Assembly (NCBI GenBank): GCA_026387665.1
Contig: JAPLLG010000013.1
Location: 62,001 to 126,000 of the forward strand
DNA from: Nitrospirota bacterium
GTDB taxonomy: Bacteria > Nitrospirota > Nitrospiria > Nitrospirales > Nitrospiraceae
Length of the DNA: 64,000 nucleotides
Direction: 5' to 3'
In this document: positions 1 to 64,000 of the stretch, piece by piece
Numbering within the stretch: position 1 is the stretch's first letter
How the letters are laid out: each line of letters opens with the position of its first letter
Notes under the pieces: generated by a model
The model's input: only the letters and a program-made list of their open reading frames with translations
What the model was told of the DNA's origin: nothing
The model's database searches: none
Made by a program: the position numbers and the translations under genes

Positions 1-1
1 C

Positions 2-58
2 ACCCTCTGTATCGACTGCAAGACGCTCGAAGAACAAGAAGAGAAGAGCCGGCGCTAA
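2..58 (+). CDS. DksA/TraR-type zinc-finger protein, C-terminal end (partial)
   Basis: Only the last 18 codons are present, ending in TAA. They read TLCIDCKTLEEQEEKSRR. The C-I-D-C pair followed by a charged helix is the usual end of the DksA/TraR C4 zinc finger, where the second cysteine pair is followed by a short basic and acidic tail. DksA-like proteins bind the RNA polymerase secondary channel. The first cysteine pair and the coiled coil lie outside the window, so the family call rests on a short stretch. Confidence 0.55.
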   Translation, partial: TLCIDCKTLEEQEEKSRR

Positions 59-120
59 ACGTATTACGCCGCTCCATCTCGAACCAATTCGAAGTGCAGC
101 GCAACCCTCTTACGCAATGA

Positions 121-1275
121 TTACTGTTTGAGCGCCTTCACTCGCTGTTTAACGAGAGCGATCCGACTGGCTTCCTCTGGGATACCTTCGACCAAGGCGA
201 GATAGGTCTCGTATTCCAGAATGGCGCGCCTGGGGTTCGTGGACTCGATGGCTTCGGCCAGGTTGTAGCGGGCGATGGCGTAATTAGGCCGAAGGATGAC
301 GGCCTTCTCGAAGGAGGCCAGCGCGTTCGCCTTCTCTCCCAGCTTGCCGTAGACCGTGCCGAGGTTGTTCAAAATTTCCGGAGTGTTGGGCCTGATGGCC
401 AGCGACTGCAGCAGCTCCCCCTTGGCCTTCTCGTGCTGCCCCTTCCCTTCCCATGCCAGGCCCAGCTTGTGATGCACCTCTGCCTGCCACACCTTACTCG
501 TAAAGCCGCTCGCAATCGCTTTCTGATAGGCATTCGCTGCGATATCGTAGTTCTGGAGCCCGCAGTAGGACAGCTGTGCGGTTTGTCCGCGCGCAAATTG
601 CTGGAGCGACAGGAACGGTTCCTTGTCCTCCGCACCTTGGCTGTCGAGCTGTTGCCCAGGCTTCTGACTGCTTGGACGGCGCAACCGTTCTAAGAATTCG
701 CGTCGATAGGGTGAGAACAATCGCGCGTAGGGGTCGATCGTGATCGAGGCCTGGAGCAATGCCGACTGCTCGCTCGTGCCAAGGACCAAATATTGCGTCG
801 TGGATTTCTCATCGCCCGTTTCATAGAGGACACTCGACGCCATGCTCGTCTTGGAAGACAGATTCGCCACGTTGAGATAAAACTCCAATGCAGGCTTCAG
901 CAACGTCAGGGTCTGGCGGAGGACCGGGTAAGACTCCAGGTCGAGGCCTGACGAAAAGGTAAAGAGGGCTCCGACCAACAGCCCATCTTCATCGAAGAAA
1001 TAAGATTCATCGCCATGGGAGGGGCTTTGATCGGCAGGCAGCATCAACTCTTGGCCTGAGCCCCAGGCTTGCGTCTTGAGCGCAGAAACAGGATGGGTCT
1101 TGAGAAAGTCTGACTTAGCCGCACAGATAGTTGCGGATTTCAGAAGAAATAGATCGCTTTCCGATGGTGGGAGGTTCGGTTTGGGAGCTGCCGTTTCGCA
1201 GGCGCTCAGCAAGAGGCTTAGCCCCAACCCACAGACCAGCCACAGCCGAAGGGACGCGGCACCAGACGCTCTCAT
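121..1275 (-). CDS. TPR-repeat lipoprotein
   Basis: The protein is 384 aa if it starts at the ATG at 1275. That start gives a clean lipoprotein signal (MRASG..., hydrophobic LWLVCGLGLSLLLSAC with lipobox LSAC). The open frame continues about 90 codons upstream, but that part is Arg-rich and does not look like coding sequence. The last third holds tetratricopeptide-type repeats, such as AANAYQKAIASG, HHKLGLAWEGKGQHEKAKGE, LNNLGTVYGKLGEKANALAS and ARYNLAEAI, suggesting a protein-interaction scaffold in the periplasm or at the outer membrane. The middle part is unassigned. No strong Shine-Dalgarno sequence is visible before the chosen ATG. The partner is unknown. Confidence 0.75.
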   Translation of the reverse strand: MRASGAASLRLWLVCGLGLSLLLSACETAAPKPNLPPSESDLFLLKSATICAAKSDFLKTHPVSALKTQAWGSGQELMLPADQSPSHGDESYFFDEDGLLVGALFTFSSGLDLESYPVLRQTLTLLKPALEFYLNVANLSSKTSMASSVLYETGDEKSTTQYLVLGTSEQSALLQASITIDPYARLFSPYRREFLERLRRPSSQKPGQQLDSQGAEDKEPFLSLQQFARGQTAQLSYCGLQNYDIAANAYQKAIASGFTSKVWQAEVHHKLGLAWEGKGQHEKAKGELLQSLAIRPNTPEILNNLGTVYGKLGEKANALASFEKAVILRPNYAIARYNLAEAIESTNPRRAILEYETYLALVEGIPEEASRIALVKQRVKALKQ

Positions 1276-1345
1276 ATCACAGGGTGTTCGACTCACGCCA
1301 GGAAGCATACACGAAACGTGAAAGCCTTTACCAACCGACAAACGA

Positions 1346-1379
1346 CCACGCCCGCCTCTCCAAGGAGCAGCGGGCGTGG
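1346..1379 (-). terminator. Hairpin terminator after the small lipoprotein gene
   Basis: A perfect 10-bp stem (CCACGCCCGC at 1346-1355 with GCGGGCGTGG at 1370-1379) sits just past the stop codon at 1407 of the minus-strand gene. On the minus strand it is followed by TCGTTTGT, a weak T-rich tail. It separates that gene from the TPR lipoprotein gene. Confidence 0.55.
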
Positions 1380-1406
1380 AATCGGAAAACCGTCTTGCTC
1401 TAAATC

Positions 1407-1748
1407 TTATCGACGCTGCGCATCCAGCATGGCATCTTCGGATGTGTACCCGAAGAGATAGGGCAGCCGGCTGGTGAGCGAGTAAATCGGTCTGTTGATC
1501 GCGTAATCCAATGCCACTCCGGCTGGGTGCAAGGCAAAGCCGGTCCAACGCCAGGGGTTATCGCTCGGAGCAGCTCCCGCCGCCACATCGGTATAGACCA
1601 AGGATGTCGGGTCCATGACACTGTAAATACTGGCGGGAGCGGTATAGCCCCCCTCCGCGTCGGCCAACGCTTGCTGCTGGCGGTTTTCGGCGCAGCCGAC
1701 CGCAGTGACCAGGAAGAGCATTCCTATGGCGCATGCTGTTGTCCGCAT
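1407..1748 (-). CDS. Small conserved-type lipoprotein
   Basis: The ATG at 1748 gives a 113-aa protein with signal sequence MRTTACAIGMLFLVTAVGC and a lipobox ending at Cys19. A GAGG Shine-Dalgarno lies about 6 nt upstream, which decides the start over the longer frame. The mature part contains NPWRWTGFALHPAGVALDY and a YLFGYTSED motif. I recall similar segments in small uncharacterised lipoproteins of several Gram-negative groups, but I cannot name a function. It is probably anchored in the outer membrane. It is monocistronic, with its own terminator. Confidence 0.7.
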   Translation of the reverse strand: MRTTACAIGMLFLVTAVGCAENRQQQALADAEGGYTAPASIYSVMDPTSLVYTDVAAGAAPSDNPWRWTGFALHPAGVALDYAINRPIYSLTSRLPYLFGYTSEDAMLDAQRR

Positions 1749-1894
1749 AGTTAACCTCACTTGTCCGGTAGGGTTCACAACACACGATGGCGCAACACAA
1801 TAAAGTGTAGCCGACCACCCTGGTTCTGTCCAGGATGAGAACGGCGCCAACAACCCTTATGAAAACCGTGAGTTGGGGGTCGGGGATGGGGAAG

Positions 1895-1969
1895 TGGTGG
1901 GCGATACTGGTATCGAACCAGTGGCCTCTTCCGTGTGAAGGAAGCGCTCTACCCCTGAGCTAATCGCCC
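1895..1969 (-). tRNA. tRNA-Val (anticodon CAC)
   Basis: The minus strand folds into a full cloverleaf. The acceptor stem GGGCGAT pairs with ATCGCCC, the D-arm is TAGCTCAGGGGTAGAGC, the anticodon stem CTTCC/GGAAG carries loop TTCACAC (anticodon CAC), and the T-arm contains GGTTCGATACC. The discriminator is A and the CCA end is encoded (1895-1897). It reads valine GUG codons. Confidence 0.93.
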
Positions 1970-1980
1970 ACAGAGTTTGA

Positions 1981-2010
1981 AGTCTAGCATGGGGTCATAA
2001 ATCGGATCAA
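1981..2010 (-). promoter_or_regulatory. Sigma-70-like promoter of tRNA-Val
   Basis: On the minus strand TTGATC (2005-2010) and TAGACT (1981-1986) are separated by 18 bp. The -10 box lies 11 nt upstream of the first tRNA base, as expected for a tRNA gene with a short leader. Confidence 0.45.
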
Positions 2011-2098
2011 CCGGGAACGATCGCGTCACGGGCGATCCGATCGGCACGCACCCGCTTCCGTGCTGGCGCCGCCGGGCCACTCTCAACGCGCCGTCGCC

Positions 2099-2128
2099 TT
2101 GACATCGCTAAAACACGGTTCCTACAAT
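2099..2128 (+). promoter_or_regulatory. Sigma-70-like promoter of trmFO-xerC
   Basis: TTGACA at 2099-2104 is a perfect -35 box. TACAAT at 2123-2128 is a 5/6 -10 box, after an 18-bp spacer. It lies 38 bp before the trmFO start codon. A CGGAG Shine-Dalgarno-like sequence precedes the ATG. Confidence 0.65.
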
Positions 2129-2166
2129 GCCCTTCGCTCACCTTTTTCCCACGGAGTTCCACTCGC

Positions 2167-3483
2167 ATGCGCGACGACATTGTCATTATCGGCGGCGGTC
2201 TGGCCGGATCTGAAGCAGCATGGCAGGCCGCCAATCGTGGCGCGAAAGTCACGCTCTATGAAATGCGCCCCAAGGAAACGACGCAAGCGCACAAGACCGG
2301 CGGCTTAGCCGAGCTGGTCTGTTCCAATTCGCTCGGCTCGACGGACCCGATGAATGCGCCCGGCATCTTGAAAGAAGAGATGCGCCGGCTCAACTCGCTC
2401 ATTATCAAGGTGGCAGACGAAGTGCGGGTGCCGGCCGGATCGGCCCTGGCCGTCGATCGCGACCTGTTCTCACTCAAGATTACCCAGGCGCTCGAAAGCC
2501 ACCCGAACATTCGCATTTTGCGCGAGGAGATCGCCGAGATCCCGACAGACTGTCTCTGCATTCTGGCGACCGGGCCTCTGACATCCGACAAACTGTCTCA
2601 GGCCATCGCGCAATTGACCCATACGAAACATTTATATTTTTATGATGCGATCTCTCCGATCGTGGACGCCGACTCCGTCAATATGGACGTCGCATTCCTG
2701 GCCTCCCGGTACGGCAAAGGCGGAGACGATTATCTCAACTGCCCCATGGATGAAGCGACCTACAATGCCTTCTACGCCGCGTTGCTGGCAGCGGAAAAGG
2801 TGCAGCCCAAAGAATTCGAAAAGGCCGCCTACTTCGAAGGCTGCATCCCCATTGAGGTAATGGCCGAACGGGGCCGCCAGACCATGCAGTTCGGTCCGTT
2901 GAAGCCGGTGGGCCTGGAAAATCCCAAGACGGGGAAGCGAGCCTATGCGGTGGTGCAGCTCCGGACGGAAAACGCCCATCGCTCCTGCTACAACCTCGTG
3001 GGGTTCCAGACCAAACTGACCTACGGGGAACAGAAGCGGGTGTTTCGCATGATTCCCGGCCTGGAGCAGGCGGAGTTTCTCCGCTACGGCAGCCTGCATC
3101 GCAACACCTTTATCAATTCGCCTCAGCTCCTGCGCAACACCCTCCAGTTCAAGGCGCGCGGCACCCTCTTCTTTGCGGGGCAGCTGGTCGGCGTCGAAGG
3201 CTATACGGACTCGGCCGCGATGGGAGGGCTGGCCGGCATCAACGCCGCCCGAGGTCTGGCAGGATTGCCCTTGGTCACGCCGCCACCCACCACGGCGCAT
3301 GGCTGTCTCACAACGTACATCACGACCGCAGACCCTCGGCACTTTCAGCCAATGAATACGAACTTCGGGCTCTTTCCTCCCCTTGCCACCCCGACGAGAG
3401 ACAAGGAGAGCAAACGACGGCTCACCGGACAACGGGCGCTTGAGGACCTGACGGCATGGATGACGCAATTCGAGCTTTCATGA
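2167..3483 (+). CDS. trmFO: Methylenetetrahydrofolate--tRNA-(uracil-54-C5)-methyltransferase TrmFO
   Basis: A 438-aa flavoprotein of normal family length. It starts with the FAD-binding motif DIVIIGGGLAGSEAAWQA, followed by the family signature ELVCSNSLGS (Cys52) and the second conserved cysteine in YFEGCIPIEVMAERG (Cys226). These match the two functional cysteines known in TrmFO. The enzyme uses methylene-THF and reduced FAD to make ribothymidine-54 in the T-loop of tRNAs, in the cytoplasm. The C-terminal part contains GVEGYTDSAAMGGLAGINAA, another family hallmark. It overlaps xerC by 28 nt in another frame, so the two are probably co-expressed, an arrangement known from other bacteria. Confidence 0.96.
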   Translation: MRDDIVIIGGGLAGSEAAWQAANRGAKVTLYEMRPKETTQAHKTGGLAELVCSNSLGSTDPMNAPGILKEEMRRLNSLIIKVADEVRVPAGSALAVDRDLFSLKITQALESHPNIRILREEIAEIPTDCLCILATGPLTSDKLSQAIAQLTHTKHLYFYDAISPIVDADSVNMDVAFLASRYGKGGDDYLNCPMDEATYNAFYAALLAAEKVQPKEFEKAAYFEGCIPIEVMAERGRQTMQFGPLKPVGLENPKTGKRAYAVVQLRTENAHRSCYNLVGFQTKLTYGEQKRVFRMIPGLEQAEFLRYGSLHRNTFINSPQLLRNTLQFKARGTLFFAGQLVGVEGYTDSAAMGGLAGINAARGLAGLPLVTPPPTTAHGCLTTYITTADPRHFQPMNTNFGLFPPLATPTRDKESKRRLTGQRALEDLTAWMTQFELS

Positions 3484-4394
3484 CCTTCCTGGGAGTGGAA
3501 CGTCATGCGTCACATGAAACCGTGCGCAACTACGGTTCGGACCTCCGCCAGTTTCATGTCTTCATGAAGGCGGAACAGCCGGGGCTGCCGAAGCTCGATC
3601 CCGCTACGGTGAAGACGGAGTCCATCAGAGCCTACCTGTATTGGCTGGACCGCAAGCAGGAAAAAAGCACCTCGATCGCCAGGAAGCTCGCCTCCCTTCG
3701 CAGCTTCTATCGCTATCTGCAGCGAGCGGGCCAGGTAGGCTTGAACCCGGCCGAAACCATCAGAACGCCGAAGCAGCCCAAGCATCTGCCTCGTGTCTTG
3801 ACCAAGGACGACGCAGCAGCGCTGATGGACTTCCCTGCCGGACAAGCAGACTCCTCGCTCCGAGACTGCGCCTTATTGGAAACGCTCTATTCGACCGGGG
3901 CGCGCGTGAGCGAACTCGTGGGGATCAACCTCGAAGATCTCCGTCTGTCCGAGGGGCTGGTCCATCTGCGAGGGAAAGGCCGGAAGGAACGTATCGTACC
4001 GGTCGGAGAAGTGGCCCTTACGGCCATCCACAACTATCGTGCTGCATTAAAGCCATCAGCCATCAATCGGCAGCCGTCCGCTCCCGTCTTTTTGAACCTG
4101 CGAGGGGGGCGGTTGACGACCAGGAGTGTGGCTCGCATCGTGGCCAGCTATTCGAACCGATTGGCAGGAGGCTCCGTGAGTCCCCACACCCTGCGCCATT
4201 CCTTTGCCACCCATCTCCTCGATGAGGGAGCCGATCTGCGATCGATTCAAGAAATGCTGGGGCATGTGTCCTTGAGTACGACACAAAAGTACACGCACCT
4301 GGCAACAGACCAGCTCCTGGCCGTCTACGATAAGACCCATCCGAGAGCCGGCCGCGCCACCACCCTACGTTCCGTCAAAGACGGCAAACCATGA
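3456..4394 (+). CDS. xerC: Site-specific tyrosine recombinase XerC
   Basis: A 312-aa tyrosine recombinase. An N-terminal SAM-like core-binding domain (FMTFLGVERHASHETVRNYG) is followed by a complete catalytic domain: Arg150 in TGARVSELVG, Lys in GKGRKERIVP, HTLRHSFATHLL, LGHVSLSTTQKYTHL with nucleophile Tyr279. With XerD it resolves chromosome dimers at dif. It starts inside the end of trmFO, so translational coupling is likely. The trmFO-xerC neighbourhood supports XerC rather than an integrase, and no att-like repeats or phage genes are nearby. Confidence 0.9.
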   Translation: MDDAIRAFMTFLGVERHASHETVRNYGSDLRQFHVFMKAEQPGLPKLDPATVKTESIRAYLYWLDRKQEKSTSIARKLASLRSFYRYLQRAGQVGLNPAETIRTPKQPKHLPRVLTKDDAAALMDFPAGQADSSLRDCALLETLYSTGARVSELVGINLEDLRLSEGLVHLRGKGRKERIVPVGEVALTAIHNYRAALKPSAINRQPSAPVFLNLRGGRLTTRSVARIVASYSNRLAGGSVSPHTLRHSFATHLLDEGADLRSIQEMLGHVSLSTTQKYTHLATDQLLAVYDKTHPRAGRATTLRSVKDGKP

Positions 4395-4509
4395 TATATA
4401 GTGGGGCGATGCGACGGGAACGAATCATCGGCATCGATGCGCCACATGGGTACGCGGCACGAACTTGCTCGCCGCGCCGGTCGCGCTTTTCTCGCAACGG
4501 GAGCCACGC

Positions 4510-5406
4510 ATGAACAAACTGATCAAGAAAGCGGACGTGCTGATCGAAGCCTTGCCCTACATTCGCACGTTCAAGGGCAAGACCATCGTGATTAAATATG
4601 GCGGCCACGCCATGACCGACACGCTGCTGAAAGAACGCTTCGCCCAGGATGTCGTGCTCTTGAAGTACGTGGGCCTCAATCCGGTGATCGTGCATGGAGG
4701 AGGCCCGCAAATCGACAAGATGCTCCAGCGCTTGGGCATTGAAGCCAAATTTCGCCATGGGGTGCGGGTCACGGATGATGCCACGATGGAAATCGTGGAG
4801 ATGGTCTTGGCCGGCAAGATCAACATGGAAATCGTTGACCTCTTGAATCGCCATGGAGGCCTCGCGGTCGGGTTGAGCGGCAAAGACGGCGGGCTCATCC
4901 TATCGCGCCCCCTCACGGCCAAAGCCTGGGCTGCCAGCCTGGACAAGGATCTGGATGACGGAGAGGGGGACGTGGATTTCGGCTTGGTGGGAGAAGTCCA
5001 GTCCATCGACCCGACGCTGGTGCTTAAGCTCCAACAGGACAATTACATTCCCGTGATCGCGCCGATCGGCACAGACCGTGAAGGCAACACCTACAACATC
5101 AATGCCGACCTCGTGGCCGGCGCGATGGCCGCGGCGCTGGGAGCGGAAAAACTGGTGATGATGACCGACGTGAAGGGCATTCGCGATGCGAATGGACGCC
5201 ACCTCTCGACGGTCTCGCGCAAAGACACACAACGGATGGTGAAGAAGGGCACGATCAGCGAAGGGATGTTGCCCAAAGTGCATGCCTGCCTGGATGCGCT
5301 CGGTGGCGGCGTCGGCAAGGCCCATATCATCGACGGCCGCATACCCCACGCGATTCTCCTCGAAGTGTTCACGCGCAAGGGTATCGGGACCGAGATCACC
5401 TCGTAG
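4510..5406 (+). CDS. argB: Acetylglutamate kinase
   Basis: A 298-aa protein from the ATG at 4510, which has a GGGAG Shine-Dalgarno. An upstream in-frame extension is not needed. It shows the amino-acid kinase fold: KTIVIKYGGHAM (phosphate-binding Lys), VIVHGGGPQIDKML, GLSGKDGGL, YNINADLVAGAMAAALGAEKL, KGTISEGMLPKV and the C-terminal GKAHIIDGRIPHAILLE. It phosphorylates N-acetylglutamate, the second step of arginine synthesis. It follows xerC after about 115 bp in which I see no gene. Other arginine genes are not in the window. Confidence 0.95.
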   Translation: MNKLIKKADVLIEALPYIRTFKGKTIVIKYGGHAMTDTLLKERFAQDVVLLKYVGLNPVIVHGGGPQIDKMLQRLGIEAKFRHGVRVTDDATMEIVEMVLAGKINMEIVDLLNRHGGLAVGLSGKDGGLILSRPLTAKAWAASLDKDLDDGEGDVDFGLVGEVQSIDPTLVLKLQQDNYIPVIAPIGTDREGNTYNINADLVAGAMAAALGAEKLVMMTDVKGIRDANGRHLSTVSRKDTQRMVKKGTISEGMLPKVHACLDALGGGVGKAHIIDGRIPHAILLEVFTRKGIGTEITS

Positions 5407-5432
5407 CCGGTTCATCCGATCGGTCTCTTGTC

Positions 5433-6293
5433 GTGGTGAACCAACGCCCCAGAATCCAACGCCATCTCAACGCCCTCGTCGGCGAGCGGCACCCTGAGAC
5501 GAGTCCCCGCGCGCTACGGAAGGCGGCGCACTATCTGACGACGCAGTTGGCCAAGTGCGGATGGGCCGCCAGCGGCCAGCTCGTGCAGGCCTGGGGCAAG
5601 ACCTATCGCAATGTGGTGGCAACCAAGTATCCGGACCGTCCAGGGCAAGGACCGGAGCTGCCCCCGCTCCTGATCGGAGCCCACTACGACACCGTATCCG
5701 GCTCGCCTGGCGCTGATGATAATGCGAGCGGACTCGTGGTGCTCCTCGAAGTGGCTGCACGTCTACAAGCGAGGCCCCTCGCGCGACCCATCTGGCTCGT
5801 GGCCTTCTGCCTTGAAGAGCAGGATCGGCTGGGAAGTCAGGCCTTCGCAGCCCGATTGAAACGCGAAGGCCGCAAATTGGCCGGCGCGATCATTTTGGAA
5901 TGTGTCGGGTTCGCCAGGAGCGAGGAGGGCACACAGCAGACGCCGCCAGGCGTGCCCATCACAGTGCCGACTCAGGGAGATTTTCTTGCGATGGTAGGCA
6001 ACGAAGCCTCACGGTCTTTAGTGGCGCAGCTTGAACAAGAGGCCCGACTCAAGACACTCTCCTTGATCGTGCCAGGCAGAGGGGAGGCCATCCCCCATAC
6101 CAGACGCAGCGACCATGCCTCCTTCTGGGATGCAGACTATCCAGCCGTCATGTTGACCGATACGGCGAATTTCAGAAATCCTCATTACCATCGTGAGACC
6201 GATACCATGGACACCTTGAATCTCGAATTTCTCTCCAACGTGGCGACAATGGTCACCGCGACCGCGATTCGCATTGCGGGAGTACGGCCATGA
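5433..6293 (+). CDS. M28-family zinc peptidase (aminopeptidase-like)
   Basis: 286 aa from a GTG start 26 nt after argB. The M28 zinc-ligand pattern is visible: LIGAHYDTVSGSPGADDNASG (His and bridging Asp), CLEEQDRLGSQAF (Glu pair), and RRSDHASFWDADYPAVM (late His/Asp region), ending with HYHRETDTMDTLN. M28 enzymes remove N-terminal residues or process small peptides. No signal peptide is seen, so it probably acts in the cytoplasm. It overlaps the next gene by 4 nt (ATGA), so the two are coupled. Its substrate cannot be told from sequence. Confidence 0.85.
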   Translation: MVNQRPRIQRHLNALVGERHPETSPRALRKAAHYLTTQLAKCGWAASGQLVQAWGKTYRNVVATKYPDRPGQGPELPPLLIGAHYDTVSGSPGADDNASGLVVLLEVAARLQARPLARPIWLVAFCLEEQDRLGSQAFAARLKREGRKLAGAIILECVGFARSEEGTQQTPPGVPITVPTQGDFLAMVGNEASRSLVAQLEQEARLKTLSLIVPGRGEAIPHTRRSDHASFWDADYPAVMLTDTANFRNPHYHRETDTMDTLNLEFLSNVATMVTATAIRIAGVRP

Positions 6294-6997
6294 GCACGAG
6301 CCGCGCGAAACTGGCCCCTGCAGCCAGTCGTCTCGTGACCGAGACCTACGACCAGCTCGACTATGATGCGCTGGGGCCGGTCTACTGCTATGAGGGAGGC
6401 GATGAGTTCTGGCGAGCGAAGCGGGGCCCCTGCGTCCGGCTCGGGAGCAAGGTCGCCGTCCTGTTGAAGAAAAAGCTGAAACGAAACGGACGCAGTCTCT
6501 ATGTCGGCGCAGGAGTGGCGGAACTGCCTCCGTTGATTGTGGAAACGGTGGAACTGGGCCGGACGGTCGAGCCCCATAATCTCCGGAAAGCCGAGGTCAT
6601 AGCGCTCAACCGTGCCTGCCGCGCAATTCCCCTCACGTTCCATGCGGTCGATGCAGCCAAAGCGAAGGGCCGCTTCGATCATCTCTGGATGGTCAGCGTA
6701 TTGAACGATCCTGAGCGATTCCCGAATCTATCGCCTCTCTCCTATGGACAGGGCAATCCCCTCACGCTCGATCCCGTGAAGTTCGACAAAGAGCGCCGCA
6801 TTGTGCGGGCATTAGTGGCGCGCTGCATGGGGAAGCTCGCGAGGCCAGGCCTCGTCACGACCACGACAGAAGAAGTCATCTGGATTGCAGAATGGTGCCA
6901 CCAACATCGAGTGGCCTATCGAGTGGGGAAACGCTACTACCAAACAGCGCTGGTGGGAGATCCGATCTGCTTCATTCACATTGGGGAGGGAGACTGA
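6290..6997 (+). CDS. Unknown protein with a methyltransferase-like core
   Basis: 235 aa, coupled to the M28 peptidase gene by ATGA. I do not recognise a named family. The segment RSLYVGAGVAELPPLIVE resembles motif I of Rossmann-type SAM-dependent methyltransferases. It is followed by an acidic turn (TVEPHN) and FDHLWMVSVLNDPE, which could be motif IV. This is an inference from pattern only. There is no signal peptide or membrane helix. The tight pairing suggests a function linked to the peptidase, for example modification of the same substrate. Confidence 0.6.
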   Translation: MSTSRAKLAPAASRLVTETYDQLDYDALGPVYCYEGGDEFWRAKRGPCVRLGSKVAVLLKKKLKRNGRSLYVGAGVAELPPLIVETVELGRTVEPHNLRKAEVIALNRACRAIPLTFHAVDAAKAKGRFDHLWMVSVLNDPERFPNLSPLSYGQGNPLTLDPVKFDKERRIVRALVARCMGKLARPGLVTTTTEEVIWIAEWCHQHRVAYRVGKRYYQTALVGDPICFIHIGEGD

Positions 6998-7003
6998 CTG
7001 GTA

Positions 7004-7543
7004 CTAGACTTTGAAACCTGGCTTCGCTTTTGACGTATTGTTCATATACTGGCTTGCGTACTTCACGTAGCTCTCCGCCGACTCCTTAATCCAGGCGAGT
7101 TCTTCAGCCGTCACCGATCGCTTGACCTTCGCCGGCGAGCCAAGGATCAGGCTCTTGGGTGGAACGACGGCCCCCTCCGTGATCAAAGCCCCTGCTCCCA
7201 CGACAGAATCTTCCCCGATCACCGCTCCGTCCATGATGATGGCGCCCATGCCGATCAGCACGCGATCCTTGATCGTGCAGCCGTGGAGGATCACCCCATG
7301 GCCAATGGTCACCTCGTTGCCGATAATTAGGGGATGGGTATCGTGGGTGACATGCAACATGCAGAGGTCCTGCACATTGGTCCGGTCGCCGATCCGGATA
7401 TAGTGCACGTCCCCGCGAATGACGGCATGGAACCAGACACTGCATTGATCGCCCAGCACGACATCGCCGATGACGATGCCGGTCTCTTCGATAAAGCAGG
7501 AAGTGGGAACCGTGGGTTTGATGCCCTGAAAGGTGCGAATCAT
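7004..7543 (-). CDS. Gamma-carbonic-anhydrase-like hexapeptide-repeat protein
   Basis: 179 aa from ATG 7543, which is preferred over a TTG 12 codons upstream. Left-handed beta-helix hexapeptide repeats run through the protein (IGDVVLG, IRIGDRTNVQD, IIGNEVTIGHGVILHGC, VLIGMGAIIMDGAVIG). The metal-site histidines of the gamma class are visible in CMLHVTHD and IGHGVILHGC. The family (YrdA/PaaY/CcmM-like) includes true carbonic anhydrases and thioesterases, so activity is not certain. It is convergent with the preceding gene, with only 6 bp between the stops. Confidence 0.85.
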   Translation of the reverse strand: MIRTFQGIKPTVPTSCFIEETGIVIGDVVLGDQCSVWFHAVIRGDVHYIRIGDRTNVQDLCMLHVTHDTHPLIIGNEVTIGHGVILHGCTIKDRVLIGMGAIIMDGAVIGEDSVVGAGALITEGAVVPPKSLILGSPAKVKRSVTAEELAWIKESAESYVKYASQYMNNTSKAKPGFKV

Positions 7544-7627
7544 CTGCCCACTGTAGGGGAATCGGCCGATAACCTGCAAGGGCCTGTTGATTGACAGGCT
7601 TTTCAGCCGTCCCGTAGACTGCTTCGT

Positions 7628-9007
7628 ATGGCTACGCGATTAATCACACCCGCTCGCCCGAGCAAAAAGAAGACCACTATCGGTTTCGTCAACCTGGGTT
7701 GTTCGAAGAACCAGGTCGACTCAGAAATCATGTTAGGCACCTTAGTCACAGGCGGGTTTGCCCTGACCGATGATCCGAAAAAAGCCGAAGTCGTTATTAT
7801 CAATACCTGCGGCTTCATCGAAGAGGCCAAGCAGGAGTCGATCGATACGATCATCGCCCATGGTAAGTTGAAAGAATCGGGCTCCTGCCGCGTCTTGATT
7901 GCCGCAGGCTGTCTGGCCCAACGGTATCAAGGTGACCTCCTCAAGCAATTACCGGAACTGGATGGGGTGGTAGGAACCGGCGAGTTCGGGAAGATTGCGG
8001 AGATCTGCCGAAACCTCCTGGCACCGAAGAAACGGCAACAGAGGCTCTGGATCAGCGAGCCTCCTTACCTCTACGACGCGGATGCGCCGCGGCTCCGTCT
8101 CGGGAAGTCCCATAGCGCCTATGTAAAAATTGCCGAGGGCTGCAATCGCAATTGCGCCTTCTGCGCCATCCCCCTGATGAGGGGCAAACAGAAAAGCCGC
8201 CCGGTGGAATCGATCGTGGCAGAAGCCAAGCGCCTCGCGTCGGAAGGCGTGAAAGAAATCAACCTCATCTCCCAGGATACGGTGAACTACGGCGTCGATC
8301 TTGGCCTGCGCCAAGGCCTCACCACACTGCTTCGCGAGCTGGTCAAGGTGAAGGACTTGCACTGGATCCGTCCCTTCTATCTCTATCCGCAACAGGTCTC
8401 GGACGAGCTGCTGGATCTCTATGCCGGAGAAGAAAAGATCACCAAGTATATCGATATGCCCCTGCAGCACATCAACGACCGGATGCTCAAACGGATGCAC
8501 CGGTTAGGCGATCGGGCCGCCATTACGTCTCTCGTCGACCGGATCAGGACGCGCATTCCCGGCGTCACCTTCCGCACGGCCTTCATCGTGGGATTTCCAG
8601 GAGAGACGGAGCAGGAATTCGAAGAACTGAAAAGCTACGTGGAAGAGGCCGGGTTCGATCGGGTGGCGGTATTTTTATATTCGGACGAGGAAGATACCCC
8701 GGCCGTCGGGCTCGACGAGAAGGTCGAGCGATCGGTCATGGACGAGCGACGGAATGAAATCCTGGCCCTCCAGGAAGAAATCGCGTCAGCCAAGGGCCAG
8801 GCCCTGATCGGCTCCGTGATGGAGGTTTTGGTCGAAGGGGTTTCAGAGGAAACGGAGCTGCTGCTGGAAGGGCGCCATGAAGGGCTGGCTCCTGAGATCG
8901 ACGGGGTCGTCTACATCAATGACGGATCCGCCTCGGCAGGGGAGATCGTCAAGGTCGAGATCACCGATGCAGCGCTCTACGATCTGGTCGGCCACATCGT
9001 CACGTAA
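7628..9007 (+). CDS. rimO: Ribosomal protein S12 methylthiotransferase RimO
   Basis: 459 aa with the RimO layout. The N-terminal UPF0004 domain has cluster cysteines in NLGCSKNQVDSE, INTCGFIEEAKQESI and AAGCLAQRY. The radical-SAM motif CNRNCAFC follows (AEGCNRNCAFCAIPLMRG), and a C-terminal TRAM-like region from about residue 390. NLGCSKNQVDSEIM is typical of RimO rather than MiaB. It methylthiolates an Asp of ribosomal protein S12. Its TAA stop is followed at once by an inverted-repeat element. Confidence 0.93.
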   Translation: MATRLITPARPSKKKTTIGFVNLGCSKNQVDSEIMLGTLVTGGFALTDDPKKAEVVIINTCGFIEEAKQESIDTIIAHGKLKESGSCRVLIAAGCLAQRYQGDLLKQLPELDGVVGTGEFGKIAEICRNLLAPKKRQQRLWISEPPYLYDADAPRLRLGKSHSAYVKIAEGCNRNCAFCAIPLMRGKQKSRPVESIVAEAKRLASEGVKEINLISQDTVNYGVDLGLRQGLTTLLRELVKVKDLHWIRPFYLYPQQVSDELLDLYAGEEKITKYIDMPLQHINDRMLKRMHRLGDRAAITSLVDRIRTRIPGVTFRTAFIVGFPGETEQEFEELKSYVEEAGFDRVAVFLYSDEEDTPAVGLDEKVERSVMDERRNEILALQEEIASAKGQALIGSVMEVLVEGVSEETELLLEGRHEGLAPEIDGVVYINDGSASAGEIVKVEITDAALYDLVGHIVT

Positions 9008-9153
9008 AGGGCTGCTGAAAAAAACCGCCAGCAGGGGGCGGGATGGCCAGAAGGAGCCCCCCCTGTGCTCGCGCAACGCGCGGCTTAAGAAAGTCCTCGT
9101 TGGACGCGCGCAGTAGAGGGCTCCTCCTGGCCACCCTGCGTGTTAACAGGCTA
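9008..9153 (+). repeat. Stop-abutting inverted-repeat element, B type, copy 1
   Basis: The element starts directly after the rimO TAA. It opens with AGGGCTGCTGAAAAAAA, contains a long imperfect stem (TGGCCAGAAGGAGCCCC with GGGCTCCTCCTGGCCA), and a GC-rich core with CTGTGCTCGCGCAACGCGCG and CGTTGGACGCGCGCAGT. The same core occurs at 44523-44719 in the same orientation relative to its upstream gene. The outer right end (AACAGGCTA) is less well preserved. It may act as a transcript-end hairpin, a mobile repeat, or both. Confidence 0.7.
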
Positions 9154-9181
9154 CTCTCATCGGAAGTACTATAGGCACACG

Positions 9182-10045
9182 ATGGCACCACGAAAAGAAT
9201 CTGTCGTCCTCCTGATTCACTGCAAAGATCGCCGGGGCATTGTGGCCCAGGTCTCCGGCTTCATCCACGACTTCGGCGGAAACATCCTCGACTCGGAACA
9301 CCATACGGATGAAGAGACAAACGAATTTCTGATGCGTATGGAGTTTGCCACGGAGGGGTTGCAGATTCCGCCCGATGAGATCGCGACGGCCTTTGCTCCG
9401 GTCGCGAAAACCTTCGAGATGCGCTATGAGGTTCGCCCTTCCAGTCGCCGCACGAAAGTCGCGATGTTGGTCTCGAAGCAGGATCACTGTCTGGCAGATT
9501 TGCTCCAACGGCACAGGCGCGACGAATTGCACATCGATGTCCCCGTGATTATTTCCAATCACGACACCTGCGCAAGCTGGGCCGAGCTGTTCAAAATTCC
9601 CTTCTCCGTCTGTCCCGTGACCAAGGAAACCAAGCCCCAGCAGGAGCAGCAAGTGCTCTCCCTGCTGAAAGATCATCGCATCGAGCTGGTCGTTATGGCC
9701 CGGTACATGCAGATCCTCAGCGGTAACTTTCTTTCACAAGTCGGCTGTCCTGTCATCAATATCCACCACTCATTTTTGCCGGCCTTCATGGGAGCCAATC
9801 CCTATCGGCAGGCCTATGATCGGGGAGTGAAAATCATCGGGGCCACAGCACACTATGCCACGGAAGATCTGGACGAGGGTCCGATCATCGAGCAGGACGT
9901 CATGCGGGTGGGCCACCGGGATACAGTCGATGATTTAGTGAGGAAGGGCCGGGACCTGGAGGAAATTGTGTTGGCCCGCGCTGTGCGCCGCCACGTTGAA
10001 CGACGCGTGCTGGTGTATGGCAGAAAAACCGTCGTCTTCGATTAG
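9182..10045 (+). CDS. purU: Formyltetrahydrofolate deformylase
   Basis: 287 aa from ATG 9182; an upstream in-frame extension would read through the end of the repeat. An N-terminal ACT domain (VLLIHCKDRRGIVAQVSGF) is followed by a formyl-transferase-type domain with INIHHSFLPAF, GANPYRQAYDRGVKIIGATAHY and DEGPIIEQDV. The catalytic Asn/His/Asp pattern of PurU is present (N in VINIHHS, H in ATAHY, D in LDEGP). It hydrolyses 10-formyl-THF to formate and THF, balancing one-carbon pools together with the glycine cleavage genes nearby. Its TAG stop is directly followed by a repeat. Confidence 0.93.
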   Translation: MAPRKESVVLLIHCKDRRGIVAQVSGFIHDFGGNILDSEHHTDEETNEFLMRMEFATEGLQIPPDEIATAFAPVAKTFEMRYEVRPSSRRTKVAMLVSKQDHCLADLLQRHRRDELHIDVPVIISNHDTCASWAELFKIPFSVCPVTKETKPQQEQQVLSLLKDHRIELVVMARYMQILSGNFLSQVGCPVINIHHSFLPAFMGANPYRQAYDRGVKIIGATAHYATEDLDEGPIIEQDVMRVGHRDTVDDLVRKGRDLEEIVLARAVRRHVERRVLVYGRKTVVFD

Positions 10046-10169
10046 CAGGATACTGAAAAAGTCCGCCAGCTTCGTTCTCGCATCGTTCAGACCCTCAACG
10101 TACCCTCCGAGTACGCCTCGGACCTTCACTCGCTGCGGCCTTGCTGGACGGCCTTTTTGAGTATCCTGC
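10045..10169 (+). repeat. Stop-abutting inverted-repeat element, A type, copy 1
   Basis: A 125-bp element beginning at the last base of the purU stop (TAG, then CAGGATACTGAAAAAG). Its right end is the reverse complement (CTTTTTGAGTATCCTG), giving terminal inverted repeats of about 25 bp that continue into CGCCAGC/GCTGGACG. A second copy at 48582-48704 has about 84% identity by eye. Differences in the stem are matched on both sides. Interior palindromes such as CGTACCCTCCGAGTACG add structure. Confidence 0.8.
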
Positions 10170-10178
10170 AACATGCAA

Positions 10179-10204
10179 GATGGGGCAGCACTTGCTGCCC
10201 CATC
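10179..10204. terminator. Bidirectional hairpin between purU and degP
   Basis: An 11-bp perfect stem (GATGGGGCAGC and GCTGCCCCATC) with a 4-nt loop lies between the convergent purU and degP genes. There is no clear T-tract on either side, so termination is an inference from position and stem strength. Confidence 0.5.
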
Positions 10205-10217
10205 GCTACTGTAATCC

Positions 10218-11729
10218 CTAGATTTTTGCGCTGAGGAACAGCGCGTTGCCGCGCCGGTCGATCAAGATCAAGGCATTCTCGCCCTTTTTCAATCTGGACG
10301 AAACCTTCTCAAACTCCTTCACCGACTTGACCGGTTGACGGTTGATTTCACGGATCACATCCCCCCTCATCACCCCGGCCTTCTCCGCGCCGCTATCCGG
10401 CTCAACCGCTGTCACCACAACGCCCTTCCCCTTGACCCCGAGTTCCTTCGCTGTATTCCGATCCAGATCCTGAACTGCCACCCCGGCAAAGGCATAGTCC
10501 GCCTCGCCAGTCTCAGCCTTGGCAATCTTTGTGCTGTCAGGCTGTTCACCGACTATCACAGTGAGATCCTTCTCGTGGCCCTCACGGATTACCCGGATCG
10601 TCACCTTCGCGCCCACCGCTGTTTTTGTCACCTGCCGCTGAAGCGTGACCGCGTCTTCGACCGGCACACCCTGATAGGCCGTGATGATATCGCCTTGCCT
10701 CAGGCCTGCCTGACTCGCAGGGCCGTCATCCTTCACGTCGCTGATCAGAGCGCCCTTCGCATCTTTGAGGCCGAACGATTTCGCTAAATCCTGATTGAGA
10801 TCCTGAATCGAGACTCCGAGAAACCCTCGCACGACCTTGCCGCTCTTCACCAAACTTTCATAGATCGGCTTGCTCATGCTGGTCGGCACGGCGAAGCCTA
10901 CTCCTTGATAGCCGCCGGTTTGAGAAAAGATCGCCGTATTAATCCCCACCAGTTCGCCTTTGGTATTGACCAAGGCGCCGCCGGAATTTCCCGGATTGAT
11001 CGCCGCGTCTGTTTGAATGAAGTCTTCGTACTGGGTGATGCCCATGCGGCCTCTGCCCAATGCGCTCACAATGCCGAGGGTGACAGTGGAGTTCAGGCCG
11101 AAGGGATTGCCCACCGCCAACACATATTCCCCGACTTGCAATTTCGTGGCATCGCCCCAGGAGACAGTCGGAAGATTCTGTCCATCGATCTTCACGACGG
11201 CCAGATCCGTCTTGGGATCGGCCCCCACAATCTTGCCGGCAAACTCACGCTTGTCCGGTAACGTGATCGTGACGGTGCGCGCTCCTTCGATCACATGGTT
11301 ATTGGTCAGAATGTATCCGTCTTGTGAAACGATAACGCCGGAACCCTGTCCGCCGCCCCGATGTTCCCGTGGCTCACCGGGACCAGGGCCCTGCGGCCCA
11401 CGAAACCCGCGAGGGCCAAAGGGTCCCCCCGGTCCTCCAAAAAACTCCTCCATCCGTTCACGCAACTCATCCTGTCCGCCCCGGCTATCAGCCACCTTCT
11501 CGACCGTCACGGTCGTAATGTTGACCACGGCCGGCGTGACCGCTTTTGCGACCTCCGTAAATCCATTCGAGGGAGCGGCGTTCATCGTCAAGGCCACCGG
11601 CGTCGCTGTCGATGCAGCAGGGCTTGACGCATGGGACGGAGCAAGCGATTGACCGCCCCAGATTAGAAGGGCGCTCAACGCCGCGACCGCAATGGCACGT
11701 CCGATAGTCTGACGAACAGGCTGTCTCAT
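10218..11729 (-). CDS. degP: Periplasmic serine endoprotease of the HtrA/DegP (MucD) family
   Basis: 503 aa from ATG 11729, which has a near-perfect AAGGAGG Shine-Dalgarno. An N-terminal signal or anchor (residues 11-30, AIAVAALSALLIWGGQSLA) is followed by a Gly/Pro-rich linker near 98-120. The trypsin-like domain has His145 (TNNHVIEGA), Asp175 (DPKTDLAVV) and Ser249 (INPGNSGGAL). Two PDZ domains follow at roughly 300-385 and 410-500. It degrades or refolds damaged envelope proteins. It lies downstream of, and in the same direction as, a two-component system, which suggests an envelope-stress unit. Confidence 0.93.
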   Translation of the reverse strand: MRQPVRQTIGRAIAVAALSALLIWGGQSLAPSHASSPAASTATPVALTMNAAPSNGFTEVAKAVTPAVVNITTVTVEKVADSRGGQDELRERMEEFFGGPGGPFGPRGFRGPQGPGPGEPREHRGGGQGSGVIVSQDGYILTNNHVIEGARTVTITLPDKREFAGKIVGADPKTDLAVVKIDGQNLPTVSWGDATKLQVGEYVLAVGNPFGLNSTVTLGIVSALGRGRMGITQYEDFIQTDAAINPGNSGGALVNTKGELVGINTAIFSQTGGYQGVGFAVPTSMSKPIYESLVKSGKVVRGFLGVSIQDLNQDLAKSFGLKDAKGALISDVKDDGPASQAGLRQGDIITAYQGVPVEDAVTLQRQVTKTAVGAKVTIRVIREGHEKDLTVIVGEQPDSTKIAKAETGEADYAFAGVAVQDLDRNTAKELGVKGKGVVVTAVEPDSGAEKAGVMRGDVIREINRQPVKSVKEFEKVSSRLKKGENALILIDRRGNALFLSAKI

Positions 11730-11841
11730 GGTTTCCTCCTTGCGATGGACCAACCGAGGTGAAGACCGATGACGAGGTGCAAATCTTCAACTACCCTAGC
11801 AGTCGGCAATGAGAGGAGGATTAGGAAGGGATTAGAAGTCG

Positions 11842-13242
11842 CTAAGCAGTAGAGACCAGGGGGAGCCACACAGTAAAAGTCGAACCTTCGCCAACCTTGC
11901 TCTGGACCTCGATATGGCCATGGTGGGATTCAGCAATCCAGGAGCAAATCGCCAGGCCCAGGCCTGTGCCTTTCTTCGTATGGGCTCGCGCATTATCGGT
12001 GCGGTAGAACCGGTCGAAGATCTGAGGCTGGTCCTCTTGCGCGATCCCAATGCCATGATCGGTCACCGACAGACGGGCTTGCCCCTGCTCGATCGTCAAG
12101 GCCATCTCAACTGTACCGCCTGGACGAGAATATTTAATCGCGTTATCGGCGAGATTCAGGAAGAGTTCGCGCAAGCGCAGTTCATCGCCCGATACCACGG
12201 CCGGCTCGGTGGCTCTGAGCACAACCTGAACGTCCCGCTCCTGCCCCAGCAGCGAGGCCTGCCGCTGGACATCTTCAATGAGCGAGTCCAACGGGACCGG
12301 CAGATGCTCCATCTTCACCTCGCCCATGTCGGCCCGGGAGAGAAAGAGCAACTCATCCACGATACGCGTCATCCGATCGATTTCTTCCAGGTTGCTCTCC
12401 ATGACAGCCTTGTAGTCCTCGGGTTCGCGAGGACGGCGCAAGGCGAGCTCTGTTTCCCCCCTCATGACCGTCAGCGGCGTACGCAGCTCATGCGAGGCAT
12501 CGCTGCTGAACTGGCGGATCTGCCTGAAAGAAATTTCCAACCGATCGATCATGTTGTTGAACGTATTGGTCAGTCGTCCGATTTCGTCGGCTGAGGCAGG
12601 AGCTGTCAGCCGCTGAGTGAGGTCGCCCTCGGCAATACGTTGGGCTGCCAGCGTGATCGCATCGACCGGACGAAGGGCTCGGCCTGCCATGAACCAGCCT
12701 CCGGCGAGCGACACGGCCAGCGCAACCGGCATACTCACTAGCAGCACTAGTAGCAGGCGGTTCAAGGTATGTTCAACGGAATCCATCGTGGTGCCCACTT
12801 GAATGATATAGAGCAGGCTGCCCCGATAGACGATGGGAACGGAAATGAGGCGGAGCGGCGGTTCCTTGGGATATTTCGCCGACTCGAATAGGGTATGGCC
12901 CGAATAGGCGACTTCCAGGGCCTGCCGACTCAGCGGCATCTCATGTTGTTTGACGTTCGGCGAACGGATGGTGATGGTGCCGGAGGGACTGAAGATCTGG
13001 AAGAACTTATCGATGCGCGCCAGCTCGGGGAACTGCGACATCAGTTCCCCCTCGTCGACGAGGGGGAGGAACCCGCGCTCTTCCAGGGCCCGCACGGCGG
13101 CAGCGGCGGTTTCCTCCAGCGATTGATCGACCGCGTCGCGGAGGCTGCGCGCGGTCATCACATACAGAACCGTTGAAAAGATAATGAGGATCAGCGCGAG
13201 GGCTGTGCCGTACCAGAGGGTGAGCCGGACGCGAAGCGTCAT
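11842..13242 (-). CDS. Membrane sensor histidine kinase
   Basis: 466 aa. Transmembrane helix 1 lies near residues 9-30, a periplasmic sensing loop spans about 31-160, and helix 2 near 162-187. Then come HAMP (RALRPVDAITLAAQRI...), HisKA with phospho-acceptor His251 in SSDASHELRTPLTV, and a HATPase domain with NLADNAIKYSRPGG, DHGIGIAQEDQ and GTGLGLAICSWIAE. The architecture is that of OmpR-partner kinases such as CusS or CpxA-type. Its start codon overlaps the regulator stop (TGATG), so the two are translationally coupled. The signal sensed is unknown. Confidence 0.92.
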   Translation of the reverse strand: MTLRVRLTLWYGTALALILIIFSTVLYVMTARSLRDAVDQSLEETAAAAVRALEERGFLPLVDEGELMSQFPELARIDKFFQIFSPSGTITIRSPNVKQHEMPLSRQALEVAYSGHTLFESAKYPKEPPLRLISVPIVYRGSLLYIIQVGTTMDSVEHTLNRLLLVLLVSMPVALAVSLAGGWFMAGRALRPVDAITLAAQRIAEGDLTQRLTAPASADEIGRLTNTFNNMIDRLEISFRQIRQFSSDASHELRTPLTVMRGETELALRRPREPEDYKAVMESNLEEIDRMTRIVDELLFLSRADMGEVKMEHLPVPLDSLIEDVQRQASLLGQERDVQVVLRATEPAVVSGDELRLRELFLNLADNAIKYSRPGGTVEMALTIEQGQARLSVTDHGIGIAQEDQPQIFDRFYRTDNARAHTKKGTGLGLAICSWIAESHHGHIEVQSKVGEGSTFTVWLPLVSTA

Positions 13243-13913
13243 CAGTCGGCCTTTAACATATAGCCACTACCGCGAACCGTGTGGATCAGTTTCTTGACGC
13301 GGCCCCGGTCAATCTTGTTGCGAAGGTAGTTCACGTAGACATCGATAACATTGGTAAAGGTGTCGAAGTCCTGATTCCACACATGCTCGGAGATCATGGG
13401 CCTGGTCAGGACACGGCCCGTGTGGCGCATCAGATATTCGAGCAGGGCATATTCCTTCAAGGTGAGATCGATCCGCTGACCGCCCCTGGTCACTTCGCGT
13501 GTGGCCGGGTTCAGCAGCAGATCGTCGATCTGGAGCACGCCAGGACTCTCGGTGGCGCCGCGGCGCAGCAAGGCGCGAATGCGGGCGAGCAGTTCATCGA
13601 TCGCGAAGGGCTTGGTGAGGTAATCGTCCGCTCCTGCATCAAGGCCCTTGACCCGCTGGTCGACTTGCGACTGAGCGGTCAGAATCAGGATGGGAGTTTG
13701 AATCTTCGCCTGGCGGATCCCCTTGACGATCTCCAGACCAGGTAACGTCGGCACCATCAAATCGACGATCACCAAGTCGTAGTTGGTGGCGAAGGCCAGC
13801 TCCAGACCCTTTGCGCCGTCCTCGCAAAGATCAACGGCGTAACTCTCCTCTTCAAGCGCGCGCTTGATAAAAGAGCCGACTTTCGTTTCGTCTTCAATGA
13901 CTAGAATGCGCAT
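13242..13913 (-). CDS. OmpR/PhoB-family response regulator
   Basis: 223 aa. The receiver domain (residues 1-115) has the acidic pocket IEDE, phospho-acceptor Asp51 in LVIVDLMVP, Thr in LILTAQS and Lys in YLTKPFAIDELLARI. A winged-helix DNA-binding domain follows (LTLKEYALLEYLMRHTGRVLTR ... TNVIDVYVNYLRNKID ... TVRGSGYML). It shares one base with the downstream kinase gene. The closest type is CusR/QseB-like. The adjacent degP gene is a plausible target. Confidence 0.93.
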   Translation of the reverse strand: MRILVIEDETKVGSFIKRALEEESYAVDLCEDGAKGLELAFATNYDLVIVDLMVPTLPGLEIVKGIRQAKIQTPILILTAQSQVDQRVKGLDAGADDYLTKPFAIDELLARIRALLRRGATESPGVLQIDDLLLNPATREVTRGGQRIDLTLKEYALLEYLMRHTGRVLTRPMISEHVWNQDFDTFTNVIDVYVNYLRNKIDRGRVKKLIHTVRGSGYMLKAD

Positions 13914-13928
13914 AGTTTTCGCTGCGGG

Positions 13929-13937
13929 ATTATACCA
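13929..13937 (-). promoter_or_regulatory. Extended -10 promoter of the regulator-kinase pair
   Basis: On the minus strand the sequence TGGTATAAT forms a perfect -10 hexamer with the TG extension, 15 bp before the regulator ATG. No good -35 box is visible, which fits an extended -10 promoter that may need help from an activator, possibly the regulator itself. Confidence 0.55.
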
Positions 13938-13963
13938 GACCTCTGCCGACTAATCGCCTGCCA

Positions 13964-15628
13964 TCACGTCGGCAAAAAACGTGTGATCATCACAGGCTCA
14001 TGGGTCAGGGCCCTGCCCTCGTCAGTCCGTCGGATAAGGCTGTGGGCCAACCAACGTTGATCGTCGCGGGCCGGGTAGTCCGACCGGTAATGGGCCCCGC
14101 GACTTTCTGTCCTCGCGAGAGCGCTGGCGACGATGGTCTCCGCGACATCGAGCAGGCACTGAAGCTCGAGGGCCTGCACGAGATCCGTATTGAACACCAG
14201 GCCCCTGTCCTGCAACGTGACGGAGGCGGCTCGATGGGTCAAGGCCGCGATGGCCGAGAGCGCGGCGGACATGGACTCCTGAGTCCTGACGAGGCCCAAG
14301 TTGAGGCTCATCGTCTGGCCCAGCTCTTCCCTGATCTGCCAGGATTTCATCGACCCCTCCTGTGCTAGCAGCCGCTGAACGCGAGCCTGTTCGATCCTGA
14401 GCTGATCTGTCGTGAGGGGCTGCGATGTAACGGTTCGCACATATTCTCCGGCTCGAATGCCGGCGCGGCGGCCAAACACAATCGTTTCCAGGAGCGAATT
14501 GCCCCCGAGCCGGTTCGCGCCATGCACACTGACGCAGGCACATTCGCCTGCCGCGTAAAGTCCTGCGATGCCTGTTTCGGTCCATTGATTGGTCCGGACG
14601 CCGCCCATCTGATAATGCGCACCAGGCCGGACAGGAATGGGGGTCTCGATTGGATCAAGTCCGGCAAACTCAATGGCCAGTTCCCTGATCTGAGGAAGCC
14701 GTTCAAGAATGCGCTGGCGTCCAAGGTGCCGCAGGTCCAACAACACACAACCGTCGACCCCGCGGCCTTCGAGGATTTCCTGCCCGATAGCCAAGGAGAC
14801 CGTGGAACGGGTAGCCAGCTCCATCTGCTGCGGGGCATAGGTCTTCATAAACCGTTCGCCCAGCGTATTCAGGAGATAGCCTCCCTCTCCGCGAGCCCCT
14901 TCGGTAATGAGAATGCCGGTGCCCTTGAGGGTGGTGGGATGGAACTGCACAAATTCCATGTCCGCCAGAGGAGCCCCGGCTCGATAGGCGAGCGCCATCC
15001 CGTCACCGGTATTGATCACGGCGTTCGTGCTCGTCAGGAAGACGCGCCCGCTGCCTCCCGTGGCCAAGATGACGGCTTTCGCCCGGATCGTCTGCAAGCC
15101 TCCATGGATCAGGTCCCAGGCGACCACGCCACGGCAAGCTCCGTCTTCCACGAGCAAGGAGGTGACATACCATTCTTCATAGACGGCGATGCGCCGCTTG
15201 AGGAGCTGCTCGTACATGGCGTGAAGGATGGCGTGGCCGGTGCGGTCTGCCGCGTAGCAGGTGCGGGGGAAACCGGCTCCGCCGAAGGGGCGCTGAGCGA
15301 TACGGCCCTGTTCGTCGCGACTGAAGATGACGCCCAGCCGTTCTAACTCGAGAATGTCCCCAGGGGCTTCGCGGCACATGGCCTCGATCGCATCCTGATC
15401 GCCGAGATAGAGCCCGCCCTTCGCCGTATCGAAGGCATGGGCTTCCCAGGAATCGTCTTCTCCCAACGCCGCGTTGATGCCCCCCTGCGCTGCCACGGAA
15501 TGGCTCCGAACCGGATGGACCTTGGACATCACGGCCACGTCCAGATCAGACGGAGCGGCAACCGCCGCCCTCATCCCTGCGAGGCCTGCTCCGATAATGA
15601 GAATGTCGTGCTGTTTCACAGTCTGCAC
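13964..15628 (-). CDS. sdhA: Succinate dehydrogenase/fumarate reductase flavoprotein subunit
   Basis: 554 aa from a GTG start. FAD-binding [15 protein letters not shown] is followed by His43 in [11 protein letters not shown], the position of the covalent 8-alpha-histidyl FAD in SdhA/FrdA. Further motifs are [39 protein letters not shown] and the C-terminal [17 protein letters not shown]. The His and the C-terminal motif separate it from NadB, which lacks them. It oxidises succinate as part of complex II. No sdhB, sdhC or sdhD lies next to it, so its partners must be encoded elsewhere. Confidence 0.85.
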
Positions 15629-15663
15629 TCATACGTGACTCTCCGCTCGAAGGCAAGTCCGGA

Positions 15664-15742
15664 AACTCTCTCGCAGCCTCTGGAGAAGAGGTGGCGAACA
15701 TGGTACTCTGCGGGCCGCAAACGGCTCAGTCGAGAGAGAGTT
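15664..15742 (+). promoter_or_regulatory. Foldable leader upstream of gcvP
   Basis: The leader can form a three-stem junction. A closing stem pairs CTCTCTCG at 15666-15673 with CGAGAGAG at 15731-15738. An inner hairpin CCTCT/AGAGG (15677-15691) has loop GGAGA. A second hairpin, GGGCCG/CGGCTC (15712-15727), has loop CAAA. It ends about 40 nt before the gcvP ATG. The conserved core of the glycine riboswitch is not evident. Function is not known. Confidence 0.4.
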
Positions 15743-15782
15743 CTCGACCAACGACATCTATCCGAAGGACAAGACGAACGCC

Positions 15783-18668
15783 ATGGCTACACCGGACTTC
15801 CTCAGCCCGACCGACACCTTTATCCATCGCCATCTTGGTCCCACCGACGCGGATGTCGGCGAGATGCTGGGGACGCTCGGCTTGCAGTCGCTGGAAGCTT
15901 TGACGGTCGCGACCGTGCCATCCGACATTCGGTTGCACAAGGACCTGGCTCTGCCACTCCACCGCAGCGAACAGGCCGTGCTGCAAGAAATCCGCTCCAT
16001 CGCCGCGCAAAACACCCTCAGTCGATCATTACTCGGCATGGGCTATTACGACTGCGTCACGCCCGGCGTGATCCAACGCAACATTTTCGAAAACCCCGCC
16101 TGGTACACCCAATACACGCCCTACCAGGCAGAGATTGCCCAGGGCCGCCTGGAAGCCCTCGTGAATTTTCAAACGCTGGTGACCGACCTCACCGGCTTGC
16201 CCCTCGCCAACGCCTCGCTCCTGGATGAAGCCACGGCAGCAGCGGAAGCGATGGCCATGTGTCTCGCCATTTCCCGTTCAGCCGGTAGCGAACGGAAAGA
16301 GTTTTTCGTGTCGCACAACTGCCATCCCCAGACCATTGCGGTGATGCAAACGAGAGCGGAACCGCTGGGCATGACGCTGCACGTGGGGCAAACGCAAACT
16401 CTCGACTTCTCCAATCCGCAGTTAGCCGGCATCCTCCTCCAATATCCTGCCACGGACGGCTCTGTCGTGGATTACAGTGAACTGGTGACGAAGGCCCATG
16501 CAGCCGGGGTTCTTGTGGTGGTGGCCACTGACCTATTAGCCTTGACCCTCTTGCGTTCACCGGAAGAATTCGGGGCCGACATCGCCATCGGGTCCACCCA
16601 GCGATTCGGCGTTCCGCTCGGATTCGGAGGCCCCCACGCTGCCTTTCTTTCGACCGCTGAATCGTTCAAACGGCAGATGCCGGGACGCATCGTCGGCGTC
16701 TCCAAGGATGCCACGGGGAAGCCGGCCAGCCGCCTGTCTCTCCAGACGCGCGAGCAACATATCCGGCGTGAGAAGGCCACGAGCAATATCTGCACGGCCC
16801 AGGTGCTCTTGGCCATCATGGCGAGCATGTATGCGATCTACCATGGACCGGAAGGCTTACGGCGGATTGCCGAGCGCGTGCATGGCATGGCGGTGGTGCT
16901 GGCAGAAGGATTGCGGAAGCTCGGGTTCGAGGTCGCAACGGAAGCCTACTTCGATACGATTCTGGTCCGTCTGACGAAGGCGCAGGCCAATCTCATTTTG
17001 GCCAGGGCCAATAAAGCCTGCATCAACCTTCGTTCGCACGAGGACCACTCCATCGGAATTGCGCTGGACGAGGTGAGCTCGGAAGAAGAAATCAAATGCC
17101 TGCTCGAAATCTTTGCCGGCCACGATCATCTGCCCTTTCAGATAAAAAACTTGAGCCACAGCGTCACCACCGGTTTTCCGGCGAACCTATCCCGCACCAG
17201 CACATACCTGACCCATGAGGTCTTCAATCGCTACCATTCAGAACATGAGATGCTGCGGTACATCCACCGCCTTGAGGCGAAGGACCTGTCGCTCGTCCAT
17301 TCGATGATCCCCCTGGGGTCCTGCACCATGAAGCTGAATGCGACCTCCGAGATGCTGCCGGTCACCTGGCCGGAGTTTTCGCGGCTCCACCCCTTTGCGC
17401 CGCAGGAGCAAACCAAGGGCTATCAGGAACTGTTCCGTCAGCTGGAGGCCTGGCTGGCCGAGATCACCGGATTCGCTTCCGTATCTTTGCAACCGAATGC
17501 CGGCTCTCAGGGCGAATATGCGGGCCTGATGGTGATCCGGGCCTACCACCGAAGCCGCGGTGACCTGCATCGGGATGTCTGTTTGATTCCCGTCTCTGCG
17601 CACGGCACGAATCCGGCCAGCGCTGCCATGGCAGGCATGACGGTGGTGGTGGTCGCCTGCGATCAACAGGGCAATGTGAATTTAGCCGACCTTGAAGCCA
17701 AGGCTGCGCAACACCGCGATCGCCTCTCGGCGCTCATGCTGACCTACCCCTCGACTCACGGAGTCTTCGAAGCGGACGTGCGGCGCATCTGCCAGATCGT
17801 CCATACGCATGGCGGGCAAGTCTACATGGACGGAGCTAACATGAATGCCCAGGTAGGGCTCTGCCGCCCGGGCGACATCGGCGCGGATGTCTGCCATCTG
17901 AATCTGCACAAGACCTTTTGCATTCCCCATGGCGGAGGCGGTCCCGGTATGGGACCGATCGGTGTGGCACGGCATCTGACGCCATTCCTTCCCGGCCATC
18001 CGGTCACGCGCCTGGGTGGACAAGATTCCATCGGCCCAGTCTCGGCGGCCCCCTATGGCAGCCCCAGCATCGTGACGATTTCCTGGGTCTACATCGCCCT
18101 GATGGGACGGGACGGATTGACCAAGGCAACGCAGGTGGCAATCTTGAATGCCAACTACATGGCCAAGCGGCTGGAAAAATATTACCCCATCCTCTATCGA
18201 GGCACATCCGGGTTCGTGGCGCACGAGTTCATTCTCGATCTTCGTCAATTCAAGGAGACTGCGGGAGTTGAAGCCATGGATGTGGCGAAGCGATTGATGG
18301 ATTACGGGTTCCATGCTCCGACTGTGTCCTTCCCTGTTGCAGGAACCCTCATGATCGAACCGACGGAGAGCGAATCGAGAGCCGAACTGGACCGGTTCTG
18401 CGAGGCGCTGATCTTGATTCATGCCGAGATACAAGCCATCATCGAGGGCCGCCAGCCGCGCACGAACAATCTGTTGAAGAATGCGCCACACACGGCGCAG
18501 GTGGTCACGGCATCCGAATGGACCAGACCCTACAGCCGTGAAGAGGCAGCCTTTCCAGCCCCCTGGGTGCGCGACCATAAATTCTGGCCCAGCGTGAGCC
18601 GCATCGACGAAGCCTATGGAGATCGGCATCTTGTTTGTACGTGCCCGCCGATAGAGAGCTATTCCTAG
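15783..18668 (+). CDS. gcvP: Glycine dehydrogenase (decarboxylating), P-protein
   Basis: 961 aa, the full-length single-chain form. It begins with the typical [17 protein letters not shown] segment. The PLP lysine is Lys710 in [18 protein letters not shown]. Other conserved blocks include [27 protein letters not shown] and [18 protein letters not shown]. It decarboxylates glycine and passes the aminomethyl group to GcvH. GcvT is encoded 5 kb away on the other strand; gcvH and lpd are not in the window. In autotrophs of this type the system may also run toward glycine synthesis. Confidence 0.96.
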
Positions 18669-18759
18669 GCCCCTGCGGCAGAACCCCGCTTGCCGCCATC
18701 CGCTCATCGCAGTAAAGTGAAGCCTGCCTGAGCGTTCTTCTTCCAGGAAGGAGGTTGCC

Positions 18760-20076
18760 ATGGGTGCGATCGACCGGCGCGACTTTCTCATCCGGAGCGG
18801 ACTGGCCATCGGCGCATCGTTGCTGGCCGCTGAGGTTCCTCTTTCCAAAGCCTTTGCTGACTCACCGCCGCTGAAGCTCGATAACTGGCAGGCAGTGCGT
18901 GAACAGTTTCAACTCTCCCGCGATTTCATCCAGCTGGCCGGGTTCTTTCTTGCATCCCACCCAGCTCCGGTCAGAGCAGCCATCGAGCGGCATAGGCGCG
19001 GACTGGATGCCGACCCCATCGGCTATTGGTTCGAGCATGAAGAACAACAGGAGGCAACGGTACTGCGGGCCGCGGCCGACTATCTGGGGGTCGATCCGAC
19101 GGAAATTGCCCTGACTGACAGCACCACGATGGGGCTGGGGCTCCTCTATGGAGGCCTTACTCTGCGCAAAGGCCAGGAAATCCTCACGACCCTGCATGAT
19201 CATTATTCGACCGAAATATCCTTAAAGCTTCGCGCAGAACGGACCGGCGCCAAGGTGCGCCAGATTCCCCTCTACCATTCCCTCAAGAATGTGTCACGCC
19301 AGGAACTACTCGACAACCTGATCGCGAACATCAAACCCAACACCAGAGTCGTCGCGGTCACCTGGGTCCATTCGAGCACAGGCCTGAAGCTGCCGATCCA
19401 GGAGATGGCTCAGACCATTCACGAATTGAACAATTCACGCGCGGAGCAGGATCGAGTGATCTTCTGCGTGGATGGGGTCCATGCGCTGGGCATCGAAAAC
19501 TTCAAGCTCTCCGATGTAGGCTGCGATTTCCTGATTGCAGGAACGCACAAATGGCTATTCGGTCCGCGAGGGACCGGCCTGGTGTGGGGGCATCAGAGGG
19601 CCTGGCCTATCGCCAACCCCATCATCCCCACCTTCAACAGCCAAGCCTACGATATCTGGATGGAGCTCATCCCACCAAAGGAGTTGCCGAAGTCCTCCTA
19701 CATGACTCCTGGCGGGTTCCATTCCTTCGAACACCGGTGGGCGCTCGACGAAGCCTTCAAGTTCCATCAGGCGATCGGCAAGGTCCGCGTAACCCAACGG
19801 ATCTACGAGCTGAATCAGCAGATGAAACAGGGCTTGGCGAAGATGCCACACATCACGCTGCACACGCCGATGTCGCAGGATTTGTCGGCGGGGATCGTCT
19901 GTTTCGACGTGGCAGGGATGATGCCGCGCCAAGTGATCGAGCGGCTCAAGCAGAAGAAGATCATCGGGAGCGTCACCCCCTACGCCACACAATATGCGAG
20001 GTTGGCCCCAAGCCTCCTCACCTCCTCGGAGGACATCGAACGGGCGCTTCAAGAGATTCTGAAACTGCGGGCCTAG
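18760..20076 (+). CDS. Tat-exported class V aminotransferase-fold PLP enzyme
   Basis: 438 aa, with an AAGGAGG Shine-Dalgarno before the ATG. The N-terminus has a twin-arginine signal (DRRDFLIRSGLAIGASLLAAEVP), probably cleaved near KAFADS. The rest is a class V aminotransferase fold (isopenicillin-N-epimerase or cysteine-desulfurase-like): LTDSTTMGLGLLYGG, VTWVHSSTGLKLPI, FCVDGVHALGIENF and the PLP lysine in IAGTHKWLFGPRGTGL. Most PLP enzymes of this family are cytoplasmic, so export folded with cofactor is notable. Substrate unknown. Confidence 0.85.
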   Translation: MGAIDRRDFLIRSGLAIGASLLAAEVPLSKAFADSPPLKLDNWQAVREQFQLSRDFIQLAGFFLASHPAPVRAAIERHRRGLDADPIGYWFEHEEQQEATVLRAAADYLGVDPTEIALTDSTTMGLGLLYGGLTLRKGQEILTTLHDHYSTEISLKLRAERTGAKVRQIPLYHSLKNVSRQELLDNLIANIKPNTRVVAVTWVHSSTGLKLPIQEMAQTIHELNNSRAEQDRVIFCVDGVHALGIENFKLSDVGCDFLIAGTHKWLFGPRGTGLVWGHQRAWPIANPIIPTFNSQAYDIWMELIPPKELPKSSYMTPGGFHSFEHRWALDEAFKFHQAIGKVRVTQRIYELNQQMKQGLAKMPHITLHTPMSQDLSAGIVCFDVAGMMPRQVIERLKQKKIIGSVTPYATQYARLAPSLLTSSEDIERALQEILKLRA

Positions 20077-20187
20077 CGGAGGTGCATCCATCCGGCACAG
20101 TCGGAGTTAGCTCCAAACTGCTTCTGCATGGTAAGAATACGTCACGCGCTACTGACTACAGACTGACATCTCTCGATTAAACAAAGA

Positions 20188-20598
20188 ATGCTGCACATCT
20201 CCTCACACGTCATCATCCCTGATTCCGAGATCGACATCCATGCGATGCGGTCACAGGGCGCCGGCGGGCAGAACGTGAACAAAGTCTCGTCTGCGATCCA
20301 TTTGCAATTCGATATTGCCGCCTCCTCCTTGCCTCCCTTCTACAAGGAAGAGCTGCTGAAGCTCAGAGACAATCGGATTTCAGCTGATGGAGTGATTACG
20401 ATCAAAGCGCAGCAACATCGGAGCCAGGAACAGAACCGGGAGGATGCGCTCACGCGGCTATGCGAGCTTATTCAGAGCGTGGCGATCCCGCGCAAGAAAC
20501 GCAGGGCCACGAAACCGACGAAGGGTTCGAAGCAGCGGAGGCTGGAGAGTAAGACGAAGAGAGGGAAATTAAAAACCCTCAGGCGGACGGTCGAGTAA
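20188..20598 (+). CDS. arfB: Peptidyl-tRNA hydrolase ArfB (ribosome rescue)
   Basis: 136 aa. It has only the release-factor domain 3 with the GGQ motif (MRSQGAGGQNVNKVSSAIHL) and lacks the codon-reading domain. The C-terminal tail is strongly basic (KKRRATKPTKGSKQRRLESKTKRGKLK), as needed to enter the empty mRNA channel of stalled ribosomes. It frees peptides on non-stop mRNAs. The start is ATG without a clear Shine-Dalgarno. It is convergent with fabI. Confidence 0.93.
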   Translation: MLHISSHVIIPDSEIDIHAMRSQGAGGQNVNKVSSAIHLQFDIAASSLPPFYKEELLKLRDNRISADGVITIKAQQHRSQEQNREDALTRLCELIQSVAIPRKKRRATKPTKGSKQRRLESKTKRGKLKTLRRTVE

Positions 20599-20602
20599 AA
20601 AG

Positions 20603-20692
20603 AGACGTCACACGTCATTCGTCAAACGAGAAGGAAGCCAGGATTTGCCGGACTGTTGCCTTTCTGCGATTGACGGATGACGATTGACGTCT
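20603..20692. terminator. Long imperfect inverted repeat between arfB and fabI
   Basis: AGACGTCACACGTCATTCGT at the left and the near reverse complement ATGACGATTGACGTCT at the right pair over about 26 positions with a few mismatches, leaving a loop of about 35 nt. It fills the gap between two convergent genes, so it could end transcription from both sides. Confidence 0.45.
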
Positions 20693-20698
20693 AACGAA

Positions 20699-21481
20699 TC
20701 ACTCGGCGGACGCCAGTGATCCCAGAATATGATAGCCCCCGTCCACGTAGATCACTTCTCCGGTAATCCCACGTCCCAGCGAGCTCACCAGGAACAGGGC
20801 CGTGTCGCCGACTTCGCCCTGTTCTGTGGCGCGGCGAAGAGGCGCAAACTCACGATGGTGGTCCACCATCTTGCTGATCCCGGAAACGCCGCGGGCTGCC
20901 AGGGTCTTGATCGGGCCGGCGGAGATGGCATTCACCCGGATGTTCTTCGGGCCGAGGTCGTTGGCCAGATAACGGACGGTGGCTTCGAGGGCGGCCTTGG
21001 CGACTCCCATCACATTGTAGTGGGGCACCACCCGTTCCGCGCCCAGGTAGGTGAGGGTGACGATGGAACCTCCGTCGGTCATCAAGGGCAAGGCGGCTTT
21101 GGTGACGGCGACGAGCGAATAGGCGCTGACATCGAGTGCCGTGGCGAATCCCTGCCTCGTCGTATTGACGAACTGGCCCGTGAGTTCTTCGCGAGGGGCA
21201 AAGGCGACCGAATGGACAAGGAAGTCGATCTTCGGGGTTTCCTTCCCCACGCTCTGCATCAAGGCTGCGATTTGCGCATCATCTCCCACGTCACAAGGGA
21301 AAGCTTTTGCGCCAGGCATGGTGACGATCAATTCTTCGACGTTTTCCCTGAGCCGCTCACCCTGATAGTTGAAAAACAGTTTGGCGCCCTGGCCTGCCGC
21401 AGATTGGGCAATGGCCCAAGCGATGCTGTGCTTGTTGGCAACCCCGATGATCAGTCCTGTTTTGCCTGTCAGTAGGCTCAT
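20699..21481 (-). CDS. fabI: Enoyl-[acyl-carrier-protein] reductase (NADH) FabI
   Basis: 260 aa, the usual length. The N-terminal nucleotide site is in GLIIGVANKHSIAWAIA, the family variant of the SDR glycine motif. The catalytic Tyr...Tyr...Met...Lys series reads YLGAERVVPHYNVMGVAKAA. The C-terminal region includes VNAISAGPIKTLAARG and VYVDGGYHILG. It carries out the last reduction in each round of fatty acid elongation. Confidence 0.95.
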   Translation of the reverse strand: MSLLTGKTGLIIGVANKHSIAWAIAQSAAGQGAKLFFNYQGERLRENVEELIVTMPGAKAFPCDVGDDAQIAALMQSVGKETPKIDFLVHSVAFAPREELTGQFVNTTRQGFATALDVSAYSLVAVTKAALPLMTDGGSIVTLTYLGAERVVPHYNVMGVAKAALEATVRYLANDLGPKNIRVNAISAGPIKTLAARGVSGISKMVDHHREFAPLRRATEQGEVGDTALFLVSSLGRGITGEVIYVDGGYHILGSLASAE

Positions 21482-21578
21482 TGTCTCGATCTCCCTAATA
21501 GTGGTCCTGGCAGTTCACGAGCCTGAAGATAGCACGATTGAGGCGCGTCTGTGAATCGACCAGCTCACGTTCTGCAAA

Positions 21579-22169
21579 TTAATCCAGCTCAAGACATTTG
21601 AGCGCCTGGAATGACGCGAGCATCGCGCAATAGGAATAATGCGCATTTCTGCCGCTGGGATTCGGCAGGACAAAGACTGGTCGACCGGCCAAAACCTTAT
21701 CCTGCAATCCCAGGCTGATCCCTCCGGTCTTGTGCTCCGGAAATAACCTGCGATAGATCGTGACACCCAACAAGGCCACCACATGAGGCTGATGCCGTTG
21801 AACGCTAGCTGCAAGCCTCTTCCGTCCTGCTACATATTCGCTCGGCTTCAGTACATCGATCCCCGCGCTGGGCCGCTGAACGATGTTCGTCAGGCCAAGG
21901 CCCCAATCGGGCAGGCGCCAATCGTCTTGGTAGGTGAGTGGCTCAGAGACGAGTTGTGACTCGAATAGGAGTTTCCAGAAACGGTTGGAGTGGCCGGCAA
22001 AGTGATGGCCAATGGCCGCTGAGCGAAGACCTGGATTGATCCCGACGAAGAGCACCAGCAGGCCGGGGCGAATATGATCCTGGAGCCCCTTCGCCACAAG
22101 AGCCTTTAGAGCCCTCTTCGCAGGACCTCTCACCATCGCCCCCGTCGTACGAGTTGCTGAATGTTTCAT
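21579..22169 (-). CDS. mug: Mismatch-specific uracil/thymine-DNA glycosylase (Mug/TDG family)
   Basis: 196 aa. The UDG-superfamily motif A appears as VLFVGINPGLRSAAIGHHFAG (GINPG with catalytic-type Asn). Motif B appears as LPNPSGRNAHYSY. GLTNIVQRPSAG in between is typical of Mug. It removes uracil or ethenocytosine opposite G. The first 30 residues are basic and variable. It is monocistronic, about 100 bp from fabI. Confidence 0.9.
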   Translation of the reverse strand: MKHSATRTTGAMVRGPAKRALKALVAKGLQDHIRPGLLVLFVGINPGLRSAAIGHHFAGHSNRFWKLLFESQLVSEPLTYQDDWRLPDWGLGLTNIVQRPSAGIDVLKPSEYVAGRKRLAASVQRHQPHVVALLGVTIYRRLFPEHKTGGISLGLQDKVLAGRPVFVLPNPSGRNAHYSYCAMLASFQALKCLELD

Positions 22170-22315
22170 GATCGACAGGCTTCCGGCCTTTGAGGCGCTT
22201 TAGCTAACTCTTAGCCATTCTGCCACAGAAAATCGAGGGCAAGGCCCTTCGGTAACATGCCGGATAATGCTCATAACTAGTTGATATTATTTATCTTTAT
22301 AAGATGTGCGTAGCC

Positions 22316-22362
22316 CGGCACCAAGCTTGCTGAGTACATCAGTAAGTGCCGAGGAATGGCAC
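22316..22362 (+). promoter_or_regulatory. Alternative-hairpin leader before the small Lys-rich protein
   Basis: CGGCAC (22316-22321) can pair with GTGCCG (22346-22351), enclosing a CTGA/TCAG hairpin. The same GTGCC can instead pair with GGCAC at 22358-22362. The two folds exclude each other. The segment ends about 30 nt before the start codon. This is riboswitch-like in form, but I recognise no known class. Confidence 0.35.
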
Positions 22363-22394
22363 AAAGTCCAACCACTAAAAAGGGGTTACATACT

Positions 22395-22625
22395 ATGAAG
22401 AGCATCTTGATGGCGATCATGGCAGTGGCAGTGGCAGTGACGTTCAGCGCTCCTTCCTTCGCGGCCGAAGAGAAGAAGGCGGAGAAGAAGGACGAGAAGA
22501 AGGGCGGCCACGTCCTCGTGTACGGCGAAGAGAAGAAAGAGAAGAAGGACGAGAAGAAGGGCGGCCACGCCGACACGTTCGGCGACAAGAAGGATGAGAA
22601 GAAGAAAGACGAGAAGGGCAAGTAG
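22395..22625 (+). CDS. Small secreted Lys/Glu-rich repeat protein
   Basis: 76 aa from ATG 22395, preceded by AAGGGG as ribosome binding site. A signal peptide covers about residues 1-22 (MKSILMAIMAVAVAVTFSAPSFA, cleavage after AFA-type site). The mature 53 residues are almost only K, E, D and G, with two tandem units of the form EKKDEKKGGH-x(5)-G and one histidine each. The gene has its own leader structure and a strong terminator, so it is likely real and well expressed. Family unknown. The GGH histidines could bind metal; this is an inference. Confidence 0.75.
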   Translation: MKSILMAIMAVAVAVTFSAPSFAAEEKKAEKKDEKKGGHVLVYGEEKKEKKDEKKGGHADTFGDKKDEKKKDEKGK

Positions 22626-22654
22626 TCCATTTTCTTCGGCGAATCTAGCCAGCT

Positions 22655-22687
22655 AAGGGGTCTCCTGCTTCGAGCGGGAGGCCCCTT
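22655..22687 (+). terminator. Strong hairpin terminator of the small Lys-rich gene
   Basis: A 15-bp stem with two G-U pairs (AAGGGGTCTCCTGCT with AGCGGGAGGCCCCTT) and loop TCG begins 29 bp after the stop codon. The following GTGCGTTCTTGC is only weakly T-rich. Confidence 0.7.
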
Positions 22688-22698
22688 GTGCGTTCTTG

Positions 22699-23217
22699 CT
22701 ACCGACTCCTGCTCCTAAGATAGACTGTCTGCAATCCCACGATCGACTTCGCATCCCTGATCGCTCCGGTCTCGATCATCTTCATCGCTTCCAATAATGG
22801 TAGCTCGATTACTTCAAGGACCTCGTCGTGATCCAGCTGTTGCCGCCCCACCGTCAGGCCGGTTGCCAGATAGATATGGATCACTTCGTCGGTAAAGCCG
22901 GGCGCGGTAAAGATACTGGAGAGGAGCTCAAGCTTGCCTGCCTTGTACCCGATTTCCTCCTCCAGTTCGCGCGCTGCGCAGGCGATGGGATCTTCGCCGG
23001 GATGCAGCTTCCCCGCAGGAATTTCGTAAATAAACCCTGCCGCCGCATGGCGGAATTGCCTGATCAAGACAACCGTGCCATCGTCTTTCATCGGCACCAC
23101 CGCAGCCGCTCCCGGATGGCGCACCACCTCCAAGTCGACCGTGAGGCCGTTGGGCAACGTGACAGTATCGACGTTCACGTTCACAATCATACCGGTATAG
23201 ATGCGTTTGCTTTGCAC
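22699..23217 (-). CDS. NUDIX hydrolase, ADP-ribose pyrophosphatase type
   Basis: 172 aa from a GTG start 3 nt after the gcvT stop, so it is coupled. A complete Nudix box is visible, from GKLHPGEDPIACAARELEEE to EIGY (G-x5-E-x7-REhxEExGh). The following loop with IFTAPGFTDEVIHIYLA is typical of the ADP-ribose pyrophosphatase subgroup. It would hydrolyse ADP-ribose or related nucleotide sugars in the cytoplasm. The link to gcvT may be only positional. Confidence 0.88.
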   Translation of the reverse strand: MQSKRIYTGMIVNVNVDTVTLPNGLTVDLEVVRHPGAAAVVPMKDDGTVVLIRQFRHAAAGFIYEIPAGKLHPGEDPIACAARELEEEIGYKAGKLELLSSIFTAPGFTDEVIHIYLATGLTVGRQQLDHDEVLEVIELPLLEAMKMIETGAIRDAKSIVGLQTVYLRSRSR

Positions 23218-23220
23218 GGG

Positions 23221-24333
23221 CTAGGCCTTGCGTTTCCTGTAAAACGGCGGCTTGACGACGGTGGCAAGGACGCTCTTACTGCGGATTTCGATCAGGATGG
23301 AAGAACCTGGCTCCGCATAACGTGCCGGCACATAGCCCAATCCGATCCCCTTCTGGAGGAGCGGAGAGAGATTGCCGCTGGTAACGTCGCCGATAGGTTG
23401 AGAGGTTGCGGGGTCGAGAATTCTGAACCCATGGCGCGGCACGGCTTTCTCGACAAGTTCAAAGGCCACGAACCGACGAGCCACTCCTGCCTGTTTCTGC
23501 GCCAACAGCGCCTGGCTGCCAATGAACGAGCCCTTCTGGAAACTGACGGTCCAGTCCGCGTTCGCTTCAAGTGGCGTCGTCTCTTCGCCCATGTCGTTAC
23601 CATAGAGCAGATAGCCCATTTCCAAACGGAGCAAATCCCTCGCCCCGAGCCCGGCCGGCTTGAGTCCCCAGGCCTGGCCCTTGTCGATGAGCAGATCCCA
23701 GAGACGACCGACCTTATCTGCGTCGATATAAATCTCATAGCCCAATTCACCGGTATAGCCGGTTCTAGCCAACAAACAGGGGAGGCCTCCAATCGTGCCC
23801 TCGCAGGCATGGTGAAGCTTGAGTCCTTCGAGAGATGTGCCGCCGAGGCTCATGAGGAGCTCGCGTGATTTAGGGCCCTGCACGGCTACCTGGGCCATTT
23901 CGACCGACCGGTCTTCGAGGAGAACCGTCTTGTCCTGCGCGAGCTGGGCTTGCAGCCAGGACAGGATCTTCTCGCGGTTCGACGCATTCACGCACAGGAG
24001 AAACTCGTCCGACGCGATCCGATAGATAAAGATGTCGTCCTTGATGCCGCCGTTCTCGTTACAGACCATGGAGTAATGGGCCTGAGAGACGGCGAGCTTT
24101 CCGACATCGTTGGTCGTGACTCGCTGAAGAAACGGAACCGCGCCAGATCCGGAGACCCACAGCCGTCCCATATGGCTCACATCAAAGAGGCCGACCTGAG
24201 AACGGACTGTATGGTACTCGTCCAAGACACCGCTGTATTGAATGGGCATTTCCCATCCGGCAAAATCAACGAGTTTGCCGCCACAGGCTTGGTGGTGCGT
24301 GATCAGTGGAGTACGTTGCATGGGGTGGCTCAC
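23221..24333 (-). CDS. gcvT: Glycine cleavage system aminomethyltransferase (T-protein)
   Basis: 370 aa from a GTG that overlaps the FKBP stop by 4 nt (GTGA). An ATG four codons later is an alternative. Folate-binding-domain motifs are [64 protein letters not shown] and the C-terminal [10 protein letters not shown]. It transfers the methylene group from GcvH to THF and releases ammonia. It works with gcvP at 15783. It sits in a FKBP-gcvT-nudix operon rather than in a classic gcvTHP operon. Confidence 0.94.
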
Positions 24334-24701
24334 AAGCCCAGCAGCTCGACGTCGAAAATCAACGTCGCGTGGGGAGGAATCAGGCCGCCGCCCGCTCCCT
24401 GCGCGCCATAGCCGAGCTTGGAGGGAATGGTCAGCTTTCGCTTTCCACCCACCTTCATGCCCTTGACGCCCTCATCCCATCCCTTGATGACTTGCCCGGC
24501 ACCCAGAGGAAAAGAGAACGGCTGGCCCCGGTCCACGGAGCTGTCGAACTTCTTTCCATTTTCCAGCCAGCCAGTGTAATGCACGATGACGGTCTGCCCC
24601 GCCTCTGCCGTCGCGCCTGTGCCGACCGTGAGCTCAATATATTGCAACCCCGATGACGTCGTGACTTCCTTCCCTTCGGCCCCTGCGTCTTCAAACGGCA
24701 T
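24330..24701 (-). CDS. FKBP-type peptidyl-prolyl cis-trans isomerase
   Basis: 123 aa with an AAAGGAG Shine-Dalgarno. A single FKBP domain covers nearly the whole protein: [77 protein letters not shown]. The aromatic pocket residues (Y, D, F, V, I, W, Y, F) are present. No signal peptide is seen, so it is probably a cytoplasmic folding helper. First gene of a coupled three-gene unit. Confidence 0.93.
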
Positions 24702-24832
24702 GACTGCTCCTTTTTTGATCGTCGGTCACCTTGCCACAATGCTGAATGACCAGAGAATAAAAATTTCGTCTCGCAGAATCTTCTGCCAGCTTCCAGGCAG
24801 GCAATTCCGTTCGAGCGCTTATTGAATGACGC

Positions 24833-26056
24833 TCACGGATGGTCCTTGCGGGGCTCAGGCTCGGCGAAAATCACCACACTCGCCGTGTAGCCATGCAGGA
24901 AGTTGCGCCCTCCGACCGGGCCAATCTCGCCTTGGGCAAAGAACCCCGCCGTCGGGATAGGGCCAAGCCGTTCTTGCACGACCCCGCTATCGTGATGGGG
25001 GCGGCCGAAGAGTCCCTCGCCGCGCCCGCAACAGCTGAACAGCAGAGCTCCGAGCGGAGGGCTTTGGTGTTTCGTGCGATCCGTGGCCAGAAGAAAGTGC
25101 AAGTCATCGCTCGCAGACTTCGCATCGCGAAGGTGGAATTGCACGGTCTGGCCCTCCTGCACGACCTCTCCGACCGCGACGGCCCCGGCCTGTTGATCTG
25201 CTCCAATAAGGTTCCGAACGAGGAAATCACCCCGCTCAAAATGACTCCGGTGTTCGTCGATCACGATCCCCAAGTGCAATGCGCGGTGGGCATCGCGGCG
25301 CTGGGGCCCGCCCAGGGATTCGAACACGTCCTGGAGCCGTTTCAAGGCGGAGACCCCGCCCAGTTCATAGATGAGATTTCCCTCCGCCCTGGTCACAACA
25401 AACCGTTCACCGATCGGGCGGCAACCTTGCGAGGTCACAGTTCGCACCGCAATCGGTCCTGTGAGTTGCACCCCCACCAGGCCCCCGTCAAAGACCTGAT
25501 CGTTGAGGAGGAGTCGATTCTCTCCTGAATCCTGACCTCCCCCGGCGAGGCCACCGACGACTTTGCCCTGGGGGTACCGGTCGTTCATGAGGGCCAGGAC
25601 TTCCTGCGTCGGAGTCGAGAAGGGGTCGGCAAGGAGGAGAAACGTCGAATCCTCAAGTCCTGGCTCAGGCCATCCCGGCATGAGGATTTGATCCTGCAAC
25701 TGAGAGACGGAAAGCCGGAGCGGAGCCAATTTGACATGGGGAAGGCAGGCAACCCACACAGTTAAAGCTGCCGCGGTTTCAATCTCTTCTGAACCGGCAA
25801 TCACGCCCTCGCCTGAACAGCCCAGGCAGACCTTCGCCCGCAGTTCGCTCTGCAGCATGGTCGAAATCATCGAGGCTTTCTCAGCATGGTGGGCGGAGAA
25901 AAAGACGCAAGCCAGATCGATAGAAGCTGTGCCGAATTGCATCCGAATCGCATCAGCAAGATCGCGAACGGCAGCCTCCGTATCGGTCTTGCGTGAAAGG
26001 GCTGTCGCAAATTGAAACGTGGACGACGTGGTCGTGACGGTAGACGGAATCATCAT
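24833..26056 (-). CDS. FIST-domain sensory protein
   Basis: 407 aa. The N-terminal half has FIST_N features (a regularly spaced VFFSAHHAEKASMI, CLGCSGEGVIAGSEEIET, and VVGGLAGGGQDSGENRLLL). The C-terminal half has FIST_C features (GALLFSCCGRGEGLFG, GFFAQGEIGPVGGRNFLHGYTASVVIF). FIST proteins are thought to bind small ligands such as amino acids and often partner with signalling proteins. There is no membrane segment and no kinase or methyl-acceptor domain is fused. It is the downstream neighbour of a small 75-aa gene. Confidence 0.85.
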   Translation of the reverse strand: MMIPSTVTTTSSTFQFATALSRKTDTEAAVRDLADAIRMQFGTASIDLACVFFSAHHAEKASMISTMLQSELRAKVCLGCSGEGVIAGSEEIETAAALTVWVACLPHVKLAPLRLSVSQLQDQILMPGWPEPGLEDSTFLLLADPFSTPTQEVLALMNDRYPQGKVVGGLAGGGQDSGENRLLLNDQVFDGGLVGVQLTGPIAVRTVTSQGCRPIGERFVVTRAEGNLIYELGGVSALKRLQDVFESLGGPQRRDAHRALHLGIVIDEHRSHFERGDFLVRNLIGADQQAGAVAVGEVVQEGQTVQFHLRDAKSASDDLHFLLATDRTKHQSPPLGALLFSCCGRGEGLFGRPHHDSGVVQERLGPIPTAGFFAQGEIGPVGGRNFLHGYTASVVIFAEPEPRKDHP

Positions 26057-26101
26057 GGTGCGAATGTTTCTTCCCGCAGTTGCCAGTAAATGAGCAGGAT
26101 G

Positions 26102-26329
26102 CTATACGCCTGGGTCCATTCGTTCCGGCCGGTCCTTCGCCAGCTTGTTATAGTAACGCCACAGATAGGAATGGTAGTCATCGAGTTGAGCCAGGAGATA
26201 GTGCAATTCTGCTGGGTCTTCCGACTCCAAGGCTTGAACCATGCGGGCTTTCAGGAACTCGCCAAAGGCCTCGGTTTTCTCTATCGCGGTTAAGAGACGT
26301 AAGCCGCCGCCGAGCTGATATTCGCTCAT
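26102..26329 (-). CDS. Small unknown protein (75 aa)
   Basis: A 75-aa protein with a good GGAGG Shine-Dalgarno 7 nt before ATG, which is the main reason to trust it. It is predicted mainly alpha-helical and soluble (LTAIEKTEAFGEFLKARMVQ, LLAQLDDYHSYLWRYYNKL). It lies 45 bp upstream of the FIST gene on the same strand, so it may be co-transcribed with it. Family not recognised. Confidence 0.6.
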   Translation of the reverse strand: MSEYQLGGGLRLLTAIEKTEAFGEFLKARMVQALESEDPAELHYLLAQLDDYHSYLWRYYNKLAKDRPERMDPGV

Positions 26330-26434
26330 CTCAATCCTCCAGGCGCAAAAGATCTTCGAAAGGATAGCGAGGCGGGAGAGGGAAATGCAAGCGAGAGAAC
26401 CAGCTGACCGTGCGAGAAAACTGAACAGCCGCGG

Positions 26435-27640
26435 CTATTTAACCTGACGATCGAGGATGGCGCGGAGCCGGGCGAGGGAGATGGCCTCGACGCGACGGCC
26501 GTCTCGTCCCACGACAGTGGTGGCCGTCGTCAGCGCATTGAGAATCGCCTCCTCAGTTGCTTCGACTGTCGCGGTAATGAGCGGGTTGATATGGGTATCC
26601 GCCAACTGGATCAAGGGGTAGGTTCGATCTTTCGGATAATGGGGGATAACGTTCGCGGTGGAGAAAGCCAGCATGAAGTCGCCACTGCCGTGTCTGGCGG
26701 TCGATCCGGTTCGCGCCAGTCCCAGCGCCGCTCGCTTCGCCAGCCTCGTGAGCTGCCGACTGTCGAGAGGGGCGTCAGTCGCGATGATGACGATGATCGA
26801 CCCTTCGCTTTGCCCCGGCGACAGAGCCTGCGCGACGGGAGGCACGGCCTCATAGAGCCGACCGACCGGCGCTCCGCCCACGACGAGCTCAGGCCTGCGT
26901 CCATGGTTCGCATTGACGAGCACACCGACCGTATAGCCTCCTTCATCTTCCGGCAATCGCCGCGAGGAGGTCCCGATGCCGCCTTTGAATCCATAGGACA
27001 CCATCCCTGTTCCTGCTCCGACCGATCCTTCCTGCACAAATCCGGAAGACGCGCCGTTAAGCGCCTTCACCACATCCGCCTCGGACACATGCCGACCCTG
27101 AATATCGTTAAGCCGCCCATCGTCGCATTCGGCAACCACCGGCGTCAGGGTATCGTCGGTAATGCCGACCTCCGGGTACCGTGCAATCATCCAGTTCATG
27201 ACCCCGTTGGCGACTCGCGGCACGTTCAACGTATTGGTGAGGGCGATCGGATATTCCAGGAATCCTGATTCGGCGACCCAGGCAAGGCCGGTCATCTCGC
27301 CGGTCCCATTGAGGACGAACGAGCCGGCCGACACTTTCTTGTGCCAGATGTCTGCGCGAGGGATCACGACCGTCACGCCGGTTCGCACAGGGCCCTGCCC
27401 CGGCTTGAGGGGCCCATCGCCGGAGATGAGGGTAGTCTGGCCCACGGTCACACCAGCTACATCGGTAATCGCATTGAACGGTCCCGGCGCATAGGAACCG
27501 ACGACGATGCCAAGGGCGCGAGCCCGCAAACGGGGCTCTTCCGGCTCGCTGGATTGAGCGGGCCAGAGCGGAGCGACACAAACCCAGATAACGAGACTCA
27601 GCAGCGACGCTGTCAGGCGAACGATGTGATTAGATCTCAT
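26435..27640 (-). CDS. P1-family (DmpA-like) aminopeptidase, secreted
   Basis: 401 aa from ATG 27640, which overlaps the upstream gene by 11 nt. Residues 1-30 look like a signal peptide (LTASLLSLVIWVCVAPLWPAQ). The P1/S58 fold is clear: NAITDVAGVTVGQTTL near the N-terminus and EGSIIVIIATDAPLDSRQL, where autoproteolysis before the Ser generates the N-terminal nucleophile in DmpA. GFKGGIGTSSR and ANHGRRPELVVGGAPVG are also typical. It would release N-terminal residues, including D- or beta-amino acids, in the periplasm. Confidence 0.88.
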   Translation of the reverse strand: MRSNHIVRLTASLLSLVIWVCVAPLWPAQSSEPEEPRLRARALGIVVGSYAPGPFNAITDVAGVTVGQTTLISGDGPLKPGQGPVRTGVTVVIPRADIWHKKVSAGSFVLNGTGEMTGLAWVAESGFLEYPIALTNTLNVPRVANGVMNWMIARYPEVGITDDTLTPVVAECDDGRLNDIQGRHVSEADVVKALNGASSGFVQEGSVGAGTGMVSYGFKGGIGTSSRRLPEDEGGYTVGVLVNANHGRRPELVVGGAPVGRLYEAVPPVAQALSPGQSEGSIIVIIATDAPLDSRQLTRLAKRAALGLARTGSTARHGSGDFMLAFSTANVIPHYPKDRTYPLIQLADTHINPLITATVEATEEAILNALTTATTVVGRDGRRVEAISLARLRAILDRQVK

Positions 27641-29027
27641 GGCTTGATCCAAAGTGGGGGACCGTGACCTCGACCTGGGAATGTTCCGCCTGAATGGCTG
27701 CGGCCAGCGACAGCGCCTGCTTCTCTTCACCATGGACGAGGAAAATCTTACTGGGCGTCGGAGTAATGGCCCGCACATAGGACAAGAGATCCTGGCGGTC
27801 CGCATGAGCGGAGAGCCCGTTGAAGGTCACGATCTTCGCCCGCCGCCTGGTGGGCACACCGAAAATCGGCACGACATCCCATCCTTCGACGAGTTTGCGC
27901 CCGAGCGTGTGCTCGGCTTGAAAGCCCACGAACACAATCACGTTCGCTTCATCTTGAATCGCATGTTTGAGATGGTGCACGACGCGGCCGCCTTCGCACA
28001 TGCCGGAGGCGGAAATGATGACGCAGGGGCCCTTCATGCTGTTCAGGCGCATACTCTCTTCCGGCGACGAGACAAAATGGATATAGCGCGAGGCGAAGAG
28101 GTCGCCGGACGCCGTAAAGGTTTTAGTCGTTTCTTCATCGTAACATTCCGGATGGCGGCGAAAGACTTCCGTGGCCCGAGAGGCCAGAGGGGAATCGATA
28201 TAGATTGGAATGGGATCGAGGCGACCTTCGCCGACGAGTTCCTTGATCCGCATCACCAATTCCTGCGTCCTGCCGACGGCGAAGGCCGGAACAATAATCT
28301 TGCTCTTGTGAGTCTTGACATGGGTGAGGAGATCCAGAGCCTGCTGTTTCATAACCGCCCGATCAGCTTCGTGCAGACGATCGCCATAGGTCGACTCCAG
28401 GATCAACACATCGCAGGGTTGCGGCGGCTCAGGGTCTCGGAGGATCGGCATGTTGGAGCGGCCAAGGTCTCCGCTAAAAAGTAGCGTGGTCGTATTGCCG
28501 CGCGCCGTATATTTCACCCGGATAGTCGCAGACCCCAGGATATGGCCTGCATCGTGAAAAGACGCGGTCACGCGTGGGGAAACCTTGAGCAGGTCTCCGT
28601 ATCTCGTGCCCTCGAATCGTCGGACCACTTTGCGGACGTCGTCGATATTATAGAAAGGGCGAACACAGGCCTTTCCCTTCCGCTGCTCCTTCTTATTGAC
28701 GTAGCTACAGTCGCTGACCTGGACATGAGCCGAATCTTCCAGCATGAGCTCCGTCAAATCGGCAGTGGCTCTGGTGAGGTGCACCTTCCCGGAGAAGCCA
28801 TGTTTCTGGAGCATCGGTAACGCGCCGGAATGGTCGACATGGGCATGGGACAGTAAGACCGCGTTGATCGAATGGGGATCGAAGCCCAAATCCTGATTCT
28901 GGCGAAGCGCCTCTTCGCGCCGCCCTTGAAAGAGTCCGCAGTCCAGCAACAGCTTGCATCCAGGCAGTTCGACCATGTGGCGGCTGCCGGTCACAGACCG
29001 TGCTGCGCCATGGAAGGAGAGCTTCAT
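27630..29027 (-). CDS. Metallo-beta-lactamase/beta-CASP ribonuclease-like protein
   Basis: 465 aa from ATG 29027, coupled to the upstream LOG gene by ATGA. The MBL motif LLSHAHVDHSGALP and the Zn ligands in DAGHILGSA and FSGDLGRSN are present. The beta-CASP block has ESTYGDRLHE, IYIDSPLASRATEVFRRHPE, SASGMCEGGRVVHHLKHA and the final GLSAHADRQDLLSYV. This set is seen in CPSF73-like bacterial RNases (RNA-specificity MBL). It probably processes or degrades RNA in the cytoplasm. Confidence 0.9.
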   Translation of the reverse strand: MKLSFHGAARSVTGSRHMVELPGCKLLLDCGLFQGRREEALRQNQDLGFDPHSINAVLLSHAHVDHSGALPMLQKHGFSGKVHLTRATADLTELMLEDSAHVQVSDCSYVNKKEQRKGKACVRPFYNIDDVRKVVRRFEGTRYGDLLKVSPRVTASFHDAGHILGSATIRVKYTARGNTTTLLFSGDLGRSNMPILRDPEPPQPCDVLILESTYGDRLHEADRAVMKQQALDLLTHVKTHKSKIIVPAFAVGRTQELVMRIKELVGEGRLDPIPIYIDSPLASRATEVFRRHPECYDEETTKTFTASGDLFASRYIHFVSSPEESMRLNSMKGPCVIISASGMCEGGRVVHHLKHAIQDEANVIVFVGFQAEHTLGRKLVEGWDVVPIFGVPTRRRAKIVTFNGLSAHADRQDLLSYVRAITPTPSKIFLVHGEEKQALSLAAAIQAEHSQVEVTVPHFGSSHEI

Positions 29028-29872
29028 AACGGAGGCACTCCATGGTGACGCCCGATCAAGGTCCAGGCTTCCTCTGCCGTTTCCGCATAGTGAAAGAGCC
29101 GTAGCTCCTCTTCCTCGATCAACCCCTCCTCGATGAGCATCTTCCAGTTGATCAGCCGCTCCCAAAAAGCCCGTCCAACAAGAACGATGACCACGTGCTG
29201 GGCCTTGCCTGTCTGAGCCAGCGTCAACGTTTCAAAGAGTTCGTCGAGGGTGCCGAATCCTCCGGGGAAGGCCACCAGCGCCTTGGCCCTGATCAGGAAA
29301 TGCATCTTGCGGATAGCAAAATAGCGAAACTGGAAGCAGAGTTCAGGAGTGATGTAGGGATTGGGATGCTGTTCATGGGGCAAGGTGATGTTGAGGCCAA
29401 TGGATTTGGCCTGCACGTCGGCAGCCCCGCGATTCGCCGCTTCCATAATGCCGCCACCACCGCCGGTCACCACGACATAATCACATTGCCCGTCGGTTTG
29501 ACAGGTGGAGGAGACGAGGCGGCTGAACTCACGTGCGACGTCATAATATTTGGACAGGTCGAGCTGCCGTTTGGCTATGGCTACGCTTTGTCGGCAGAGA
29601 GGGTCCGAGGGGGATTTAGCCGCTTCAGCCTCCTTCAGCCTCAGAGTTTCTCTGGCGACTGCCGGTTCTTGCAGCCTGGCGCTCCCGAATACAACTATGG
29701 TCGAGCGGATGCCATGCTCGCGCTGGATCAGCTCGGGCTTGAGAAGCTCAAGCCCGACACGGACCGAACGCAGCTCATCCCGCTGGAGAAACTCTATATC
29801 GCGATCGGCAGGAAGATAGGCAGAGGATCGTGCGTCTGCTTTGGGGGAATCTGAATCAGAAGGAGAAGTCAT
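29024..29872 (-). CDS. LOG-family protein (cytokinin riboside phosphoribohydrolase-like)
   Basis: 282 aa from ATG 29872. The family motif PGGFGTLDELFETLTLAQ is intact, as is VVTGGGGGIMEAANRGA. LOG proteins, often called lysine decarboxylases by mistake, release bases from nucleoside monophosphates. This is the long form with an N-terminal extension of about 90 residues. A TTG start 12 codons upstream is unlikely because it lies inside the -35 box of a good promoter. Leader gene of the LOG / MBL / P1 peptidase operon. Confidence 0.87.
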   Translation of the reverse strand: MTSPSDSDSPKADARSSAYLPADRDIEFLQRDELRSVRVGLELLKPELIQREHGIRSTIVVFGSARLQEPAVARETLRLKEAEAAKSPSDPLCRQSVAIAKRQLDLSKYYDVAREFSRLVSSTCQTDGQCDYVVVTGGGGGIMEAANRGAADVQAKSIGLNITLPHEQHPNPYITPELCFQFRYFAIRKMHFLIRAKALVAFPGGFGTLDELFETLTLAQTGKAQHVVIVLVGRAFWERLINWKMLIEEGLIEEEELRLFHYAETAEEAWTLIGRHHGVPPL

Positions 29873-29879
29873 GGGAGCG

Positions 29880-29908
29880 ATTATAGCTGGCACATAGACT
29901 TCCGGCAA
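29880..29908 (-). promoter_or_regulatory. Promoter of the LOG operon, probably leaderless
   Basis: On the minus strand TTGCCG (29903-29908) and a perfect TATAAT (29880-29885) are 17 bp apart. Seven bases separate the -10 box from the ATG, so the predicted first transcribed base is the A of the start codon. No Shine-Dalgarno sequence precedes the ATG. Confidence 0.65.
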
Positions 29909-29933
29909 TTCGCAATATGGCGCGTACGTTCAT

Positions 29934-30455
29934 CTAGGCTTCGTTCGGGCGATCCTCTAAGCTCTTCTGGCAACCCAGAATAAAATCTGTTTCAAAGATG
30001 GCATAGGATGACGGCGCAAGTCCCACTCGACGGTACACGGCCTGCGCCGTACTGTTACTCTCTTCGACGTAGAGGCGGACCCCACAGACGTTCGAACTGG
30101 TCTTGGCGCGGGTCATCACCGTTTCATGCATCCGGAGAAAAACGCTCTGGCGACGCCAGGCTTGGTCCACATATACGCTCTGAATCCACCAAAAGACGCC
30201 GTTACGCCAATCACTCCATTCATAGGTGATCATCAACTGCCCCAGCAGCAATCGCCGGCCTGCCTGCTCCAGTTCGGCGACCATAAAGAAGCCGCGCTCG
30301 GGAGAGTCCAGGAGGGCGGCAGTTCCGGCCTGGAGGCGGTCGAGATCGAGGCGGCGATTTTCCGTTTCCAGCGCCATGGCTGCGCTGAATGAGGCGATGG
30401 TAGCTGCATCGTCCGGCCTGGCGAGTCGGACCGTGAGGTGTTCGAGTATCGACAT
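29934..30455 (-). CDS. GNAT-family N-acetyltransferase
   Basis: 173 aa from ATG 30455, five bases after the DUF502 stop. The GNAT fold is visible: N-terminal VRLARPDDAATIASFSAAM, core WWIQSVYVDQAWRRQSVFLRMHETV (acetyl-CoA-binding Q/RxxG-like segment, here RRQSVF) and VCGVRLYVEESNSTAQAVYRRVGL. It acetylates an unknown amine, possibly an amino acid or antibiotic. The signature Gly/Ala in motif A is partly replaced (RRQSVF), so activity is not certain. Confidence 0.82.
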   Translation of the reverse strand: MSILEHLTVRLARPDDAATIASFSAAMALETENRRLDLDRLQAGTAALLDSPERGFFMVAELEQAGRRLLLGQLMITYEWSDWRNGVFWWIQSVYVDQAWRRQSVFLRMHETVMTRAKTSSNVCGVRLYVEESNSTAQAVYRRVGLAPSSYAIFETDFILGCQKSLEDRPNEA

Positions 30456-30460
30456 GACAG

Positions 30461-31078
30461 TCAGGCTGTGACCTTTGGAGCTTGCAACCATCCGGCTGCC
30501 GGCTTGTACAGGCCGGCGGTAAATTCCATCTTCATGGCCTCTTCCGCCGGCAGATTGATCGGGCGAACCTGCGACTGTGGAATAAACGCAAGGAAGCCGG
30601 TAAAGGGATGGATGGCCGTGGGCACGAACACCATGAGCAGACTTGCTCCCGGTGCGACTTGCAATGATGGAGGGGCGATCCCCATGATAAATCCGATCGC
30701 CCAGAGACCGTCGCGAGGAAATGGAAAGGCCACCACGGTGCTGCGCCCGAAACGGGAACGGAAGCTCAACAGATCGGTCATCCCCTTGAGGGTCATGTAG
30801 ACGCTACGGACCAGGGGAATCTGTTCGATCCATCGTTCTGTCTGGATGATGATGCGCCGCCCGATTACATGAGTGGCGATGGCGCCGATGGCAAGAACGA
30901 GGATGAAAAACAGAATGAGACTGAGCCCGGGAATCTGCCGCGCCTCAATGGTCCAGGGAAGCTCGACGAGCAACTCGTTCAGCGCGTGAAGCAGCGTAAA
31001 CAGGATCAAAAATGTCGCCCAGGCCGGCACGAGTAGCAGCAGGCCTGCCACAGAATATTTCCACAGACTCTTTGCCAT
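30461..31078 (-). CDS. DUF502-family membrane protein
   Basis: 205 aa with two transmembrane segments (about residues 9-35, YSVAGLLLLVPAWATFLILF, and 50-72, LSLILFFILVLAIGAIATHVIG). A conserved soluble part follows: IPLVRSVYMTLKGMTDLL, GLWAIGFIMGIAP, VFVPTAIHPFTGFLAFIPQ. This is the DUF502 pattern found in many bacteria and plant chloroplast-related proteins, with no settled function. It is upstream of and close to the GNAT gene. Confidence 0.85.
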   Translation of the reverse strand: MAKSLWKYSVAGLLLLVPAWATFLILFTLLHALNELLVELPWTIEARQIPGLSLILFFILVLAIGAIATHVIGRRIIIQTERWIEQIPLVRSVYMTLKGMTDLLSFRSRFGRSTVVAFPFPRDGLWAIGFIMGIAPPSLQVAPGASLLMVFVPTAIHPFTGFLAFIPQSQVRPINLPAEEAMKMEFTAGLYKPAAGWLQAPKVTA

Positions 31079-31160
31079 CGCCGCTTGTTTCCTTCTCCAC
31101 GATCAGGCGAGACTGGCAGTGTAGCAGAAACCAGAAACGAAATAGAGGGGATCGAGGGGC

Positions 31161-31190
31161 TTGATCTCAGTGAGATCGGCGATCTATCCT
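31161..31190 (+). promoter_or_regulatory. Promoter with a perfect palindromic operator before the Trm112-like gene
   Basis: TTGATC (31161-31166) and TATCCT (31185-31190) are 18 bp apart. A perfect palindrome GATCTCA-G-TGAGATC (31163-31177) covers the -35 box and half of the spacer, where a dimeric repressor would block polymerase. It lies 38 bp upstream of the ATG. Confidence 0.45.
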
Positions 31191-31227
31191 ATACGGGTCT
31201 TGGCGGTCCAGCTCACGAGGGGGCATT

Positions 31228-31512
31228 ATGGCAGAACACGCGGAAGCACATCGTCCGATCACTATCGACAAGGATCTCCTGGCCATTCTCTGTTGCCCGG
31301 ATACCAAGCAGGACGTGAGCTTGGCCGACGCAGCCTTGATTGCTACGCTGAATGAAGCAGTGAGCCGCGGACAATTGAAAAATAAAGCCAACAAGCCGGT
31401 CACGGAACCCCTCGATGGGGGGTTGATCCGAAGCGACCGCACGATGCTCTACCCCATTCGCGAAAACATCCCCGTCATGCTCATCGAAGAAGGCATTCCC
31501 CTGCAGGCTTAG
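31228..31512 (+). CDS. Trm112-like small protein
   Basis: 94 aa with a GAGGGGG ribosome binding site. The pattern ITIDKDLLAILCCPDTKQDVSL near the start and SDRTMLYPIRENIPVMLIEEGI near the end is that of the Trm112p-like (YcaR) family. Here the insert between the two halves is longer than in YcaR. Of the usual zinc cysteines only CC in LCCP remains, so metal binding is doubtful. In eukaryotes and archaea Trm112 activates methyltransferases; the bacterial role is unclear. Confidence 0.8.
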   Translation: MAEHAEAHRPITIDKDLLAILCCPDTKQDVSLADAALIATLNEAVSRGQLKNKANKPVTEPLDGGLIRSDRTMLYPIRENIPVMLIEEGIPLQA

Positions 31513-31643
31513 CTGACAGGCCGACTTCCCCGCAGATCCTTCCGCACAGACGCCATTCACACCGGGCCTCTACTGATTTTTCCCATGCGTAATCATGGGC
31601 AATCCTCTCGACGTCGCTCAGCGACGGCCGGCACAATCGCTTA

Positions 31644-31901
31644 TTAATTGCCGGTCTTGGAACCGGTTGAGGTTCCACAATGTTGGCAGCGATATTCGTA
31701 GAGATTGCCAGTCGGAAGCACAAGGAGCAATCGCTCTCGTGTCGGAGTCGCTACTCGACATTGCGGGCAATAGAGCAGGGAGGCGTTGAGAGATTTGAAC
31801 TGGTCTGCCTGTTCGGGCGCGCCAGGCCTGGACCGAGGCATCTTAGGGGTTACGCCTGGCGGCCAGCCAGAGATGGTTGGTTTACGCGGAGGTCCTTGCA
31901 T
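31644..31901 (-). CDS. Small zinc-ribbon protein
   Basis: 85 aa from ATG 31901. The C-terminal part contains two CxxC pairs (LYCPQCRVATPT and YRCQHCGTSTGS) 25 residues apart, a simple zinc ribbon. The N-terminal part is Pro-rich (GPPRKPTISGWPPGVTPKMP). A longer frame with TTG start exists, but that codon is part of a -35 box. No Shine-Dalgarno is seen. Function not known; it may bind RNA or protein. Confidence 0.6.
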   Translation of the reverse strand: MQGPPRKPTISGWPPGVTPKMPRSRPGAPEQADQFKSLNASLLYCPQCRVATPTRERLLLVLPTGNLYEYRCQHCGTSTGSKTGN

Positions 31902-31907
31902 GGAGGA

Positions 31908-31937
31908 ATTGTACGCGGTGGGCCGCGTGACGGTCAA
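31908..31937 (-). promoter_or_regulatory. Promoter of the zinc-ribbon gene, probably leaderless
   Basis: On the minus strand TTGACC (31932-31937) and TACAAT (31908-31913) are 18 bp apart. Only six bases (TCCTCC) lie between the -10 box and the ATG, so transcription should begin at or next to the start codon. Confidence 0.55.
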
Positions 31938-31970
31938 TGGCGAGAACCGGGCCCCGTCACATGTGCCAGC

Positions 31971-32201
31971 TCACCATGAATCGGTGGAGCCGCTCTTCGG
32001 TGGAATCTTCGGAGAGGACCTGAGCAACTTCCAAACCCCTCGTGCTCCTTGAACCAGACCATAGACAACCAGCCCGCTAATCAAGCCGTAGAGCCAGGCC
32101 CTACTCCAAGGCCAGAGGCCCGGAGCATGCAAGACGAAGCCGAGGGCGATGTGGCCCCCGACTCCCATGCACAGCGAGAACACGATCCATTCTCGCATCA
32201 T
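31971..32201 (-). CDS. Small membrane protein with two predicted helices
   Basis: 76 aa starting MMREW. Two hydrophobic segments (about residues 5-27, IVFSLCMGVGGHIALGFVL, and 33-55, AWLYGLISGLVVYGLVQGA) are followed by a basic tail, the layout of a small inner-membrane protein. The ribosome binding site is weak, which lowers confidence. It lies between the zinc-ribbon gene and the 123-aa gene, all on the minus strand. Family not recognised. Confidence 0.5.
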   Translation of the reverse strand: MMREWIVFSLCMGVGGHIALGFVLHAPGLWPWSRAWLYGLISGLVVYGLVQGARGVWKLLRSSPKIPPKSGSTDSW

Positions 32202-32261
32202 CGTAATAACAAACCAGGCGTCATGGAAGGCGACAGGTGGAGCTGGTACGGAGACGGGACG

Positions 32262-32633
32262 TTAAACGGCCGGCGTCTTGGCTGATTCAATCTCGGTTGC
32301 TGTAATCAGGCTGGACAAATAATCAGCAACAAAGTTGAGGGCTTCCTCTCGACCATCTGCCCGACGCCCTTTTTCACGGCGCTGCACGGACAATTCGTGA
32401 TCGAGATCGGATTTCACTTCTGTAAGGACCCGCTGGAGGGATGAGGGGGTCAGATTGGCGTCCATATCCTCAAGTTCCTGACAGCGATCAAGGACCCAGT
32501 TGAGTCCTTCGATGCGTCCTGAATAATGCTCCTGCTCGCCCGTGTCAATTCGTGACATCGTGGTGGCAAAGGTCTGGGCTTCATAAATGAGATTGTAAAA
32601 GCTCGTCACGGCTCGCTGTAGGGTAGGATTCAT
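32262..32633 (-). CDS. Unknown soluble helical protein (123 aa)
   Basis: 123 aa with an AAAGGAG Shine-Dalgarno. The sequence is helical and charged throughout (AVTSFYNLIYEAQTFATTMS, GRIEGLNWVLDRCQELEDMD, EALNFVADYLSSLITATE). There is no signal peptide, membrane segment or known motif. It is the first gene of a group of small minus-strand genes. I do not recognise it. Confidence 0.65.
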   Translation of the reverse strand: MNPTLQRAVTSFYNLIYEAQTFATTMSRIDTGEQEHYSGRIEGLNWVLDRCQELEDMDANLTPSSLQRVLTEVKSDLDHELSVQRREKGRRADGREEALNFVADYLSSLITATEIESAKTPAV

Positions 32634-32709
32634 GTCGCTCCTTTGCGCTGGTTATTAACCAGTCGATTATACATGAGAATGCCCTGGCAACAAGGAAAAA
32701 GTTATCAGA

Positions 32710-33039
32710 CTAGGTAAACAGGAGGGAGTGAAACTCGTTCATGAAGCCGTAATAGAGCGGGGCAAAATCCTTGAGGCTCTCGGGACTGGTCTCCTTGAGA
32801 CGCTTGAAGAAGAACACCTGCGCGCGGGGATCGAGCTGCTCAAGGAGATGGCTCAATTGAGCCATCGTATAACTGCCAGCCGGGACACTCAATACATAAT
32901 GCACGAGACGCTCGACGAATTGCTGTGCGATGTACTCGCTGGCAAGGTAGCCTTCCGGGAGTTTCCCCGAGGCCAGAAACTCGTCGAAAGGTATGGCTTG
33001 GGCAGCAAATGGGACTGGTTGCTGCTGAGGAGAGGTCAC
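32710..33039 (-). CDS. Unknown protein (about 109 aa)
   Basis: The frame is open from 33090 (TTG) to the stop at 32710. I prefer the GTG at 33039 because it has a GGGG sequence 11 nt upstream and gives a coherent N-terminus (VTSPQQQPVPFAAQAIPFDEF). Contents: YLASEYIAQQFVERLVHYVL and LLEQLDPRAQVFFFKRLKE, likely helical, followed by FAPLYYGFMNEFHSLL. No known motif. It lies just downstream of nxrB on the same strand, beyond the nxrB terminator. The start is uncertain. Confidence 0.55.
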   Translation of the reverse strand: MTSPQQQPVPFAAQAIPFDEFLASGKLPEGYLASEYIAQQFVERLVHYVLSVPAGSYTMAQLSHLLEQLDPRAQVFFFKRLKETSPESLKDFAPLYYGFMNEFHSLLFT

Positions 33040-33189
33040 GCTGATGATACCCCAGACTTGGTATAGAGAAGGATTCTTATACTGTTTCAACTCTACTGGA
33101 CCATCTCAGGAACGTCAAGTGCGCAGAAGGAGCAGAGAAGATTGAGCCGAAAGACCGATGCGGCCCAGGAAGACGTGGGTCAAACAGAA

Positions 33190-33219
33190 GGGGCGGAGTC
33201 CCCGAAGGAACTCCGCCCC
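33190..33219 (-). terminator. Terminator of nxrAB
   Basis: A perfect 10-bp GC-rich stem (GGGGCGGAGT with ACTCCGCCCC) with a 10-nt loop starts about 25 nt after the nxrB stop. On the minus strand it is followed by TTCTGTTTG, a T-rich tail. This is the clearest rho-independent type terminator in the window. Confidence 0.75.
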
Positions 33220-33244
33220 CCATGAAGCGACCCCTAGCTGAAAC

Positions 33245-34534
33245 TTACAGCCAGGTTACGCGCTCGGCCGGCCGAATGTAGATCGGCTCTTCGACCTGAA
33301 TACGCGCCACTTCCTTGCCCGACTTGTTGAAGCCCAACACGGTATCGTTGTACATCTCGAAACGCTTACCGTGGATCTGGGTCTCGAACACTTTCGGACC
33401 AGGAATGACATCGTACCGGAAGATGATCTGCTGGCTGGCTCTCCACAACTGGAGGACCGCCAACAGCTCACGGCTTGGCACGAGATACTTCTCGATGGCG
33501 TTGTCGACGCCCGGGCCAAACATCTGCCGCGCATAGCCACGAGGGCTGTGCCGCGGTGGGATGTAGTAGCCGTTGGGCTCGGTGCCCCACTGTGGATACA
33601 ATGGGAGCGCCACCTGCTCCACGCGAATCGCGTAGTAGAGCGGGTGCCACCGGTCTTCCGCCCACAGGCCGTCTTCGCCGATGCGCATCAGGCTCTGCAT
33701 CCGGATCTTTCCGACGCAGGCTGCCATACAACGCGTTTCCATCGGCTCGCCGCCCGTCAGCGGGTCTTTACCTTCGATGCGCGGATAACACGCAATGCAC
33801 TTTTCAGACACGCGTGTGGTTCCACGATACATCGGCTTCTTGAATGGGCACTGCTCCACGCACTTCTTGTACCCTCGGCACCGGTTTTGGTCGATCAACA
33901 CGATCCCGTCTTCGGGTCTCTTGTAGATCGCCTTCCGCGGGCAGGCCGCCAAGCAGCCTGGGTACGTGCAGTGGTTGCAAATCCGCTGGAGATAGAAAAA
34001 GAACGTTTCATGCTCCGGCAGACTGCTGCCCGTCATCTTCCACGGTTCGTCCCGTGAGAATCCGGTCTTGTCGACGCCTTCCACAAGGGCGCGCATCGAG
34101 GTCGCCGTATCCTCATAGATGTTCACGAACCGCCACTCTTGGTCCGTCGGGATGTAGCCGATCGCCGCCTGGCCCACTTTGGCGCCCGCGTCGAAAATGG
34201 TCATCCCTTCGAACACGCCGTACGGCGCATGGTGTTTACGTCCGACACGGACGTTCCACACCTGGCCGCCTGGATTCACCTGCTCGATGAGCTGGGTGAT
34301 CTTCACGTCGTAGAACTGTGGGTACCCGCCGTACGGCTTGGTTTCCACGTTGTTCCACCACATGTATTCCTGACCCTTCGAGAAGAGCCAGGTGGACTTG
34401 TCTGCCATCGAACAGGTCTGACAGGCCAAGCACCGGTTGATGTTGAACACGAAGGCAAACTGCCACTTCGGATGCCGTTCCTCGTAGGGATACAGCATCT
34501 TCCGTCCCAGCTGCCAGTTATACACTTCAGGCAT
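33245..34534 (-). CDS. nxrB: Nitrite oxidoreductase beta subunit NxrB
   Basis: 429 aa from ATG 34534, which follows AAGGAGG by 7 nt; a TTG two codons upstream is not the start. It carries four Fe-S cluster motifs as in NarH/NxrB: CLACQTC at residues 35-41 (with the D of MADKSTW nearby), CNHCTYPGCLAACPRKAIYK, CRGYKKCVEQCPFKK, and CIACYP plus CMAACVGKIR. It has no signal peptide, so it is thought to be carried across the membrane with NxrA. It passes electrons from the molybdenum subunit to the respiratory chain. From memory it is almost identical to NxrB of Nitrospira defluvii. It follows nxrA by 85 bp. Confidence 0.97.
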   Translation of the reverse strand: MPEVYNWQLGRKMLYPYEERHPKWQFAFVFNINRCLACQTCSMADKSTWLFSKGQEYMWWNNVETKPYGGYPQFYDVKITQLIEQVNPGGQVWNVRVGRKHHAPYGVFEGMTIFDAGAKVGQAAIGYIPTDQEWRFVNIYEDTATSMRALVEGVDKTGFSRDEPWKMTGSSLPEHETFFFYLQRICNHCTYPGCLAACPRKAIYKRPEDGIVLIDQNRCRGYKKCVEQCPFKKPMYRGTTRVSEKCIACYPRIEGKDPLTGGEPMETRCMAACVGKIRMQSLMRIGEDGLWAEDRWHPLYYAIRVEQVALPLYPQWGTEPNGYYIPPRHSPRGYARQMFGPGVDNAIEKYLVPSRELLAVLQLWRASQQIIFRYDVIPGPKVFETQIHGKRFEMYNDTVLGFNKSGKEVARIQVEEPIYIRPAERVTWL

Positions 34535-34619
34535 TGTCAATCCTCCTTGTAGTCATGATCAGTTAATTCGTGAATCTCATCAGCTATACATCATCCTCAC
34601 GGTGCAAGTTGTGCGACCC

Positions 34620-37600
34620 TTACACCTTGATCTTGATGTGTTCGCCTTTGAGCCACTTGATCATGAACTCGTTCTCTTGGCCCGGTGTAAATCCGGTCCG
34701 GACCGGCTCCCATGGACCACGAGCTCCGATGCCGCCGTCTTCCGCCTTGGTGATGCGGATTAGACATTCCTTCGGCACCGTGTTGATCGCATGGTGGTCG
34801 ACCTGATAGCCCCACTTGAACTTCCAAGCGATGGCATGTTTGCCCGGCAACGAGTCAGTCTGGTGCATCGGCATCAACCAGTTTCTGGTAAAGGACTGTT
34901 GGGCCCCGTACCGGAAGTTGGACTGATAACCGGTGTCCACCGCGATGGCGCGTCCGTCTGGGCGCGTCTCGTGGCCTTTGACCGACTTCGGCGTGGCCAC
35001 GTACGGTGCGTGCTTCGACATCGTCACGTGGTACGGATAGGCCGGGTTGTACTTCGCGCGGATCATGAGGCGCGCCACCTTATAGTACGGATCCGAAGGC
35101 TTCCAGCCACGATATGGCCGGTCCACCGGGTTACCGTCTACGTAGACGTAGTCGCCGTCGTTGATGCCGCGGTCTTTCGCCGCCTGCGGGTTGATGTGCA
35201 ACTGGTGCTCGCCGACACCAGGCGTCCGCTTGTCCATGCGGTACGGATCGCCGAAGTTCGACTCGTAAATCTGCACCCAGTCGTTCACCGACCATTGGCT
35301 GTGCACCCGATGCCGGGTCTTCGGAGTAACGCAGTAGAACTGGTACCCCTTCTCCCACAACGGGTTGCTGTGCCGCTTGATTTCCTGCCACGGCAACTTG
35401 ATGTTACGCACCGTCTTGTCGTCATGGTGCTGCGCCGTGATCGGAATACCGTAGTCGTCCGGACGGACGTACGGGTTGCTCGTCATGATGGCGTTCGGCA
35501 GATACGGTGTCGCTTCCGTTCCCTCACGGTGAGAGATGAAGTTTTCGCCGTATTCGATCGCCTCAGGCTCGGTCCGGTAATTTTCATACCGGCCAGTCCG
35601 CGTCCACATGGGCTTCGACTCGTTGGTCTCTTCCCAGAATGGCGTACGCGGATAGGTCCGAACCATGACCATCCAGCCTTTTTCCGACTTCAGCATCACG
35701 TCTGCGCTGTAGCCGTAGAAAGTGCTGGAAGCATCGAGCATGCGCTGCGCATAGACGTCCACGCGGTTTTCGTAGACGAACTTGAAGTAATCGCGCATGC
35801 GCTTGTCGCCGGTCATGTCCGACAACTTGGCCGCAACGCCTGCGAACGAATCGAGGTCGTTACGGGTGTCGTACAAGGGCCGGATGCCGCCCTTCCAGAT
35901 CTGCACCCACGGATTGGATACCGTGACGGTCATTTCCGGATAGGTGAACTCCATCCACGAATTCGCCGCGAAGGCGATATCGTTGTGGTTCACGTCCGAG
36001 GTCATCTCGATGTCCTGAGTGATCAGGGTCTCGATGTTCGGATCGACGTTACGCACCATGTCATAATGGTGTTTGGCGTTGTTGAGCACGTTCACGTTGA
36101 CAACCCAACGGAACTTGCTCGGCGTCGGCATATGCGTCTTGCCCGTGAACACCTTGCGCCCGTACTTCGGGGTGCTGACGATCAGGGCGGTGTCGCCGTG
36201 GTTCCAGTAACCGACTTCCTCGCCGTAGTAGTACGACTTGGTTTTGATTTCCTTGCCGTGCGCATTCGGATCCAACGTGATGTTGAATGGATCCTCACCC
36301 GTGTGCACGGCAATACCGGCGCCGGACCAGGGGGTCGACGTCCAGGTACCCGCCTTGTAGTTACCGGCCCAGGTATGCTGCCCGGTGCCGAACTTCCCGA
36401 CGTTGCCGGTGACGATGAGCACCATCGCGGCGCCGCGGGAGTTGATGGTCTGATGGAAATAGTGGTTCGTCCCTTCACCGTTATGGATGGCGGCGGGCTT
36501 GATCGAACCTGAGTCACGCGCCCAACGAACCAGGAGGTCCTTTGGCGTCCGGCAAATCTGATGACAGGTGTCCAGGTCGTAATCCTGGAAGTGCACCAAG
36601 TACATCTGCCAGACCGGCATCGCGTCAATTTCCCGGCCATTGAGCAACTTCACCCGGTAGGTCCCGGTGAGGGCTGCATCGATGCCACTGTTCTGATAAT
36701 GCCAACCGACCTGCTCACGATGGAGCGGCACGGCGGCCTTCTTGTTCAAGTCCCAGACCATCATGCCGCCGAGCCGGGCAACCTGCTCCGGCTTCAAGGA
36801 CTGCACGCGGCCCGAGTAGCTCTTCGAGAAGTCAGGGAACTGGTAATCCGCCACCACGTCGCGCGGATCCAGGAACTGTAGGGTGTCCGTGCGGACGAGC
36901 ACCGGCGAATCGGTGTACCCCTTCAAGAAGTCCACGTCGTGCATGTTCTCATCGACGATGATCTTCATGGCGCCCAAGAAAATGGCACCGTCCGACGCGG
37001 GTCGCAACGGCATCCAGTAGTCGGCGCGATAGGCGGTGGGGTTGTACTCAGGCGTGATGACCACGACCCGGGCGCCCCGTTCAATACATTCCAACTTCCA
37101 GTGCGCTTCCGGCATCTTGTTTTCGACGAAGTTCTTACCCCAGCTGGTGTTCAGCTTGGAGAAGCGCATGTCGGACAAGTCGATGTCGGAACCCTGGGCG
37201 CCGCACCACCAGGGGTGGGCGGGGTTCTGGTCGCCGTGCCAGGTGTAGTTCGACCAATACCGGCCGCCCTGTGCCTGATCCGGGCTGACTTTGCGAATCC
37301 AGGTGTCCAGCAACGCGTTGACGCCGCCGTTCATTCTGGTGTTGCCCATCTTGCCGATGATGCCGAGGACCGGCATACCAGCGCGATGCTTGAAGGTGCG
37401 GGTACCCGCGCCCTTCATCATTTCGATCATTTCCGGCGCATAACCCTGCTCACGGAGGCGACGGGCTCCAGCTTCACCGCTGTACCGCGTGGCAATGATG
37501 ATCATCGCCTTGGCGGCATAGGTGAAGGCCGTGTCCCAGGACACGCGCAGCATGTCGTCCAGAAAGCGGCTATCGAACTTGTACTTCCGCTTCGTTTCTG

Positions 37601-38057
37601 GCGTCAGCTCCGGCGAGCCGGCATCCATCCATTCCTTCCAGCCCTTCCGCATCAAAGGACCCTTCAAGCGATAGGGGCCATACACGCGGCGATGGAAGGT
37701 AAATCCCTTCAAGCACATGCGCGGATTGTGCGCGAACGTTCCGCGGTTGCCGTAGAGATCTTCGTACGTCTGGTGATCGTAGTTCTGCTCGACCCGCATG
37801 ACCACACCGTTCCGGACGAAGGCCCGGATGCGGCAGGCGTGCGTGTCGTTCGGGGAACAGCACCAGGTAAACGACGAATCGTAACGATACTGGTCGTGAT
37901 AGACACGCTCCCACGACCGATCCGGATAATCTCCCAAGGGATTGCCCACTTCGATGACCGGCTGAAGCGCGGTCAACGCCAGGACTTTGTCCGCCACCGC
38001 GACTGCGGCGACCGTCCCCACGGAGACTTTTAAGAACTGCCTACGTGACAAAAACAT
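34620..38057 (-). CDS. nxrA: Nitrite oxidoreductase alpha (molybdopterin) subunit NxrA
   Basis: 1145 aa from ATG 38057 with TAGGAGG 8 nt upstream. An N-terminal twin-arginine signal (SRRQFLKVSVGTVAAVAVA) sends the folded enzyme to the periplasm. The Fe-S site near the N-terminus reads C67-x3-D71-x3-C75 and C115 (CCSPNDTHAC ... NPRMCLKG), with Asp in place of one Cys. Asp276 in YTWHGDQNPAHP aligns with the molybdenum-ligating Asp of type II DMSO-reductase enzymes. This is the Nitrospira/anammox NXR type, not the cytoplasmic Nitrobacter type. It converts nitrite to nitrate. No nxrC is next to it. Confidence 0.97.
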   Translation of the reverse strand: MFLSRRQFLKVSVGTVAAVAVADKVLALTALQPVIEVGNPLGDYPDRSWERVYHDQYRYDSSFTWCCSPNDTHACRIRAFVRNGVVMRVEQNYDHQTYEDLYGNRGTFAHNPRMCLKGFTFHRRVYGPYRLKGPLMRKGWKEWMDAGSPELTPETKRKYKFDSRFLDDMLRVSWDTAFTYAAKAMIIIATRYSGEAGARRLREQGYAPEMIEMMKGAGTRTFKHRAGMPVLGIIGKMGNTRMNGGVNALLDTWIRKVSPDQAQGGRYWSNYTWHGDQNPAHPWWCGAQGSDIDLSDMRFSKLNTSWGKNFVENKMPEAHWKLECIERGARVVVITPEYNPTAYRADYWMPLRPASDGAIFLGAMKIIVDENMHDVDFLKGYTDSPVLVRTDTLQFLDPRDVVADYQFPDFSKSYSGRVQSLKPEQVARLGGMMVWDLNKKAAVPLHREQVGWHYQNSGIDAALTGTYRVKLLNGREIDAMPVWQMYLVHFQDYDLDTCHQICRTPKDLLVRWARDSGSIKPAAIHNGEGTNHYFHQTINSRGAAMVLIVTGNVGKFGTGQHTWAGNYKAGTWTSTPWSGAGIAVHTGEDPFNITLDPNAHGKEIKTKSYYYGEEVGYWNHGDTALIVSTPKYGRKVFTGKTHMPTPSKFRWVVNVNVLNNAKHHYDMVRNVDPNIETLITQDIEMTSDVNHNDIAFAANSWMEFTYPEMTVTVSNPWVQIWKGGIRPLYDTRNDLDSFAGVAAKLSDMTGDKRMRDYFKFVYENRVDVYAQRMLDASSTFYGYSADVMLKSEKGWMVMVRTYPRTPFWEETNESKPMWTRTGRYENYRTEPEAIEYGENFISHREGTEATPYLPNAIMTSNPYVRPDDYGIPITAQHHDDKTVRNIKLPWQEIKRHSNPLWEKGYQFYCVTPKTRHRVHSQWSVNDWVQIYESNFGDPYRMDKRTPGVGEHQLHINPQAAKDRGINDGDYVYVDGNPVDRPYRGWKPSDPYYKVARLMIRAKYNPAYPYHVTMSKHAPYVATPKSVKGHETRPDGRAIAVDTGYQSNFRYGAQQSFTRNWLMPMHQTDSLPGKHAIAWKFKWGYQVDHHAINTVPKECLIRITKAEDGGIGARGPWEPVRTGFTPGQENEFMIKWLKGEHIKIKV

Positions 38058-38104
38058 TGGTGACACCTCCTAAGAGTTGAGGGCTTCAATAAGCCCACGC
38101 GACT

Positions 38105-38236
38105 TCACTGACGCACAGCGGAACGTTCAGACCACCCCCCTTCCTTCAAAAAGCTGCCCGAAAACAGGAGCACCGCACAGGCCACCAGCTGGTTGATCGT
38201 GGCTACCCGCATTGGTCCATCTTGCATTCCTGGCAT
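38105..38236 (-). CDS. Candidate 43-aa hydrophobic leader ORF upstream of nxrA
   Basis: In the predicted nxrA leader an ATG at 38236 opens 43 codons ending in TGA, 47 nt before nxrA. The peptide has a hydrophobic stretch (VATINQLVACAVLLFSGSFL) and a short polar tail (KEGGWSERSAVRQ). Its start lies about 6 nt after the expected transcription start of the sigma-54-like promoter. No good Shine-Dalgarno is present, and internal ATG codons at residues 4 and 9 are alternatives. It may be a leader peptide, a small membrane subunit, or chance. Confidence 0.3.
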   Translation of the reverse strand: MPGMQDGPMRVATINQLVACAVLLFSGSFLKEGGWSERSAVRQ

Positions 38237-38252
38237 CATGGGCCCTTATGTT

Positions 38253-38268
38253 CGCAATATACGCACCA
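38253..38268 (-). promoter_or_regulatory. Sigma-54-like (-24/-12) promoter of nxrA
   Basis: The minus strand reads CTGGTGCGTATATTGCG. It matches the RpoN consensus TGGYRYR-N4-TTGCW at every position except the last, with the exact GG-N10-GC spacing. Transcription would start near 38242, giving a leader of about 185 nt before nxrA. Matching by eye only. Confidence 0.55.
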
Positions 38269-38434
38269 GGATCTATAGAGCCATTGGATTCTATGTGTGA
38301 TGCGCAATAGATTGAATAATAAGGTTAAAATGTTCTCGCTGCACTCGCTCTCACTGTCACAATTATGCCTTCATGGGTACTTAATGTATCACCGACAACA
38401 ATTAAAACTGCCATTGCACTATAAATTGCAAATA

Positions 38435-38447
38435 AATCAATGACTTA
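38435..38447. promoter_or_regulatory. IHF consensus site
   Basis: AATCAATGACTTA matches the IHF consensus WATCAANNNNTTR at all defined positions and lies in an AT-rich stretch. IHF bending between upstream activator sites and a sigma-54 promoter is a standard arrangement. The distance to the -24 box, about 165 bp, is longer than usual. Confidence 0.4.
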
Positions 38448-38465
38448 ATTGGAATATTGCAATGC

Positions 38466-38500
38466 TACCATTTGGTAACATATTTATGCGGTTGTAACAA
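38466..38500. promoter_or_regulatory. Candidate activator sites upstream of nxrA
   Basis: Two palindromes lie about 25 bp apart: TACCA-TT-TGGTA (38466-38477) and TTGT-A-ACAA (38492-38500). Both include a GTAACA half-site (GGTAACA and TGTAACA). They lie about 200 bp upstream of the sigma-54-like promoter, as expected for enhancer-binding-protein sites. Confidence 0.35.
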
Positions 38501-38605
38501 AGGTACCGAGAGCAGGGAAGGTCTCGTAGATTGCCGGACATCTACAGAAATATTGCACAGCTTGACAGTCACGCTCACGCCCAGTAGAATCCCACCCCTC
38601 GTGCT

Positions 38606-38702
38606 GACTGTGAGTGAGCGGGAATAGCTCAGTGGTAGAGCATCGCCTTGCCAAGGCGAGGGTCGCGAGTTCAAATCTCGTTTCCCGCTCCAACTCACAG
38701 TC
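38606..38702 (+). repeat. 10-bp inverted repeat framing tRNA-Gly
   Basis: GACTGTGAGT (38606-38615) lies 2 nt before the tRNA and its exact reverse complement ACTCACAGTC (38693-38702) starts directly after CCA. In the primary transcript these arms would stack on the acceptor stem as a longer helix. Confidence 0.7.
38618..38692 (+). tRNA. tRNA-Gly (anticodon GCC)
   Basis: A complete cloverleaf: acceptor GCGGGAA/TTCCCGC, D-arm TAGCTCAGTGGTAGAGC, anticodon stem TCGCC/GGCGA with loop TTGCCAA (anticodon GCC), T-arm GCGAG TTCAAAT CTCGT. Discriminator T and encoded CCA (38690-38692). A perfect 10-bp inverted repeat frames the gene. Confidence 0.94.
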
Positions 38703-39000
38703 CGTCGCACATGTACCTCCAGGCCCTTTCTCTCGCACAAGGCTCAAACGCTCCGCCCAGTAACGACAATCCTAGAGTCTCTCTTGCGCAAAATAGCAAG
38801 GCGATTTTCGGTGTGCGCCTACCTAAACGTACGTATAGAAATAGCGGTAAATGACGTGATACGACAGTGCCCGTAGCCTCCTTGGCCGGAGATTTCTGCA
38901 TGCAGCCCGCGCGATTCCCTCCCGAAGAAAACACAGCGCTCATGGCGTCATATCGAGGCGGGGCGCTCGCTGTGCCGGGCGAACCGAACGAGAGCGATCG
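38693..39000. other. Intergenic region after tRNA-Gly
   Basis: Apart from the right arm of the inverted repeat at its left edge, I see no convincing gene or RNA in these 308 bp. The short open frames have no ribosome binding site and no protein-like composition. A weak TATAGA near 38835 could serve the following genes. Confidence 0.4.
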
Positions 39001-39192
39001 ATGAAAATCGCGCCCCTGCCAGAAAACGAAGCCTCCCGTCTGGCGGACCTCCAGTGCTACCAGGTCCTGGATGATGAGGCCTGTCGATTTTACGCGGCGC
39101 GGCGAGTCCGTGAAGCCGCTGGGGTTATATTGGCTGCTCTTGAATCAAACGTCAGAACAAGCGACTCTTTAAGAGAGCTACGAATCGAATGA
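39001..39192 (+). pseudogene. Truncated GAF-sensor N-terminus coupled to the hybrid kinase gene
   Basis: 63 codons. The first 26 residues, IAPLPENEASRLADLQCYQVLDDEA, match the usual opening of GAF-containing sensor proteins (LPxNEAxRLxxLxxYxILDTxPE). After that the GAF homology stops and the rest (CRFYAARRVREAAGVILAAL...) does not continue the domain. It looks like a GAF gene from which nearly everything was deleted. Its TGA overlaps the ATG of the kinase (ATGA), so translation of the remnant could still help to start the kinase. Confidence 0.5.
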
Positions 39193-41141
39193 CACAGCCC
39201 GCACGACAACCCCTGCGATACGTCCATATCGAGGATCACGAAGCCGACGCCACGCTGGTCCAACATGCCTTGCGCACAGGCGGCTACGAGCCGCACGCGC
39301 GTCGCGTCGACACAGCCGACGGCTTGGCTGCCGCGCTGCAAGAGCCAGGATGGGATCTGATCCTGGCAGATTGGACGTTGCCGCAGTTCAACGCCCCGGC
39401 CGCCTTGGAGCAGATCTCCAGTCTCGGATTTGATCTGCCCGTCATCATTGTGACGGGCGCGGTTGGAGAAGAAACGGCCGTCGAAGCGTTGAAAGCAGGC
39501 GCGCATAATTATGTGATGAAGGACCGGCTCATCCGGCTGGTGCCCGCCATCCAGCAAGCCTTGCGGGAGGGGAGCGAGCGGAATGCCCGCCGGCACGCGG
39601 AAGGGCGGCTGTACGCGCTTGCGCGGATTTCGCCAGTCAGCATCTTCCTCACCGATCGGCAGGGCATCTACAGTTATGTGAACCTCCGCTGGTGCGCGCT
39701 CGCCGGGCTGAGCCATGAGCAAGCGCTGAACAACCAATGGGCGAAATCGCTCCATCCGGACGATCGCCGGCGCGTCGTCGAGGAGTGGCGGCAGGCCGTC
39801 GCCAGGCAGACGATGTTTTCCTCGGAGTATCGTTTCCAGAATGCCGAGGGGAGCGTGAACTGGGTGCTCGCGCAAGCCGTGACGTCGCGCGGTGTGCGCG
39901 ATGAACTGCTGGGCTACATCGGAACCGTGACCGACATCACCGAGCGCAAGAAATCGGAAACGGCCCTGCAGTCGTTCCAGGACCAGATTCGCCAGATGCA
40001 GAAGATGGAAGCAATCGGACAGCTGGCAGGCGGCGTCGCCCACGATTTCAACAACATCCTCACCGCGATCCTCGGCAACGCCGAAATGGCGGCGATGAAA
40101 ACCCCCGCCGACCACCCGGCCAGACCCAATCTCACGAGAATTCTCGAAGCCGGCGCCCGGGCCTCCCACCTCGTGCAGCAAATCCTCACCTTCACGCATC
40201 AGCAGGAATTTTCACGCACCGTGCTGAACCTCACCACGGTGATACACGAAGCCCTCAACTTACTGCAGGCCACCCTCCCGGCTAACATCAAGCTGACCGC
40301 CGCCTGCGAGACGGGTGCGCCCCCCGTGCTAGCCGATGCCACCCAGATCCATCAAGTTGTGATGAACCTCTGCACCAACGCCTGGCATGCGCTCAAAGAA
40401 CAACCGGGCCACATCGCAATAGAGCTGGCGCCGGTCACGCTGCCCCGGGCGCTGCGCAGCTTCCACGCTACGCTGCCGCCTGGCCACTATGTGCGCCTCT
40501 CTATCCGGGATACCGGCTGCGGCATGGAGCCAGAAACGGTGGAGCGCATCTTCGACCCCTTCTTTACCACCAAGCCTGTGGGGCAGGGCACAGGCCTCGG
40601 CTTGAGCGTGGTCCACGGCATCATCCGGGGACACGAGGGCGCCATCGTCGTCGAGAGCCGTCCGGGCCAAGGCACGACCTTTCATCTCTACTTTCCCGCG
40701 GCAGAGGCGCCGGCCCTGGCAGGCGAATCGATCGAAACCGCGCCAACCACAAAACAAGGCCGCAACCGCCATCTGCTCTACTTGGACGACGAGGAGATGT
40801 TAGTGGAACTGGTCCGGGCCAAATTCGAATCGCTCGGCTATCGAGTGACCGGCTATACCAAGCCGACAGAGGCGCTTAACGCGGTCCGCGCCGATCCGAC
40901 CGGGTTCAATATCGTGGTGACGGATTACAATATGCCGGGAATGTCCGGCCTGGAAGTAGCCAGCGCCCTCGCGCAGCTCCGCGCTGATCTGCCCGTCGTG
41001 CTGGTGTCGGGGTATCTATCCCCCGCCGCCCAGGCCGCCACCCTCGCCACCGGCATCAGGGAAATCGTCTATAAGCCCACCGTGCTGCAGCAATTAGAGG
41101 GCGTGATCGCCCGCCTGCTCGACGCCCCGCCGCAGACCTAG
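39189..41141 (+). CDS. Hybrid sensor histidine kinase (REC-PAS-HisKA-HATPase-REC)
   Basis: 650 aa, no membrane helices. The N-terminal receiver has Asp61 in WDLILADWTLP. A PAS domain spans about 141-255 (FLTDRQGIYSYVNLRWCALAG ... GTVTDITERKK). HisKA has His285 (LAGGVAHDFNNILTAI). HATPase has NLCTNAWHAL, RDTGCGMEP and GTGLGLSVVHGII. A C-terminal receiver (about 520-640) has its Asp in IVVTDYNMPGMSG. There is no DNA-binding output, so phosphotransfer to another protein is likely. Convergent with the transglutaminase gene, sharing the stop region CTAG. Confidence 0.92.
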   Translation: MTQPARQPLRYVHIEDHEADATLVQHALRTGGYEPHARRVDTADGLAAALQEPGWDLILADWTLPQFNAPAALEQISSLGFDLPVIIVTGAVGEETAVEALKAGAHNYVMKDRLIRLVPAIQQALREGSERNARRHAEGRLYALARISPVSIFLTDRQGIYSYVNLRWCALAGLSHEQALNNQWAKSLHPDDRRRVVEEWRQAVARQTMFSSEYRFQNAEGSVNWVLAQAVTSRGVRDELLGYIGTVTDITERKKSETALQSFQDQIRQMQKMEAIGQLAGGVAHDFNNILTAILGNAEMAAMKTPADHPARPNLTRILEAGARASHLVQQILTFTHQQEFSRTVLNLTTVIHEALNLLQATLPANIKLTAACETGAPPVLADATQIHQVVMNLCTNAWHALKEQPGHIAIELAPVTLPRALRSFHATLPPGHYVRLSIRDTGCGMEPETVERIFDPFFTTKPVGQGTGLGLSVVHGIIRGHEGAIVVESRPGQGTTFHLYFPAAEAPALAGESIETAPTTKQGRNRHLLYLDDEEMLVELVRAKFESLGYRVTGYTKPTEALNAVRADPTGFNIVVTDYNMPGMSGLEVASALAQLRADLPVVLVSGYLSPAAQAATLATGIREIVYKPTVLQQLEGVIARLLDAPPQT

Positions 41142-43357
41142 CGATCGGCTAAGGTGCTGGGACCGTTGCCAAGCGCGCGCCTGAGCGATTGCAGCCGTCC
41201 GACTTGTTCGGCAGCTAAGGAGAGCTCTTTCTGAGTCAGCGGGGCTCGGCCGAACCGTCCCTGCTGATACAACGTTGTGACGCCGGTCACCAGATGACCG
41301 GCTGCGTGCCATTCCTGCTCGACCAACCCGGCAAACTCACGGGCGGTGGCGGAAGGAGGTTTGCTCAGACCTTGCTTCTCCAGCGCACGCAACATGCGGG
41401 TATAGAGCTGGAGGATCGCGCCCTGCGAGGGTGCGATGGGAAGATGCATGGTGGCCCAAAGACCGATCCGATCCCGCAACAGGAGCAGAAAAAAAGCCAG
41501 CCCGACAACGAACAACCCCGTCACGAGCCCTGCCAGACCGGGCCGGAATCTGTGGGCCAAATCCCTCAGTCTGCTCAGGACCTTCGTTGCCGGACCGCTC
41601 AGCGAGGCAACCCAACGGCTCGCTTTCTCCCACACAAAGTCGCTGCCTTCCCGCACTCCATGCACAACCGCCAATTGATCCTTCGCGCTATAACTGACGA
41701 ACAAACGATCCCACTGTAATCGAAGGGACGCCCCGAACCGGCCGAGAGAGGCCCAGCGAGAGGTCGCAGCCGCCGCGTTAACTGCGGGGGTGGGGTCCAT
41801 GGTGATCCAGCCGGAGCGGGGGAAATACACCTCGACCCAGGCATGGGCGTCCCGCTGGCGCACAGTGAAGTAACCTCCATACTCGTTCCATTCCGTGGCC
41901 AGGAACCCCGTCACCAGCCTGGCAGGAATACCGAGGGTCCGCAGCATCACGACCATCGCAGTCGCGTAATGTTCGCAGTAGCCGGTTTTACGCGTGAACA
42001 AAAACTCTTCGAGCGGATGGTTGAGTGTCGCCTGATCCGCGTCGAGGCTGTAGCGATAGTTGTCTAATAGATGTTGCTGGACGGCCAGCGTCCGTTCGAA
42101 CGGAGTCGCGGCCCTCTGGACCACGCGATGCGCCAGCTCTTCAATCCGCTGCAGCCCAATCGGAATCTGAAGGTAGCGGGAACGGACCGCGTCCGGATAA
42201 TCCAACACCGTGGCAGTCCGTTCTTCCGCGAGGAGCAGCGGGACTTGCGAGGTGACGGAATAGCGGAGACGGGACGAAGGAGGAGCAGGCAAGTGGAGCC
42301 CGCTCATGGCATCGGCCTGCACAGCAAGAAACTCGCCGCTCACGAGCTCGGCAAAGGGCGCGGCGAACAGGACCGCCGTATCGAGCGTTTCCAGCAGAAT
42401 ATCCTGGCGGATCGTAAAGGACTGGCTGCCAGGAGGACGGCTGCCGGGCGGACGGACGAAAAAGGTTCCCTCCGCCACGAGACCGAGTGAGCGCTGCCTG
42501 GTTCTGCTGTGGCTCCAGGACCGTCCGTTGTACTGATCGTAGGCCAGGCCTCTCAGGTAGAGACGATCATTGTCCACAGCCGATCGGTCCGGCAATTCAA
42601 CCCGCATGACGATCTGGGGATCTTGTTTGACGGACCCGATCGTCCCCAGATCCACCCGCTCGGAAAATCCGGACGTCCGCAGGGCTTCTCCGCTCGTCTT
42701 CTGCAGCGCGCCGACCCCGACACGAGGGATCACGAAAAAGATCGCGAGAGTCATGCCCACCGTTATCGCAACGACCCCGTTCGTCAGCCAGCAGAAATGA
42801 GCCGTGATCTGGCTTGGCCCTCTCGCCGGACCGATCGCCGACTGTGCAGGCATGCCCGCAACCATGGCTGGGCCCGTTTCCTGGGTCATGTGATAGAGCA
42901 CGAGGGTCCAGACCGCTGCGAGCAGATAGAGCAGAAAGATCGGAACATACCAGGCATCGGTCGTGACTGAAGCAGACGCCAGGATGGCCATGAGGCTGAG
43001 GGCGTAGAGATGCCGATAGTCGTGGCGCTGTTGAAGGGTGAGTAATTTGATGTTCAACAGCATGACTAAGAAATGGATCCCGGCCGGAAGTAGATCCCGT
43101 GAGAAGAAGATGAGATCGGCCAGGAATACGGCAAAGGCGCCGATCGACAGGACGTTCGACAAGGTCGGCGAGATGGTCACCTGGGCCATTGCCCGCCGGA
43201 CGACTAGCACTCCTCCTGCCCGAAGCAACGACAGGATCAGGATGATCACCGTGAGAAGGGCGAGCCAGAAAGGGAGGCTCTGCGCAAACAGGAGTCCGCT
43301 GCAGGCCACGGCGGCCAGAAGAACGGAGCTGAGGGCAAAGGCGCGTTCAAAAATCAT
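41138..43357 (-). CDS. TgpA-type membrane transglutaminase-like protein
   Basis: 739 aa. Several transmembrane helices fill the first about 210 residues, and one more lies near 610-630. The periplasmic transglutaminase-like core has Cys461 in RKTGYCEHYATAM, His in RDAHAWVEVYF and Asp in WITMDPTP. The C-terminal cytoplasmic part is a DUF4129-like tail with a conserved helix (LEKQGLSKPPSATAREFAGLV). With DUF58 and MoxR upstream it forms the common moxR-DUF58-tgpA operon, thought to act in envelope assembly or protein maturation. Confidence 0.9.
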   Translation of the reverse strand: MIFERAFALSSVLLAAVACSGLLFAQSLPFWLALLTVIILILSLLRAGGVLVVRRAMAQVTISPTLSNVLSIGAFAVFLADLIFFSRDLLPAGIHFLVMLLNIKLLTLQQRHDYRHLYALSLMAILASASVTTDAWYVPIFLLYLLAAVWTLVLYHMTQETGPAMVAGMPAQSAIGPARGPSQITAHFCWLTNGVVAITVGMTLAIFFVIPRVGVGALQKTSGEALRTSGFSERVDLGTIGSVKQDPQIVMRVELPDRSAVDNDRLYLRGLAYDQYNGRSWSHSRTRQRSLGLVAEGTFFVRPPGSRPPGSQSFTIRQDILLETLDTAVLFAAPFAELVSGEFLAVQADAMSGLHLPAPPSSRLRYSVTSQVPLLLAEERTATVLDYPDAVRSRYLQIPIGLQRIEELAHRVVQRAATPFERTLAVQQHLLDNYRYSLDADQATLNHPLEEFLFTRKTGYCEHYATAMVVMLRTLGIPARLVTGFLATEWNEYGGYFTVRQRDAHAWVEVYFPRSGWITMDPTPAVNAAAATSRWASLGRFGASLRLQWDRLFVSYSAKDQLAVVHGVREGSDFVWEKASRWVASLSGPATKVLSRLRDLAHRFRPGLAGLVTGLFVVGLAFFLLLLRDRIGLWATMHLPIAPSQGAILQLYTRMLRALEKQGLSKPPSATAREFAGLVEQEWHAAGHLVTGVTTLYQQGRFGRAPLTQKELSLAAEQVGRLQSLRRALGNGPSTLADR

Positions 43358-44495
43358 GGGTCAGCTCTTCGAGTTGTCTGTCATCGAGGACCCGGTCGGC
43401 CGACATCGCCTGCACGGATACAGCCAGGCCAGACCAGGGAACGACTGCGACGCTGTAGCCCTGCTCGGCTTCCTGGAGACAGGATTGCGCTTCTCCGGCA
43501 GGGACGGATCCTCCGGCTTCCGGCCACTGCCGTTCGCACAGAGCCAGGACACGCAGCATCGTGAAGAGATGCGCGGAGCCGGACCCGAACCCTGAATCCT
43601 CGCGCCCCACAATGAGCCGCACCGGATAGGCCCGCTCGGTCAGTTGCCAAAGGAGCGAGGCCACGAACGTCACGCTTCGCTCAAAGAGGGACTCGCGATC
43701 ATCGGGGGCCACGAGCGACAGGATGACTGTCACCAGCCGCTGGTCCTCCGCTTCGGTTTCCCGCACGATCAGCTGGGACGTGCGGGCCGTCGTCATCCAA
43801 TGGATGGCCCGCGAATCGTCGCCCGGCTGATAGAGGCGAAGGTTGTAGAGCTGGGTCCCCCTGCCTCGTTGCGGGAGAGACTGCCCCTGCCCTTCGCTCA
43901 CCAACTCATCCACGAATCGCAGGGTGAGCGGCTTGATGGGAGGCGCGACGACCAAATCAGTGTCCGTGGGGTAGAACCCTGTTTTGCTAAATAGTCCAAA
44001 GGGAAAGAGCGTCTGTACCCTGATGCCTTCGAGCCGGATCCTGCCGCGCCTGATGGCGAGCAACGGATAGGACAGGAGCAGAGAACCCTGCGAAGGTAGC
44101 TGTTGGATGAAAAGGCCCCGGTCGACACTTTGGCCTCCGACGACATCGAACAGGCGCAGGGAAAAACTGGAGAGTCGCCGGTTCCGGTTTGCGATCGAAA
44201 GGGTCAGCGTAGCCGGCTCGTTGGCCATGATAAGGTCCGGCAGATGCCGATGAAACTCCAGCCGTCCAAGACAATATTCCGAGAACAATCCGGAGATCAC
44301 GACGCAGCTCAGCATCATCGAGAGGATCAAGTAGAACAGGTTGTTGCCGGTGTTCACGGCGGCGAGGCTGATGGCGAAGGTGAAGAGGATGAACTTGGTT
44401 CCGTCAGACGTGAGGCGCGTCGACCTCCGGCGGGACAGGCCCCGCATAGAGGAGAAGATCGAGGAAGCGCGGCGATTGGAAAATGGATGCTTCAC
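43347..44495 (-). CDS. DUF58-family protein
   Basis: 382 aa. Two membrane helices lie near residues 35-72 (FILFTFAISLAAVNTGNNLFYLILSMMLSCVVISGLF). The DUF58 core motif appears as LRLYQPGDDSRAIHWMTTARTSQLIVRETE. DUF58 proteins resemble VWA domains and are partners of MoxR ATPases. It overlaps the tgpA-like gene by 11 nt. Between it and moxR is a 197-bp repeat element. Confidence 0.9.
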   Translation of the reverse strand: MKHPFSNRRASSIFSSMRGLSRRRSTRLTSDGTKFILFTFAISLAAVNTGNNLFYLILSMMLSCVVISGLFSEYCLGRLEFHRHLPDLIMANEPATLTLSIANRNRRLSSFSLRLFDVVGGQSVDRGLFIQQLPSQGSLLLSYPLLAIRRGRIRLEGIRVQTLFPFGLFSKTGFYPTDTDLVVAPPIKPLTLRFVDELVSEGQGQSLPQRGRGTQLYNLRLYQPGDDSRAIHWMTTARTSQLIVRETEAEDQRLVTVILSLVAPDDRESLFERSVTFVASLLWQLTERAYPVRLIVGREDSGFGSGSAHLFTMLRVLALCERQWPEAGGSVPAGEAQSCLQEAEQGYSVAVVPWSGLAVSVQAMSADRVLDDRQLEELTHDF

Positions 44496-44522
44496 GCATG
44501 GGCCTCATCCAATTGACACATA

Positions 44523-44719
44523 GCAGGATGCTCAAACAGTCCATCCAGCAAGGCCGCAGCGAGTGACTAGAGATGGTTCTTCCGCGCGTGCGGGTTTACC
44601 TCTCTGATGGACCGGATGAGTCCCCCACTGCGCGCGTCCAACGAGGCCCTTCCGAGGGCGCGCGTTGCGCGAGCACAGGGGACTCACCGGGCCATCCCAC
44701 TCTTTTTTCAGCATCCTGC
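44523..44719 (-). repeat. Stop-abutting inverted-repeat element, B type, copy 2
   Basis: A 197-bp element bounded by GCAGGATGC and GCATCCTGC. On the minus strand it starts with the TAG stop of moxR (TAG, then CAGGATGCTGAAAAAAG). Its interior shares the B core with 9008-9153 (GTGCTCGCGCAACGCGCG, CGTTGGACGCGCGCAGT). The left end contains a segment of the A type (CCAGCAAGGCCGCAGCGAGT), so it looks like a mosaic. It separates moxR from DUF58 inside an operon. Confidence 0.75.
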
Positions 44720-45660
44720 TACACGGGGACGGGAACGGTTTCGACGATATCCAATACCAAACGCTCCGCCTGGTCGAAGCTCTGCGTCCTCATGCCATGG
44801 GTCCTGTTCAACATGACGCGATGGGACAGCACGATCGGCGCCAGCTCCTTGATATCGTCGGGAAGGCAATAGTCCCGTCCGCGAACGACCGCCAGGGCCT
44901 TGGCCGCCTTGCTCAGAGCCAGCGCGCCTCTCGTACTGACTCCCAGGGATAACAGTTCGCTCTGCCTGGTCGCCTGCACGATGGCGAGCAGATAGTCCGT
45001 CACATGCTCTTCCATATGGACCTGGTCCACCGTGGCCTGCAAGGCCACGACGTCCTGCGCCGAGAGGACGGCGCGCAGACTCTCGGCTGGATGCAGGGAA
45101 TGGGGACGGTCGAGCACCTTCCGCTCTTCTTCAATCGTGGGGTACCCGATACGGAGACGCATCAGAAACCGGTCGAGTTGGGATTCCGGCAGGGGGAAGG
45201 TCCCATGGTACTCGGCGGGATTCTGAGTCGCGATGACCATGAAGGGCTGCTCTAGCGGATGCGTCTGATTATCGACGGAAATCTGCGCTTCGCTCATCGC
45301 TTCCAGCAGACTGCTCTGGGTCTTTGGCGTGGTGCGATTGATCTCGTCGGCCAGCACGATGTTGGCGAAGATCGGACCGGGAATGAACTCGAACCCCTGC
45401 TTTTGCCGGTTGAACATGGAAACGCCGACGATGTCGGACGGTAAGAGGTCGCTGGTGAATTGAATGCGTTTGAATGAACAGTCCAGCGATCGGGCCAAAC
45501 TGTGGCCCAGCGTGGTCTTGCCGACGCCGGGCACATCCTCCAGCAGCAAATGGCCGCGTGCCAGGAGGCAGACCACAGCCATTTCGATCACATGGGATTT
45601 CCCCTTGATGACCAGCGCAATATTGTCCTGGATCGCCCGGATAATGTGGGTGGAACTCAT
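44719..45660 (-). CDS. MoxR-family AAA+ ATPase
   Basis: 313 aa. Walker A is LLEDVPGVGKTTLGHSLA, Walker B VLADEINRTTPKTQSSLLEAM, sensor 1 MVIATQNPAEYHGTFPLPESQLDRF. The C-terminal lid domain ends with DDIKELAPIVLSHRV. MoxR ATPases act as chaperone-like factors with VWA/DUF58 partners. It is the first gene of the moxR-DUF58-tgpA operon. Its stop codon is the first three bases of a repeat boundary (TAG|CAGG). Confidence 0.94.
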   Translation of the reverse strand: MSSTHIIRAIQDNIALVIKGKSHVIEMAVVCLLARGHLLLEDVPGVGKTTLGHSLARSLDCSFKRIQFTSDLLPSDIVGVSMFNRQKQGFEFIPGPIFANIVLADEINRTTPKTQSSLLEAMSEAQISVDNQTHPLEQPFMVIATQNPAEYHGTFPLPESQLDRFLMRLRIGYPTIEEERKVLDRPHSLHPAESLRAVLSAQDVVALQATVDQVHMEEHVTDYLLAIVQATRQSELLSLGVSTRGALALSKAAKALAVVRGRDYCLPDDIKELAPIVLSHRVMLNRTHGMRTQSFDQAERLVLDIVETVPVPV

Positions 45661-45824
45661 GTGGGATTAGTCGTCCCGGTGGTTCAGGAATGGGTGGTGA
45701 TCAGACACGCTCGAAGTCTAGCAAAGGGTCTGGGGACGGTCAATTTTCACGTGAGTTTTCGCATCGACCGGTCTGAAGAGGGCTATTTGCAAGGGTTCGC
45801 GGGGTAAACTGCTTGAGGTCTGCT

Positions 45825-47138
45825 CTATTCCGGAATCAACGTGAGCATCCAGGGCGGCGTCTCTTCCACCATGTCCGAGAATCGCCTGGCAGTACTGCTG
45901 GCAGGCATGCCAGGGAAGACGGCGCCCCGGCGAATCTGCACGGAGCGGAAACGATAGGAGGGTTCCTGTCCCAAAAGCAGAGGAAGGACTCGCGGAATCT
46001 GCCCTCGTAACGGAGCACAGTCAGCCAGGTTCACCGTCTCGCCGATCGCCAGGCGCGAAAGCCGCTCGAAGATTTCGCCAAACACTGTTGGGAGATTATC
46101 CGTCGTGAAGGGCTGATCCGCTGGCCGATAGCGGGGCTCGTCGAGCAGTTGGGAGAGGATTTCCCAGAAGACCTGGGTGTCGACGGCTCCGAGAACACAG
46201 AGGCGGCCTCGCCGCGCCAGTACATCAAGCAAGGCGAGGGGGCCTCGAATCTCGAACTTCCAGGGGGGAAACAGAAGGGCGCGGTCCCCATGCTGAACTT
46301 CCAAGGCCGGCTCTCCTGAAAAACTGGTCTGCCGGAACTGGCCTTTGGTGCGCTGGAGTTCTTGCGTGATAATCTGCCCGGACAGCCTGGTCGGTTCGTA
46401 GGCGAACGTGGGGGTCGCGGGAGCCCAGCAGGTTGCGATGGTATAGCGAGGGGCGAGCTTCCCTGCCCGGTCGAGGTCGCCCAGGTCGAACATGTCGTGG
46501 TTTCCGTAGAATTGAAACGAGAGGCCGGTCCGGGACCTCAGACCGTTGAGCCGCTCCCGTTCAGGGTGGAGCGGGCCGCCCAGCTTCGAGCCTGGCTGCA
46601 GCCGGTCCAGCGCATGGAGAATCAGCTCGCGCTGACGCTGGTGCAGGGGCGCGACATATTGCTCGACCAACTCCGTGGCAAAGGACAGGTCGCCGGCTCC
46701 CAGATCGAGCAACGACGCCACGTCCGCATCGAGCAGCAAGTCGAAGGGATTGACATGGGACCGGACGAAGGTTGCAATCGCATCGCTCTGTAGAGATGTC
46801 AGCGGCCACTGAGACGCAGGCCCCTCCACGACGCCCAGCCATACGCAGAGCGCCCGCACGGCCTTTGTCGGAGGGAGCCCGGTGAGCTCTTTGAGCCGCG
46901 GGCCGGGGAGATCCTGAATTTTGACGGCTTCCGCATTGCCCAGCGCCAGGGTAATGGCATCACGGATGCTGATGGGAAGGTCGGCACGCCCGGCTTCTTC
47001 AATCAACCGTTTCAAGGTCGTCGTGAGCCTGGTCCCCTCAACCAGTTTACGGGAAGCCTCCCACTCCTTGTCTCGTTCCTGTAACAGCTGCGTGACCTGT
47101 GAGCGGAAATCTGCAAGAACCTGTGCGTTGGAATTCAT
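45825..47138 (-). CDS. Unknown protein with a methyltransferase-like motif (437 aa)
   Basis: 437 aa without signal peptide or membrane segments. I do not recognise a family. One segment, ADVASLLDLGAGDLSFATEL, has the form of SAM-methyltransferase motif I, and a hydrophobic strand LRRGAVFPGMP-type region follows later. The N-terminal 150 residues are helical (VTQLLQERDKEWEASRKLV). Its stop is about 165 bp from the start of moxR on the same strand. Substrate and role are open. Confidence 0.7.
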   Translation of the reverse strand: MNSNAQVLADFRSQVTQLLQERDKEWEASRKLVEGTRLTTTLKRLIEEAGRADLPISIRDAITLALGNAEAVKIQDLPGPRLKELTGLPPTKAVRALCVWLGVVEGPASQWPLTSLQSDAIATFVRSHVNPFDLLLDADVASLLDLGAGDLSFATELVEQYVAPLHQRQRELILHALDRLQPGSKLGGPLHPERERLNGLRSRTGLSFQFYGNHDMFDLGDLDRAGKLAPRYTIATCWAPATPTFAYEPTRLSGQIITQELQRTKGQFRQTSFSGEPALEVQHGDRALLFPPWKFEIRGPLALLDVLARRGRLCVLGAVDTQVFWEILSQLLDEPRYRPADQPFTTDNLPTVFGEIFERLSRLAIGETVNLADCAPLRGQIPRVLPLLLGQEPSYRFRSVQIRRGAVFPGMPASSTARRFSDMVEETPPWMLTLIPE

Positions 47139-47271
47139 GAATCGGGTGGTGCGTGGCCTGTGATGGTCGATCTATCGCTGTCAGTCGATGCCCTGCAGCA
47201 TAACGACCAGATCACTGGAGCGTCAAGGTTGTTATCTTGCCGTCCCGGGAAACCTATGTTAGTGAAAGACC

Positions 47272-48288
47272 ATGACAACGACATTCTTTACCACGCGAAC
47301 GGCCCTCGCCAGCTCCAGACTCCTGCTGGTCCTCGGCCTGGTCTGGCTGACGGTGGCCTGTGCCAGCGAAACGCCCACGAGGTCGTCCGACTCGCCAGGC
47401 GAACTGTCCGCTCCATTCCAGGCAGGGCAGATTATCGAGACTGCGACAGGGCAACCGGTCTCTCCCGACCAATGGACCGCCCTGCTGTTGCAGCAGGACA
47501 TCGTCTATCTGGGCGAGGAACATCATAATCGATTTCATGTCGAGGCGGCGCTGATGGTCCTAAAAAAACTACAAGAGAAGGGACGCACGCCGGTCTTGGC
47601 CATGGAAATGTTCGGCTGGGACGGACAAGCTGCGCTGGACCGGTATCTGTCCGGATCCGACCAGAACCGCCAGGAGTTCCTAGAAGCCGTCCGGTGGCAA
47701 CAGAATTGGGGCGGCGCCTACGAGGACTATGAGCCGCTGGTCCTCTTCGCGAAAGAACAGCGCCTGCCGGTCGCGGCGCTGAATCCTCCGAAGGCCCTGG
47801 TCCGGCTCGTCGCCAAACAGGGATTGGCTCAGGCGCAGTCCGATCCGGTCATGGCACAGTGGGGCATGCAGGACGAAGCCATCGTCGACGACCCGGTCTA
47901 TCGCGCGCGCATTCTTCAGCAACTCCAAGCCTGTCACGGTGGCGGCAACGACAACCTCTACCAGACGATGTATGAGGCTTCCATGGTCCGCGATGAAGGG
48001 ATGGCCAAGACCCTGGTCGCTCGCCTCTCCCTCATCCGCCGGGGCGCCGATCCGATGGCTGGCCCCCTGGTCAGCTATACAGGAGGCGGCCATATTCAGT
48101 ATAACCTTCCGGTTCCCAAGCGAGTGGTCCGCCGCCTGCCTGATGGGGTGCATCAGATCAGCGTCTATCTGACCTCGTTCGAGGTAGGGCGGATTAAAGA
48201 GCTGCAAGAGTTAATACGGGAAAAGGTCGCGGATTACCTCTGGCTGACTCCGGTCAGTGAACAGGGGCTCCCGCGCCGATGCCGATAA
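47272..48288 (+). CDS. ChaN-family lipoprotein (possible haem/iron binding)
   Basis: 338 aa. The lipoprotein signal ends at the lipobox LTVAC (Cys29). The ChaN/DUF399 core is visible: DIVYLGEEHHNRFHVEAALMVL, LAMEMFGWDGQAALDRYLSG, a tyrosine-rich GGAYEDYEPLVLFA, and SYTGGGHIQYNLPVPKRV. The Campylobacter ChaN binds haem as a dimer at the outer membrane. A CDGSH Fe-S gene follows 53 bp downstream in the same direction, which suggests a common link to iron. Confidence 0.82.
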   Translation: MTTTFFTTRTALASSRLLLVLGLVWLTVACASETPTRSSDSPGELSAPFQAGQIIETATGQPVSPDQWTALLLQQDIVYLGEEHHNRFHVEAALMVLKKLQEKGRTPVLAMEMFGWDGQAALDRYLSGSDQNRQEFLEAVRWQQNWGGAYEDYEPLVLFAKEQRLPVAALNPPKALVRLVAKQGLAQAQSDPVMAQWGMQDEAIVDDPVYRARILQQLQACHGGGNDNLYQTMYEASMVRDEGMAKTLVARLSLIRRGADPMAGPLVSYTGGGHIQYNLPVPKRVVRRLPDGVHQISVYLTSFEVGRIKELQELIREKVADYLWLTPVSEQGLPRRCR

Positions 48289-48341
48289 CAATGTGGATCG
48301 TGAAGCACGTATTGCCTCACGAGTAGATGAAGGAGAACCCG

Positions 48342-48581
48342 ATGTCTGAGAAACCGGTGATTGCCCAGCGTACTCCCTGCATGGTGGAAGTCGGTCCCGG
48401 CACCATCTATTGGTGTCAATGCGGTCGCTCGAAGACGCAACCCTTTTGCGATGGAGCCCATACTGGGACGGATTTTTCTCCGCTGGCAGTCCATTTCGAA
48501 GAAAAGAAACGGGTCGCGCTCTGCGGTTGCAAGCGGACAGAGAGGCCTCCCTACTGCGATGGGACCCACTCGCGAATTTAA
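48342..48581 (+). CDS. Double CDGSH iron-sulfur domain protein
   Basis: 79 aa from ATG 48342, with AAGGAG 8 nt upstream. Two CDGSH motifs fill the protein: CQCGRSKTQPFCDGAH and CGCKRTERPPYCDGTH. Each has the three Cys and one His that hold a 2Fe-2S cluster. Such tandem small proteins exist in bacteria and act in electron transfer or cluster handling. Cytoplasmic. The TAA stop is directly followed by a repeat element. Confidence 0.93.
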   Translation: MSEKPVIAQRTPCMVEVGPGTIYWCQCGRSKTQPFCDGAHTGTDFSPLAVHFEEKKRVALCGCKRTERPPYCDGTHSRI

Positions 48582-48704
48582 CAGGACGCTGAAAACGCTC
48601 GCCAGCGTCGTTCTCGCATCGTTCAGACCCTCAACGTACCCTCCGGGTACGATTCGGGCCTTCACTCGCTGCGGCCTTGCTGGACAAACGTTTTGAGCGT
48701 CCTG
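48582..48704 (+). repeat. Stop-abutting inverted-repeat element, A type, copy 2
   Basis: A 123-bp element starting right after the TAA of the CDGSH gene: CAGGACGCTGAAAACG at the left, CGTTTTGAGCGTCCTG at the right. The interior (CATCGTTCAGACCCTCAACG) is identical to that in copy 1 at 10045-10169. Stem differences between copies are compensated on both sides. Confidence 0.8.
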
Positions 48705-48765
48705 CTTGAGTTCAGCAATGCCGCGGTGGCGTTTCATCGCTCCTCCGTTTTCACGTTACGGGCCG

Positions 48766-48795
48766 TTGCGGACCGTCCGGCGATTTCAGTATAAT
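48766..48795 (+). promoter_or_regulatory. Promoter of the small membrane protein gene
   Basis: A perfect TATAAT (48790-48795) lies 18 bp after TTGCGG (48766-48771). It is 40 bp before the ATG of the 64-aa gene, which has an AAGGGAGG ribosome binding site. Confidence 0.5.
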
Positions 48796-48834
48796 GCGGC
48801 CCTCGTTTTGTCCAACTGACCAAGGGAGGGTTCT

Positions 48835-49029
48835 ATGATGAAGAAGATGGGTGCAGGGATTGTCACAGTGGCGTTTTCGGTCCTGCTGACCGGTGTGTCC
48901 TACGTGCTGGCGAACGAGCCGAAGGGCGAAGGAGCCCCCGACTATAGCGGCGTCACCGGCATTTATTACACCTTGATCGGATTGATTCTGGCCTACGGCT
49001 TTTACGACTCCTTCCTCAAGAAGTCCTAA
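48835..49029 (+). CDS. Small protein with signal/anchor and C-terminal membrane helix (64 aa)
   Basis: 64 aa with strong promoter and AAGGGAGG ribosome binding site. The first 26 residues (IVTVAFSVLLTGVSYVLA) form a signal peptide or anchor, then a short polar part (NEPKGEGAPDYSG), then a second hydrophobic helix (IYYTLIGLILAYGFYDSFL) and KKS. Such bitopic small proteins can be subunits of membrane complexes. I do not recognise it. It ends in a strong hairpin, so it is its own transcription unit. Confidence 0.7.
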   Translation: MMKKMGAGIVTVAFSVLLTGVSYVLANEPKGEGAPDYSGVTGIYYTLIGLILAYGFYDSFLKKS

Positions 49030-49057
49030 GGTCGCTCCCTCTATTTACCGTTGGACT

Positions 49058-49093
49058 GGCCATGCCCGAGGGCATTCCCTATCGGGCATGGCC
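49058..49093. terminator. Hairpin between the small membrane gene and tesA
   Basis: A perfect 12-bp stem (GGCCATGCCCGA with TCGGGCATGGCC) with a 12-nt loop between two convergent genes. There is no long T-run, so activity in either direction is inferred from position. Confidence 0.6.
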
Positions 49094-49130
49094 TAGCTCT
49101 GCCCTGCTCACTTTCCACAGACCGCCTTAC

Positions 49131-49865
49131 TTATTGCTTTTGCTTCAGCAACGGCTCCAGCGTCACGAATAGGTTCTCAACGATCAGGCGATAGCCCTCT
49201 CCGGTCGGATGGATCCCATCTGCCTGGTTCAGCGAAGACGAGCCTGCCACCCCATCGAGAAAAAACGGAATCAGCGTCAGGTGGTATTGCTTCGCCAGCG
49301 AGCGATAGAGTTCCTCAAATCCGGCCGTATAGTCCTTGCCATAATTAGGCGGGAGCTTCATCCCGGCTAACAGGACCGTGACGGAGGCCTGTTGGAGTTG
49401 CTGAATGATCCTTTCAAGATTGGCTTTCGTCTCTGGCAGGCTCAGGCCACGCAACCCGTCGTTGCCACCGAGCTCCAGGATGACGATCGAGGGTTTGCTG
49501 TTCAGCACCCAGGCCACGCGCCGCACGCCACCGGCTGTCGTCTCGCCGCTGACCCCCGCATTCACGACCCGATACAAATAGCCTGCCTCCTCCAGCTTCC
49601 GCTGTAATTGAGCCGGGTAGGATTCCTCCTGCGCCACGCCGAGGCCTGCCGTCAGACTGTTACCGAAGGCGACGATGCGCGGACGTTCGGCTGCGACCGA
49701 CGCCGTCGCTCGCCCCGGTCGCGCCGTGACATCGGTTCCCAGCCGTTGCCCGAACCCGTCGCGAGGCGGAGGCGACGACGAAGGCGCGCTGCCTCGGTCG
49801 CAGCCGTAGAAGGCGACCAGGCAAAGACAGAAAACGAGTTGTGCGAGAATCCATGAGCGGCGCAT
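49131..49865 (-). CDS. tesA: SGNH-family arylesterase/lysophospholipase (TesA-like) lipoprotein
   Basis: 244 aa. The N-terminus is a lipoprotein signal (LVFCLCLVAFYGC, Cys22) followed by a Ser/Pro-rich linker to about residue 60. The SGNH blocks are intact: IVAFGNSLTAGLG (Ser), NAGVSGETTAGG (Gly), LELGGNDGLRGL (Asn) and ADGIHPTGEGY (Asp-His). It hydrolyses thioesters or lysophospholipids in the periplasm. It is divergent from the ybbA-ybbP exporter, the same arrangement as tesA/ybbAP in E. coli. Confidence 0.9.
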   Translation of the reverse strand: MRRSWILAQLVFCLCLVAFYGCDRGSAPSSSPPPRDGFGQRLGTDVTARPGRATASVAAERPRIVAFGNSLTAGLGVAQEESYPAQLQRKLEEAGYLYRVVNAGVSGETTAGGVRRVAWVLNSKPSIVILELGGNDGLRGLSLPETKANLERIIQQLQQASVTVLLAGMKLPPNYGKDYTAGFEELYRSLAKQYHLTLIPFFLDGVAGSSSLNQADGIHPTGEGYRLIVENLFVTLEPLLKQKQ

Positions 49866-49873
49866 AGGTGTTC

Positions 49874-49881
49874 AGTATAAT
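49874..49881. promoter_or_regulatory. Overlapping divergent -10 boxes of tesA and ybbA
   Basis: The sequence AGTATAAT holds TATAAT on the plus strand (49876-49881) and TATACT on the minus strand (49874-49879). Both would serve divergent genes, so polymerase could occupy only one at a time. The minus box ends 8 nt before the tesA ATG. No good -35 boxes are seen. Confidence 0.4.
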
Positions 49882-49923
49882 ATAGGCGTCACCGAGACGA
49901 TACTGTGGAGCCTGACAAACAAG

Positions 49924-50628
49924 ATGATTGCCCTCTCTCACCTGACGATGCGCTTGGCCGGCGGAGGCCATCAGATCACGATCCTCGATGATGTCACCCT
50001 CGAGATCCCCGACAAGCAGCGCCTGGCCATCGTCGGCCCCTCCGGCAGCGGCAAGTCCACTCTGCTGGGTCTCATCGCGGGGCTGGACCGTCCGACCTCC
50101 GGCTCCATCACGCTGGACGGAACGGAAATCTCCAGGATGCGCGAGAGCGATTTGGCCCGGTACCGCCGCGATCACATCGGCTACATCTTTCAATCCTTTC
50201 ATCTCATCCCCACCCTCACCGCCATGGAAAACGTCCTGGTGCCGCTGGAGCTGGCGGGAACGAGCGGGGCGCAGGATCGCGCGGCAGATCTCTTGAAGTC
50301 CGTCGGCCTGGGAGATCGGCTGCATCATTATCCGGTCCAACTGTCGGGGGGCGAGCAGCAGCGGGTTGCGGTGGCCCGATCCTTCGCCTGCCGCCCGCCG
50401 ATTCTCCTGGCCGACGAACCGACCGGCAATCTGGACTCAGCCACAGGGCAACAGATCATGAACCTCCTCCTCTCGCTCCATCGCGAATACGGCACTACCC
50501 TGGTCCTCGTCACGCACGATCGCGCCATAGCCTCCTCGATGGAGCGAATCATTACGTTGCGTGACGGACGCATCGAGTCCGATACCCTCATCGGCTCAGA
50601 CCATCTGCCAGCAGAGTCGCCCCGGTGA
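49924..50628 (+). CDS. ybbA: ABC transporter ATP-binding protein (YbbA/LolD type)
   Basis: 234 aa. Walker A GPSGSGKSTLLGLIAG, Q-loop FQSFHLIP, signature LSGGEQQRVAVARSFA, Walker B ILLADEPTGNLDS, H-loop VTHD. The sequence is of the MacB/LolD group, which powers lipid or lipoprotein handling and does not move substrate through a channel. Its stop overlaps the GTG of the permease by 4 nt. The tesA neighbourhood points to YbbA. Confidence 0.92.
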   Translation: MIALSHLTMRLAGGGHQITILDDVTLEIPDKQRLAIVGPSGSGKSTLLGLIAGLDRPTSGSITLDGTEISRMRESDLARYRRDHIGYIFQSFHLIPTLTAMENVLVPLELAGTSGAQDRAADLLKSVGLGDRLHHYPVQLSGGEQQRVAVARSFACRPPILLADEPTGNLDSATGQQIMNLLLSLHREYGTTLVLVTHDRAIASSMERIITLRDGRIESDTLIGSDHLPAESPR

Positions 50629-53288
50629 AGCTCTTCATCTTCAGGATGGCCTGGCGTGAAACTAGAGGGGCCTGGCGGCATTTCCTCTACTTCTTCGCCT
50701 GCGGCGCCATCGGCGTCGGCGCCTTGGTCGGGGTCTCGCTGTTTAGCGCGAACGTAGATCGCGCCGTCACAAAAGAAGCGCGAGGTCTGTTAGGCGGCGA
50801 TCTCGAAATTCGCCTGACCCATTCCCTCAGTTCAGAAGGACAGGCCGTGCTACAGTCGCTGGGCGAACGGGGTCTGACCCTCACCCATGCGAGCGAGCTC
50901 ATCGCCATGGCTTCGCGTCACACTCAGGGATCTGCTACGCCCCAGGCGACCCAGATCATCGAACTCAAGGCCGTCGAATCGACTTATCCCCTGTACGGAG
51001 CCATCGCGCTCGACCCGGCACAGCCACTTGAGACCCTGCTCCATCCCGATGAACGTGACTGTGGAGGCCACATCTGTTTGGGCGCAGTAGTGCAGGAGTC
51101 GCTGCTGATTCGAATGGGCCTCTCGGTCGGGGATCGGCTGAAGATCGGCCAAGCGACGTTTCTCATTACCGGGATCGTCAGGACCGAACCGGATCGCATG
51201 GCCAACGCCTTCAGCTTGGGCCCGCGGGTCATGATTGCGCAGGAAGGATTACGAGCCGCGGAACTCATCAAACCGGGCAGCAGGGTGCGAGAACGGTATC
51301 TCGTGAAGCTACCGCCCGGCATGCCGGTAGAGCCACTCCTCTCAGAACTGCGAGGCCGGCTGGCATCGGATTCCGCGCGCCTCTCCAGCTATCGCACGGC
51401 CCAGCCGCAGTTGAAACAATTTCTCGACCAGCTCTCCCGCTATCTCGGCCTGATCGGCCTCACGGCCCTCTTCATCGGGGGGCTGGGCGTCGGCACCTCG
51501 ATCCATGCCTTCTTGCGGGACAAACTCAACACGATCGCGATCCTCAAAGCGGTCGGCGCCGATTCGGCCACCGTGGTCTCCACCTATGTAGTCCAAGCGA
51601 TCTTTCTGGGCTCCATCGGAAGCCTGGCGGGAATCCTCCTGGGGATTGCGCTCCAGCGGGGACTGCCACCCCTCATGGCCGACCTCTTTGCGTCAAACCT
51701 CCTCGAACAATTAGGCGTCTCCTCGGAATTGTCACGATTCTCCCTCTGGCCCTTGCTGAAAGGGGCGACGCTGGGACTCCTCTCGACATTGCTCTTTACC
51801 CTCTGGCCCCTCTTGAAGATTCGCGAAGTGCAGCCGGGGGCGATCTTCCGGCGCGAGGCGGAACAGACGGTCACGCAGGAGATGGCTCCGTCACGCTGGT
51901 GGGTACGATGGGGACTCACCGATCGATTGAATGTCGGCACGGCCGGCACGATCATCCTCGGACTCTGCTCTCTCTCGATCTGGCAAGCGGGCTCCTGGTC
52001 GATTGGACTGCTGTTTCTCGGGGCCCTGTCTCTCGCCCTCGCGATCCTCTTTGTCTCCGCACGGCTGTTCATACGACTGCTGGCCTGGCTGCCCAAGCCC
52101 CGCATCCTGAGCCTGCGCTTCGCCCTGGGCAATGTCGTGCGGCCCGGAAGCCAGGCAACCGGGATCATGGTCGCCATCGGCATCGGCGTCATGTTGATCG
52201 CCACTGTCTCGCTGGTAGAACAGGCCCTGCTCCGGCATGTTCAGGAGAATCGCCCAGCTGATGCCCCGACCTTCTTCTTCATCGATATTCAACCGGATCA
52301 AGCGCAGGCGTTCGTGTCCTTGGTGCATCGGCAGACCGGTCGACCGGATCCTGAGCTCACGCCATTGGTCCGCTCACGGCTCCATGCAATCAATGGACAG
52401 CTCGTCGCGGCAGAAGAAGGGAGCGAGAAGAACCATGCGCGCGCCGAAGGAAAAGAGGAGCGGGGCAAGCAATGGTACCTCACCAGGGAATATGTGCTGA
52501 CCTTTCTCGATCAGCTGCCGAAAGACAATCAGCTGGTCAAGGGAACCTGGTGGAAACCGGGGCAGGTCTTTTCGAGGCCACAACTGTCAGTCGAGGAAGA
52601 GGCGGCCGCCCATTTAGGTCTCACAATCGGCTCGCTCGTGGAACTCGACATTCAGGGGGCCATGATCTCGGCGGAGGTAAGCAGTATTCGCAAAGTGGAA
52701 TGGGGAAATTTCTCGACGAACTTCTACATGATCCTGTCCCCCGGCTCGCTCGAAGGAGCGCCTTTCACCTATGTGGCAACGGTGCGGGTCTCGCCGGACG
52801 AAGAGGTGCCGTTGCAGCAGGCGGTCGTCGCCTCCTTCCCGAACGTCAGTGCAATCCATATCGGCGATGTGCTCGAGGGATTCTCGCGGGTGCTGGACCG
52901 CCTCGCACTGGCGATCAGCGCGATGGCGCTCTTCTGCCTCCTGACCGGCAGCCTGGTCATGGCTGCGGCCCTCGCTGCGACACGCTACAGACGGCTCTAC
53001 GAATCGGTCATTCTGAAAGCGCTCGGTGCCACCCGGGGCCTGATTGCCCGAGCCTTTGCGCTCGAATATCTCTTATTGGGTCTGGTGGCGGGATCGATCG
53101 GCTTGATGCTCGGCACCGTCTTATCCTGGGTGGTGCTGCGCTATGTCTTCGATCTGCCCTGGAGCCTGCACCCACTGGTGCTTGGGAAGGGCCTGCTCCT
53201 GACGATGTGGCTCACGCTCTTCGTCGGATTTGCGAGCACCTACCGGATCCTTGGCCAACGGCCTCTGGCCATCCTGCGTCATGAATAG
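50625..53288 (+). CDS. ybbP: FtsX-type ABC permease (YbbP-like)
   Basis: 887 aa from a GTG coupled to ybbA (GTGA). N-terminal helix (FLYFFACGAIGVGALVGVSLFSA), a large periplasmic domain to about residue 270, two FtsX modules (about 270-420 and 740-887, e.g. MALFCLLTGSLVMAAALAATRYRR and GLVAGSIGLMLGTVLSWVVL) and two middle helices. The layout with duplicated FtsX domains is that of YbbP. With YbbA and TesA it is thought to handle lipids or their products at the inner membrane. The substrate is not proven. Confidence 0.9.
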   Translation: MKLFIFRMAWRETRGAWRHFLYFFACGAIGVGALVGVSLFSANVDRAVTKEARGLLGGDLEIRLTHSLSSEGQAVLQSLGERGLTLTHASELIAMASRHTQGSATPQATQIIELKAVESTYPLYGAIALDPAQPLETLLHPDERDCGGHICLGAVVQESLLIRMGLSVGDRLKIGQATFLITGIVRTEPDRMANAFSLGPRVMIAQEGLRAAELIKPGSRVRERYLVKLPPGMPVEPLLSELRGRLASDSARLSSYRTAQPQLKQFLDQLSRYLGLIGLTALFIGGLGVGTSIHAFLRDKLNTIAILKAVGADSATVVSTYVVQAIFLGSIGSLAGILLGIALQRGLPPLMADLFASNLLEQLGVSSELSRFSLWPLLKGATLGLLSTLLFTLWPLLKIREVQPGAIFRREAEQTVTQEMAPSRWWVRWGLTDRLNVGTAGTIILGLCSLSIWQAGSWSIGLLFLGALSLALAILFVSARLFIRLLAWLPKPRILSLRFALGNVVRPGSQATGIMVAIGIGVMLIATVSLVEQALLRHVQENRPADAPTFFFIDIQPDQAQAFVSLVHRQTGRPDPELTPLVRSRLHAINGQLVAAEEGSEKNHARAEGKEERGKQWYLTREYVLTFLDQLPKDNQLVKGTWWKPGQVFSRPQLSVEEEAAAHLGLTIGSLVELDIQGAMISAEVSSIRKVEWGNFSTNFYMILSPGSLEGAPFTYVATVRVSPDEEVPLQQAVVASFPNVSAIHIGDVLEGFSRVLDRLALAISAMALFCLLTGSLVMAAALAATRYRRLYESVILKALGATRGLIARAFALEYLLLGLVAGSIGLMLGTVLSWVVLRYVFDLPWSLHPLVLGKGLLLTMWLTLFVGFASTYRILGQRPLAILRHE

Positions 53289-53296
53289 GCGGCGCG

Positions 53297-55885
53297 TCAG
53301 CGGACAGTCTGAAGATAGCGGCGCAACGCTGCTCCATCCCGCTCTCGCACCGTCACCATGATCTTGAGCTGCTCCAAATACTGTTCCAATGTTTTCCCGC
53401 CCAAGTCGATCTGACGAGTCGTGAAAAAATCCCGCACATCCCGTTCAAGCGCCGGAGTGGCAAGGTTGACGATGCCACCACACATGCGCCGCAGCCCTTG
53501 CTTGGGGAATAGTTGATCCATCTTCTCCCAGTTCGCCTTGACAAAATCCCAGGCCAGCTCTCTGCCAGAGACATTGCCCAGGACCGCACTGACGAGGAAC
53601 GGCGCATCCTGGGTACGGATCTCTCCACTAATGGTGCGGGCGAGGGTCCGTTCGAGCAAGGATTTCTGTTGGAATGTCGCAAGCGAAAAGAGATACCGCC
53701 GTTCTTCTTGTGGTGTGGAGGCGGCGCGAAACCCTGCGTCAAACTCATCGTACCGGGCCTCGTCGCCCCGATGGGCAAGGATCGCCACGAGCGCCGGCAC
53801 GATATTGGGATCGACCGCCGTCGCGTCCTTTCGATAGGCCTGGTACCGCTCTGCCGCGCGAGCTTGCATGGCCGGATCATTGCCGAGTTTTCCCTGGGCC
53901 CCGATCAAGTCGCCCCGCAACTGTTTCGCCCCTTCGCTCTCGTCGCTCTTGGGCGCCCAACCTAGCTCTGCAACAGCCGGACCAACTCGCGCGCGCACGA
54001 AGGCTTCCAATGCCGGGCGATCCTCCGTTGCGACGATCTTGTTAAGGAACGAAAAGGAATCCAGCAGGACGGCCCAAACATTCTTGTCCCGCTCAGCCAT
54101 GAAACGGCCAGTCAGGTCGAGATAGTCCGTGAGGGACATGAGGCCTGCGACGGTCGTGGCCCAGGCATCGTTGACGAGGTTGAACCGTTCCGTAACGGCG
54201 AGGCGATCGAGACCTCCGTTCAGAAGCCGGCCGAGCAAATCCGACTCATATCGCACTCGGTAAAAACCGTGGCCCCCTTCATTGAGCAGCAGGGACTCCC
54301 AGCCTTGCGGGAGCGCAACGGTCGTCTCCTGCTCCGTTAGCAACAGGCGGGAGGTGCTGGTCTGGCCATTGGCAATGACCCGCATCTGGAGCGGAACCTG
54401 CCACAGCTGGTCATGCGATCCACCCGACTGGGTCTCGCTCAAATAGCTGAACCGTTGTTGGGTGATGGTCAGTTCGGATGACCCACTCACCTTGGCCGTC
54501 ACGAGGGGAAAGCCCGGCTGGAAAATCCAGCCGTTCATCAGTTCCGGCACCGGCTGTTTGGCGATCTTCCCCAGCGACACCCAGAGATCGTTCGTATCCG
54601 CGTTCCCATAGGCATGGGCCTGCAAATAGTCGCGGACCCCGTCGCGGAAGACCGTCGGACCGATGTGCTGCTCCAACATGCGCAGGACCGACGCGCCCTT
54701 TTCATAGGTCAGGACATCGAACATCGCGTCGGCATCCTTGGGGGCCTGCACCGGATACTCAATCGGCCTGGTGCTCTGGAGTCCGTCCACGGAAAAGGCC
54801 GCAGCGCGCGAGACGCCGAAACTGTCCCACCGCTTCCATTCCGGTTTCCACACATCCACGGCCATCATTTCCATGAAGGTGGCGAAGGCTTCATTGAGCC
54901 AGAGTCCGTTCCACCAGGACATGGTGACTAAATCGCCGAACCACATATGCGCATTTTCATGAGCCACCACGTCGGCCACTCGTTCCAGCTCTCCATGCGT
55001 GGCGCTCTGCTGATCAACCAACAAGGCCGTTTCCCGATAGGTGATGGCGCCAAGATTTTCCATGGCGCCCGAGGCGAAATCTGGAATGGCGAGCAAGTCC
55101 AGCTTGTCGCCGGGATAGGGGATGCCGTAGTAGGTTTCAAAAAATGAGAGCGACGCAGCAGCAATATCTTGACCGAATGTGGCGAGATGCTTTTTCCCCG
55201 GGACGGCCCAGAGGCGCAACGGGGTCTGGCCAACCATCGTCGGTTCGGTCGGTTCGATCTTGCCGACGATGAAGGCTACCAGATACGTGGACATCTTCAT
55301 GCTGTCGGCGAAACGCACCACCTTCTTCCCTCCCTCCACCGTTTCCGATGTGATCGTGCTGTTGGAGACAACGGTCAAGGCCGGATCGATGACTAGCGTG
55401 GTGGCAAAGATGGCCTTGAAGTCCGGTTCGTCCCAGCAGGGAAAGGCCCGCCTGGCATCGGTCGCTTCGAATTGCGTCGCGGCCATGTTGTGTGTCGCGC
55501 CCTGCTCGTCTTTGTAGGTGCTGCGATAAAAGCCGCGCAGCTTGTCGTTGAGTGTCCCGCTGAATAGGATCGTCAGCCTCCAGGTCCCGGCCGACAGGGG
55601 CTGGGCAAAAGTAAAACGGCATCGCTGAAGCGGTTCATCCAGCACAATCGTCGCCTGTTGCGCATGACCCGGCATGCCTTCGATCTTGGCCGAAATAATG
55701 TCGAGCTCAATCGCATTGAGGAAGATATCCGACGTCGGACGAGAGATGGCCAGGGTTACGGTCTCCTGTCCGGCAAACGTCGCAGCAGTCAGGTCAGGTT
55801 CCAATCGCAGGTCATAGCGAGTCGGGACCACCTGCCTCGGAAGCCTATAGGGATCGAGTTGGCCTGAAGAAGAGTCCTGGTTCAT
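53297..55885 (-). CDS. M1-family zinc aminopeptidase
   Basis: 862 aa, the full four-domain form. The exopeptidase motif GAMEN is at 273-277; the zinc site HENAH at 309-313 with Glu332 in LWLNEAFA. The catalytic Tyr is in MLTYEKG-type region (FDVLTYEKGASVLRML). The C-terminal helical ERAP-like domain covers about 530-862. It resembles eukaryotic-type M1 enzymes (puromycin-sensitive type) more than E. coli PepN. There is no signal peptide. It is convergent with ybbP, only 8 bp between stops, so no terminator fits there. Confidence 0.93.
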   Translation of the reverse strand: MNQDSSSGQLDPYRLPRQVVPTRYDLRLEPDLTAATFAGQETVTLAISRPTSDIFLNAIELDIISAKIEGMPGHAQQATIVLDEPLQRCRFTFAQPLSAGTWRLTILFSGTLNDKLRGFYRSTYKDEQGATHNMAATQFEATDARRAFPCWDEPDFKAIFATTLVIDPALTVVSNSTITSETVEGGKKVVRFADSMKMSTYLVAFIVGKIEPTEPTMVGQTPLRLWAVPGKKHLATFGQDIAAASLSFFETYYGIPYPGDKLDLLAIPDFASGAMENLGAITYRETALLVDQQSATHGELERVADVVAHENAHMWFGDLVTMSWWNGLWLNEAFATFMEMMAVDVWKPEWKRWDSFGVSRAAAFSVDGLQSTRPIEYPVQAPKDADAMFDVLTYEKGASVLRMLEQHIGPTVFRDGVRDYLQAHAYGNADTNDLWVSLGKIAKQPVPELMNGWIFQPGFPLVTAKVSGSSELTITQQRFSYLSETQSGGSHDQLWQVPLQMRVIANGQTSTSRLLLTEQETTVALPQGWESLLLNEGGHGFYRVRYESDLLGRLLNGGLDRLAVTERFNLVNDAWATTVAGLMSLTDYLDLTGRFMAERDKNVWAVLLDSFSFLNKIVATEDRPALEAFVRARVGPAVAELGWAPKSDESEGAKQLRGDLIGAQGKLGNDPAMQARAAERYQAYRKDATAVDPNIVPALVAILAHRGDEARYDEFDAGFRAASTPQEERRYLFSLATFQQKSLLERTLARTISGEIRTQDAPFLVSAVLGNVSGRELAWDFVKANWEKMDQLFPKQGLRRMCGGIVNLATPALERDVRDFFTTRQIDLGGKTLEQYLEQLKIMVTVRERDGAALRRYLQTVR

Positions 55886-56004
55886 AACCTTACCTTTCGG
55901 CCGTTCACGGCTTCTTGTGCGAAAACTGTGGGAGTGGAGGGCAAGAGGAAGCGGACGTTCTTCATGCGAGAACGGTATGGGCTATCGCCGATCGACCGGC
56001 TCGT

Positions 56005-56700
56005 TCATGTCCTCGTCGCAGGATAGGTCTCAACTCCGTTGGCTGTGCCGACAATGAGCAGATCCGTTCGTCCGACAAAAAGACCGGTCTCGACGACTCC
56101 AGGAATCAGGTTCAGGGCGATCTCCAATTCGCGCGGGTTGTCGATCCGTGCCAGATGGACATCCAGAATCACGTGGCCTGCTTCCGTATTGAACGGCTTT
56201 CCGTTCCGCTCCCGGAGCACCACAGGACTCTTCGTGAGCGCTTCAATTTCTCTGGCAGTGCTGCCCCAGCCAAAGGGAATCACTTCGATCGGGAGCGGGA
56301 AGGAGCCTCCCAATACCGGCACTCGCTTCGTATGATCGACCAGAACAATGAACTGTTTAGTCGAAGCTGCGACAATTTTTTCTTTTAGCAATGCGCCGCC
56401 GCCGCCCTTGATGAGGTTGAAGGCTGGATCGACCTGATCCGCTCCGTCGATTGCGACATCGATCACCCAGGCATTGTCCGCATCGATGAGGGTGATGCCC
56501 TGCTCCCTGGCAAGCGTCGCCGTTTCCTTGGACGTGGGCACTCCGCGGAGCTTCATGCCGGCGCGGACCTTCTCCCCCAGCGCCATGACCATATGTTTCG
56601 CCGTGGAGCCGGTGCCCAGTCCTACGACCATGCCATCGCGCACGTACTCGACGGCTTTCAACGCCGCCGCCCGTTTCAATTCATCCAGATCCATCGCCAT
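56005..56700 (-). CDS. rpiA: Ribose-5-phosphate isomerase A
   Basis: 231 aa. Conserved blocks VVGLGTGSTAKHM, DVAIDGADQVDPAFNLIKGGGGALLKEKIVA and VLRERNGKPFNTEAGHVILD. The catalytic Asp, Glu and Lys of RpiA are in DGAD, LKEK and the following segment. It interconverts ribose-5-P and ribulose-5-P. It is the last gene of the pgi-pgl-glk-rpiA operon; its ATG overlaps the glk stop by one base (TAATG). Confidence 0.94.
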   Translation of the reverse strand: MAMDLDELKRAAALKAVEYVRDGMVVGLGTGSTAKHMVMALGEKVRAGMKLRGVPTSKETATLAREQGITLIDADNAWVIDVAIDGADQVDPAFNLIKGGGGALLKEKIVAASTKQFIVLVDHTKRVPVLGGSFPLPIEVIPFGWGSTAREIEALTKSPVVLRERNGKPFNTEAGHVILDVHLARIDNPRELEIALNLIPGVVETGLFVGRTDLLIVGTANGVETYPATRT

Positions 56701-57770
56701 TATGACGCCTGCCTGGCGAGGTGGGCGGCGAACGATGCGGCGCCGAGCAAGGCAGTCTGTTGGTTCATCACGACTTTAACCGGAATCGAACTCATCAACC
56801 GTTTGTAGCGGCCCTTGTTGGTGAACGACTTCATGAATGTCCCGTCCTTCAGTTTGGCGAGCAGCTTGGGCGCCATGCCTCCGCCCAGATAGACGCCGTT
56901 GAGCGACATGGCCTTCAGCGCAAGATTGCCGGCTTCTGCTCCATAGATCGACGCAAACAGGTCGAGCGTCAATTTGGCGATTTCTGCCTGCCCCTTGAGG
57001 CCTGCTTCTGCGATGACCGCCGCCGGGTCACCAGCCTTGATTTGCTCTGAGAGCCAGGTCGGCTCGTTCTTCTTACTGTCGCGGACATAGTCGTAGATCG
57101 CATGCAGGCCCGGCCCTGATAGGACCCGCTCGTAACTGACGTGCAGGTAATGGCCACGCAGATGACGCAGGAGCTCGATCTCATTGTCGTTGTTCGGCGC
57201 GAAGTCCGCATGGCCGCCTTCCGACGGCATGGGCTGATAGCGCGAGCCGTTCCAACAGAGGATGGACTCACCCAGCCCCGTTCCCGCTGCGATCAGGGCG
57301 AGCGCCTGATTATGGGGCGGTGGCGTGCCGGCATTGAGGACTTCGACTTCGTCGGATCGCAGCAGCAGAATGCCGTGGGCCATGGCTTCGAGATCGTTGA
57401 GGAGCCGCACGTTCGGGATGTCGAAATGTTTGGCCAATGCCGCGCCATCCACCACCCAGGGAAGGTTGGTCGTCTGGCAATGGTTCTGAATGACTGGGCC
57501 GGCGATGCCGAAACAGGCTGCGTCGATCTTCAGCGGTTCTTCCGCCGGACGTTCCTCTTCCGGTTCCTCAATAGTGTTTTTTTCAGCTTCGTATTCGTCG
57601 ATGGGCGTCGGAGGTTTCGGCGGAACAAGAAACTCCGCGAGCATGTCCTCAAGGCAGGTGTAGTCGGCGCTATGGAACGATTCCAACCGGATGGGGTCGA
57701 CGCGGTCCTTCTTCCAATCGAAGAGGGCTAAGTGAGTTTTCGTGCCCCCGATATCACCGGCAACAATCAT
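56700..57770 (-). CDS. glk: Glucokinase
   Basis: 356 aa. The ATP phosphate motif is VAGDIGGTKTHLALFDW, the sugar site contains LNDLEAMAHG and SEGGHADFAP, and a second ATP block is LIAAGTGLGES; YLGGGMAPK follows near the end. It belongs to the GlcK proteobacterial/cyanobacterial group. An unusual acidic, Pro-rich insert at about residues 50-80 (PPKPPTPIDEYEAEKNTIEE...) is absent from typical members. It directly follows pgl (TAGATG, no gap). Confidence 0.92.
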   Translation of the reverse strand: MIVAGDIGGTKTHLALFDWKKDRVDPIRLESFHSADYTCLEDMLAEFLVPPKPPTPIDEYEAEKNTIEEPEEERPAEEPLKIDAACFGIAGPVIQNHCQTTNLPWVVDGAALAKHFDIPNVRLLNDLEAMAHGILLLRSDEVEVLNAGTPPPHNQALALIAAGTGLGESILCWNGSRYQPMPSEGGHADFAPNNDNEIELLRHLRGHYLHVSYERVLSGPGLHAIYDYVRDSKKNEPTWLSEQIKAGDPAAVIAEAGLKGQAEIAKLTLDLFASIYGAEAGNLALKAMSLNGVYLGGGMAPKLLAKLKDGTFMKSFTNKGRYKRLMSSIPVKVVMNQQTALLGAASFAAHLARQAS

Positions 57771-58553
57771 CTAGTCCTCACGTACGATCATGCTCACTCG
57801 ATCTCTCGACAGCCCTGCGGCAGCCGCCGGGTCGAGCAGCCAGATAAGGCGGCCCTCGTCCGGCGCAACCAACGATGCCGGGCGCTGCCGGTCCGCCTCG
57901 GTCTTCGGATCGAGAATGGCGCTCACGACTCCGGCTTTGCCGGCTCCCGCGACGAGAAACAGTACCACACTCGCCCGGTTGATCACACCTAGGGTCATGG
58001 TCAATCTGGTTGGGGGATCCTTTGGAGATTGCGTCACCGCGATCACGTTCTGACGGTCCCGCAAGACTGGCGATCCGGGAAAGAGAGACGCGATATGGCC
58101 ATCCTCTCCCAGCCCCAGAAGGATGAGATCGAGCTGGGGCATGGCAGGGGCGGGAGTCTTCGTGGCGCGGCGCAGGTGCTGTTCATATTCAGCCGCCGCC
58201 GCCTGCTGGTCGCGGGATTCCCCCGCCATACGACAGACTTGTGACGGAACAATGTTCAGAGGAATAAAGAGGGCCTTGTTCGCCAAGGCGTAATTGCTCC
58301 GGGGATCATCCGGAGGGACGCAACGTTCGTCGCCGAAAAAAAATGTGGTGCGCGACCAATCGAAACGGCCGGCAAACGCGGGAGAGGTCAGGGCTTCATA
58401 GAGGAGTGCCGGCGTCGCACCACCGGAGAGGGCGATGAAGAACTGCCCCTTCTCGCGGACGGCCTCCAGGCCCACCGACTGCACGAATTCAGCGGCGGTC
58501 GCGGCCCAGGTCTGACGATCGGAAGAGAGGCGGATCTCGGAGGTGCCGGCCAT
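57771..58553 (-). CDS. pgl: 6-phosphogluconolactonase
   Basis: 260 aa, DevB/SOL type. Conserved segments are FIALSGGATPALLYEAL, FFFGDERCVPPDDPRSNYALANKALF, LDLILLGLGEDGHIASLFPGS and VVLFLVAGAGKAGV. It opens 6-phosphogluconolactone in the oxidative pentose phosphate route. It follows pgi after a single base, so it is coupled. zwf and gnd are not in the window. Confidence 0.94.
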   Translation of the reverse strand: MAGTSEIRLSSDRQTWAATAAEFVQSVGLEAVREKGQFFIALSGGATPALLYEALTSPAFAGRFDWSRTTFFFGDERCVPPDDPRSNYALANKALFIPLNIVPSQVCRMAGESRDQQAAAAEYEQHLRRATKTPAPAMPQLDLILLGLGEDGHIASLFPGSPVLRDRQNVIAVTQSPKDPPTRLTMTLGVINRASVVLFLVAGAGKAGVVSAILDPKTEADRQRPASLVAPDEGRLIWLLDPAAAAGLSRDRVSMIVRED

Positions 58554-58554
58554 C

Positions 58555-60255
58555 TTACTTTTTACTGGTGCCCCTGCCCTTACGGCTCGTGCTAGTTGAA
58601 ACCCGGGCCTTTGTGCGGGGCGCGAGAGATTTCGTCAAGGCCTGAATCGCCGCAAGCGGGTTCTTCCCCAGCGGCATCACGATGGCCTCCCGCCCATGCG
58701 CGTGCAAGGCCTGAATGTCGCCGGTTGCCTGGGCTCGCGCGAGCGTCGCAAACGTGAATGCTGCTCCCGGGATCGCGAGATCTGGGCTCATCTGATCGAT
58801 AAGCTGCAAAAAGAGTCCGCTGTCAGGACCTCCTTTGTGAAGCTGGCCCGTCGAATGGAGGTAGCGAGGTCCATAGCCGGCCGTCGTGGTCACATGGTGA
58901 TGGGAGACGAGCGCTCGCCGTAGCGCACGAATGGTCTGCTCCATCTTTGGAGAGGGCGTCGTGTAGGCCAGGATGGCGACATAGATGCCGGGGCGACAAT
59001 GCCGTTTGAGCTGTGCCGCGGCTTGAGCCGGAGTGACGGTGGTCTGCTTCGGCAACTTGCCGGTGGACTGAACGGTTTTCAGCACGCGGGCCGTGTTGTC
59101 TTTGCTTTCCTGAACGTTCGGTTGATCGAAGGGCTGAATCCCCAGGAGATGACCGGCCACGGCCGTGGCCACTTCCCACCGGAAAAATTCTCCCGCGAGA
59201 TCATACCGGTCTTGGAGCGTGATGGTCAGAACGGGATGACCTTGTCTGGCAAGCTTGGCGACTTGCCGATCGAGGGGTCTATTCTGATCCTTCTTCAGCC
59301 GGAGATACACGAACAACCGGTCTTGGCCATAGGCCTTCGATGACACGCTCGGTTCGTTCGCGACAGGAATCAGGCCGGTACCTTCCTTGCCCGTGCTTTC
59401 CGCGAGCAGTTGCTCTGCCCAGAGGCCAAAGGCTGCGATCTGAGGTGAGGCAATAATGGTGACCTTGTTGCGTCCCGCTTGCGCCAATGAGGCCATCGTC
59501 GCGCCAAGATCTGCGCCTGGATTGTCAGCGAGGGGGGTCTGGACCTGGCAGATGCGAACCATCATGGCAGCCCGTGCCAGCAACTGCGCCACATCGATCC
59601 CCAGCAAGGCCGCCGGGACTAATCCAAAATAGGAGAGCACCGAATACCGTCCACCAATGTCGGCGGGACTGGTAAAAACGCGACCGAACCGATGTTCCGC
59701 TGCCAGTTTTTCCAACCCGGTGCCGGGATCGGTAATGGCAATAAACTGCTCGCCTCCTTGATGGCCCGGAGTCTGATGCACGAGCTCCCAAAAGTGAGCG
59801 AAGAGAGATAGGACCTCGATGGTCCCGCCGGACTTGCTGGCGAGGATGAACAGGCTGCGAGCCGGATCGATGGCCTGCGTGACCTGTCGAACCCAACCGG
59901 GGATCGTGGAGTCGAGGACCCATAAGCGCGGAAAGCCGCGGCTCGATCCAAATGAGGCGCGCAACACTTCCGGGCCCAAACTACTGCCGCCCATACCAAG
60001 AAGGACCACATCGCGAATACCGCGATCCCTCACGGAATTCGCGAAAACGTGCAACTCCTCGGTTTGTTCTTTCATATCCCCGACGATGGTCAGCCAGCCG
60101 AGGCGGTTGGCGATGTCGGTCAGGTCTTCTTTCCACAGCCGATGATCGCGGGCCCACAGCCGCTCAACCGCATGGGATGCCGTGAGTCGCGCGTGAGCCG
60201 CTGTGACCAGCGCTTGTAGTTCTAAAGAGAATGATTGGGCAGTTTTGAGCTTCAT
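58555..60255 (-). CDS. pgi: Glucose-6-phosphate isomerase
   Basis: About 566 aa from ATG 60255. The start is not marked by a Shine-Dalgarno; an upstream in-frame region of 100 codons looks non-coding. Sugar-isomerase motifs are DVVLLGMGGSSLGPEVLR, LFILASKSGGTIEVLSLFAHF and GGRYSVLSYFGLVPAALLG. The C-terminal part (TTTAGYGPRYLHSTGQLHKGG) resembles the isomerase half of Tal-Pgi fusion proteins, but no transaldolase part is attached. It ends in a basic tail (TKARVSTSTSRKGRGTSKK). First gene of the sugar operon. Confidence 0.9.
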   Translation of the reverse strand: MKLKTAQSFSLELQALVTAAHARLTASHAVERLWARDHRLWKEDLTDIANRLGWLTIVGDMKEQTEELHVFANSVRDRGIRDVVLLGMGGSSLGPEVLRASFGSSRGFPRLWVLDSTIPGWVRQVTQAIDPARSLFILASKSGGTIEVLSLFAHFWELVHQTPGHQGGEQFIAITDPGTGLEKLAAEHRFGRVFTSPADIGGRYSVLSYFGLVPAALLGIDVAQLLARAAMMVRICQVQTPLADNPGADLGATMASLAQAGRNKVTIIASPQIAAFGLWAEQLLAESTGKEGTGLIPVANEPSVSSKAYGQDRLFVYLRLKKDQNRPLDRQVAKLARQGHPVLTITLQDRYDLAGEFFRWEVATAVAGHLLGIQPFDQPNVQESKDNTARVLKTVQSTGKLPKQTTVTPAQAAAQLKRHCRPGIYVAILAYTTPSPKMEQTIRALRRALVSHHHVTTTAGYGPRYLHSTGQLHKGGPDSGLFLQLIDQMSPDLAIPGAAFTFATLARAQATGDIQALHAHGREAIVMPLGKNPLAAIQALTKSLAPRTKARVSTSTSRKGRGTSKK

Positions 60256-60371
60256 GGCGCGCAATCCACTAGAATCGTCTATGCCGTCTGCAACTCTCAT
60301 ACGGCTCCGGGTCATCGATCGTTTCTCAACATAGAGATATCGGACGAACGAAAGACAAACATAAGGCCTCC

Positions 60372-61010
60372 CTATGGCGTGGGACGACGGATGAGAAAGG
60401 GCATGCCTTCCGTGACCGTCCAGGCGAGCGACTGCGCATGATCGAGCGAAACGGTGAGATCGAGGGAGGGAGGGGGCGGCGACGTGTCTCCTGTCCGGAG
60501 GATCTGTGCCCATGCCGTGAGCCGGCGCCACCACACTCGCCCTCGCTGCAAGGTCCATTGCCAGGGATTGCCGTCCGTGTTGGAGAGAACGAGAATCGTC
60601 AAAGGCGGGGAGAATTTGAGCGTAAACGTGGTCGGCATGTTGACCAGGGAAATGGGATCTTGCTCCGACACGGCCGTGGGATCAATTTTACGACGATTGA
60701 CTTGCGGACGTTCACGGAGGCGATACAGAGCCGCAAGTCGGGAGAGGTCGGAGGCGGACCAGCTTTCGATCGGACTGCGGTGGAGTTCGACGCCCCGCCC
60801 CTTAATCAGGATCACGTTGGTCGCTAGATCGATGAGCACGTAGGTCTGTGGCCTGGCGGCGAGCTTGATCTCTTCTTCCAGCACTCTGGTGGCTTCTTGC
60901 AGCACGGCGGAATCGGCAAAGTCCCCTGGGGGGATGACCTCCGGCTCGGCAGCCCAGCTTACCGAAATCAGTGACAGGAAAATGGAGAACGTTGCGCAAA
61001 GAAAAGTCAT
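60372..61010 (-). CDS. Secreted protein, probably degenerate L,D-transpeptidase paralogue
   Basis: 212 aa with a signal peptide (FSIFLSLISVSWAAE). The segment RPQTYVLIDLATNVILIKGRGVELHRS lines up with TQPYILVDTARNHLYIKRQDQIMLDA of the L,D-transpeptidase encoded just upstream. The catalytic HGCIR block and its histidine are missing; the rest is unrelated to the active domain. It therefore keeps only the first strands of the fold and may serve as a regulator or binding partner. Last gene of the envelope group, 23 bp after the transpeptidase gene. Confidence 0.65.
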   Translation of the reverse strand: MTFLCATFSIFLSLISVSWAAEPEVIPPGDFADSAVLQEATRVLEEEIKLAARPQTYVLIDLATNVILIKGRGVELHRSPIESWSASDLSRLAALYRLRERPQVNRRKIDPTAVSEQDPISLVNMPTTFTLKFSPPLTILVLSNTDGNPWQWTLQRGRVWWRRLTAWAQILRTGDTSPPPPSLDLTVSLDHAQSLAWTVTEGMPFLIRRPTP

Positions 61011-61033
61011 AGAGACTGCGCCAATGCGGCAGG

Positions 61034-61666
61034 TTAGAAAATCATGATCGGTGTGCCGACCTTGGCAAGCCGATACACACTCTTCAGATCGTCGTCGTTC
61101 AGTCTGATACAGCCGTGCGTCACATTTTTTCCGAGGAGGCGGGTATAGAGCGTCCCGTGAATAAAGTACCCCTTCCCGAATCCGAGCGCATACTCCCCGA
61201 GCACGCCCGGCTCAAGACGGTCGGCCTGGCTCTTGGGAACCGCGAGCCCCTCTTCGATAAACGCCCAGTCCGGCTTGACCCAGACAGGATTGGTTAACCG
61301 GGATTGTACGGTAAATTCGCCCCGAGGGGTATCGAAGATCCACTGCCCCTTCGAATCGCCCGGCTTGTCGAGGATCGTGCCGCTGCCGGTGGAGGCCAGC
61401 GCGTCCAGCATGATCTGATCCTGCCGTTTGATATAGAGATGATTGCGGGCCGTATCGACCAGAATATAGGGCTGCGTCGGCATCAACTGGGTGAGTTGCT
61501 TCGCGAGCGTTTTATAGCGCGCTTGGAGCGCGCGCAACGACGCGGGGTCGACCGTGGCTGGCCGGACGGTTGACGCATTCGAGATCAGCAGGCCGCTGCT
61601 CTGCACCAGGGTGACCAGGAAGAGGCCCATCACGCCGGACCACACAACTAGGAGGACGCGCTTCAT
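61034..61666 (-). CDS. L,D-transpeptidase (YkuD domain)
   Basis: 210 aa from ATG 61666, with CGGAGG upstream. An N-terminal membrane anchor or signal (VLLVVWSGVMGLFLVTLV) is followed by the YkuD domain from about residue 66. The catalytic block is complete: His170 in YFIHGTLYTRLLG and Cys186 in VTHGCIRLNDDDL. It forms 3-3 crosslinks or attaches proteins to the murein in the periplasm. It belongs to a four-gene group with a coiled-coil lipoprotein. Confidence 0.92.
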   Translation of the reverse strand: MKRVLLVVWSGVMGLFLVTLVQSSGLLISNASTVRPATVDPASLRALQARYKTLAKQLTQLMPTQPYILVDTARNHLYIKRQDQIMLDALASTGSGTILDKPGDSKGQWIFDTPRGEFTVQSRLTNPVWVKPDWAFIEEGLAVPKSQADRLEPGVLGEYALGFGKGYFIHGTLYTRLLGKNVTHGCIRLNDDDLKSVYRLAKVGTPIMIF

Positions 61667-61676
61667 GAGTCCTCCG

Positions 61677-62825
61677 TTAGGTTTCTTCCCGTTGAACACC
61701 CAGCAGCACTAACGTCTGTGCGACGGAGTTCTGCTCATGCAGCGCGCCAACGATGGTGACTGGCGTGCCCTTCTCGACTCGATCAAACAGCTGGGTCATC
61801 TGTGGATTCTCGAGCATGACGCACCCTAATGTTTGGGCCATCAACTCATTCTCGACTCCGTGGATTTCGATTTGCCCCCCGATGGCGCGCGAGGCCGGGA
61901 TCTGCCCGGTCTTTCGTTCCAGCCGATAGCGCCGTCGATCCTCTTCGTTGGGATAGTCCAGAACCAGCGCGCGGTAAAACTGCGTCTGCCCCTGTCCGCG
62001 TTTGCGGCTGATCCGGTAGCGGCCCTCCGGAGTGGCGCCATCGCCCTGATAGCGCTTCTCGCGAATGCCGTTGAATCCGAGGCGGACGGAATAGGAGAGG
62101 ACCTTCTGTCCGTTGTGGTAGAGGGTCAGCACGCGATCGGCCTTGTTGACCACAATCGCCGAAGCTTGGTGGGTACGAGACCAGGCGATCGTGTCCTTGG
62201 CCATCTGTTGCCAGCGGCTGATTCGCCCGTGATCCGCGTACCGCCCGAACTCATTGCCCAACAAGACCGCTTGCGTGGCCAGATTCTGTGCGGCCCGGTC
62301 CGACGCGTCGAGTGAACGGTCGTACTGGCCCTGCTCGTAAAAGGCATGGGCCTGCTTCATGAGCAGATCGGTCTCAACTGGTTTTTGCCCCAGCACGAGC
62401 CGGCTATCAATGGCGCTGACTTGCACCGCCATCACCCGGAATCGGTCCTCGACCTGGGCAATTTTACTTTCCGCTGAATGGCGCAACGCTTCGCGCTCTT
62501 TAGTGAGGCGGGCAACTGTCTGGGACCCTTCTTCCTGGAGCCGCCGCAGGGCGAGTTCCAAGTCGTTGGGCTCCCAGGGCCAGCGAATCAGGTCTTCGTC
62601 GGCCTGAACGCGGCTTTTCAGCGCCATCCACTGGTGGGCGAACCGAGCATAGTCGACCGGGGAAAACTCGGCCGCCCGCAACTCCATGAGGTCCCGATCA
62701 ATGTTTTCAACCGCTTCGATCGCGTCTTGAGGCACGGCCTCGACGCAGCCGGTGAACAGCCCGGCCAACGCCAAGGCTCCCCACCCCAAGACCATCGATG
62801 TGATTCGCGGACAGTGACCAGACAT
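61677..62825 (-). CDS. YafK/DpaA-like murein L,D-transpeptidase-family lipoprotein
   Basis: 382 aa. Lipoprotein signal with Cys27 (LAGLFTGC). A helical region with charged heptads spans about 90-190 (RLQEEGSQTVARLTKEREALRHS). The YkuD domain follows (about 220-375). The active-site block reads IEIHGVENELMAQTLGCVML with His322 and Cys335. It lacks the Arg of the usual HGC[IV]R, as in the YafK/DpaA group, whose E. coli member removes lipoprotein from murein. A similar hydrolytic role is inferred. 10 bp before the other transpeptidase gene. Confidence 0.82.
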   Translation of the reverse strand: MSGHCPRITSMVLGWGALALAGLFTGCVEAVPQDAIEAVENIDRDLMELRAAEFSPVDYARFAHQWMALKSRVQADEDLIRWPWEPNDLELALRRLQEEGSQTVARLTKEREALRHSAESKIAQVEDRFRVMAVQVSAIDSRLVLGQKPVETDLLMKQAHAFYEQGQYDRSLDASDRAAQNLATQAVLLGNEFGRYADHGRISRWQQMAKDTIAWSRTHQASAIVVNKADRVLTLYHNGQKVLSYSVRLGFNGIREKRYQGDGATPEGRYRISRKRGQGQTQFYRALVLDYPNEEDRRRYRLERKTGQIPASRAIGGQIEIHGVENELMAQTLGCVMLENPQMTQLFDRVEKGTPVTIVGALHEQNSVAQTLVLLGVQREET

Positions 62826-62839
62826 AGGATCAGTCTATC

Positions 62840-63457
62840 TTACTTCTTCTTCGCTGCAGAGGGTTTTCCCTTTCCGATCTTGGCAAGCGCTGCCTCGATT
62901 TCCTGGGACACGGCCTGGCTCTTCTCGTGAATGGCCTTCGCCTTGGTTTGTGCGGCTGGGTAGTCTGCGGCATCGATCGCTGCCTGCACCTGATTGAGCG
63001 ATTCCTTGAGCGCGTCGGCATCGGCTTTGATCGACTCTAATGCGGCGCGATCTTTTCCGGTAGGCGCTTTGGCGACGAGTGCGAGCGTGGAGGCCACGGC
63101 CTCTTGCGCAACTTGTTGAGCCTGGAGTGCGGCGGCTTTCGCCTCTTCCTTCTTCGTCGCGGCTTCGACTTTCACCCGTTCAGCATCGCTCTTGGCGGCG
63201 GCGGCGAGCTGTTCGGCCTTCCCGTAGTCACGGAGCAACGCCAGCTTGCCGTCTTGATCGCTCACTTCTTTCTTGAGCGCGGCCATGGTGCCTTCGATTT
63301 TGGCATATTCGTCCGCGACGTAGGTTGCGGCGCCGCTCTGCTGCGCTTCGGTCACGGCTTTCTCTGCCGCCGCGATCTGCTCCGTCGGCGCCTTCGCGCA
63401 GGCCGTAAGCACCAAAAGGGCGCACATGACTGGCAACATCGCTGCTCGTGTATTCAT
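62840..63457 (-). CDS. Alanine-rich coiled-coil lipoprotein
   Basis: 205 aa with AAGGAGAG before ATG. Lipoprotein signal ends at LLVLTAC (Cys20). Almost the whole mature part is an Ala/Lys/Glu/Gln-rich helix (EQIAAAEKAVTEAQQSG, AKSDAERVKVEAATKKEEAKAAALQAQQVAQEA), a likely long coiled coil reminiscent of DUF4398 or Lpp-like proteins, ending GKGKPSAAKKK. The Lys-rich end could be the point joined to murein, as in Lpp; this is an inference from the adjacent transpeptidase genes. First gene of the group. Confidence 0.8.
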   Translation of the reverse strand: MNTRAAMLPVMCALLVLTACAKAPTEQIAAAEKAVTEAQQSGAATYVADEYAKIEGTMAALKKEVSDQDGKLALLRDYGKAEQLAAAAKSDAERVKVEAATKKEEAKAAALQAQQVAQEAVASTLALVAKAPTGKDRAALESIKADADALKESLNQVQAAIDAADYPAAQTKAKAIHEKSQAVSQEIEAALAKIGKGKPSAAKKK

Positions 63458-63804
63458 CGTTTCTCTCCTTGTTAAAAAGCCGACTAAGGGTCAGCGCTCC
63501 TGTTTATCTTCGTTGACTCGCCCGCTCTTGGCGCACAAGATGCGTCGAATGAGAACTAATTCGCAAGGGTGATGCCAGTAAATCCACGATGGCAATCAGC
63601 ATGAAGCCTTTATATTACAACGCTTTATCCTGGAATGCCCTGAAAATATCGCGAAAGTGATGGGGCAGTCTAGCCCGTCACCGACAAAAGCGCCTCAATC
63701 ATAGTACCTATCGAAGGACGAGCTCTCGATGGTGCTGCGCTCCTCCAGCCGGTGTCTCGCGCACAAACCCAGACACAAAACACCGTCCTCGAAGGAACAA
63801 CAAT
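63458..63804. other. Intergenic region upstream of rpmH
   Basis: About 350 bp between the divergent lipoprotein gene and the rpmH promoter. It holds the Shine-Dalgarno of the lipoprotein and a short AT-rich patch near 63605-63620 (TTTATATTACAACG), which may include the lipoprotein promoter. I see no DnaA-box cluster, RNA gene or credible ORF. Confidence 0.4.
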
Positions 63805-63833
63805 TTGACAGGGTGCAACCCCGCCCCTATAAT
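63805..63833 (+). promoter_or_regulatory. Consensus sigma-70 promoter of rpmH
   Basis: TTGACA (63805-63810) and TATAAT (63828-63833) are both perfect and 17 bp apart, the best promoter in the window. It lies 42 bp before the rpmH ATG, which fits the high demand for a ribosomal protein. Confidence 0.85.
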
Positions 63834-63875
63834 GCCCCGTTCATCCGTGAGTATTCTTAGCAAGGAGTGATTGTT

Positions 63876-64000
63876 ATGTCGTTTACATCTGCACAGCCCT
63901 CGAACCTCAAGAAAAAACGTGAGCATGGATTTCGCAAACGGATGAGCACGAAGAACGGCCGCAAGGTCTTGGCTCGTCGTCGCGCGAAGGGTCGGGCCCG
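63876..64000 (+). CDS. rpmH: Ribosomal protein L34 (cut by window end)
   Basis: 41 codons from ATG 63876, after AAGGAG. The sequence has the L34 pattern: [20 protein letters not shown], then [16 protein letters not shown]. Only the last few residues are beyond the window. The N-terminus is [10 protein letters not shown] in place of the usual MKRTFQPSN. L34 is a small basic protein of the large subunit. In many genomes rnpA, yidC and mnmE follow. Confidence 0.95.

Follow-up and report, generated by a model that had tools for sequence, protein, structure and literature searches.

Probable composite miniature transposons and a REP-like hairpin family directly behind genes in a Nitrospirota genome

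Genomes of Nitrospira, nitrite oxidisers that are hard to manipulate, carry hundreds of intergenic repeats, for which the analysis described here offers an explanation. The question is raised by two related elements, at 9008-9153 and 44523-44719, in a 64,000-nt stretch of DNA from a Nitrospirota bacterium (hereafter the window; part of contig 13 of a 2.64-Mb assembly in 14 contigs, 99.83% complete). These ‘B’ copies share sequence at their extremities with the ‘A-type’ elements of the same window and enclose a different core. What are they, and how did similar ends come to surround dissimilar interiors? Our verdict is that the repeats are composite miniature transposons together with a REP-like hairpin family; the two B copies themselves are probably composite MITEs with IS5-type ends, carrying an independent B hairpin.

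Both copies are present as a sequence-only reading had described them, with 74 nt of one 84% complementary to the other (Table 1). Its further descriptions were borne out in detail: a common head (CTGAAAAA) lies at the gene-facing end of each of the two window copies, the flanking stems differ between them (GAGCCCC/GGGCTC vs. GAGTCCCC/GGGGACTC), and an A-type segment at the other end of the 44523 copy is 91% complementary to the A copy at 10126-10169. The structured strand of the hairpin, here called the T strand, is the minus strand in the first copy and the plus strand in the second. The left end of the first copy starts 1 base past the TAA stop (9005-9007) of a MiaB/RimO-like gene, and its far (right) end has been lost, leaving the left end with no right partner. 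The gene next to the second copy (stop at 44719-44721) is, by its sequence motifs, presumably that of a MoxR-type ATPase, and the gene stopping at 10043-10045 is presumably purU. Rfam at gathering score yielded two tRNAs only in the window; below that score, weak and far-below matches appeared at 9027-9141 and none at 44500-44740. Elsewhere in the window, three 57-nt tandem repeats (22459-22629) run just beyond a small predicted Lys/Glu-rich gene (22395-22625).

Table 1. Positions of the B copies and A-type elements within the window
Feature	Position	Strand	Basis or context
Left transposon-type end GGGCTGCTGAAAAAAACCGCCAGCA, first B copy	9009..9033	+	compared with relatives' ends
B hairpin, first copy; arms ~9040-9063 and 9116-9141 flank the core	9040..9141	-	pairing
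48-nt B core (apical domain), first copy	9066..9113	-	
A-type end and adjacent A-type arm (CAGGATGCTCAAACAG...GGCCGCAGCGAGTGA), second B copy	44524..44566	+	91% and 87% complementary to A copies
B hairpin, second copy; 44606-44627 pairs with 44676-44698 as its arms	44606..44698	+	
48-nt B core, second copy	44628..44675	+	
Transposon-type end TTTTTTCAGCATCCTG	44703..44718	+	abuts stop 44719-44721 (TAG on minus strand) of presumed MoxR-type ATPase gene
A-type element, CAGGATAC... to ...GTATCCTG	10046..10168	+	directly past TAG stop 10043-10045 of gene read as purU
Second A-type element of the window (CAGGACGC...GCGTCCTG)	48582..48704	+	

The A-type ends, of which the host genome contains 307 within 2 mismatches (control, 1), have the layout YTAG followed by CAGGATGCTGAAAAAG ... 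CTTTTTGAGCATCCTG. Transposase-protein loci of three families, from relatives only, were screened for such ends, and two of the 83 loci among the matches listed, L393 and L390, have paired A-type ends at transposon spacing. L393 measures 1319 bp and is flanked by CTAG on both sides; L390 (1326 bp) has its left end at a contig edge, so that only the right flank is readable. In both, the two ends match the A-end consensus at 13 of 15 bases, a similarity short of identity; 18 of 189776 positions in 30 PF01609 loci reach 12/15. Their 366-aa proteins pass the IS5-family model NF033581 (280.6 and 236.5 bits, cut-off 140) and also match PF05598 and PF01609. The ends of the window copies may accordingly be described as terminal inverted repeats of the kind on which an IS5-family transposase would act, with CTAG as its target. 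Counting against the MITE reading, no full-length element with an exact A-type end was found among the 83 listed loci. The host genome gave no match for any of the transposase and reverse-transcriptase families searched (PF01609, PF13358, PF01797 and PF00078), and its 50 A copies include no identical pair (best, 97.6%); for these two reasons, the A-ended family looks old and stranded there.

The flanks of the elements bear on the mode of insertion. A copies have YTAR at the left flank in 44 of 88 cases and at the right flank in 8 of 88, the left flank reading mostly YTA and then GCAGG. Left and right flanking four-mers are identical in 1 of 88 copies, against a shuffled mean of 1.8; target-site duplication is thus not detectable, which also counts against a MITE. 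A TA-target (Tc1/IS630-type) element was rejected, since the right flank reads TA in only 11 of 88 copies and PF13358 was not found in the host genome, as was mobilisation by a reverse transcriptase, PF00078 not having been found there either. CTAG is rare in the window, which has 37 sites where its base composition predicts 234; stop codons coincide with 10 of them. Because more than a quarter of the remaining CTAG sites lie at TAG stops, a rare target may in part account for elements placed exactly behind stop codons, without being the full explanation: 26 of the 37 sites, those at stop codons included, lie wholly inside predicted genes, and the target alone therefore does not force the position of the elements.

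The B hairpin proved to be a repeat in its own right. A 17-base part of its core has 72 matches in the host genome at up to 2 mismatches (39 exact; control, 7), and 195 copies were collected, 45 distinct ones from the host genome and 150 from other loci. In T orientation (ACTGCGCGCGTCCAACGAGG...), a near-constant 48-nt core forms the hairpin tip and sits on a stem of ~20 pairs whose sequence varies, with 134 different left-arm 14-mers among the 195 copies, the commonest in 29. Pairing is nonetheless kept: the arms score 30.7 on average in host copies and 31.0 in the others, vs. 15.0-15.1 when partners are exchanged among all 195 copies. When the 45 host copies are aligned, both partners vary in 14 of the 23 structure pairs; 93.2% of cells are paired vs. 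82.7% in shuffles, none of 500 of which was as high. B thus behaves as a high-copy extragenic palindrome that keeps its complementarity.

The sequence-only reading had defined B by the head that it shares with A, a definition that does not hold across the genome: A-type ends lie near only 14 of the 45 host copies, and 31 of the 45 have none within 110 nt. The B hairpin is an independent palindromic repeat, which lies between transposon-type ends in a minority of its copies. The solo hairpins, which have neither A-type ends nor an identified mobiliser, count against the MITE reading. Their flanks are pyrimidine-rich on the T strand (0.73 and 0.66 vs. 0.52-0.54 further out), and 52 of 159 solo copies have a word like TCCAAGCTTGCTCG within 110 nt (3 in shuffles), at a distance of 47-57 nt from the core in 48 of the 159. 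The host genome also contains a variant core family, GCGCGCGTCGAACGAGC, with another tip (GAGCAC...GTGCGCGTTCCGCGAGCA), and half cores that adjoin full B cores; L249, L021 and L089 are among the examples.

If the ends are those of a transposon, the variety of what they enclose is easily accommodated. A MITE transposase needs only the ends; any interior could then ride between them, and the B hairpin would be one such carried interior. A and B interiors both exist, as had been claimed, while the number of interior types exceeds two: by our own grouping there are about six kinds between common ends, including the A core, B cores in two length classes, B with a further module (CACCCGCCCAACCCTGGCGCGCC), B within B, and hairpins of simple words. 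The last of these, in which a short word such as GTGAAACGTGAAGC or GGTTNAGGTTNAGG recurs, form the interiors in L337, L340, L350, L317 and L302, and their arms look slippage-grown. A further module with CTTCTCACCCGCCCAACCCTGGCGCGCC or close variants separates the left end from the GGCCGCAGCGAG arm in the composites L138, L150, L172, L182, L183 and L204. In L059, L097 and L148 one B copy is nested in another, and such nesting may be a second source of new interiors.

Orthologous sites suggest how interiors change, and it is here that the proposal of fixed ends with exchangeable cores finds support. Behind the MiaB/RimO-like gene, 26 species carry A (13), B (6) or another interior (7), a distribution that the purU tree explains with 10 changes. 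Doubt attaches to four of the ‘other’ labels: one element is interrupted by Ns, two retain the left end only, and one species has no clear element. When these four are removed, 7 changes remain among 22 species, and A vs. B alone requires 5 among 19. The B copy of the window has a rare left end, GGGCTGCTGAAAAA, in common with the A-cored orthologues L302, L303, L304, L309 and L310, and outside these loci a single A element out of 73 has it. Such sharing argues that the core of the window copy was changed in place, and the copy reads as an in-place core swap. Two relatives with small assemblies, L313 and L325, retain nothing of the element but its left end, directly before the purU start region.

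At the site behind moxR, the presence of an element varies as well. The site is empty in 14 of 26 species, while the remainder have an A, a B or another interior; on the best tree this pattern takes 10 changes, of which 7 are between empty and filled and 5 of these are forced by well-supported branches, each tree having nine inner branches without support. L344 was labelled ‘other’ at this site, although its interior reads as a diverged A core. The right junctions of the filled species look alike, so some gains may have spread by recombination. In L349 and L351, what seems to be an A-like element lies here the other way round, after a stretch resembling the CAGGATGCGG start of L350. The most likely route for in-place swaps of interiors is recombination, with the ends and cores that dispersed copies share as the sites of exchange.

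The same comparison can be made for the stems. Among 43 orthologous B pairs, taken from the loci at hand and in some cases sharing a locus, 24 have different stems or shifted pairing and 19 have the same stem; these 19 differ by 46 single, 5 double and 5 other changes. Because 24 of the 43 stems differ and single changes dominate in the rest, stem variety seems to owe more to the exchange of entire hairpins than to compensatory change within a site. The orthologous copies of L206 and L361 have one arm in common and differ in the other, and a second B copy lies close by, a pattern that likely reflects recombination inside the conserved 48-nt core. Many well-paired stems of unrelated sequence could also come from one-step template switching in hairpins (quasi-palindrome correction), which perfects stems without selection. 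Core positions 12 and 40 fit such a process, with C->G and G->C in 41 and 41 of 191 copies and no one-sided cell in this pair among the 45 host copies. We consider it very improbable as the general explanation, as single changes prevail in the orthologous same-stem pairs and correction would not leave fourfold more G-T than A-C pairs in the stems, as described below.

Composite MITEs do not by themselves predict how the elements are placed relative to genes. Genes were called with a home-made codon-usage finder, for which 27 window ORFs served as the training set. For the host B copies with two called neighbours (n = 36), the right side in T orientation faces a gene stop in 30 and the left side in 4 (p = 6e-6); at other loci (n = 141), the corresponding numbers are 104 and 39. 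A median of 42-43 nt separates the core from the stop. For the 82 A elements that were placed, a gene ends towards the left end in 60, with the stop within 3 nt in 50 of these, and towards the right end in 34, with the stop within 3 nt in 3. Copies inside genes number 0 and 2 for B (host and other) and 0 and 1 for A. The T strand is mostly the template strand of the preceding gene. This bias counts against a plain DDE transposon, for which insertion in both orientations is expected.

Hairpins directly behind stop codons in a single orientation are also what would be expected of transcription terminators or 3'-UTR elements, the apparent exchange then being the replacement of one working hairpin by another. 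The strong pairing and the A5/T5 runs beside GC-rich stems in A ends agree with such a function. The sense strand, however, folds less well: A elements have a fold energy of -66.5 kcal/mol on the T strand vs. -57.9 on the sense strand (lower on T in 81 of 88), and the sense strand carries A-C mismatches. In L006 and L074, the T run has been exchanged for paired non-T bases. A terminator scan of 8900-10300 found 2 sites vs. a shuffled mean of 1.1; one is inside the 9008 element, reading against the gene, and both are on the minus strand, with none in sense and none in the A element at 10046. Together with the species that have no element behind moxR, these results make a functional RNA or terminator a quite unlikely explanation.

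The strand asymmetry of the B stems is best seen in their wobble pairs. With stems scoring <20 excluded, no position is represented by more than 164 of the 179 distinct stems; between stem positions 3 and 20, read in T orientation, G-T pairs number 198 and A-C pairs 51, and on the opposite strand these numbers would be swapped. The excess persists without positions 9, 10, 17 and 18 (86 vs. 32) and is gone at positions 22-25 (15 vs. 23). It follows that the structure is carried by the template strand of the preceding gene. The fold energies of B copies differ little (-61.4 on the T strand vs. -59.3, lower in 134 of 195). In A elements, the transposon-type ends make up the ten outermost pairs, where G-T (22) and A-C (23) are balanced; such a lack of bias is expected if the ends are read as double-stranded DNA. 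Mutation bias was rejected as the source of the G-T excess, since C->T (74) and G->A (85) changes in the core occur in similar numbers, with similar rates in paired A columns; cruciform DNA was likewise set aside, as it should give no strand asymmetry.

One better-paired strand, a fixed orientation and a left-flank preference without detectable duplication would all be produced by a REP/RAYT- or IS200/IS605-like system, in which the transposase, of the Y1 (HUH) type, recognises hairpins in single-stranded form and inserts 3' of a short target (YTAG) without duplication. Y1 transposases were indeed found in 14 of 31 genomes searched, yet not in the host genome, and in relatives the 30 Y1 loci include none with element ends paired at the spacing of a transposon. 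These loci hold 3 A ends in 85.5 kb vs. 6 in the 64-kb window, although some come from families that may lack the elements. Moreover, the structured strand is opposite to that with YTAG 5' of the element, and the ends resemble those of IS5-family elements instead. We therefore regard a Y1-type origin as unlikely.

Likely, some strand-specific role or insertion bias lies behind the single orientation and the better-paired strand. Readings that invoke a single strand stay alive because of the lack of detectable target duplications, the orientation bias, the few, non-identical full-length elements and the solo B hairpins without a mobiliser. One such reading, which we put forward tentatively and consider rather doubtful, is that the B hairpin and the inner part of A are selected as a single strand opposite the mRNA of the preceding gene. 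This strand could be an antisense RNA that originates behind the gene, for example one stopping antisense transcription at gene ends, or the folded bottom strand of the DNA, serving an integrase-like enzyme. If so, the IS5-type ends would merely spread a module with a new function or mobility of its own, and the fixed apex would be read by a protein while the stem is free in sequence.

The distribution of the B core is narrow. A scan of named genomes gave at least 120 stretches, and all 120 are titled Nitrospira, Nitrospiraceae, Nitrospirae or Nitrospirota. The core is thus not confined to the window but recurs in many Nitrospira records, and the host is itself most likely a Nitrospira. Within the order, 26 of 117 genomes contain the exact core pattern; by hand tally, these are 8 of 9 in the genus of the host, 18 of 48 in other genera of the family and 0 of 60 in other families. 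Neither the plasmid nor the phage collection contained a match for the B core or for the 44515-44725 copy, and mobility on plasmids or phages was rejected on the same ground.

The reading of the two copies as composite MITEs names a plausible source of the repeat ends, and fixed sites with differing interiors constitute natural experiments. The biases of orientation and strand are measurable and go beyond a simple miniature transposon, pointing to a testable strand-specific process at gene 3' ends. A description of the A/B repeat family was not found among the best-ranked matches in the open-licence literature on Nitrospira or on MITEs and IS5; in the portion of the RepRanger report available (PMC12306157), a table of counts includes Nitrospira moscoviensis.

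Like IS5-family MITEs, the elements are short and non-coding, with IS5-like terminal inverted repeats, a CTAG-type site on the left, many copies and no internal transposase gene. They differ from them in having no detectable target-site duplication, a strong orientation bias relative to stop codons, and several unrelated interiors, among them an independent hairpin repeat. The attC sites of integrons are folded single-strand sites in which the bottom strand is active and whose ends read RYYYAAC...GTTRRRY. The present repeats likewise lie directly behind a stop codon with the bottom strand structured, but they have no conserved ends of that form, and their host genes are dispersed rather than arranged as cassettes; an attC-like word inside the B core, GTCCAAC, reads GTCGAAC in 41 of 191 copies.

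REP sequences and BIMEs, as presented in parts of PMC2817692, are palindromes that keep their complementarity and occur in mosaics. With them (and RAYT) the B family shares high-copy extragenic palindromes, pairing kept despite sequence change, and mosaic clusters. It differs in lacking a GT(A/G)G head, its stems having no constant head by eye, in having, in place of a short palindrome, a variable stem topped by a conserved 48-nt apex, and in that no Y1 gene was found in the genome. Tn3-derived TIMEs, according to excerpts of PMC4133298, have miniature ends that generate mosaic non-autonomous elements, as do the ends described here, although theirs are Tn3 ends. The BOX elements of Streptococcus (boxA-boxB-boxC) have other sequences and other hosts, and in the present family the ends are IS5-like and the inner hairpin occurs without them in most host copies. 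In the sections of PMC3049150 that treat them, however, BOX elements are likewise hairpin-forming and mutually inserted, with fixed end modules around exchangeable or repeated inner modules, and Streptococcus suis has two kinds of ends around one boxB.
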